Shown here: positions 1-43,067 of the stretch, piece after piece
Position numbering within the stretch: position 1 is the stretch's first letter
Layout of the letters: the number at the start of each line of letters is the position of its first letter
NCBI RefSeq assembly: GCF_000003605.2
Contig: NW_003146773.1
Location: forward strand, 168,000 to 211,066
Direction: 5' to 3'
DNA: 43,067 nt
From: Saccoglossus kowalevskii
Taxonomy: Eukaryota > Hemichordata > Enteropneusta > Harrimaniidae
Made by a program: the position numbers and the translations under genes
The notes under the pieces: model-generated
Database searches by the model: none
Told to the model about the DNA's origin: nothing
The model's input: only the letters and a program-made list of their open reading frames with translations

Positions 1-360
1 TTGTAGTAGTGCAAATATAATGTGCGTACTTCTTTTGGAGAAGGCGCTTCAAATAAGAATAACTAAAATCATAAATGGGAAGGAAGTGTCTGATGACCTC
101 TAACAATTAAATCCGTTGTCACCATTGTTTATAAGTTATGTAATCAGTTTATACACAGTCTTGTGGATGGAATTTGCCCTTAGATACTTTGATTGACCCT
201 CGGAATGGCCAAAGTATGTTTGGTCACCTGTCAAAAAATATTAAACCCCCATAATTTTTCTGTATCACATGATTTACTTGCATCATGCTAGACTGTTAAT
301 AGAACTTTGTGTTTGTTGTGGGAAACCAATGTTTATGATCACAAATCTCGTGCATGTGTA
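1..360. other. AT-rich non-coding sequence
   Basis: No exon, RNA gene or repeat family is recognised. It may be intron or upstream sequence of the lipase gene. Confidence 0.5.
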
Positions 361-744
361 TTGCAACATGTGACATGCATAGTGCAACATGTGACATGCG
401 TATTGCAACATGTGACATGCGTATTGCAACATGTGACATGCATAGTGCAACATGTGACATGCATAGTGCAACATGTGACATGCGCAGTGCAACATGTGAC
501 ATGCGTAGTGCAACATGTGACATGCGTAGTGCAACATGTGACATGCGTAGTGCAACATGTGACATGCGTAGTGCAACATGTGACATGCGTAGTGCAACAT
601 GTGACATGCATAGTGCAACATGTGACATGCATAGTGCAACATGTGACATGCGTAGTGCAACATGTGACATGCATAGTGCAACATGTGACATGCGTAGTGC
701 AACATGTGACATGCGTAGTGCAACATGTGACATGCGTAGTGCAA
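361..744. repeat. 21-bp minisatellite, 18 full copies
   Basis: The unit GTGCAACATGTGACATGCGT plus A is repeated 18 times with no insertion or deletion (361-738) and ends in a 6-bp partial copy. Variation is confined to the first base (G or T) and to the GTA/ATA/GCA end. Because 21 is a multiple of three and the unit lacks stops, several frames on both strands stay open; none looks like a real protein. Confidence 0.97.
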
Positions 745-1680
745 TTACCCTTTAAGACTGCTGTCAATCTGATGTAGTGTACAGGCTTTAATTATTTTGG
801 CTCTGAACTTATTTTTATTTTATTTTTTACTGCTTTTGTTATTAATGCCTTTTTATTTTATTATTATACTTTGATTTTGATTTTGTGATTTTTTTTTTCA
901 ATTCCGCCCTACATACCCTTGTTGGCTTTCACAATTACCAAAACTTAAAAAATAAATACTAGATCAAAATAAAACAAAATAAAATAAATTTACAAAAAAA
1001 AAGCCAAAACTAGGATCTTATTTTAATCAGATTGGATTGCTGAAAACTATTCTCACTGAAAACTATTAATTTGGCTCCATAAACAAAACACAACCACTAA
1101 TTTTATACAATATCTGTGAGTTTCTTGTTGTTTGTTTACATTACAAATATAAGCAATATGTTCTGCATTACTACAGGTGGCAACATACTTTTAAATGATT
1201 GATGATTATTTTCACTGAATAATTCATGTTTTGACATTTGCTTTCCGCCATTGGTGGCTTAAAGTTTCATTTCTCTTTGCAATGTGTGGAATATCATTTC
1301 CAGAACAAGATAAAAACATAAAATGTGTTAAAAAATTTGATTTATTAAAAGTAAATATTCTAGCCTCGCTTTTCCGCTCATTCCATTTTGAATGTACAAA
1401 CATTTATTATCTCCTAACTCAGTGAGTACCTATAGCTTAATTTAAGAGGGGCTCTTTAATTCAAGTTTTGCAGTTATTTTCATCCATTACTCACTCTCAA
1501 ATCTTGATGGTGTATGTATTAATTGGTCAGTGGACATCAAGTGACATAATTTATTGTTATAAAATCCAAATAAAATTTAGATAAGGTGACTGGCAAAACA
1601 AATACATAAAAAATGGTGGCAGGAGCGTTCTCTTCTAATAGAGAAATCGTTGTATGAATGAAAATGTTAGTCATTTAGAG
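745..1680. other. Non-coding sequence upstream of the first lipase exon
   Basis: AT-rich with oligo-T and oligo-A tracts. A short stretch at 1208-1225 resembles the TTTTCACTGAAT motif of the 210-bp MITE family. No signal-peptide exon could be supported here. Confidence 0.5.
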
Positions 1681-1810
1681 ACGAAGCAAAGAGTGTTTCT
1701 GATTGGCTACCCTGCTCTAATACCTAATAGTCAGACCAATCAGAGAGCAGCTTGTTTAATTTGTTGACAGGTTTTCTGCCTTGTATATAGGCTTCGACTC
1801 AACTTGTAAT
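1681..1810 (-). repeat. CCAAT-pair interspersed repeat, copy 1
   Basis: An element of about 130 bp, minus orientation, ending just before the first visible lipase exon. It shares GTTGAGTCGAAGC, ACAAGGCAGAAA, AACAAGCTGCTCTCTGATTG and CCAATCAGA blocks with copies at 9994, 11298 and 24779. CTGATTGG at 1699-1706 and CCAATCAG at 1736-1743 form an inverted pair. Confidence 0.7.
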
Positions 1811-1844
1811 TTTATGGCTGTTTGATTAATTGTATCAATTACAG

Positions 1845-4800
1845 AGTGAACTAATCACCAGTAAAGAATATCCATGTGAAGACCACTACGTCACAACGTT
1901 TGATGGATATATTTTGTCACTACAAAGAATACCTTTTGGAAATGTGCAAAATAAAACTACAGGTAACCAGTCCTTTTCTGGAGGTCACACTGAGGGGCTT
2001 CTGTAAAATAAATGGGTGACACTAATGCCATGTACGTCTTGAAATTGTTTTGATCTGTAGTTGTGTGTTAATAAAATAATGTTCTGTTCTCCCCAGTGTT
2101 TTGTTCTTTCATGTGTTCTGTTTGCCTGTGTACTGTTCTTCCAGTGTTCTGTTCTTTCATGTGTTCTGTTTGCCTGTGTTCTGTTCTCCCAGTGTTTTGT
2201 TCTCCCAGTGTTCTGTTCTAATTAGTGTACTGTTCTCCCAGTGTTCTGTTCTCCCCAGTGTTCTGTTCTTTCCTAAGTCTTGTTTACCTCAGTGTTCTGC
2301 TCTCCCATGTTCTCTTCTTTCATGTGTTCTGTTCTCCCATGTTCTCTTCTTTCATGTGTTCCGTTTGCCTGTGTTCTGTTCTCCCAGTGTTTTGTTCTCC
2401 CAGTGTTCTGTTCTAATTAGTGTACTCTTCTCCCAGTGTTCTGTTCTTCCAGTGTTCTGTTCTTCTCAGTGTTCTGTTCTCCCAGTGTTCTGTTCTCCCC
2501 AGTGTTCTGTTCTTTCCTAAGTCTTGTTTACCTCAGTGTTCTGCTCTCCCATGTTCTCTTCTTTCATGTGTTCTGTTCTCCCATGTTCTCTTCTTTCATG
2601 TGTTCCGTTTGCCTGTGTTCTGTTCTCCCAGTGTTTTGTTCTCCCAGTGTTCTGTTCTAATTAGTGTACTCTTCTCCCAGTGTTCTGTTCTTCCAGTGTT
2701 CTGTTCTTCTCAGTGTTCTGTTCTCCCCAGTATTTTGTTCTCCCAGTGTTCTGTTCTCCCCAGTGTTCTGTTCTCCCCAGTGTATTGTTCTCCCGGTGTT
2801 CTGTTCTTCGAGTGTTCTGTTCTTTCCTAAGTCTTGTTTACCTCAGTGTTCTGCTCTCCCATGTTTTCTTCTTTCATGTGTTCTGTTTGCCTGTGTTCTG
2901 TTCTCCCAGTGTTTTGTTCTCCAAGTGTTTTGTTCTAATTAGTGTACTGTTCTCCCCAGTGTTCTGTTCTCCCCAGTGTACTGTTCTCCTCAGTGTACTG
3001 TTCTCCCAGTGTTCTGTTGTATTCAGTGTTCTGTTCTCCCAGTGTTCTGTTCTTCCAGTGTTCTGTTGTATTCAGTGTTCTGTTCTTCCAGTGTTCTGTT
3101 GTATTCAGTGTTCTATTCTCCCAGTGTTCTGTTGTATTCAGTGTTTTGTTCTCCCAGTGTTCTGTTGTATTCAGTGTTCTGTTCTCCCAGTGTTCTGTTC
3201 TATTCAGTGTTCTGTTCTTCCAGTGTTCTGTTGTATTCAGTGTTCTGTTCTCCCAGTGTTCCGTTGTATTCAGTGTTCTGTTCTCCCAGTGTTCTGTTCT
3301 CCCAGTGTTCTGTTGTATTCAGTGTTCTGTTCTTCCAGTGTTCTGTTGTATTCAGTGTTCTGTTCTCCCAGTGTTCTGTTGTATTCAGTGTTTTGTTCTT
3401 CCAGTGTTCTGTTGTATTCAGTGTACTGTTCTCCCAGTGTTCTGTTGTATTCAGTGTTCTGTTCTCCCAGTGTTCTGTTGTATTCAGTGTTCTGCTCTTC
3501 CCAGTGTTCTGTTCTCCTCAGTGTTCTGTTCTCCCAGTGTTCTGTTGTATTCAGTGTTCTGTTCTCCCCAGTGTTCTGTTCTCAGTGTTTTAGCTGTTCT
3601 CCCCAGTGTTCTGTTCTTCCAGTGTTCTTTTGTATTCAGTGTTCTGTTCTTCCAGTGCTCTGTTCTCCCCAGTGTTCTGTTCTCCTCAGTGTTCTAGCTG
3701 TTCTCCCCAGTGTTCTGTTCTCCTCAGTGTTCTAGCTGTTCTCCTCAGTGTTCTGTTCTCCCAGTGTTCTGTTCTTTTCAGTGCTCTGTTCTTTTCAGTG
3801 TTATGTTCACCCAATTGTTTTATTTGTTCTCTCCAATGTTCTACTCTCCCCAATGTTTTATTCTATACCTAAAACAATATTAGGATTTGTGTCAATAATA
3901 TTACATATATATGACTTTTTCATTGCATATCACCATACAAAAATGTTGATAAATGAAGGAATTATCTCACTATAGAAACCAGTGTAAAAATGTTAATTTT
4001 GACATTTTACACTCTTGTTTCTTGAATAATAGTCTGTTTACTATATTATTTTCAGTATTCTAATACATAGACAAATAAAATTGAAAGTACATGAACATGA
4101 AATATTATCTTCAATTTGGTGTCCTTAACGATGGTTGATTATCAGTGGTCATTTATGCAAATATGACAGGACTCCAGAATACCTTGTTTTGAATACATTC
4201 TCATACATTACAATTTCAGTGTTAGTTTTTAGTGTTTGAATTTGCAAAACTATTCTATATATCAATGATAGAACGTCTAATGAGTGACCCTACAATTTAA
4301 TAATCTTATGTAGTTTGTGATCTCATTTGATAAATTAATTTTATAAATCTGCTATAGTAGGGTTACTCATGAAATATCCTCCATATACCGGTAAATGAAA
4401 ACCAGCATCCATCATATTGGTGGTGTACTTCAAATAGAGGAAATATGGTACATCGTCTATAATTGTAATCCTTGTTTCTGACTTTTAAAGGTGGGAGACC
4501 TGTGGTGTTTCTACAACATGGTCTGCTTGGTGACGGCACCAACTGGGTTACTAATTTAGTAAATCAGAGCTTTGCGTTTATCCTGGCGGATGCTGGATAT
4601 GATGTATGGATTGGAAATCTCAGAGGGACTACTTACAGTAAAAAACATGTGAATTTGTCACCAAAGCGGAGACAATTTTGGAAATGGAGGTAAATTATTT
4701 TTATTGTTTGTATTCTGGATAGTAAGTACAGGTGGGTTTCATAGACACTGACAAATTTGTCAATGAGTGCGAGTCTGTTATTGCGGACAAGAAATAGTCC

Positions 4801-7800
4801 AGTTTTATCTTGCATTGTTTTTTTCTAGTTTATTCTTTTTTTTTTTTAAATACCACTGTACTGTATGCTTTCAGTAACATAGGAAACGAAAAATCTTCCC
4901 AAGTTATCAGAAATCCAGGGGGTATAGATGAAATCGGAACTGCCATTTCAGTATTCTCATTCCTAATTAAATTGTATATTTGCTAGTTGGGATGAAATGG
5001 CCAAATATGATGTACCAGCGATGATAAACTACGCCCTAAAAATCAGTCGTCAGAGTCAGCTATATTACATCGGACACTCTCAAGGGACGACCGTTGGATT
5101 TGCGTCATTTTCAAGTAACGCTGACATTGCTAAGAAAGTGAAGCTGTTTATTGCGTTTGGTCCAGTAACAACCACCGAACACATCTCAAGTCCAATCCGG
5201 ATATTTTCTGATAGTTATCTCTATAAACCTATTGAAGTAAGTCTTGCACATATGGTACTAATTTTCAGCGAAACAGGTACTTGCACGCTTCAACATGACC
5301 TCAAACTGTGCCTTAAACTCAATACTGTAGTTAAGAAGACCTATGTTAGTGACCACCTGTATATAAAGACTACTTGCTTATAGTGACCACTTTTAGGCAG
5401 TCCCAAGGTGTAATGTATGAGTAGCCTGTGTATACAGACCACCTGGATATAGTGACCACTTTTAGGCAGTCCCAAGATGTAATGTATAAGCAGCCTGTGT
5501 ATACAGACCACCTGCTTATAGTGACCACTTTTAGGCAATCCCAAGGTGTAATGTATGAGCAACCTGTATATAAAGACCACCTGCCTATAGTGACCATTTT
5601 TAGGCAATCCCAAGGTGTAATGTATGAGCAACCTGTGTATACAGACCACCTGTTTATAGTGACCACTTTTAGGCAATCCCAAGGTGTAATGTATGAGCAA
5701 CCTGTATATAAAGACCACCTGCCTATAGTGACCACTTTTGGGTAGTCCCAAGGTGTAATGTATGAGCAACCTGTGTATAAAGACCATCTGTCTTATGTGA
5801 CCACACTTTGAGACAGATAATAATAATTAGCATTTCATTTATAAAATAAATTGTGATTTTTCTCAAGTCAAATTTATTTGATTTTGATCAAGGCAAATAA
5901 ATGTGTTTTTGTTTCAACAAAACCATCTCATCATTTTCTGGGCAAATATTATTGTCAAATGTATGAGTTGATTGGTGATCCATGAAAAAATATTCCTACC
6001 AGCATAAGACCTCCTGTCTATAAAGACCATATTTGGTCACTGTACATAGGTTTGACAGTACAAAATTATTTAAAATTGTTGTCATGCAGGTTTGAAAAAA
6101 AAAATATTTAAAAAAAAAAAATCAATTTTCTCTGTTTTCATATGGGTTTCTCTTAATGTGATAGTCATTATCAAATTAAATGTATTCCAAGACTGCCATG
6201 GCAACAATGACTCTGGGAATCAATGTTTTTAGAACAGAGAGATAATGCTCGAAATGAAATATATCAATGATTGTGCTATGAACGATGTGTCGTACGAAAT
6301 TTAATTGTTGTTAATTTTAACTGTGTTTAACTTCTCTAGGATGTGTTGAAATTGCTAAACTTGCATGAGTTTTTACCAACTGGTGAATTTTTTGACTTCC
6401 TTGCACGGGTGTGTGCATATGAAAAACTTGGCATCTTGTGTGAAAGCGTACTATTCATGCTTGAAGGTTATGACTGTCATCGTATGAACACATCCCGAAT
6501 ACCGATATATCTGGGACACACACCAGCTGGAACATCATTACAAAACATAGTACACTGGATGCAGGTAATTCTCCATGTTAATAATAATAATAATAATAAC
6601 TTTATTGCATCCTTAGAAGTACAAATGTTCTATTGGTTTACAGCAATAAATATATAAGTGATTAAAATAATATCAAAGTATGATAATATTATAATATACC
6701 ATTGTCTATATTTGCATAACAAGACTATAGTGGAGTTCACGTTAGAGATCTAGGCACGTGCCGAGACTCTACTCTGAGCTGGCACGTGCCGAAACTTGTG
6801 TGCGAATGGCCAGGACTGAGTCGGCATGTACCGAAAAAAATTTGATCTCGAAACTTGGCACGTGCCGAGATTTGCTGCCTGAACGCTCGGCACAAGCCGG
6901 AATCACGCCCTTCGGTGGTAAATTTAAGAGAACATGTGCTGATTCTTACTAAATTTAGTATGGAATGACGATGACAGGAAATGCAGATATACTAGTATAT
7001 GGCTAGATGCTGTAGTAATGACTGAAATGAATGAAAACCGTCGTCAGCGATGCTTATTTATGTGCTGCTGCAATCGTTATGCTCTTGCAATGTTACATTG
7101 ACGTGAAAAAAATAATTGTTTTTCGAATCTTCATTGCCGTTCATGTGCACGACACTCGTAATAAATACCATAACAACAAATGGATACAATTTCACTATAG
7201 CAATTATTATTATCATCATTTTGTTTTCCATGTTTGGGCCAAATAACAGACCGATGAATGAGGGCGTGATTTTGGCACAAGCCGAGTCGGTCTTAAGTGG
7301 GTCCCGAATAACGTGAACGCGACTGCTGTAATCCCTCTGCAAACACAAAGGATTACAAATTTCAACACGTGCCAAGATCCCGTAACGTGAACGTAGTAAT
7401 AGTCTAGTCGATGTACCAGCATTGAACAAAATTCAAATTCAAGCATGAAATATCAGACGCACAGATGTAACCCAATACAGTACCTGTTTGCAGATTGAAA
7501 ATAGACGTGTTTCTATAATTTCATGTATCAGCATCATACAAGAATTTCTATGTTTATCCGCTGTCATAACTTTTTGTTCAGATGATACAGTCTGGTAAAT
7601 TTCAAATGTACAACTATGGATTAATAGAAAACCTTGTACACTACAAACAGGTGAGTTTGTTGTAATTTCTATCATCACAAAGACCCAGTAATAAAAATCA
7701 TGAATCCTAATTGTTGCAGTGTCACAGAGTTTTTAAGGATTTACTATTACCGGTATTAGAGTTTATCTTTTGTTTGTTTTTTCAAATTTGTGGAAAATGA

Positions 7801-8851
7801 AAACAAAATTGTCTGGCAAAAACCTCACTTTTTATGACAGTTTTTTTCAAAAATTACAAAAAATTACACATAGATAATTGACCAGAAAATGTTTACTGTG
7901 CAGTGTTTGTTTAACCAAAGTAAACGGACTTGTTGCATTAATGATGCTTTTAGAATATACTACATATTTATACGATGGGCCTCATTGTCAAGTTTTTCCA
8001 TGTTTTCATGATCATTCATTTGGCTTGATATTAAAGCAACATAATTGTTCATATTTCATCTGCCAGGTATGTTCTGTGTTTGGTTCAGATATCAAGCAAT
8101 AACTGCATTTTAAAAGGACACTGAGTTATCAGAACTGTCTTTTATTTTTCTGGTTTCTTGTTTACCTATATCTTGTCCACTACTCACTGTATGTAGTTTA
8201 TTTAATACAGAATTAGCTCAGATAGTAAATAGCTCACAGTCATAACTAGTACCATGTATTTTCACAAAAATCTGATACTATGACATAACTTAAAACAAAA
8301 TTTGGTTGTCAGTATTTTATTAGCTTGCCTGTTTACGCACCAGACTTATAAATAACAGTTCTGTAAAAAATAGTGCCTTGTTTTTATCACTGGTAAAAAT
8401 TCTTGTCAGAGCATTTCAGAATTTTAGAAAAAGTTAGGAAAAATATCATAAAATTTTACCAATTTAAAAAAAAAGTCTCTATTTCGGATGACAGACTGTC
8501 CAGAAAATTTCTGTGTCGCCTAATCTGTAATCGATATGTAAACAGTTTTTTTGTGAGTCTCAGCAAAGACACGTAGACAGTTAGGATGACAGTTCTTTTA
8601 TTTGATCTTATCTCATGTAGATACGACCACCTGTATATGACGTGGGTGCCATGGAAACGCCTGTAGCTTTATACTGGGGAGAATGGGACATGCTAGCAGA
8701 TCCATTAGATGTTGAACTACTTATACCAAAACTTAAGAATATTGTTGTTAAACGTAAATTGGAAAGATTTGATCATTTTGACTTTGTTTGGGCAATGGAT
8801 GCAATATACGTGCTGTATAATGATGTCATCAAACTTATGCAACAATATTAA
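1845..8851 (+). CDS. Acid lipase, lysosomal/gastric lipase family (six exons, N-terminus missing)
   Basis: Exons seen: 1845-1962, 4491-4689, 4987-5236, 6340-6564, 7582-7650 and 8621-8851, stop at 8849-8851. All junctions are GT-AG and the phases agree, giving 363 open residues. The alpha/beta-hydrolase landmarks stand in order: [11 protein letters not shown] near residue 20, oxyanion-hole LQHGLL at 47-52, nucleophile GHSQG with Ser137, Asp310 in GEWDMLAD, and His339 in FDHFDFVW. Spacing between the triad residues is close to that of human lysosomal acid lipase. The family hydrolyses triglycerides and cholesteryl esters in lysosomes or the gut lumen. About 36 residues, including a signal peptide, are missing; the first visible exon starts at AGT in phase 0, so an upstream exon must exist, probably before this window. 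No frameshift or stop is seen. Lysosomal or secreted role is inferred from the family only. Confidence 0.93.
2090..3870. repeat. 16/17-bp minisatellite with higher-order structure, about 1.8 kb
   Basis: The whole stretch is built of CAGTGTTCTGTTCTCC-like units (16 bp) and CAGTGTTCTGTTGTATT units (17 bp). From about 3005 to 3490 the two alternate, giving a 33-bp composite period. Earlier, a longer block marked by TTCCTAAGTCTTGTTTACC recurs near 2270, 2514 and 2824 (spacings 244 and 310 bp). It fills most of the intron between exons 1845-1962 and 4491-4689. The top strand is strongly pyrimidine-rich. Long Cys/Ser/Val-rich open frames here, one of 351 codons, result from the lack of stop codons in the units. 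Confidence 0.95.
3873..4490. other. Remainder of lipase intron
   Basis: AT-rich; no repeat family or exon recognised. Confidence 0.5.
5350..5812. repeat. 69-bp minisatellite, about 6.5 copies
   Basis: TAGTGACCACTTTTAGGCA recurs with an exact 69-bp period (GACC at 5385, 5454, 5523, 5592, 5661, 5730, 5799). Each unit also holds AGACCACCTG and CCCAAGGTGTAATGTATGAG. The array begins about 115 bp after the splice donor of the exon carrying the catalytic serine. Because 69 is 23 codons, apparent proteins on both strands are artefacts. Confidence 0.96.
6004..6052. repeat. Outlying degenerate copy of the 69-bp repeat
   Basis: GACCTCCTGTCTATAAAGAC followed by TTGGTCACTG resembles part of the unit 200 bp upstream; the stretch between is AT-rich and empty. 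Confidence 0.4.
6578..6660 (-). repeat. Possible retroposon 3' tail with (ATT)n
   Basis: An (AAT)n tract at 6580-6600 followed by CTTTATTGCATCC reads on the minus strand as GCAATAAAG plus (ATT)n, the usual 3' end of LINE- or SINE-derived copies in invertebrates. No body of the element can be recognised. Confidence 0.4.
6733..7404. mobile_element. Non-autonomous DNA transposon with CACGTG-rich subterminal repeats
   Basis: The left end TTCACGTTA...GATCTAGGCACGTG (6736-6760) is matched in inverted form at the right end (7364-7391). Next to the left end the decamer GGCACGTGCC occurs at 6753, 6781 and 6857, with variants at 6823 and 6889; the right side carries variants at 7274 and 7364. A second TAACGTGAACG at 7309-7319 doubles the right terminus. 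Clustered subterminal motifs are typical of transposase-binding sites. No transposase is present and no clear target-site duplication was found. It lies in the lipase intron between 6564 and 7582. Confidence 0.65.
7651..8620. other. Last lipase intron
   Basis: 970 bp of AT-rich sequence; nothing further recognised. Confidence 0.5.
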
Positions 8852-8875
8852 AATTAATTGTTTTGTTTTCTAAAT
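8847..8875 (+). terminator. Possible poly(A) signal of the lipase gene
   Basis: An ATTAAA hexamer at 8847-8852 overlaps the stop codon and is followed by a GT-rich tract at 8858-8872. The next AATAAA, at 9151-9156, lies inside an inserted MITE. Which one is used cannot be told from the sequence. Confidence 0.25.
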
Positions 8876-8879
8876 TTTT

Positions 8880-9045
8880 TTAAAGTGAGAGGGTCGCCAC
8901 CTACGCATGCACGGGAATTGAGTCCCAAGCGACGATAACAACACAAGCTAAAAATGCAAAGGCTCATGGGTAGTCGCTTGTTTGTAAACAATGACACACT
9001 ATGGCCATCTGACGCATGCGCAGGTGACGACTCCCCTCGATTTAA
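8880..9045 (+). mobile_element. TTAA MITE, family D, copy 1
   Basis: A 166-bp element bounded by TTAA at 8880-8883 and 9042-9045. Terminal inverted repeats of about 35 bp contain GGGTCGCCACCTACGCATGC on the left and, inverted, the matching GCATGCGCAGGTGACGACTC on the right. The interior shares GGGAATTGAGTCCCAAGCGA and GCTCATGGGTAG with a copy at 40045. It begins 29 bp after the lipase stop codon. Confidence 0.85.
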
Positions 9046-9054
9046 ATGAATCCT

Positions 9055-9271
9055 TTAACCCTTTGAGCGCCAAGGTCAACTTTAGTTACTTTAATTTTTT
9101 TTTCTTTAATTTGAATTTTTTTTCAAAATTTTTTATTAAAATATGTAGCCAATAAAAAAATATGTCCATTTGGTTCAAAATTATTGAAATAATTTTAGAA
9201 AAATACATAAAAACAGACCAAATGTATCACCCAAATGTTGTCAAGAAAAATTGTGTTGCTCAAAGGGTTAA
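9055..9271. mobile_element. TTAA MITE, family A (TTAACCCTTTGAGC ends)
   Basis: A 217-bp element from TTAACCCTTTGAGCGCC to the inverted GCTCAAAGGGTTAA. TTAA followed by CCC is a piggyBac-like terminus. The interior is very AT-rich. It starts 9 bp after the previous element. Confidence 0.8.
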
Positions 9272-9322
9272 CACATCCAAGTTGTTGCATTATGTCACGC
9301 GTAATTGGCTTTCTAGGATGTG

Positions 9323-9497
9323 TACTGTATACTGCTTAATTTTTGCTGCTTGGAATTTTCACAACTTGATAATTTCAAGATACCGTAGTCGTGAAGATTA
9401 AATTTTGCGATAATCACTAACACTTTGTTGTCGTGTGACGCCAAAGGAATTTTCACTGCTACAAAATTTTGTGATTGAACACTGACGGTATACAGTA

Positions 9498-9498
<1 letters not shown>
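9323..9498. mobile_element. Inverted-repeat element with TACTGTATAC ends
   Basis: Left TACTGTATACTG and GGAATTTTCAC are mirrored on the right by GGAATTTTCACTG (same sense, internal) and GACGGTATACAGTA (inverted). Probably a diverged MITE; a fragment with CATACTGCTTAATATTCGCT lies at 13529-13550. Confidence 0.5.

Positions 9499-9537
<39 letters not shown>
9498..9537. repeat. (CT)n(TA)n microsatellite
   Basis: About ten CT repeats pass directly into about nine TA repeats. Confidence 0.95.
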
Positions 9538-9993
9538 GATACATTGTTTTTTGACCTTTAAGGGCGTATTGTGCAATTATTGTGATGCTTTAACAGAAGA
9601 AATGTATTTAATCTTGAACTAAATTCAGCAGTTCACATTTACAGGGTTTCAATAATATATAGGAGACCATACAACTTAAAAGTTGCATTTCTATTTTGTA
9701 TGATTTGTTGAAAACCTTGATGATCCCCCCTATAGTCATAAAGCCTTTGGATTTTGTACAATAATAATAATAAATCTTGAAATCATGAAATCAAATTTAG
9801 AAGTCTCTTCTAAAATAAATTAAAATGGCTTTGAGTATAATTAAGCAATTAAAAGTATGTTTGATTTGGTGTTTACACCACGACCTTCAGTGCAGGCTAG
9901 CTTTAATTTTTAGGATTTATAAATGTTCTGACACTCATACAGGAATAGAATTACTGATTACGGTAATTAATTCATGTTAATGTTATCAAATCA

Positions 9994-10126
9994 CAGTTGA
10001 GTCGAAGCATGTATACAAGGCAGAAATGGATAAGTTGAAAAAACCTGCTATCAAATAAGATGCTCTCTGATTGGTCTAACTGTTCAGTGACCAATCAGAA
10101 ACAATCTTATAAGTAGCTTTGTACTG
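9994..10126 (+). repeat. CCAAT-pair interspersed repeat, copy 2
   Basis: Begins GTTGAGTCGAAGC and contains CTGATTGG (10067-10074) and CCAATCAG (10091-10098) as an inverted pair, then TCTTATAAGTAGCTTTG. Same family as 1681-1810. Confidence 0.75.
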
Positions 10127-10277
10127 ACTGCATTGTATTTGACATTATGTTTATGCTGTGAAAACATTAATAGAAAAATTATGGATCTTTCTGAATCCAC
10201 ACCATTTGAACAGAAATCAAATGAAAAGTTGAAACGACTTCAACAAACCAACATATTGACATTCATTGAAATTAGAA

Positions 10278-10640
10278 GCTGGTACACTCACTTAGGCTGA
10301 GAATTGGCTGGTACACTCACTTAGGCTGAGAATTGGCTGGTACACTCACTTAGGCTGAGAATTGGCTGGTACGCTCACTTAGGCTGAGAATTGGCTGGTA
10401 CACTCACTTAGACTGAGAATTGGCTGGTACACTCACTTAGGCTGAGAATTGGCTGGTACACTCACTTAGGCTGGGAATTGGCTGGTACACTGACTTAGGC
10501 TGGGAATTGTGTGGTACACTCACTTAGGCTGAGAATTGGCTGGTACGCTCACTTAGGCTGAGAATTTGCTGGTACACTCACTTAGGCTGAGAATTGGCTG
10601 GTATACTCAATTAGGCTGAGAATTAGCTGGTACATTCACA
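10278..10640. repeat. 29-bp minisatellite, 12 full copies plus partial
   Basis: GCTGGTACACTCACTTAGGC followed by TGAGAATTG recurs every 29 bp without an indel from 10278 to the last copy at 10626. There are only scattered point differences. Confidence 0.95.
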
Positions 10641-10916
10641 AAAGTAATTTTAGCTCAAAATTACATGGATTCATGCAGATTTCTGTAATTAGAAATGGAT
10701 AGTATACTTTTCTACAATAAGTTGTTGTTTTTTTCTAAATTTTTGTATAACACATAATGTATATATTGATAAATGACAAATGTTTAATTCCAGTCTATTT
10801 TGTAATTTTTTTAAAAGTAACTGTTTTTACGATGGAAATTAAACAATCCTACCTATCACTTACCTTATGGTGGATAATTTCTCAAGAATGAAAACAAAGA
10901 CATATAGGAGTTTATA

Positions 10917-11130
10917 TACTGTGAAATACTTCATTTTAGCTGGAATTAATTTTCACTGAAAAGACTTTTTGTCTGTTTAGTGTGGATTTTATTTTCACTG
11001 ATTTTTGATGAGTTGAGTGTAAAATATAGGAAAAACAGTATATTTGCTGGATTTTATTTTCACTGAATCATTCCATCAACGAAAATAGCGAAAATTGATT
11101 CCAAGCGAAAATAAAGTAATTTACAGCAGT
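10917..11130 (+). mobile_element. 210-bp MITE family G, copy 1
   Basis: Starts TACTGTGAAATACTTCATTT, ends AAAGTAATTTACAGCAGT, and carries several TTTTCACTG / GCGAAAAT blocks in inverted arrangement. It serves as the reference copy for those at 16951, 20570, 22351, 23142 and 26243. Confidence 0.75.
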
Positions 11131-11297
11131 TTTATATGGGCACTCATTAATGACAGTACATTTTGGTTTACTTATTCTCGATAGCGAACATCAAGGAATT
11201 TTCACTGTCTGGCAATCCCCTTTGGTAAAACAATGATTAAAATTCCCCTGAAACTATCCGTATTTCTCAACAATTTACAATCCCTGATATACAGTGC

Positions 11298-11430
11298 AGT
11301 TGAGTCAAAACAAGTACAATGGGTAGAATTTGATATGTCGAAGGAAAAACATGTTGACAAACAAGCTTCTGACAGTTGGCTAATCAGATACCTTTGCATT
11401 GATTCTCAAGCCAGTTCAATACAAGCAAAC
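11298..11430 (+). repeat. CCAAT-pair interspersed repeat, copy 3
   Basis: A diverged copy beginning CAGTTGAGTC with GTTGACAAACAAGC and a decayed CTAATCAGA. A short frame through it (11233-11553) is not considered coding. Confidence 0.6.
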
Positions 11431-11437
11431 TGGGCAG

Positions 11438-11453
11438 AGCGCCCTCTAGTGGC
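11438..11453 (-). promoter_or_regulatory. CTCF-type consensus site
   Basis: On the minus strand this reads GCCACTAGAGGGCGCT, a full match to the CTCF core. Binding is inferred. Related sites are at 22061 and 22706. Confidence 0.45.
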
Positions 11454-12902
11454 ATATGTTCATTCTGCAGCACAGGAAGGTTGCACAAACTTTACATATT
11501 TGACCCTGAATAAAAGCATAGATCCGATTACAATAGGTGGTAATTTGTACTAGTACAGGTACACTAACATTCATTTTGCAAGTAGAATCAGTTAACTTGT
11601 ATATAGTGGCAAGGCGATGGACAGCAAATAAATTGACCTTGGCTAACAGTGATGAACACATTGTCACAAAGTGTGCACAAGGACAGTACAGTCACCTCCA
11701 CAAAGCAAAGTACAAAATGATGGCAAATATTAGTGAAATATTCTTGGGAATATGTTTTGGAAATTATTTATGGTAGAATGCTTCACTAAACTCGGCGGGG
11801 GGGGGGAGTTGCACAACACAATTGGTTGAAATAATTGACATAAATATTTATGAGCAATAAAAAAACTCTTCAGTAAAATTGTGCCAAAATGCTTAATGAC
11901 AACACACATGATGGTTCTAAATCGACTGAATCTATTGCCATGAGCTGAAAAAATAAACGAAAAACTGATGTAAAAGTGTTTTGAGACGTGTTTTTGATCA
12001 GACTCCAGCAAACTGTTGAAAGTAACCACAGGTTTTTTTTTACCATAGCCATTTACGAATTTCATGGAGAATACAGAGGAACGTTATTTCACTCGAGTAC
12101 TATTGCTCAAAATTGCGCACATGTTTTCAATAACTTTTACCAGTGACAAGTTACATAATTAGTATGCATTTCGAGAAACCTCTGTGTGCATGGGCAGTTT
12201 GAAATGGAACATTTTTGAACGCAATAAAATCATGCGTCCAGCAAGAAATTGCGTAGTCAAACTGGTTGCCAGTTGACTTGTTTTCGCAATAGACAATTTT
12301 GTCTGTCATTTCTAAGCAATTATTGTTGAGCGTTATAGAATTATGTTTGTAAAAGGGGCGTTGTTGCCTCGACGAAGGCCTATGGACGACAGACTTCAAA
12401 CAGACAGCACTCTCTCCTGCCAATCCCCCTTACAAAAGTATTATCTTCATTCGTACAAGATGCATCATATTAAAAAGATCAAGGTCAGCTTTTCAAGATC
12501 AAGGATATCTCAGCACCTTAAAAAAAATTGACAATATTACTGCATGCCCATTTCAGAAAAACATTGAACCAAATAAGTTTGCATACTGTTGATATAATAA
12601 TGATTTATACAAATCCAGGTCACAATTACATCAAACTTTTGTTTACATCCTTAAAAATCACAACTCACAAAAACATTTTATAAAAGTCAATAACATTTTT
12701 TAATTCATACTATACATTCAACTACAATTTGTGAACCCAATAGTGTGGCATAATTTGATATTCTGATATAGCCAACATGTACAAAATGCAACATTTTATA
12801 AGCAGTAACTGGGAAAAATATTTCAGATTGACATATAAAGAACTTTACCTTATTTGGTATCAAACAATAATTTTCAGTGTTGGCTATGAAGAAAGCTGAT
12901 AA
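11454..12902. other. Intergenic, no gene seen
   Basis: Contains a G tract at about 11799-11808 and a small duplication of AGATCAAGG near 12477-12505. Open frames are short and unlike any known protein. Confidence 0.5.
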
Positions 12903-12908
12903 TTTATT
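12903..12908 (-). terminator. Candidate poly(A) signal of H2A.Z
   Basis: AATAAA on the minus strand about 300 bp after the stop codon; it is the first such hexamer downstream of the gene. Confidence 0.45.
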
Positions 12909-13201
12909 TACTATAGTTCTTTGCATAATTACATGTATCGCAGAACTGCTCGATTAGAAAAGAAGGCCCCCTACACTAATCTAATGATAAAAATAATGGC
13001 TTTTGCCATCATACAATAAAATACAATAAAACACTGGATATGGAATGGATTGAAAATGGGTTGTTGGTAGTAGACTGTGCATCTATTGGTCTACGTAGAC
13101 TTCGGACACTGAACAGAGGAGATAAAGATGAAAAGCATTTGAAAAATGTCAAAAGCCGGATTGCCTGAGGTATAAAACAAATGGTCCAGGCAGGATTATG
13201 T

Positions 13202-15054
13202 TTATGTCGCTTTTTGTGATCCTTTCTTTCCAATCAAACTCTTGTGAATATGTGGAATGACACCTGTAAGAAGAAATAAATTTATTATTTGCATTGTTTT
13301 TGATGTTATTGACTCCCGCATGCAGTTATTACAGCCATGCTGGTGCTTTTTTAACAGCTTGCTATACATTAATTATTCACGTTTTTTTTTAATATTGCTA
13401 TATTTGCAGATGAGTAATGTATGCTTTATTAAATTCATGTGAAATAATGACAACTCATTGGCTTCCTGCAACTTAAAAGCCTAAATAGTGAAAATAATTT
13501 AATTTACAGTATTGAGGACCGATTAAAATTCATACTGCTTAATATTCGCTTCTAGGATCTTCCACACAGGATTCTGTTATTAGTGTAGACAAAGCCCAGA
13601 GAAATTTTACTGCAACAATTTTTTTTTATTTTTTGTGTGAAATCAAAGTGGTTACCGTAGACAATGATGAGACAACTTACCACCACCAGCAATTGTTGCT
13701 TTGATGAGGGAATCCAACTCTTCGTCACCACGGATAGCTAACTGCAAATGACGCGGTGTAATACGTTTGACTTTAAGATCTTTACTGGCATTACCTGCTA
13801 ACTCAAGGACCTGAAACGAGCACAAGTTTAATTTGTCAAAGATCAATAATAACAAGTTTAAACAGCAGAGCTTGTGCAATAGACAATAACAAGACCAAGG
13901 GAGTTTGGGTCAACGTTAGTTAGGTCATGATGCCTTGCAAATGTAGTGACAATTGCTGATGAATTGAAACATTTGTCACAATGTTCTTGTGAAACAGCAA
14001 CCCGACTCGCACCATATTACAATAGCAGGTTAGTTCCAAGCTAAATAAACCTTGCTAGCTGTTACTTAATTTGCATTAGAATACAAATAAAGCATATTGT
14101 TAATTTATTCAGCGTGACTGGTTGAATTGATTTTGAAAAATTAAGGCTCAAACTTTGTAATCTACACGCGAAATATAACGAAAATTCAACCGATAACAAG
14201 CAACGAGAGATGCAATTCGATCACCCAGGCTGAAATGGACAAACCGAAACTCCCGCCAAACTGGCATAGGACAAGGTCATCCTGATCATGCAGAAATTGA
14301 CACAACACTAAAATTTGCTAGCTAAATACTTGTATTGTGAGCGCGTCTAATCGTACTATTTCTATAACTAACGAAAATTCACGGAATAAAGCGGGCAACA
14401 ATAGAAGTGCAATTTTGCAACAAGGGGCCCTTGAAGGGTAATTTTGTTCAGTTCCTGATTTATGGATCGATCACTGTTTTTGGGCCCCGAATGATGTTGA
14501 ATACATTAATACGTTTGCGCGGGTCAAACAACAAATGCACAATGAAATAGTTATAAATTTTACACTCACCTCAGCTGTCAAATATTCGAGAATAGCTGCA
14601 GAATAAACAGCGGCAGTAGCTCCGACACGTCCGTGGCTAGTTGTGCGGTTTTTCAAATGCCTGTGAATACGACCTACCGGGAACTGCAAAACCGAACAGA
14701 ATGGAACCAGATGAAATATTGAACAAAAGAACTTGCAATCACATAAGCTACTGTCGAATGGGAATTGACAACTGAAACAGGTACGGTTTAATTATAAAAA
14801 TAATTACCTGAAGTCCTGCCCTCGCTGAACGAGAAACTGCCTTGGCCTTTGCTTTTCCGGAATCTTTACCAGCTTTGCCGCCTGCCTGTGGACAAAAACA
14901 TTGGACGTAGAACAAAAATCAAAGACGAAAACAACAAAATCGGCTCGATGATGCCTTCATGAGATGCAGTAGTAAAGTTTTCGAAAGAAAATAACGGTGG
15001 ATGGCGCGATATTTGGCATACTTTCAACGGATTTTAAGAAAAATAGCTCACCAT
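13202..15054 (-). CDS. H2AZ: Histone H2A variant H2A.Z (H2A.V), complete, five coding exons
   Basis: Read on the minus strand, the coding exons are 15054-15052 (ATG only), 14885-14808, 14683-14570, 13810-13681 and 13263-13202 (stop TAA at 13204-13202). Together they encode 128 residues, the length of vertebrate H2A.Z. Diagnostic stretches include the N-terminal [24 protein letters not shown], the acidic-patch [18 protein letters not shown] and the C-terminal [14 protein letters not shown]. The variant replaces H2A in nucleosomes near promoters and is made outside S phase, which fits an intron-containing, polyadenylated gene. The first intron begins directly after the initiator codon. Few positions differ from the human protein, all conservative. 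No break is seen. Confidence 0.98.
13811..14569. other. H2A.Z intron 3
   Basis: 759 bp with no recognisable repeat or RNA gene. Confidence 0.6.
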
Positions 15055-15116
15055 TTTACTGCTTATCTCTGTGTATAGGAAATAATACAACTGATACCCG
15101 CCAATATCGCAACGAC

Positions 15117-15190
15117 AATTTTTATAGAGGTACGAATCACGTGATGACTCACAACCAATGGTTGTAGATATACTGTTCAAATTAACCAAT
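15117..15190 (-). promoter_or_regulatory. H2A.Z core promoter: TATA box, E-box, AP-1-like site, two CCAAT boxes
   Basis: Read toward the gene, a TATAAAA-type box lies at 15117-15127, about 65 bp before the ATG. Behind it are a palindromic CACGTG at 15138-15143, TGACTCA at 15145-15151, and CCAAT motifs at 15155-15159 and 15186-15190. The two CCAAT boxes are 31 bp apart, about three helical turns, a spacing typical of NF-Y-driven cell-cycle promoters. A further palindrome TTTCCGGAAA is at 15225-15234. Factor binding is inferred from consensus only. Confidence 0.65.
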
Positions 15191-15240
15191 GGCGTTCAAG
15201 TACTCGTTCATGAATACTCGTACTTTTCCGGAAACTACCG

Positions 15241-16455
15241 AGAATTAATTAAAACAACAACATCAATGGCCACAGCTGGGAGGTATGTCATTCACAGAAG
15301 TGTGAGTAGTACAAATTTACACCTGTCAGGACATTCTCACTTAAAAAAATTGTGTTAAGTTAAAATGATAGAAAGGACCATTTTGAACTCCCGTAACTCG
15401 TTTTTTCTCCACATTTTCCCTCAGGACGCTAAAACCATCACTGAACCCCGAGTCTTCCCCGGCCGCGGAGCCTTCCTTGGCTCGGTCGTTTGAATAACCA
15501 GGGAATCCCGAGATTTCCCAGAGTCGCATCAATTATTACTGATGTTTAGTAGCGAACCAAAAATAGTAGTTTAAAGTTACGTGACTTCATTATCCCCTCA
15601 TTTTTACTATTGCATTTGTTTACAGTACAGATATGTAAGGTATCCCGGACCGTCTTTTAGCTCAGACACGGTTAATACTAGCAACCGTGGCTCAGACTCG
15701 GACAAGCAAAATATCTGAACAAATCTGAGCTAGTAAACTTCTATTAGTAATGGAGCATGTGGAAGCTACACGAACAATGGTTTTAAGACTTTCAAGAACA
15801 CATTGTCGAAGTTGACACATATCAACACTACTAATAATGGAAAGTGACGAAGTAGTATTTTTTAAATGGTATATTAACAATAAAATGTCTGAAATATTGT
15901 TGACAATGTTCAGTTGACAATATCATAATATGTATAATTGTTTATTTAAATTTAAATCGTTATCATAATTCCCAAAACTGCACTAGTTTTTATTTGATTT
16001 AGCTACGGTGTTCCCCATTTCAAAACTGGGTAGTGGGCTGAAGGGTGAAGATAAATTGATTCAGTTGTCTTCTTGATGGCTGTGCATGTAAGAAAAGGAT
16101 AAACCCCCAAAATAAAAAAAATTATTGATCGCCAAGTAAATGTGAATAAAATATATATTTGCAACAACAAAAAATTCCTCTACCTCCAGATTTCAAATAG
16201 GAAGCTCCAAAAAGCAGTTTTTTGTTGAACCATCCACACCTTAAAATTTGCATAAATACAGGGTAGTTAAATTCAGCTAGATAAAATTGGAGCTGAAAAC
16301 GAGGAGAGATTTAGAAGGGGTGGCATATAATTCAGTGCAATCATGATGTTTTTCAGTAATTTAACCAGAAAACGTGTTTCATCTTATCATGTAAAATGAA
16401 GAAACCGTGTATCCTGGCTCCAAATAAACAGTTTGATGACTTTGGTTCTGTTGAC
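15241..16455. other. Intergenic region upstream of H2A.Z
   Basis: A GC-rich patch at about 15420-15500 (CCCCGGCCGCGGAG) and a small inverted repeat CACGGTT/AACCGTG at 15667-15689 stand out. No exon could be supported. Confidence 0.4.
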
Positions 16456-16562
16456 TTAAAGGGGAACCTTCCAAACCCAGGGATTGTTTGTTATCCATTG
16501 TAATTTTAATCCAAAATGTAAATTTGTTTTGAGATTAGGCTTAACTGGGGGTGCCCCTTTAA
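16456..16562. mobile_element. Short TTAA MITE, family F
   Basis: 107 bp from TTAAAGGGGAACC to the inverted GGTGCCCCTTTAA, with TTAA at both edges. Confidence 0.55.
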
Positions 16563-16950
16563 GGCACATAATCAAACGTCATTACTATAGGAATAGAAAA
16601 TTTATGTAGAAAACATTACAGTCTGGCACCGTCTCTCAACAGTGAGTGTGATCACCTTTAGATATTCACAGAACAACATTAAAAATGAGAAAATCTGGGC
16701 TTCTGTTTGAGTTGCATGCAAACAATTATTGAATTAAAATAAAGTAACATTTGTTGTCGACTTAGGGCTCCCCTTCTCATTTGCCAAAGGCTAAATAGTG
16801 GATAAACAAATATAAATTTTGCTAAATGCTTTAATGTATGTCACGGAAAAAATGTGTTCAACCATACACAAAAAACAATTCATGGTTCAAACCTGGTTCT
16901 TGGGACTGACATGATGAAAGCTTTGTTTATGCACACGACCTTAATCAGAT

Positions 16951-17397
16951 TTTGTAAAATACTTAGCCGGAATTAATTTTCACTAAAAAGACATTTTGGA
17001 TGNNNNNNNNNNNNNNNNNNNNNNNNNNNNNNNNNNNNNNNNNNNNNNNNNNNNNNNNNNNNNNNNNNNNNNNNNNNNNNNNNNNNNNNNNNNNNNNNNN
17101 NNNNNNNNNNNNNNNNNNNNNNNNNNNNNNNNNNNNNNNNNNNNNNNNNNNNNNNNNNNNNNNNNNNNNNNNNNNNNNNNNNNNNNNNNNNNNNNNNNNN
17201 NNNNNNNNNNNNNNNNNNNNNNNNNNNNNNNNNNNNNNNNNNNNNNNNNNNNNNNNNNNNNNNNNNNNNNNNNNNNNNNNNNNNNNNNNNNNNNNNNNNN
17301 NNNNNNNNNNTTTGTATGAAGTTTATTTTCACTGATTTTTGATGAGTTGAATGTAAAATATATGAAAAAAACGTGTATTTGCTGCATTTTATTTTCA
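16951..17397 (+). mobile_element. MITE family G, copy 2, interrupted by the assembly gap
   Basis: The left part (GGAATTAATTTTCACT, 16969-16984) and right part (TATTTTCACTGATTTTTGAT, 17323-17342) both align with copy 1. The right end is replaced by the 52-bp tandem array. Confidence 0.7.
17003..17310. other. Assembly gap (308 N)
   Basis: Unknown bases inside a MITE copy. Confidence 1.
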
Positions 17398-17399
17398 TT

Positions 17400-17899
17400 T
17401 AGTGACTTCCTGTCGTAATGATACCAATAAAATGTTCACCGTTACAAAAGTCACTGACTCCCTGTCGTAATGATACCAATAAAATGTTCGCTGTTACAAA
17501 AGTCACTGACTCCCTGTCATAATGATACCAATAAAATGTTCGCTGTTACAAAAGTCACTGACTCCCTGTCATAATGACACCAATAAAATGTTCGCTGTTA
17601 AAAAAGTCACTGACTCGCTGTTGAATGAAACCAATAAAATGTTCACTGTTACAAAAGTCACTGACTCGCTATCGTAATGATACCAATAAAATGTTCGTTG
17701 TTACAAAAGTCACTGACTCGCTGTTGAATGAAACCAATAAAATGTTCACTGTTACAAAAGTCACTGACTCCCTGTCGTAATGATACCAATAGAATGTTCA
17801 CTGTTACAAAAGTCACTGACTCCCTGTCGTAATGATACCAATAAAATGTTCGCTGTTACAAAAGTCACTGACTCCCTGTCATAATGATACCAATAAAAT
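17400..17899. repeat. 52-bp minisatellite, about 9.6 copies
   Basis: CACTGACTCCCTGTCGTAAT, then ATACCAATAAAATGTTCGCT, then GTTACAAAAGT. The period is 52 bp, but 51 bp in the two units whose start reads CTGTTGAATGAAACC. The left flank is a truncated family G element; the right flank (to 17945) is a family A-like end. Confidence 0.95.
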
Positions 17900-17945
17900 T
17901 TACCCAAAATTGAGCACGAAAATAAATTTGGCGCTCAAAGAGTTA
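17900..17945. mobile_element. Lone end of a family A-like TTAA MITE
   Basis: TTGGCGCTCAAAGAGTTAA at 17927-17945 equals, inverted, the terminus TTAACYCTTTGAGCGCC. The opposite end is missing. Confidence 0.6.
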
Positions 17946-18687
17946 ATTCAAAACAGGTTTAATTATGAGATCTTGGATTTTGAGGACACCCAATTTCAAG
18001 TTAAAATGCATTTTATTAAAAAGGACGTTTGTTTTTTGCAAATATTTTCCTAATTTTTAATCCACGGAACATTAAATGATAAAACACATTTGATGTGACA
18101 TGGCATATATTTAAAATATTTGTAACAGCATGAAAATATCGACAAAATGAATTCATTCTCCAGCTGCTTAGATGCTGTTCGTAGACGTGTAGTATGTTCA
18201 TACAGTTCCACAAAGGTCAATGTGGCCTAGCATTACATAGATTAAAAAAATTTAAAAAAATCAATTGCTCATGTTTCTTTAAATCAAATTTTGAAGGGTG
18301 AAATTTTGAAACAACAATGTGTCAATGGCTTCATGGTGTCTGTGTAAACCCTTGATTTAGCTAATGAGAATACTGTGCACTGTTTTACTTTCACTGTTAA
18401 AAATTGTTAGAATTTTACGATTTTATAGCATTTGTGAAAACAAAATTATGCAGAAATTACTGCCACCCTAAAGTCATAGGATCCCAGGGAAATTTGGACT
18501 TCTACAAAATTTGTCTTTTTTAGTAACCGTGGTAGCAATGAAGCGGTTGACAGAAATACAAAGATGAACCTGACACACATGTTATAATATTATAGTGGCA
18601 ATAAATCCATCCAAAGATTTATACAATATTTATACATTTTGGTTGTGAACTTTCATATTCATCGGTTTGAGAAGTAAACAATCTATA

Positions 18688-18816
18688 TTAAGGGCAGTGG
18701 TCATGGCGTATCTTGTGTTCGAAATTCATGTAAACAAACATCTATTACACACGTTGTATATGTCACTACGAATTTCATATCGAACATGACGCGGCGTAAT
18801 GACCACCATCTTTCAA
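18688..18816 (+). mobile_element. TTAA MITE, family C, copy 1 (old)
   Basis: Begins TTAAGGGCAGTGGTCATGGC and ends inverted GACCACCATCTTTCAA; the interior has GTGTTCGAAATTCATG and CATATCGAAC. Compared with the copies near 40 kb it has lost many CpGs. Confidence 0.75.
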
Positions 18817-20569
18817 CTTTGTATGTTCACTGTGTTTTATTTTAATCTACAAACGAAAATAAATCCAGCTAATCATTAAGTTCTATATTCCTTGTATTGA
18901 TATTATGTAAAACATGCAATATATTATTTTTGAAATTAATTTTGTGATCCTGTTAGTTCGTTAGTAATTCAATCTTTCAGCCAAGTTCACTACTCCAAAG
19001 TGTTTAACAATATTGTTAGATATTATATACCATCTTTGCGATTTTTGAAAAATTATCTTTTTTTACAGTCATTGGCGGATCTAGCAATTTGATAACAGGA
19101 AATTTTGTAATGGGGCTGCGTGGCGTGCCTCTCTGTGAATCCGTGCCTTATCATAGACACACCTCTGTCATTTACATAAATACTGTTTGGCTCTTGGTAT
19201 ATTGTCCAAGTTTTTTAGCTTAGAAATGAAAAAAAAGGGTTTCTTTTATCACCATGGTTTTAGTGAACAAAATTAATTTGTATTGCAATTTGTGTTAAAT
19301 CTTTTTTATTCAAGATTGAAGATTCTTCATTTAGATTGCATCATCATCATCTTTTGGCTGATGTTCAAGTTTGAAGTGACAATATAAACAAAAAGGCGTT
19401 AACAATTTTATCAACTTGACACCTATACTGATATTACCCAAGCTGACAAAACCCATTGACTGCATGTCCCAGTTCGCAAGCAGCACAATGAATTGAAAGT
19501 TGAATACCAATGGGCCTTTTGTGTCATACTCCTTGTCTTTATAACTCTGTATGTGTGATAAGTTTTGGACAGATTTGTGACCAGATTATATTCATCTGAT
19601 TTTGATCAGTAAAAATGTGACACATAGCGAGTGAGTAATAGGTGAGTGTTTTCACATTTTTAGCCTTCCTGATGATGAAGTTGAGTGGAGCTAATCTTAC
19701 TGTATTTGCTTTGTTATAACGCTTCAGTACTGGTGTATTCTATGAGGAAAATAAGTCATATTTTAATGATTTACTGTGCAAAAAATTAAATTTTTGGTTT
19801 TATTATTTTATTTATTGGCTTTTAATAGAGCAAATACAGTGTTACTGATTGTCAACTTTTTTTGAAAACTTACCAGCCTGATTGTTTTGACAGTTTATAT
19901 GTACAATATATTTTGGTGGTCCTCTATTAAATTTGTTCATTTTCTGATAATAAATTCAAATCTTTAATTTTTAGTGAATATTTTTTTGTAATTTTTAGTA
20001 AAAACGTCTTCAGATCACAGGTGTACCAATTGTGTTTGAGGGCAAGAAAAAAAGAAAGTGTGGTTCCTAAACCCGGACTACCCCCTTTTTACTGCCCCAT
20101 CATAAACTTTTTTTGGTCATGTTTAAGAAAACGTTATAAAGTCGTGGCAGGCTTTTAATGTGATTTTACATGAATTGAAAAAAAAATGGATACGGTAAAC
20201 AACATGATTTATGACACTAAAATAGTGCTTATATGCAAGAAAAAAAATGCAGTTGTAACAAGGAAATAATATATAGAAAAATAAAATCTACCTACATAAC
20301 TCTCTCTTTTTGAAAAGCATAAGAAACACAACACTTTTTTTATTTGGCCTAAGCTAGAAGGTTTTTGTAAGAATGTTCCTGATTAGGTATTCATCCCTAA
20401 CAACTCACCGTTTAGCCAATCAGAAGACGTCTTGTTGGTTTTACAACCACTTACCATTAAAATACCATAAAGTATACTTTTACAATGAGATTTTAAAATC
20501 CAACATTATTATATTTAGATGTAATGCAGGTGAATACACAGAAAACAAATCTGCTAATCTGTTAAAAGT
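18817..20569. other. Intergenic, no gene seen
   Basis: A family G fragment lies at 18826-18876 and a fragment starting TTGGCGGATCTAG at 19073, a motif common in dispersed invertebrate repeats. The rest is AT-rich and unassigned. Confidence 0.4.
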
Positions 20570-20782
20570 TACTGTAGAATACTTTATTTTCGCTTGGAAT
20601 TTATTTTCGCTATTTTCGCTGAAGGGATGATTCCGTGAAAATAAAATCCAGCGAATATACTTTTTTTCCTATATTTCACATTAAACTCATGAAAAATCAG
20701 TGAAAATAAATTCCAAGCAAAACGCCCAAAAAGCCTTTTCAGCGAAAATTAATTCCAGCGAAAATAAAGTATTCCACAGTAG
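20570..20782 (-). mobile_element. MITE family G, copy 3
   Basis: TACTGTAGAATACTTTATTT at the left, AAAGTATTCCACAGTA at the right: near-perfect inverted ends. TTTTCGCTG/CAGCGAAAA blocks are well preserved; this is the best-kept copy. Confidence 0.8.
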
Positions 20783-21093
20783 CTTGTATTCAACAGTATA
20801 AACTACTGCTGCAACTTGAGATTCGATAACAAATATATTAAATTGTACATCCATAATTGACTCTTCATGCAGAGGATTAATAATATTGAAACATTTTTCC
20901 AGCTTTGTCTTTCACTTTATTTTTTAACTCTACGACTATTTAATGCTATACATAGCTGCACATTCATATCTTCAAGGTTTTGTTTAGCTTTAACTCATTA
21001 TTAAAATCATTGTACGGCTTGTATTTTTTTAATTTCATTTCATTTTAAATATTTTTTTGTAATTTTTTTATTACATGTATCATATTCTATTTA

Positions 21094-21246
21094 TTTCAAA
21101 GTGAAGGAATCATCACCCGTGCATGCGACGACAGTCAGAGGATGTCGTTGTTTGCAAATCAGTGTCTACCCATAAACCCTTGCATTTTAGCATGCAATGT
21201 TATTGTCACTTAGTACTCAATTCTTAGTACAATCTTTCTGCTTTAA
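21094..21246 (-). mobile_element. TTAA MITE, family D, copy 2 (diverged)
   Basis: On the minus strand it shares GAATTGAGTACTAAGTGACA, AAAATGCAAGGGTTTATGGG and the ATGCACGGGTGATGATTCC end with copies at 8880 and 40045. It has lost about 12 bp near one end. Confidence 0.65.
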
Positions 21247-21516
21247 ATATCACCTTGTGGGCTTACAGAATTAACAACTTACAAAAACACTACCAGCATA
21301 TAAATGACAATTTAAAATTAAAAATATTACTGTATTAGCTTTATTAGTAGTGTCTGAATAAATTACAGACTTATGTCTCTGGTAAAAATAAATCATATTT
21401 TAATTTGGGGATTATGTGTGCTTCTACTTAATGGGTCTTATGCATACATTATTTGAATTACATTAATACAATGTTCACAGTTGTTTCAAATGATATTTTA
21501 TATGATGTCGAACCTC

Positions 21517-21740
21517 CTGACCTTTTTACACCCGTTCCCTCTTTTCATCATGAATTCAGAAAATAGTCCCGTTTATAGTCTTTATAGATTGGGACAAAAA
21601 TAGCCAAATTTTAAAACTGAAAATTGACTCAAATTGTGTCTGTTGGATCCAAAATTAGGGTTTATTTTCAGAAATAGTGAAGAACACAAGAAAAAAAGTT
21701 CTGAAAAATTTGGGCGAGAGTCTTGTGGTGAAAATGGTTT
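21517..21740 (-). mobile_element. TTAA MITE, family B, copy 1 (diverged)
   Basis: The reverse complement matches 24227-24451 over nearly its whole length (CCACAAGACTCTCGCCC, CCCTAATTTTTGGATCCAAC, TTTGAGTCAATTTTCAGTTT). The terminal TTAA is mutated. Confidence 0.75.
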
Positions 21741-22060
21741 CCCATGTTGGATATGCTGGAGGTAAACAAAAATATTCCAAAATTTTGACATTTTGAACAG
21801 AACTATAGGAATGAATGAAAAAACGCACATAACATTTTTTTTTATGAAAATAAAGAAAATATAAATTTGATTGATTGCTGTATTAGAACAATGGCCAATA
21901 CAAACTTTTCCCAGTCTCTCTTTTTTTATTTTCATTTCCAATGACATCCGCTTGTGTCAAATATCTATCTAAGAGATGTGAACAATGGTGATGAACAACA
22001 TATTATTCAAAATGTGGGTGCTAGTATTTTTTGTTGAATTCCCCCTGCTGCTTGTACTCA

Positions 22061-22074
22061 CCTCCAGAGGGCGC
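22061..22074 (+). promoter_or_regulatory. CTCF-like site
   Basis: CCTCCAGAGGGCGCT, followed by ACAACA as at 22706. Confidence 0.35.
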
Positions 22075-22131
22075 TACAACAAGAAGTTTATTGAATATTC
22101 AGTTTCCAGGATAATAAATTATTATGTATTC

Positions 22132-22252
22132 TTGAAGGGCGATGGTCGTCGCCTCGCGTCCTGTTCGATATGTGACATATAATGCCGTACACAACATGTG
22201 AAAATTCATTGTTTACATGAAATTGTGCTGCATGACGACCACTGTCTTTGAA
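22132..22252 (-). mobile_element. TTAA MITE, family C, copy 2 (old)
   Basis: Inverted copy: GGTCGTCGCCTCGCGTCCTG at the left and CATGACGACCACTGTC at the right; the terminal TTAA has decayed to TTGAA on both sides. Confidence 0.7.
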
Positions 22253-22350
22253 TGTTTTTGCAAAGTGTTACATAACAAACTACAGAATGTGGTGTGACCG
22301 TGTGAGGCCAACTCTAGGCTGGATTCAGTTGAGAGGTTAGGCTCATCAAC

Positions 22351-22525
22351 TATTGTAAAAATACTCTATTTTCACTGAAGGGATGATTAAGTGAAAATAA
22401 AATCAAGCAAATATACCTTTATCCGTATATTTTACATTCAACTTGTCAAAAATCAGTAAAAACAAATTCCATACATAACGCTCAGGGAAAATTAATTCCA
22501 GCTAAAATAATGTATTTTACAATAT
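22351..22525 (-). mobile_element. MITE family G, copy 4
   Basis: TATTGTAAAAATACTCTATT to TATTTTACAATA with ATTTTCACTG and ATTAATTCCAGC blocks. Confidence 0.65.
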
Positions 22526-22705
22526 TGAAGACTACTACAGGCAGTTGTATTATTGACTGCTTTTATTATATGACTGGGAATTTTATTATAGTTGGTGAAC
22601 AACTACATCACCAAATTTTGAAAAACTCTTCACTTATTTTTCGGAAAAAAAATCATCTTACTGTCACCAGATTCGGCCAACTCTTAAGAAACAACTCTTA
22701 GTATT

Positions 22706-22722
22706 GCCACTAGAGGGCGCTA
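22706..22722 (+). promoter_or_regulatory. CTCF-type consensus site
   Basis: GCCACTAGAGGGCGCTA matches the full CTCF core on the plus strand. Binding is inferred. Confidence 0.45.
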
Positions 22723-23141
22723 CAACATGATGCTACTTACTGGTACTCTAGGTTCAAGATTCTGTGTTAGTTATTTCTAACTTCGGTGTCATCGAAAATG
22801 CAGAGCTGTTCATATAGGTTATTGTCCACTGCCTGTCATCTGTTCATTTTCAACATTTTCTTGCAAACTAGCAGCCTAATTTATACTAAATGATACTTTG
22901 ACATGATGGATGGACCTCTGTCAGATTTTCTATCAATCCAATTGCCTTGAGACTTTGAATGAACATACCATGTGTGAACCTGTCAGATTTGTTAAATTCA
23001 TGAAAACATCTTTCATCTCTATTTTTAACGGAGACTTTTGTAATTTTTTTCACAAAAATATGATGACTTCCTTGAAAATATCAGCTCAATTGCTTTGATA
23101 GTTGGTATTTGCATGACAATTACCGTATAAACCAACTACCA

Positions 23142-23348
23142 GTACTGTAAAATGACTAATTTTCACTGGGTTTAAATTTCACTGATTTAGGATTTCAGGA
23201 ATATTCAGTGGGTTTTAATTTCACGGTTTTATCATTTAGATAATGTGTTCTATGCTAAATTTTACATATTCACTGGGTTTTAATTTAGCGCATTTTCAAG
23301 TCAGCGAAATAGGCAAAAACTCAGTGAATAATTAACATATTTACAGTA
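23142..23348. mobile_element. MITE family G-related, copy 5
   Basis: GTACTGTAAAATGACTAATT to AACATATTTACAGTAC, with three CACTGGGTTTAAATTTCAC-like internal blocks; a variant subfamily. Confidence 0.6.
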
Positions 23349-24226
23349 CCATGGTAGTAATATTAACCATGGCAAATAGCTGATCTAATCATATAGAAAA
23401 ATAATCCAATAATTCTGTGCACAATTTCAGGAAAAAATAAATAGGCTAGGGAAACCATTTTCTGTTTTCTTTAACTTGTCTGAGAATTTTGCAAGATTAC
23501 TGCATTATAGACATTGATCGGTGTGTGAAACTTATCAGGGGGTCCTCCCCGCAGACAACCCATCATGAACTGTATCAACTTGGATCTGTTCAGATAAAGT
23601 GAGCCACCAACGGCATTAATATGCACACTTTTTTTTTTCTTAATTCACATTTGTACAACAAATCTTGAACATGGTTAAATCCTAGATATTTTGATCCTTC
23701 AAACATTACCAGCATTAGTCACAAATTAAGTTATACAAATGAGCATCTACACCTGAGTAACACCCTCTCTTTTGCTCACCAATATCCGTATATTTGACCA
23801 TCATTTCACCAATTATTTCTTGCCAGATTCTGTTCAACCAGTATGTGTTTAAAAGTGCGCCCTCTTTGGCAAGTTTACACCCTGCTCTTGGTTTATTTCC
23901 CTTGCCATAAGTTATGCCAACTTTGATTGACCGCATAATTTAGAGGTATGTCCAATCAGATCATTGTACCGAATTTGTGACCTTTCATTGCCATTCTACT
24001 ATGTTTTGATTGGGCACAGGATTTAGAAATTATGAAAATAAAACAAACTTTTGATGTACACATGTTTAACTGACAATAACAATGACAACAAACACGAATA
24101 TTCTGTTTAGATCTTTTCAATTCCTTTGTACATATCCTGGACAAGAAAAGTTATCCTCCAGCCTGTCTTTTATGTTTCTGGCATAGTCATTGTTAATGGT
24201 ACATGCAACTTCTTCTGAACTTAGAG

Positions 24227-24451
24227 TTAACCTTTTCACCACAAGACTTTCTCGCCCTGATTTTTCTGCACTTTTTTTTTCTTATGTTTCTGGAAATGAA
24301 CCCTAATTTTTGGGCCAACAGACAAAATTTGAGTCAATTTTCAGTTTTTACTCAAAAAATTTGGCTATATTTGACCCAATCTGCAGACTATAAACAGGGA
24401 CTATTTTGTGAATTTGTGAAGAAAAGAGGGAACTGGTAGTGAAAAGGTTAA
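24227..24451 (+). mobile_element. TTAA MITE, family B, copy 2
   Basis: 225 bp from TTAACCTTTTCACCAC to GTAGTGAAAAGGTTAA. Perfect TTAA at both edges and CC immediately inside fit a piggyBac-like terminus. Confidence 0.85.
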
Positions 24452-24726
24452 GGGAAACCTGAACTAGAAATTAGTGAAGTTCACTGAAGTAGACATGGAT
24501 TATTTAAACCTGTTGATTGTTTTTGAGAGAAGGAAGGAAGGATTGTGCCTTGGTGTCAAGAAAGAATATGGTTGTAAAGGGAGATGAGGGAGGAATGGTT
24601 GGTGTCAAGATACCCCAATGCTGCACCCCTTAGTGAATAAAATAAAGTTTTTTGGGTGAATGACAGGGAAAACCAAAAGGATTTTTTTTGTTTCAGTTTT
24701 CAAGGATTTCTACACTTAAGACAGTA

Positions 24727-24761
24727 CCGGTAATATATTTTATGCGGGAGGGGGGGGGGGT
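24727..24761. repeat. G-tract in low-complexity sequence
   Basis: GCGGGAGGGGGGGGGGTGC at 24744-24762; simple sequence. Confidence 0.7.
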
Positions 24762-24778
24762 GCATCATAAATCTGGTC

Positions 24779-24912
24779 AAGTTGAAGTGTATACACAAGG
24801 GAGAATTTGATATGCTGAAAAATAAACCAGTCAACAAACAAGCTGCTCTCTGATTCGTCTGTTAGGTATTGAGTAACCAATCAGACACAATCTTGTAAGT
24901 AGCTTTGGACTG
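24779..24912 (+). repeat. CCAAT-pair interspersed repeat, copy 4
   Basis: AAGTTGAAGTGTATACACAAGG at its start, CAACAAACAAGCTGCTCTCT in the middle and ACCAATCAGACACAATCTTG near the end, matching copies 1-3. Confidence 0.75.
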
Positions 24913-25871
24913 ACTCCAAATTTAGTTTGCCAGCCACATGTATTTGGCCAGTAGAGTCTGTACACTCACCAAGGGTTAGCGTTAACTACAGAATGAGAAG
25001 CAAAAGCTTGTATCTGGCTTTTCCCTAGATAAATCAGTATTGGCCACTGTAACTAACAATTTTTTAGTTCCCAGTAATTTGAAATATGCTACAATAAACA
25101 ATTATTACATAAAATAATTTTACCCCAAAAAATCATAAATATCTCAAGGTTTCACTACTTTTATTCTATGTACAACATCCATATTTCTGTCCCAAAACAC
25201 ATACATCTTGTTCTTGTTCAAAGTGATCATTGTAAATTACTTTGAAATCACAAAATGTTGTAGCACTTGATATACTTGGACCATGTCAGCGACTTTCGCA
25301 AAATTTGGACTCCATAAATGCCATAAAATCATGCAAAATATATCTTCAAAACTAATTTTTAACTGAAATTGTTAGCATTTTGGTTGCTAAATTATGAATT
25401 TCTGATCCTATACAAAGACATGGTTCATATCGGGTAAAAATCACATTATTTTTTATCACCGTATTTTTAATTACCTATCAAAATATAAACATAATTTCTT
25501 CCCCATTACCATGGTAATGACTTATTGTATTCAAATTGAATTATATAATAAAACAATGGTCTCCCTAGTATCCACGTTCTTCCTAAATTTGGTGTGATTT
25601 GTTTCAACGTAAACCAAGACTGTTAATATGTACAAATAGGGTTTTCATTCAATGTTTTTTTGAGATTGCCAGTTAATTCACAAAAGAAACCCCTTCTCTT
25701 TTTTAATGAGCCATGGGCCTCAAATCCCAACCAGGTGAGAAATAACACATGTGGGATGTCTATTTCCTGTAAACAATAGCTGAATACATTTTAATTAGAT
25801 ACTTCTAGGTCTTCTAATGAGGTATGCTGCTAATTGCAAAAGCTGCTAAAATTACCTAGAATTTCATCATG
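24913..25871. other. Intergenic, no gene seen
   Basis: AT-rich; no exon or known repeat recognised. Confidence 0.45.
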
Positions 25872-25917
25872 ATCTAAACATGGAAGGTACTAACATTAGT
25901 ACCTTCCATGATCTAAA
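25872..25917. mobile_element. 32-bp palindromic micro-element with 7-bp direct repeats, copy 1
   Basis: The core at 25879-25910 has two perfect 14-bp arms, CATGGAAGGTACTA and TAGTACCTTCCATG, around an ACAT loop. It is flanked on both sides by ATCTAAA. A second copy with a different 7-bp flank is at 35523. Confidence 0.65.
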
Positions 25918-25967
25918 CACGCTGTCTGTCAGCTGATATAATTCCACTGTATATATTGTAGTTAGAC

Positions 25968-26180
25968 ATCATTTTATCAAAAATGATAAAAATGTTTACT
26001 AAAATTAGCAAATTAAGCTTGTGGTTACAAAATATCAGAGGTCAACCCAAGATACATATATAATAAGTATCAAAGCAAGCAGATTTTCAAGAAGAATTTG
26101 AAAATGTAAAGTTAACAACAACAGACAAACAGAAATATGCTCTACTCTGGCGATTAAGTCAACAGCAGAGCTAAAAAAAT
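25968..26180. repeat. Dispersed repeat J, copy 3 (old)
   Basis: Shares TACTAAAATTAGCAAATTAA, AAGTATCAAAGCAAGCAG and TTTTCAAGAAGAATTTGAAA with the pair at 29678-30062, at clearly lower identity. Confidence 0.6.
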
Positions 26181-26242
26181 GTGACCAATCATGTTTGGAG
26201 GGTATAAGAGGTGATTTTATTGATGTAACCAGTTTACAGTCA

Positions 26243-26448
26243 ATACTGTAAACACATTCATTATTTACTAGTTTTCAATTTCGCTATTTTTTTTGATAAG
26301 TAAAATCTACTAAATTAAATTCACATGTAAAGTAACAATTGTGAACTCATTGTTTTTCTACTAAGTTCATGAAACATCAAAACTCAGTGAAATTTCACAA
26401 AGCATCGAAATAGTGAAATGTCAGTAAAAATAAATGATTTTACAGTAC
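26243..26448. mobile_element. MITE family G-related, copy 6
   Basis: ATACTGTAAACACATTCATT to AAATGATTTTACAGTA; variant interior like copy 5. Confidence 0.55.
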
Positions 26449-27224
26449 ATTAACTGCTCTTCCAAATCAAAATAGAAGACAATGCATGGAAAAACAAATC
26501 AATAATAATCTGCATGGATTGAAACCAAGTTAAGAGAATATGAAATACAAAATACTCTGTAGAAATAGTAAATATATATATATTGTGAATCTACCACAAA
26601 ACGGTGGTCAACTTACTCTAGAAGAAACTTGGACGGGAAGGTAAGCCTATTGCCAGGGAAGTTAATGCATAAAACCCATATACATCTTGGATTTGAAAAG
26701 TACATAAGTACATGCATTGAAAATTGCTTTGGGATTGCCAGGTCTGATGCAGACTTGAATTAATAACTTTCTTGTTTCAGCAATATTTTTTTTGGTATTA
26801 TTTCTAGGCAGTGTGATATAATCATACAACCACAAATTAACGAAGAAATCTTATAAAAGGATATACATTTTTTGTATCAGTACACTACAGATAAAAATCA
26901 GTGAAAGTAAACTCCAGTGAAATAAGTAAGTAGTATATGTCGAATTCATGAAAATAAATTACTTATGTTTTAACGGTGAATAAGCATATCAACTATATTA
27001 TTTGGAATATACGTCAGTCTAACGAAATAAATCATTAGACAATAATCCTAATAATAATAATGATATAACTGAAAATCTATAAAACAATTTCCGTTTTTTT
27101 AACACCTTTAGAGGGTTTAGTAGGATAACAAGATATTTTTTGAATAAGTTTTTTTTGCACTGCAAAACAATGCAATAGACTTTATTCCATTGCATAAGCG
27201 TTCACTGATCTGTAATTCTCTTTT
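26449..27224. other. Intergenic, downstream of the DDIT4-like gene
   Basis: A family G fragment at about 26884-26950 (AAAAATCAGTGAAAGTAAAC); otherwise unassigned AT-rich sequence. Confidence 0.4.
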
Positions 27225-27230
27225 TTTATT
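27225..27230 (-). terminator. Candidate poly(A) signal of the DDIT4-like gene
   Basis: AATAAA on the minus strand about 165 bp past the stop codon; a second hexamer is at 27181-27186. Confidence 0.4.
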
Positions 27231-27395
27231 TGCATTTAATTATGATTAATTAAATCCAGACCAACTTTTTCAATATATCAATCAATCGATTGCGTGATCT
27301 ATTTTTACCAAATTTTTTTTTACACTTATACGAAGTTTACACTTTGAGGTACATGTATATTAAATATAAATAATACAAAAAATAAATATCTTGCG

Positions 27396-30300
27396 CTATT
27401 TAATTGTCAAGACTGGAGATCGATATAGTTTGTTCTTGATCAGTCTAAATCCCGGGCTTACTGTTATTGAGTTTCTATGCGCAAATTTTAGACAAGTTGG
27501 AAATGTCAAACTGAAGAAAGTTTTGTCAATTCGCTGAAGGGTCAGATGAATTTCAAACGTTGCCACAGTGTCAGGATCCACAGCAATTTTACCGAGCTTT
27601 CGAATATGTCTCCCGTCCTCCATCGTAATGAATGTTGTACAGCCTCTAATACCACACGGTTCACATTCTGACATTCGCATAATGTCTTGCGCAATCCTTA
27701 AAGTTAGATTGCATGGTATGTACATTTCGCAGTCTAGTTTAACTTCTTTCGCAGTCCTAAGAGTTTCAAATATACGCTTTGATAGACTTTCACACGTTTC
27801 CTTTTCATCTGGGTCTTCGAATGTACCGTAACTATTCTCGTTTACAGACACTGTAAATAAACAGAAAGAATGATCAGGTATATATTCTGGAATTCAGCAT
27901 GGCAAGTAAAGTCCAAGCTTCACAGACACACAGATATTTCTTGACAGAACTAATATGGTAATTCTCTAGCACATGAACAGAAAATCAAACATTGAATGAA
28001 ATCCCATTATAGTTACAGAATTCGGAAAAATTTAATTTATGTTTCATGAAAATAAGAGTAACAACAAAGAAAATCAGAGGGCACAACATTTTACTTTGCA
28101 ACTTCAGAAGTTACTAATAGCAACAAACAATGTATCCTTGACGACTTCTCTTCCCAGAATTACCAACTTGATTTGGGGTTGATTTTAATTTGACTTAGAG
28201 TTCCTACAAAATCAGTTCTGTTACGAGGCACAGTGTTAACAATGTAACACTAACAAAACCAGTGTGTGCTGACTGCAATACATATTCCTCACTATTCCTC
28301 AATGGTTTTACCCACAATACTCAGTCTTAAAAAAACACTGCCAAGCCACCTTATTAATTGCACCACAAGCAAATTATTGTTTTTGGAGGTGGTTGAATTA
28401 AAGCAGAATTGAGTGGTTTATTTATTTATTGAGTGGGCGTTCGCCAGTACATGCTAACTTGATTTCAGGACTGAAACATGTCAATGGAAATAAGTCTCAG
28501 AAGTGTAACTATTTTTATATTTCTAGTCAATAAAGTGAAATTAGAAAATGCATTCAAATCCCAGTAAAAATCTGTACTTTTGAAATGTTACCCCCCCCTC
28601 CAAGTAATATTTTGCCCCTAAATATATTCCTCATCTCTGCACATTGAACTACCACCCACATGGTAGACTTTGCAATTTCCTGGTTAGTCATGGTGGATGT
28701 GTTTGACATAAAACTGATTGTTACGATATCCTCTATTCTCCAAAAAGCATCCTGTGTAATATCAAAGACTACCGTTCTGTTCAATTAAAAAAATTCAAAA
28801 GACATTGCCATAATAGACTAAGAAAAAACAATTATTTTTGTTCGGCACTTCCAGAATCATACAAAAATATAATTATTTTAACTCTCTCTCAGGCAAATTT
28901 GTTTTCTTAGCAGCAAAGATTTCAGTGTTCTGTTCCACAGGCATTGCTGTAACTCTAACTTTCACATGCAATAATTGTTGACACACAAAAAAAAAAATTG
29001 TCACATTTGTGTAATTGATAATTTTGAACCAATTTTTGAAAAAAACGGGAAAAAATTATGGATGTTTATTTTGCCACAGTCTCCATGGACTGTGATTTCA
29101 TGAAAGGAGACAAATGGTGAGTGACTCAGTCACAATTTACAAGCAAACCACTAGATAATCAAGTTTTTGACACTTGATTTTATTTTCAAATAAAGTATTC
29201 TGCAGTGGTAGTATTCTTAGATACGCTCTTGTACAACAACAATTTTTTTTTATAAATTCAATATTTTATTAAATGTTTTTGGTTAGACCACAACTATACA
29301 GGACATGGAGTGTGATCAAGGTTTGTAGTCGCTCATCCCCACAAAAAGCTGGGACCTTGCAGGCAAGTTTCCCCAGTCATTAATTGGTTATATTTGTTCA
29401 TTGGTGGTGCATGTCCACTTCCTGTTTGTCTATTTGATTTTTTGTGAGCAAAATCTCCATAAATATACAATATATAATTCTAATTGTGGCATACAAGCCT
29501 GCAGTTATAATCCTAGTCATGTTGATCCAATATGTAGCAACAACCAAGATTAGGGCTCATTAAACTCTACAGGGGTTTTTAATTAAATAAACAGCTGATT
29601 AAATTTGCCTGGTGTGATGTAATCATTTTTATTTTCCCCTCCTGAGATTGAAATTTAAAAATCTGACCTTTATAAAGATCACTTTTTACCAAAAATGACA
29701 AAAATATTCACCAAAATTAGAGAATTAAAGATAACATTACAAAATGAATAAATCTGAGAGAGGTCCACATGTAGTACCTATATATGTAATATCAAAGCAA
29801 TTGGACTTGCGGTTTTTAACAAGAAGTCGAAAATATCACTTTTTACCAAAAATGACAAAAATATTCACCAAAATTAGAGAATTAAAGATATGATCACGAA
29901 ATGAACAAATCTGAGAGAGGTCTACCCAAGGTACATATACACCAAGTATCAAAGCATTCAGGCTTGTAGTTTTCAAGAAGAAGTCGAAAAAGTAAAACAT
30001 TGACACGGACGACAACAGACGACGGCGGACAATCACTCATATGATAAGCTCCGCTGTCGACTTTGACTAATTAAAAAATTGTGAATAAATAAGCTTATTT
30101 GCCGTGATTTAATTGCCCTGTTTTTATCTACATGTAAAAAATAGCCCCAGGGGTGAGGAAGTGTTGAACTTGGTAGTGAATTGAGAAACACGTGATAGAG
30201 CCACTGCAATGAAACTGGTCTGCGTCAATAACATGCTCGCGAATCCGCGAAAGCGACGACCTTCCATTGTATGTAAATTAGGTCAGAGTTCACGGCTATT

Positions 30301-31368
30301 TTTAAACATGTGCCGATTTGATTTTGAGGTTGTTTTGCATGGAATTTTCCGCAATTACTTGTTTTTCAAAATTTAACTGGAGATATTTTGTCAACTATGT
30401 TTATGCATACATTTATGGTCAGTGTGTGATTGGTTTTAATTTTAAAACGTTTTATTAACGCTCCGATATTTCTAACAGTTCCGTGTTGGTCCACATGGTT
30501 CAAGTTTAATTTACATCACGGCGTATTTTTTTACCAACACGATTACATTACGTATTCATATTTTTAAACATTTGTTAAACTACACAAATAATTTTAAGAA
30601 ATTAAAATTGAATAGCATCGATTCTAGTTCACATGAACACTGGCACCAATTTCGCAATTTCTGCAAAGGATGTGTCATCATTTGAAACCGGAAAGGGTGT
30701 CAAAGTCAGGGGTAATACGTCGTTGACTAATGAGGTACAAACGAGTCCAATTGAATTTTGATATGAAGTGTAAAATCATCGATCGATCCACTCAAAGACA
30801 GTATAGCATACGTACGGGGTTATTCGGTCTCCGTGTCAATGACCAGAGACGCTGTGTCAGTGATATATGTAACAAGGGTGCCCGTCTGCCGCGGTCTGGT
30901 CTGGTCTGCGCTAGACAGACAGTGCAGTAGAAGCAAACACAAGTTTATTCGTACACAAAATGAAGAAAGAGAATTATACAATTGTTTCCTTTCCAAGTCG
31001 TACGTATTTTTACTGTATCACATTACGAAGTCACAAAACAATATTATATTAAGCCAGGATGCAAACAACACGTTACATTTACCTGAATTCTGCGTCCACT
31101 CCCTAGTCTTGGCAGTCTCAATCACAGAGCTAGTTGGGGTAACTTTCCGTTTACCAAGTAAAATATCAGCCAATTTATCAAGCAATCGATGCAAAGCGTA
31201 GGTGATACCAACTTGCTGCTGGGTCTCCATCTCAACGCTGTCGAGCCTCGAAACTCTATCGGCAGTGGACTGCATTGTGTCTATCGAGGCGGTTGCTTTG
31301 GTCGTCTGACTTGACTTCGCGAGAGCTCGGTCACGAGAATTCAGTTTCAAGCTGTACAAAGCAGTCAT
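27396..31368 (-). CDS. DDIT4: DDIT4/REDD1-family protein (mTORC1 inhibitor), two exons
   Basis: Exon 1 is 31368-31083 (ATG start, phase-1 GTAAAT donor) and exon 2 is 27850-27396 (TTTACAG acceptor, stop TAG). The junction makes a GTG valine codon and a 246-residue protein; human DDIT4 has 232. The family domain covers about residues 113-240: SECEPCGIRG at 156-165, IAVDPDTVATFEIHLTLQ at 184-201, and the C-terminal SPGFRLIKNKLYRS at 227-240. These match the blocks shared by DDIT4, DDIT4L and insect Scylla/Charybdis. Known members are induced by hypoxia, DNA damage or stress and restrain mTORC1 through TSC1/2 in the cytoplasm. Exon 1 (95 residues, Ser/Thr-rich start) is poorly conserved, as is usual in the family, so it is less certain than exon 2. 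The intron is 3.2 kb. Confidence 0.88.
27853..29677. other. DDIT4-like intron, part 1
   Basis: A C tract at 28591-28600 and a family G fragment at 29175-29207 (CAAATAAAGTATTCTGCAGT). No alternative exon recognised. Confidence 0.45.
29678..30062. repeat. Dispersed repeat J, two tandem copies
   Basis: ATCACTTTTTACCAAAAATG starts at 29678 and again at 29835 (157-bp spacing), identical for about 55 bp before diverging. The second copy continues through GAAGAAGTCGAAAAAGT into a GACGACAACAGACGACGGCG tail and AAGCTCCGCTGTCGACTT. Such AC-GACGG tails occur in dispersed repeats of marine invertebrates. It lies in the DDIT4-like intron. Confidence 0.75.
30063..31082. other. DDIT4-like intron, part 2
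   Basis: The half nearest exon 1 is richer in GC and CpG; no alternative first exon can be supported. Confidence 0.4.
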
Positions 31369-31410
31369 TCAAGTTATATTCGCTCTGGCTCAATCGGTTC
31401 ACGAACAGAA

Positions 31411-31420
31411 CATATATACA
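31411..31420 (-). promoter_or_regulatory. Possible TATA box of the DDIT4-like gene
   Basis: TGTATATATG on the minus strand ends about 43 bp before the start codon. It would imply a 5' leader of only 15-25 nt, so the true start site may lie elsewhere. Confidence 0.3.
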
Positions 31421-31840
31421 ACAGCTTTAACAGAGAAGATATGAGCTGGCAGAATCAGCTGTTCGTTCTGCTGCTGCCTAGACGAGAGCAATCAGCTGAG
31501 TGAAGAACACAAGGGAGATAGTGCGCATGACCGGAGACGCACAGTTATAGCCCACATATCATTTACATAAATTGTTTCCTGAAATGGCCATCAATAAAAC
31601 GTCATCAAAGGGCAGTAGAGTGTCTACAATGCGTCAGTAGGTGCGGCTGTCTGCGTTTGTGTTCAGATAACAATTCCGTTGTCTGAGGTGTATGGGAGCT
31701 GTGATGATTATTATCTTTCGAGTAGCCATGTAAGACAAAGTTTTCGAGATTACCACCAGTTTGATATAAAGTGATCACTCCCGTATGAGCGTTGTTTTCC
31801 AGGGCAGCGGAGAAAACAAATAAATTATGTTAATGTTCAG

Positions 31841-31900
31841 GACGTGCACAGTGGCATGATACCGTGACCTCAGCGTCCAGTGGCAAAGACTATTACACGT
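31841..31900. promoter_or_regulatory. Two hypoxia-response-element cores upstream of DDIT4-like gene
   Basis: GACGTGCACAG at 31841-31851 (ACGTG core followed by a CACAG-like ancillary half) and a second ACGTG on the minus strand at 31896-31900 lie 470-530 bp before the ATG. Paired RCGTG cores are expected in HIF targets, and DDIT4 relatives are HIF targets in vertebrates and flies. The function here is inferred. Confidence 0.35.
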
Positions 31901-32601
31901 TGAGTTGTTTATTTCACTCACCTGTTGACTAAAAAGTGATATATTATGTTTATGCACACGCATTTATGTGTTTTTCACAACCGTGTTTGTCGACGTCAAC
32001 AATCAACAATTGGTATATTGGAGGGTTAAACACATCGCGTCTCTCATTTTAGCAGCTACTATTTATTAGGAGTTTTTATCCAAAACCAAAAATAAAGTTC
32101 GAAGTACATCTATATACATTTTAAGTGGATTGCACGTCCATTTGTTTTTTTATTAAAGTTTGTGTGCATAATTTTGTTAATATTTATGATTTGTTTTTTT
32201 ATAATTTCAATGAACCAATATTTTGAAACGATAATCAATATTTTCGAAAAAAATGGACACACTTGTGTGAATTTATGTTGTGAAAGATGAAATAAGCTGA
32301 CCCCGGCGTTCAGAAGACCAATTCTTAAAAAAAAATACATTTGTAACAGGACATTTGTACATAGCTGTTTCCGTTTCGCTACCGAAAAATAGAGAAAACA
32401 AACGGCTGCAGCTGGGGTATGTTTGTACATAATTTAATATCACAGTATAACTCGTATGTTATTTTAACCAATCGGAGATATTATACCAGTCAGTCTGCAT
32501 GTTTATAACCATTGTCGATTTTTTGGGCCCTGATTGGTGACGGAATGTAGGCTGTGTCCGAGTCCGTCGATCTAAACAAGTCGGAGACTAGCACTCATAC
32601 A

Positions 32602-32664
32602 ATGGCGGGCACTTCAGTTCGAAAGCCAAACGAGGGTTCGTTTGTGTGTGTCTGTGTGTTTTAA
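32602..32664 (+). CDS. Possible first coding exon of an unidentified gene
   Basis: ATGGCGGGCACTTCAG opens a frame MAGTSVRKPNEGSF behind a GC-richer stretch that holds CCAATCGG at 32469 and an inverted CCAAT (ATTGG) at 32533. The frame ends after 20 codons unless spliced, and no strong donor is visible. This is a guess from composition and the Kozak-like context, with no homology. Confidence 0.15.
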   Translation: MAGTSVRKPNEGSFVCVCVF

Positions 32665-34334
32665 AAGTTAGCGGGGAAGGGTATTGGTGACATAAGGGTA
32701 CTGGCGCGGTTATCCCAAGCTGTCTCGGACAAGTATTTATTATATCGTACTTATTAAATATGAATAATCAGTTACTCTGGGTGAAACAAAGCCATTCCTT
32801 TCATTTGTATAGATATTTATAAATTCCACAATTCAAACTGAAACGAAAGGTTTCTCTTGACCGATTAAATAACATTGGAACATTTTCGAATGGCGTCGCT
32901 GTGCATTGTGCTCGTTCATTGACTGGTTTTATTCAACTGCCATTGAAATGTATATATTTATAACGATGAAGGAAATACATTTGTTGCGCTGATAGTAGCA
33001 AAGCAACAGTTACAGATAACCCCTTTATATTAAAATAAACATTTTAATCATGGTGAAAACAATTACAAAATGGAATACAGTTTTTGCATGTTTCGCACAA
33101 CCCAGGAAAGTATTTAGCATAACCTTTATTAATAAACTTTATTATATTAACAATGCAAATTTAACCAAAGACAATAGAAAAGATGTCTTCTAATGTCTTT
33201 GATTTAACTACCTTGGTTTCAAATTAGGCACTGTTATTTTAAGAAGATAAGGTCACAAAGCATTGTTCTCCCTGGAAAAAAATCTGGTCACCATTTATTT
33301 TTGATAAACCATTCCCTGTTCATAATAGTGATGTCTAGGAGTGTAATATAAAATCAAGTACTGAGAATGTGCACTAATATCTACTCCTGTCGGTTTCAAA
33401 AACACATCCCAATTAACAGCGAGCTGGGTAGGTATCCGATTTCAGCCCAAAACAACTAATAAATTTCGTACTAGTAGCAGCGAAACACGCAATTAAATGG
33501 ACCTTCAATAGAGCAGCGATTCGACCGTAACGTTTTGCAATTATTAGTCACAAACAGCACTTAAGCAAATACAGTAATTGCTGCTGAAATAGGATTTACT
33601 AGTATGTGAAAGATCAAAAGATAGATAAACAAATACCGGGCACATGAAATCAACAATGACAATACCATTTATCAGAATGCCTAAGCAAAGAACAAATACT
33701 AGTAATTATTTGTAAAAAAATAAACACAGAAATTTATATAATGAAAAATATCTAATTGTTTGATTGCTCTTCGTGAATCTCTAACCAGATTCCGATTACG
33801 TAACCTCTCACTGAAAATAGAATGTGATCATTATCATGTACCTGTCAATGACATAATTTCTAAAACGTTGTGATGGCAATGGAATTGAAGATAAACAACA
33901 TTTTGTACACAATATTGAACGCAAAGAAAAAGTGTTTTAACATGCTGAACAAATCTAAGAAACATTTATTTCAATTCATTCAGATTGAAAATATGTTTGA
34001 ATATTTTTGGGGGAATAACCTGTCAATACCTCTCGCGCAGTTGTTATCAATAATTACGCAACACAGACAGCAACGCATGCTTTAGTTTGTTTAGTCTTAT
34101 TCAGTGTTATTTTTCTCTGTTTTTTTTCTTCTTACCCTTTTTACACCTTTCAAGGAATGTTATGTGTCAATAAAATCATTGTTATTATTATGACTAACCG
34201 TTTGCGTAAAGGATGAAATGAAAACAATGTAGACTACGTACAGTGGGGGCAATTGTTTACTGTCTCCTCATTGCACTGTTTTCCCGGACTGTCTTTAGTT
34301 ATCAGTGTGAGAACTAAACAGAGGGCACTCTTGG

Positions 34335-34538
34335 TCAAAGTACCATGTTTTTTTCAGCAATAGTTGCGCCATGAACTGTGGTTACGTGTTGTTTACACGG
34401 AAGAAAACGGCTATCCGCCGGGCCACCGGCACCGTACAACCGATTCGAAAAGTACAACAAAAACTGTTCCAAGCTCACGTCACTTTTGCGACCATTGACG
34501 AGGATTATTGATATGTACGAAGAGTGCTCGGTGGCCAT
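34335..34538 (-). CDS. Unidentified open frame, possible first exon
   Basis: On the minus strand ATGGCCACCGAGCAC opens 67 codons: MATEHSSYISIILVNGRKSD, then SLEQFLLYFSNRLYGAGG, ending in NMVL. Base composition is richer in GC than the surroundings and possible donors (GTAAAC, GTAACC) lie inside. No family is recognised and no following exon was found. A short frame MVQKLRFRRSLYLM ending at a GTGAGC donor overlaps on the other strand (34587-34628). Confidence 0.2.
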   Translation of the reverse strand: MATEHSSYISIILVNGRKSDVSLEQFLLYFSNRLYGAGGPADSRFLPCKQHVTTVHGATIAEKNMVL

Positions 34539-35522
34539 ATTAGAAAACAATTGACAGAAACAACTCTCGGCGCTTTTTAAGTAAAAATGGTCCAAAAACT
34601 GCGTTTTCGTCGCTCATTATATTTAATGGTGAGCGCTCAAACCGTGGTTCATACCTACAACCTCCGGTGGGTCGGGGTCACAGTTGGTTGTACTCAATAC
34701 GTTAGTTTTGTGGATGGTGGAGTTCATTGACCTGCACCTCAGCAAGAAAACCGCGGAGCACGTCAGATCAATCCATGAACGAAATCACAAGCCACGAATA
34801 GCTGATTATACGCGTTTTGAAATATCAAGTTTTTGCGATTTTTGTTGTTGCCATCACGGTTACTAAAACAGAGTAAATGTGTTGCCATGTACCGCAGTTT
34901 TTGAGAGTTTGTAGTTTGCATTTGCCAGAAATATTTCATTCTTATCTTATTCGTGAGCATAATTTAAGTAATATGTCCTGGTAGAGTGAAAAGAAGTATT
35001 TGCACTAAACAATTAAAACTTGTATGTGTAGATTATTTTAATGTGAGTCTCATATACGGTGGCCACGTTTCACACTCACACCGTGACCAACGTTTCTAGA
35101 AACGCGCTAAATCCCAAAACTCTTTTTTTGCATTTTTTTTAAAACTCGTAGATGTTTGTTTCAAAAGCTAGTAAACACATTTTTTAAAAAAATAACACAG
35201 TAGTACTAGTACACCAGACATCTCAAAGAAACGGGTGGATTATGTGCGAAACTCAGTGGCGGTGGCACGGGGGACGGAGGGGGCGGTCGCGTGCCCCTTC
35301 CAAATCAAGCTGAAACCTTTTGTGTCAGCAAAAATTGACCCTGAACATGCAGAAAATAGCGTTTTAGAGGGTCTAGATTTCAGATCCCGCCCCTCTTGCA
35401 AAGTTTCGTGCCGCCGCCTCTGAAAAATAATGTCATGCAATTGCAGATAAAAGCAATGACCCATTTAAATGTACCAATTGAAGTTGGTGTGGTAAAACAG
35501 TGTGGAGATTTATGGGCATTTC

Positions 35523-35568
35523 GTCATACCATGGAAGGAACTATCATTAGTACCGTCCATGGTCATAC
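35523..35568. mobile_element. 32-bp palindromic micro-element with 7-bp direct repeats, copy 2
   Basis: The core at 35530-35561 begins CATGGAAGGAACTA and ends TAGTACCGTCCATG, with a TCAT loop; it differs from copy 1 at three or four positions. The flanking direct repeat is GTCATAC on both sides. Confidence 0.65.
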
Positions 35569-36398
35569 TAAAGTGAGATTAGAATACAGATATATATCTT
35601 GTGGCCATCTTTATTACCTCCGAACCCCAGAATAATTCACGGTGCATGTTAATTATATCTTGTTTTTGAATCTATTTTCAACAAAATCTTCCCATGTATG
35701 CTTGAGAAACGGCCACGATCGGTACCAAGTTTCTTTTTTAGAAAATCGGTCCAAGCACGTGCGCAAAATGATGTCGGAGGCTCGGACAAAGGGATGTAAG
35801 CTAAAGCATAAGCCCTCGTTTCGGACTACGCCCGGCAGGAACTAAAATTTGAGCATTTTAAAGTTATTACAAAAAAACTCTGGAGCTCGAACTACTGAAA
35901 AACTTGCTCACTGCCCCCAAACTGGACCGCATGCTCAAATTTATTACCTTTTCTGTCATGTAATGAAACTACTATTTACACATCGAACTTGAAGATTCAT
36001 ATCAACAAACCTGTCAAGTTTCAGGTTATTTTGTCGTAATTGAATAGCTAAAAAGACGATTTTTATTGTCCGAGAACTGAGAACTGGCAGCCTCTACCTT
36101 GACACTACTATGAACTTATGTGCTGACACACTTTACAGCGGCGCGTGACTATAGAGCCGTAGACGAAGAAGAGGACGGTGAACTTTGAGGAGGTCAATCA
36201 CCTCTGGTATCAATCAAGTGATATCTAGTTCATTCGTGTGACACTGACCGGCAGAAGACCCATGCCGAAACGAAGAATACACATCACTTATCAATTTACA
36301 ATATATTGTACTCATTTTTGTCAAATTCAACTCTACGAAATTCAATGCCATATCTCAAAATGCAAGCGCAGTGACTAGATCGATAGAGTACTTTTTAT

Positions 36399-37033
36399 TA
36401 GTCCCGTTCGGACGCAGTCCGAAATCGGGGACTTATGTTTTGACCTCTGTGCGTCCGTGCTTTCGTCCGTGCGTGCGTCCGGACCTGAATCTTAGAAATG
36501 CCTGGACCAATCACAATCAAACTTCACATATACATCATACATGATATTATACATATGCACATCAATTTGTTTCACGATCTGATTCAAGATGGCCGAATGA
36601 CGGCCATTTTTGTTCTAAAAATAATCAAAATCAAGCATTTCTCGGCTGTTTACATATGGATTTTGTTCAAACTTGGTATATATGTTGGACATTATAGGAC
36701 CTTGATGCACGTCATTTGTTTTTCTGATAAGATTCAAAATGGCCGACTGGCGGCCATTTTATTTTAATGAATGTGGTTCTAGTGCCATATCTCTGACTTG
36801 CTGTTACTGATTATGTTAAAATTTTAAATATTCATGTTTCAAAATGGCTGATTTTGTTTTAATTAATGCTGTTCCAGAGCAATATCTCTCAATACTCGTT
36901 TGACGGTAAGATACAAATGTCAATCATTTAAATGTTAAACAATCATCATAATCATATTCCTGACATGTTTATATTCCAGCTATATTACTATAAACAAAAC
37001 TATATATCTTAAATTCGATAACTAACGGGGACT
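36399..37033 (+). mobile_element. Dispersed element with AGTCCC-GTT / AACGGGGACT ends
   Basis: Short inverted ends, a GC-rich head (GTCCGTGCGTGCGTCCGGAC, 36463-36482) and an internal repeat of about 150 bp: CAAGATGGCC...GGCCATTTTT at 36585, CAAAATGGCC...GGCCATTTTA at 36735, and a decayed third copy at 36839. No coding capacity is recognised. Confidence 0.6.
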
Positions 37034-39450
37034 GTGCCATGTATGGCTTGTTATTTTAGTATTTCAAGAAACTTGGGTTTTAAAATGTGATATGATTACT
37101 CAGTACAGTAACCAGGAAGGTAAGCCTTACCACGACTATAGAAACAGTTCGGCTCCGCCTCCATGTTTATTTTCCGCCGGGATTCTATGCTACACATGGT
37201 TGTACCATAGAACTAGTACATACTAAACGAACCTTTTCGTGGGGTTTATGACCAACTAAAATTGCCGTGTTGTACGGTCCTGAATATCCTACCTGCTCTG
37301 AAAAATGATAAAAAGATTACTATAGATGCGTGATATAAATTAATAGGACAATACAAATAAAACAAATCGCCATGGTGATGTAAATAACATATTTTGATAT
37401 AACCTTTTGTTTTCTGGGGACACTGACGTTCGTAGGAGTGTAACTAGCCGGTGTGTCACAGATAAAGGGAATGTCCTACCAAACTTCATGAACCCACACG
37501 AATTCTGGACCCCCCCCCCCCCACGAGCGACAACTCGGGCAAAGGAACGATCATTATCATCCCACCCGAGAAAGATGACATCTTATATAGGGACGCTTCT
37601 TGTGGTATCTCGGGGTCGTTTCAAAATGTGCGGCAATTTCTCTTGGCTTTGTGTTTGTAATATACTTCTTATTTGGGTAGTGTGAAGACACAAGTATAAT
37701 ACCATTCCAGTCAACAACCAACCAATGATCAGACATGTAGTTCACAATATTATAACTCTTTATTAATGCCGGGTTAATAAAAGCATCGTCTCGCAAGACA
37801 ATCATAGCAATAGACAATCTAGGTACAAGATTACTAGCCCGTGAATGGCCATGGCTCGTAAATCATAAGGAAGTTGGCTTTCATCATGAGCCAATAAAAT
37901 GTTTCTCAATGGTATATTCTAACTTCCCTTTGCCATACATGGCTATGTGACTTCAAGTAACCCCTGGTTAATTAACTTGACTCTCAAAGAGATTTATGAG
38001 TTACTGTAGGAAGTCCAAGTATTCTAAAATAATTAGAATCCCATATGTTTTCCTGGCCTGTATCCTCTGGAAGGGTCAAGTTCCTGCCCACGCATGGACT
38101 TGCACTTAACACTATTAAACTGTGAAAAATGACAGCGTTGTAAACATAAAAATGCCAATTTGTATTTTTTTCTGTAATTACTGATACAGAATATTCGGAT
38201 TGTACAATATCAATTTATGTTCTGTGATATTTGATATTTGATAAATATGAAGCTTTTCAACTTCTAACCTCGTCAGACGAGTCCCTGGACATGAATACAA
38301 TCTTTTATATTTTATTGTGTTTTAATAAACAATATATTTACCGAGTTTTTAATCCAGTTATGACTCCGTACGGGATAACACGGCGAACAAACAAAAAAGT
38401 TGTTTGTTTCGCGAAGACTACACTTTTTCTATTACAAATTCATTTTTCGCATTTATTTCACTTAATTTTTATTCATAAACGTCTCCCGACCCCTGGTGTT
38501 AAACAAAATTAAGATAGACACTGGCACTAAGATGTGATTTTGGTAGAAAGTACGACCAAGTACGCTACATTATTTGGAAATCGAATTGATACCACGATCT
38601 TTAAGTGCCCACCTTCGTCAAGGTGTGCAGGACGGTCCCACAAAACCAACGTTTAGCTCACCGTGTACGTCTCTGTTTCACTGTCAGATTTGCTGAAGTT
38701 ACCAACCAAAAAATGTGCTCACCACTTATTCAACCCTCGATAAGCCGTTTTCAATGACTAGACACTAATTTGTATTATTCACAGTCCCGGTCCAACCCTT
38801 TAAGCAAAAATTGTAGCCATTATAAAATATGGAATTATAAAAATATGGAATCTTACTCTGAAACAATGAAAATATCATCTTTTAACTGTTTAAAAGCATT
38901 TTGTCTTTATTTCTCATGGCAAGGACATATCTCAATATGTCCTATCTTGGTGACATATCATGCTGAAAACGAATATATTAGTGTTTTACAAGGTACTTTT
39001 TGATGTCTAGAATTATGAAAAATTAGACACTATCTCCAGTTAGATTTAACAAGGAAAACGTGTTTTCATTGAGGTACAATATATATAAACCACTGCTAAA
39101 ATGACACATATAATGACACAAAAAACTGATTGACGTACAATATACTATACAACAATTGTAGATAGATTTTGACACGAAATATTGTCACTGCTGTATATGC
39201 TAAAATATGCGCACATGTAAAAAAAAAAATCTGTCTAAAAATAAAAAAATCTATTTTTGCGGTTTGACATCGACCCGTGATTGTACATTTTTAATTTGAT
39301 CTGTATTTATGCATGACTCAGCTTGCAAATAATTGATGGTAAGAGAGACAGAAAAAACGTGTCGCAAACTTAAATCTTTTAGTCATGTTCAATGTGTACG
39401 ATGTTGTCTAGAGTAACAAAATGGTTGGGACAACGGAGGCAGTAGTGGTA
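37034..39450. other. Intergenic, no gene seen
   Basis: Contains a C tract at 37509-37522. No exon, RNA gene or named repeat recognised. Confidence 0.45.
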
Positions 39451-39586
39451 TTAAAGCGCGGTGGTCGTCGCGCAGCGCGTGTTCGAATTTCATGTATTAA
39501 ATGAACAATGTATTTCACACGCGTTGTATACGTCGCTGTGAGTCCCATATCGAACAGGACGCGACACGACGACTGCCGCCATTTAA
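39451..39586 (+). mobile_element. TTAA MITE, family C, copy 3 (young)
   Basis: 136 bp, TTAAAGCGCGGTGGTCGTCG to inverted CGACGACTGCCGCCATTTAA; CpG-rich, inverted repeats of about 36 bp, interior GTGTTCGAATTTCATG. Confidence 0.88.
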
Positions 39587-39925
39587 GCTGTACGTCCTTA
39601 TTCTAAAGACTATGCGTACGTGACATGGAATGCGTAGTGTCTCGCATGACCTCGACCAAGGGGACAAACCCCGGTGACACGACCAAGTGCCTCCTCGAGC
39701 CAAGTATGAATCTCGTATATGTATGTTTCTAATGTCCGAGTTTTAGATCTTTAATAAGGTCAATCACGTGACGTCAGAATGTAACCATGAAACACTAGTA
39801 AATGTGATTGGTTATAACTTTTATAGTTTGCCAAATAAGGAATACCAAACATTCATGATGGTACTATATGGGCGTGCCTGAAAGTGGGGATATGGTTTAG
39901 ATATATTGGAATGTTGACTCCTGGG

Positions 39926-40048
39926 TTAAATGAGGGCGGTGCAGTGGTCGTCGCGCAGTGCGTGTTCGTATTTCGTGTTAGCAAACTGTGTGAGTCGCTA
40001 TTTGTTCCCTACCGAACCGAATGCGGTGCGACGACCGCCGCCCTTTAA
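39926..40048 (+). mobile_element. TTAA MITE, family C, copy 4
   Basis: TTAAATGAGGGCGGTGCAGT to GCGACGACCGCCGCCCTTTAA; ends on the TTAA with which the next element begins. Confidence 0.85.
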
Positions 40049-40209
40049 AGCGGGAGGGTCGTCACCTGCGCACGCGCGGGAATTGAGTCCCAAGCGACGA
40101 TAACAACACACACTAAAAATGCAAAAGCTCATGGGTAGACGCTTGTTTGTAAGCAATGACAAGCTATCGCTATTTGACGCACGCGCAGGTGACGACTCCC
40201 CCGCTTTAA
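40045..40209 (+). mobile_element. TTAA MITE, family D, copy 3 (young)
   Basis: 165 bp, TTAAAGCGGGAGGGTCGTCA to inverted GTGACGACTCCCCCGCTTTAA. Terminal inverted repeats of about 33 bp carry GCGCACGCGC/GCACGCGC palindromes. About 85% like 8880-9045. Confidence 0.88.
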
Positions 40210-40416
40210 GAACATAAAGACAAAAATAATATTGCACAGACAATTGAATGCAATTCTCTGTCATGTGGGTAGCTCGCCAGATTGGTGACACGAGTCGTGA
40301 TTGCTCAATGGTCGCAGTGCGCTGACGATTTCACCAAAATGTAATATGTATATTTGAAATATAGTCAATAAGGTTGTATGTTGCCCGTAGCCAGAAGTTC
40401 GGTTAACTGTTAACAA

Positions 40417-40480
40417 GTGGAGGGGTCGTAAACAACGATACGTTATGGCGCAGGTGACGCAGGCTTTACGCTCACGTTAC
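40417..40480. mobile_element. Probable internally deleted family D remnant
   Basis: GGAGGGGTCGT at the left and GCGCAGGTGACG at the right with only about 20 bp between; no intact TTAA. Confidence 0.35.
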
Positions 40481-40492
40481 TAAATTTGAATG

Positions 40493-40625
40493 TTAAAGCG
40501 CGGTAGTCGTCGCATAGCGCGTGTTCGAATTTCATGTAAATAAACAATGTATTTTACGCGCGTTGTATACGCCGCTATGAGTCCCATATCGAACAGAACG
40601 CGGCGCGACGACTGCCGCCCTTTAA
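40493..40625 (+). mobile_element. TTAA MITE, family C, copy 5 (young)
   Basis: 133 bp, TTAAAGCGCGGTAGTCGTCG to inverted GCGACGACTGCCGCCCTTTAA; closest to copy 3. Confidence 0.88.
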
Positions 40626-40715
40626 ACGAAACATGCATCTATGTTGTTCGTAACTCGAAGTTCTGTTTACTGTTAATTGAACACCGAGTTACAATTTAGG
40701 TGCGGTTTCTAAAAT

Positions 40716-41045
40716 ATGAGGGCGTAAACATCATGAAATATCTGAAAAACTAGCGACGTACAAATTCTCATACATGACTGAAAATACTTGTACATATATT
40801 GGGTATTCTTAAATAATTTTAGTTGTATCATACATGTTCGTTTTAGGCAATAGTTTCTCTACAACAATAGTTTCTTCACTCACAGACTTTCTTCTTTTCA
40901 ACAATGCGGGAGTAAAAAGCATGAAATATCCAAAATACACTAGAGGACGTACAATTCTAATTCAAACTCCCAGATTTTCTCCTTCCAAACAATGAGGGCG
41001 TAAACAGCACGGACTATCGGAAAATAGGCCAGTGGAACTACAGTT
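40716..41045. repeat. Three diverged repeats with ATGAGGGCGTAAAC
   Basis: Copies start at 40716, 40904 and 40992. Each has GGGMGTAAA, then a GAAATATC-like block and GACGTACAA or its decayed form; the last two also share the 25 bp before the start. Confidence 0.5.
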
Positions 41046-42375
41046 ATAGCACCTATCTAACAATATTACCACATATATTGGGTCACGTATTCATGCTGAA
41101 ATGTAAAGAAAGCGGTCATGTTTGCTGCCTATCATTATTATGACATTTATTTTTCATTCAACTTCAGTATGGCAGTCAAATGTTGGTTTTATAAAATCAT
41201 CCACTGGTTTATTTACCGAACATTCAAACTATTTACTCTCTAGTTATGAGTGACGGGCAATCATTAAAAGTGACAACAAGAAGCTGGGCACATTTCAATT
41301 CAAATGAGATACCAAAATCAGATGGTCATATGTTGTATCACATGGTAACACACTCAAGGAAACAAACATGAAACGTATCAGCAATGAAGTCAAACGCAGG
41401 AGATGAAAAAGGAAAGGAAGAAAGAGTGGAGAAAAATGTTATATTGTAGAACTAAAAAAATTGCATATGGGAGTATTTTAGAATTGTACGACCACTGGCA
41501 ACTTTTAAAAGATCCCAATGTTCCAAAAATATCGACGGGCACAAATTCGTCAACAGAGGGCGCCGTGCAGTAGCGAAATAAATGGAAAAAAAGATCAGCC
41601 CGCACTTGTTTTGGCGTTGCGTGCACGTTGACCAGAAACATAACTTTTTTAGGCCTAAACGCAGTTTTTTTTTATCATTTGGTCTGGCAAGGGTCATCGG
41701 CACACACCATCTTTTGGGGATATTCTGACAACATATTTATTCAAGTAACTCGTATTCCTAAATAACCGAATCTTTGACACCTAGCTGTTGCCATTACGTT
41801 CAACGCTATGTCCAAACCGAAATACTCCCAAGGCAATAGTATAAGCCTAGTTTTGACTTTCCATGGAAGAAGCAATCAAAACCGGATGTCGACTACATTT
41901 TCTACAAATGGATTCACATCATTTGTAGCACCGGCACCTATAAGTTACCTTTGACAAAACTTTCAGCTAAAATTCGATATTCTGATTACACATTAGTAAC
42001 ACACGTTTGAAAAAAGAGAACAAACAAACTAGTAATTGGTAATTTAATATGCAAATAAAAAGATTTAAATGATATTAGCGAAAGTATTTGACCAATAATA
42101 CAAATCACATACGTATACCGAATTCCCATTTAGAGGCGTTATCTTCTCCAAATAATAATATATGATAAAATGATTATTTGAAAATTTTAATTAAATTCAT
42201 ACTGTGCTAATTAGTTGTATTTTTCCACTGTATTCATAATGTTATTCTATTTTATCAGCTGTAGGTTAGTAGTGCTGTAAGTAACTGACAGTTCAGATGG
42301 TACTAGAGTCACAGTGATTAACAATACAAGCTCGTAATACTCTATACTATAAATACTAATTATAAATACCGGTTT
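41046..42375. other. Intergenic, no gene seen
   Basis: A CTCF-like CAGAGGGCGCC at 41554-41564 is the only motif noted. Confidence 0.4.
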
Positions 42376-42385
42376 ATGCCGCTTA

Positions 42386-42462
42386 TAATCTCGTTATTGC
42401 GAGTTAAATAGATCCGCATTTATCTCGCTATAACGAATTGTATCTCATTATAACGAGTAGGT
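42386..42462. repeat. Cluster of three imperfect CTCGTTATAACGAG palindromes
   Basis: TCTCGTTATTGCGAG at 42387, TCTCGCTATAACGAA at 42423 and TCTCATTATAACGAG at 42444 are variants of one 14-bp palindrome. Confidence 0.6.
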
Positions 42463-42479
42463 TTCTGGCTATAGTATCA

Positions 42480-42830
42480 CGGGGAAAATCTTCTTCTCTC
42501 GGGTTCTCCACACTGTCAGGGGGAAAACTCGTCTCGTCTCTCTATCTCGTCCCCTTGAGGTACGGGATCGGGAAAGTCACTTATACTTTACAGTCAAATA
42601 AGACACACACAACGAAATACGTTTCAGCTCTCGTCTTAGTCGGTCAATCGAGCACTCTATAAGACACAGCGCCCTGGGGAAAAAATCCCCAAGACTCTCG
42701 CAAGGCTGACCCAAGACTAGCCCAAGACTGGACTGCCTCAAGGCTCGCCCCTGGACTCTCTCGGACTGCGTCTGTCGTGGAGTATTCGCCAAGACCAACT
42801 CAAACTCTCTTTATTCATTTTCAAAACTCT
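42480..42830. other. GC-richer, CT-biased unassigned block
   Basis: Rich in short repeats (CCCAAGACT several times, CTCGTCTCGTCTCTC). On the minus strand it contains GAATAAAGAG. It could be an end of an old repeat or a regulatory/first-exon region; nothing decides. Confidence 0.3.
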
Positions 42831-43067
42831 GACCAATTACAATGCAGTAAAAAGACTCTAGGGCGTAACCTTCAATCATAAAGCCAATCACACTAAGTAC
42901 TGAATACGTCATATCTTTTGATTAATCGTTCACTACATTAATAACTACGGATGTCAGAATAGCGACGGTATCTTGTAATTAGTTCCAAACCACTGACCCA
43001 AGTTCCGTCCAAAACTTCAAATAGGCCTACACGATGACAGACATAACACAGCAATTCGCTAATAATC

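What the first reader, a model, noticed from the sequence alone, without database searches (positions are those of the whole stretch)
25872..25917. A 32-bp palindromic micro-element flanked by a 7-bp target-site-like duplication
The core 25879-25910 is two perfect 14-bp arms (CATGGAAGGTACTA / TAGTACCTTCCATG) with a 4-base loop. ATCTAAA stands immediately on both sides. The same 32-bp core recurs 9.6 kb away with a different 7-bp duplication. A shared core with unrelated, equal-length flanking repeats is the signature of insertion, yet 32 bp is far smaller than known MITEs. It may be a minimal hairpin mobilised in trans, or a product of hairpin-primed repair.
Basis: partly seen in the sequence, partly recalled or inferred. 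Interest (0 to 1): 0.75.

Follow-up and report, generated by a model that had tools for sequence, protein, structure and literature searches.

The report
Palindromic scars of departed jumping genes
The tiny 32-base palindrome looks like a repair scar left where a larger cut-and-paste jumping gene, resembling the fruit-fly P element, was cut out of an animal's DNA, rather than a tiny jumping gene of its own.

Summary
The core 25879-25910 has 7-bp direct repeats on both sides; a second copy (29 of 32 bases alike) at 35530-35561 has a different 7-bp repeat. The window's own 572-Mb genome holds 84 such places (control 0). Of 38 copies read, 28 have an exact 7-bp duplication, with a shared palindromic target motif. 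Two copies sit in host repeats whose other copies show empty sites.

The minimal mobile hairpin is probably the wrong reading. Longer elements (one read: 927 bp, 33-bp inverted ends, 7-bp duplication) begin with the same sequence. The palindromes look like excision footprints: tails of about 17-19 nt from both ends, joined at short self-complementary words. Such words predict scars of 32, 26 and 20 bp. All three exist; the 20-bp class was predicted before it was searched (13 places). A blunt 34-bp class, predicted in the same note, was not found. Most other junction forms are one-offs, some with inserts resembling the tail. Published Drosophila P-element excisions show the same architecture.

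Against: the 31-bp class needs 18-19 nt on one arm, one of eight other junctions checked lacks the duplication, and no transposase-bearing parent or filled allele was seen.

The parts
25872..25878 (.). left 7-bp target-site duplication ATCTAAA
25879..25910 (.). 32-bp palindromic footprint (family with ends CATGGAAGG); the consensus is a perfect palindrome, this copy has one base changed in the central CG
25911..25917 (.). right 7-bp target-site duplication ATCTAAA
35523..35529 (.). left 7-bp duplication GTCATAC of the second copy
35530..35561 (.). second footprint of the same family, 4 mismatches to the consensus
35562..35568 (.). right 7-bp duplication GTCATAC of the second copy
15667..15689 (.). 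23-bp imperfect palindrome of another family (CACGGTTA...), flanked by GCTCAGA; footprint by analogy only
33166..33201 (.). 36-bp imperfect palindrome of another family (CAAAGACA...), flanked by ATTTAAC; footprint by analogy only

Best explanation
It is an excision footprint. A cut-and-paste DNA transposon with 33-bp inverted ends beginning CATGGAAGGTACTAACGG inserted and duplicated 7 bp of target (two long copies read: duplication exact in one, 6 of 7 in the other). It later left. The transposase cut one strand at the element's end and the other about 17-19 nt inside, so both donor ends kept 3' single-stranded tails of the element's end (inferred; described for the Drosophila P element in papers). 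The two identical tails annealed at a short self-complementary word: CG at positions 16-17 gives 32 bp, TA at 13-14 gives 26 bp, GTAC at 9-12 gives 20 bp. They were filled in and ligated, leaving both 7-bp duplications (inferred). In other cases end joining added bases, some resembling the tail. The enzyme is most likely of the P superfamily (inferred).
For: (1) Parents: 131 ends matching the first 28 bases of the 33-bp end with up to 3 mismatches, control 0 (100 of 131 rows listed); 28 facing pairs 215 to 3973 bp apart, most near 0.8-1.0 kb, among the listed rows (coordinates only); L058 is 927 bp with a perfect 33-bp TIR and CCTACAC on both sides. (2) Junction classes: 26 bp in 5 places and 20 bp in 13 places; the 20-bp class was written as a prediction, when the 26-bp one had been seen. 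Self-complementary words of 2, 4 or 6 bases in the tail predict only 32, 26, 20 and 4 bp. (3) One-off junctions: 18 places of 33-59 bp, all different; inserts of 4 nt or more in 15 classes match the 19-nt tail better than shuffles, 0 of 5000 reaching the sum, also without the 59-bp and C1597 cases; singly, 6 of 15 are at or below 0.05. (5) Insertion: L002 has exactly 39 extra columns against four paralogous repeats; for L053, 39 places match across the junction (ranges only). (6) In P{wa} excision junctions of spn-A flies, 5 of 68 are a 32-bp palindrome joined at TA between target duplications (PMC2895639, Table 1 and passages). (7) P-type transposase domains occur in this genome: PF21787 13 matches, PF21788 2, PF21789 5, all three in order at C1630.
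Against: The 31-bp class (7 places) and several inserted junctions keep 18-19 nt on one arm, so a strict 17-nt tail does not explain them; why the 31-bp junction recurs is unexplained. The blunt 34-bp class predicted in the same note did not appear among the 18 places. Of 8 non-32-bp footprints whose flanks were read, 4 have 7/7, 3 have 6/7 and 1 (L066) has 4/7; about 23 others and all 13 of the 20-bp class were not read. 10 of 38 copies lack an exact duplication. Nine of 15 inserts do not resemble the tail more than shuffles do, singly. No site was seen both filled and as footprint. The only link of these ends to a transposase is one TIR end 3.9 kb from a decayed PF21787 match at C2502, which the other two domains did not confirm.
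Confidence: 0.85

Rival explanations
1. The 32-bp palindrome is itself mobile: a minimal MITE moved in trans by the transposase that recognises its ends.
For: 84 places, many identical, exact 7-bp duplications in 28 of 38 copies; the 31-bp class recurs 7 times; some asymmetric base changes are shared by three copies in the listing (by eye).
Against: Copies come in lengths predicted by self-complementary words of the parent's end, and 18 further places have junctions that all differ, which copying of one micro-element would not give. If the enzyme cuts 17 nt inside each end, a 32-bp unit would leave no double-stranded element (inference).
Confidence: 0.1
2. Internal deletion derivatives: incomplete gap repair after excision shortened the element almost to its two ends, in place.
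For: Facing pairs of ends lie 215 bp to 3973 bp apart (coordinates), so internal length varies; synthesis followed by end joining is described for P{wa} in PMC2895639.
Against: Such products should often keep more than 19 nt of the 33-nt ends; none of 22 junction classes does.
Confidence: 0.04
3. Footprints of a transposon that is not of the P superfamily but also makes a long stagger (a variant of the best explanation; the odds overlap with it).
For: No transposase copy with this family's two ends was seen; the duplication is 7 bp, while P and zebrafish Pdre2 make 8.
Against: Galileo of the P superfamily makes 7-bp duplications with a palindromic consensus; the long stagger is described as atypical and as a feature of P.
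Confidence: 0.2

Closest known systems
Drosophila melanogaster P-element excision footprints (P{wa} assay, PMC2895639; passages with Table 1 seen)
   Same: Target duplications kept; inverted terminal tails joined at 2-base self-complementary words (32 bp at TA, 5 of 68; a shorter class at AT, 14 of 68); inserts with templates nearby.
   Different: 8-bp duplication, different end sequence, made in an experiment with spn-A mutants, with long-microhomology joins that erase most of the tail; here natural, many sites, arms up to 18-19 nt.
Galileo (P superfamily, Drosophila; PMC4168063 and PMC2775673, passages seen)
   Same: 7-bp duplication with palindromic target preference (GTANTAC).
   Different: Long inverted repeats; the motif here is TnnRTYNRAYnnA; no palindromic footprints in the passages seen.
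Pdre2 / THAP9 of zebrafish (PMC10983969, passages seen)
   Same: Ends begin CAT and end ATG; P-type transposase.
   Different: 8-bp duplication, 13-bp TIR.

Membership tests
P-superfamily transposon (parent) | P-type transposase encoded between this family's ends | tested here: inconclusive
   P-type domains are in the genome; one TIR end 3.9 kb from a decayed PF21787 match at C2502, chance about 0.025 by a rough sum made after seeing it; 100 of 131 ends were listed; no copy with both ends and a transposase.
P-superfamily transposon (parent) | 7- or 8-bp target duplication | tested here: met
   28 of 38 footprints exact 7; long copies L058 exact, L059 6 of 7 (by eye)
P-superfamily transposon (parent) | Inverted repeats with CA...TG ends | tested here: met
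   33-bp TIR, 100% in L058 and 91% in L059
P-superfamily transposon (parent) | Cleavage 17 nt inside the end | tested here: inconclusive
   Arms of 22 junction classes stop at 19 nt or less; the main class fits 17, others need 18-19. The cut itself is not testable here.
Excision footprint | Both target duplications kept with remnants of both ends between them | tested here: met
   28 of 38; of 8 other junctions 4 exact, 3 with 6/7, 1 with 4/7
Excision footprint | Varied junctions with microhomology or templated inserts | tested here: met
   a predicted blunt 34-bp class was not found
Excision footprint | Same site seen filled in another allele or individual | tested here: inconclusive
   One search scored 40 of 822 candidates, 39 of the 41 matches spanning the L053 junction; no filled site seen
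MITE | The short unit itself moves | not testable with these tools
   Needs assays or related individuals; the junction evidence speaks against it

The most novel reading that the evidence does not exclude
The genome holds a large natural archive of P-type excision scars from several transposon families, perhaps tens of thousands, from which cleavage stagger and germline end-joining habits can be read without an experiment. Basis: 6 palindromes with CA...TG ends and 7-bp flanks in 107 kb of unmasked sequence of L018-L037 (five, one of them with 6/7; L027 only), about one per 18 kb. These stretches came from contigs that carry the first family, so the rate is rough, and that the other families are footprints is by analogy.
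Probability: 0.5. Interest if true: 0.7.

Novelty: new member of a known kind. Interest (0 to 1): 0.5.

Why it matters
Scars like these could be annotated as tiny mobile elements or missed. Read as repair products they record how a transposase cut and how the germline rejoined the break over evolutionary time, in an animal without genetics. They also warn that a shared core between equal-length duplications does not prove that the core moved.

Tried and rejected
Rfam: no match at the gathering threshold in the window. Viral contigs: no copy of the core (that collection may leave out this genome's own records). Blind scan for long elements with 7-bp duplications in the loci in hand: none with CA ends; the parents came. 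KolobokP was considered after a listing and set aside: its duplications are 3-5 bp (passages). hAT was considered from memory (8-bp duplication) and not tested further. A strict 17-nt tail was considered and not held, because of the 18-19-nt arms. From the list of junctions used I left out one place, C2077:8327-8368, which overlaps a place.

Own errors corrected: after I wrote that all eight other junctions have 6-7 of 7; L066 has 4 of 7. That L055 and L056 have shifted duplications is my reading by eye and is not counted.

Literature: searches; passages were seen in PMC4168063, PMC2775673, PMC10983969, PMC2895639, PMC7776569 and PMC9587614, only listings of the rest. I make no claim that natural footprints of this kind are absent from print.

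Full report
At 25879-25910 stands CATGGAAGGTACTAACATTAGTACCTTCCATG with ATCTAAA on both sides, and at 35530-35561 a relative with GTCATAC on both sides. The window lies in a 572,110,611-base genome of 4830 contigs; an open frame of the RTP801/DDIT4 type at 27396-27848 fits an animal. The 26-bp core with up to 3 mismatches has 84 places there, reversed control 0. The consensus is a perfect 32-bp palindrome with CG at its centre.

The flanks are insertion marks. Of 38 copies, 28 have an exact 7-bp repeat; the ten others have 6, 6, 6, 5, 5, 5, 4, 3, 1 and 0 of 7. The 28 duplications share a palindromic preference, T at -3, RTY...RAY within, A at +3; the information in the 7 bp, both strands pooled, is 2.94 bits against a mean of 0.27 and a maximum of 0.84 in 500 random draws. 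L002 carries exactly 39 extra columns (32 + 7) against four paralogous repeats, though its own duplication has decayed to 4 of 7. For L053, whose duplication is exact, 39 of the 41 matches run across the joined flanks without 39 extra bases (ranges only; no alignment was seen).

A search for one arm with a different continuation found longer elements with the same ends in inverted pairs. L058 is 927 bp with a perfect 33-bp inverted repeat and CCTACAC on both sides; L059 is 1730 bp, 91% in the repeat, flanks 6 of 7 by eye, with no frame of more than 81 residues. 131 ends match the first 28 bases with up to 3 mismatches, control 0. Among the 100 listed rows 28 facing pairs lie 215 to 3973 bp apart, 21 of them between 707 and 1031 bp. 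Only L058 and L059 were read.

This suggested that the palindrome is what stays behind when the long element leaves. The Drosophila P transposase cuts one strand at the end and the other 17 nt inside, leaving tails on the donor. Two tails ending ...TAACG can pair at CG and be filled in: 17 + 17 - 2 = 32. The same logic gives 26 bp at TA and 20 bp at GTAC. Later the 26-bp form was found in 5 places and the exact 20-bp form in 13, which are 13 of the 18 places that fit the looser pattern. The blunt 34-bp form was not among the places. In Drosophila spn-A mutants 5 of 68 junctions after P{wa} excision are a 32-bp palindrome joined at TA between target duplications, 14 are the class joined at AT, and inserts mostly have templates nearby (PMC2895639, passages and Table 1).

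Other junctions look like break repair too. Eighteen places of 33-59 bp all differ. In 15 junction classes with inserts of 4 nt or more the summed longest match to the 19-nt tail is 83 against a shuffle mean of 51.4, 0 of 5000 shuffles reaching it; without the 59-bp and C1597 cases 61 against 43.1, again 0 of 5000. Singly, 6 of the 15 are at or below 0.05; others are runs of A and T. In 22 classes no arm exceeds 19 nt of the 33-nt end.

Results against this reading. The 31-bp class, 7 places, and several inserted junctions keep 18-19 nt on one arm, so the tail may be longer than 17 nt or another step is involved. No filled allele was seen. The transposase is not tied to this family: PF21787 has 13 matches, PF21788 two and PF21789 five, all three in order at C1630, but the only nearness to these ends among listed rows is at C2502, 3.9 kb, unconfirmed by the other two domains.

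Other small palindromes with CA...TG ends and 7-bp flanks occur in the window and nearby stretches. In 197 kb of unmasked sequence CA-ended palindromes number 25 at a 7-bp repeat (15 of the first family, mostly the seeds of the search, and 10 others) and 1, 0, 1 and 0 at 5, 6, 8 and 9 bp; up to one mismatch was allowed from 7 bp on and none below. At 7 bp 20 hits have other ends, 11 of them GA; I think these GA hits are a tandem array in L015, but did not check each. The ten others may be footprints of further families; that is analogy.

Verdict: an excision footprint, 0.85; of a P-superfamily element, likely but not shown. The kind is known from Drosophila experiments; a natural set of this size in another animal is the point of interest.

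Noticed in passing
window 27396-27848 (-): Open frame matching Pfam RTP801_C (DDIT4/REDD1-like), E 6.9e-33.
   Followed up: no
L017:1455-1529: Two palindromes of different families abut and share one 7-bp repeat, ATATAAC, suggesting a second insertion into the first one's duplication.
   Followed up: partly
L005:1498-1529: A 32-bp copy sits inside another palindrome, CACAGTCCCTC....
   Followed up: partly
window 2080-3813: Long tandem array of a 16-17-bp unit, about 105 copies.
   Followed up: no
L019:8425-8555: 131-bp element with inverted ends CACAGTCACTTGG and an 8-bp repeat, perhaps another non-autonomous transposon.
   Followed up: no
L059:656-1296: Repeats of about 160 bp inside the 1730-bp parent copy; part resembles the window's right flank at 25972-26016.
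   Followed up: no
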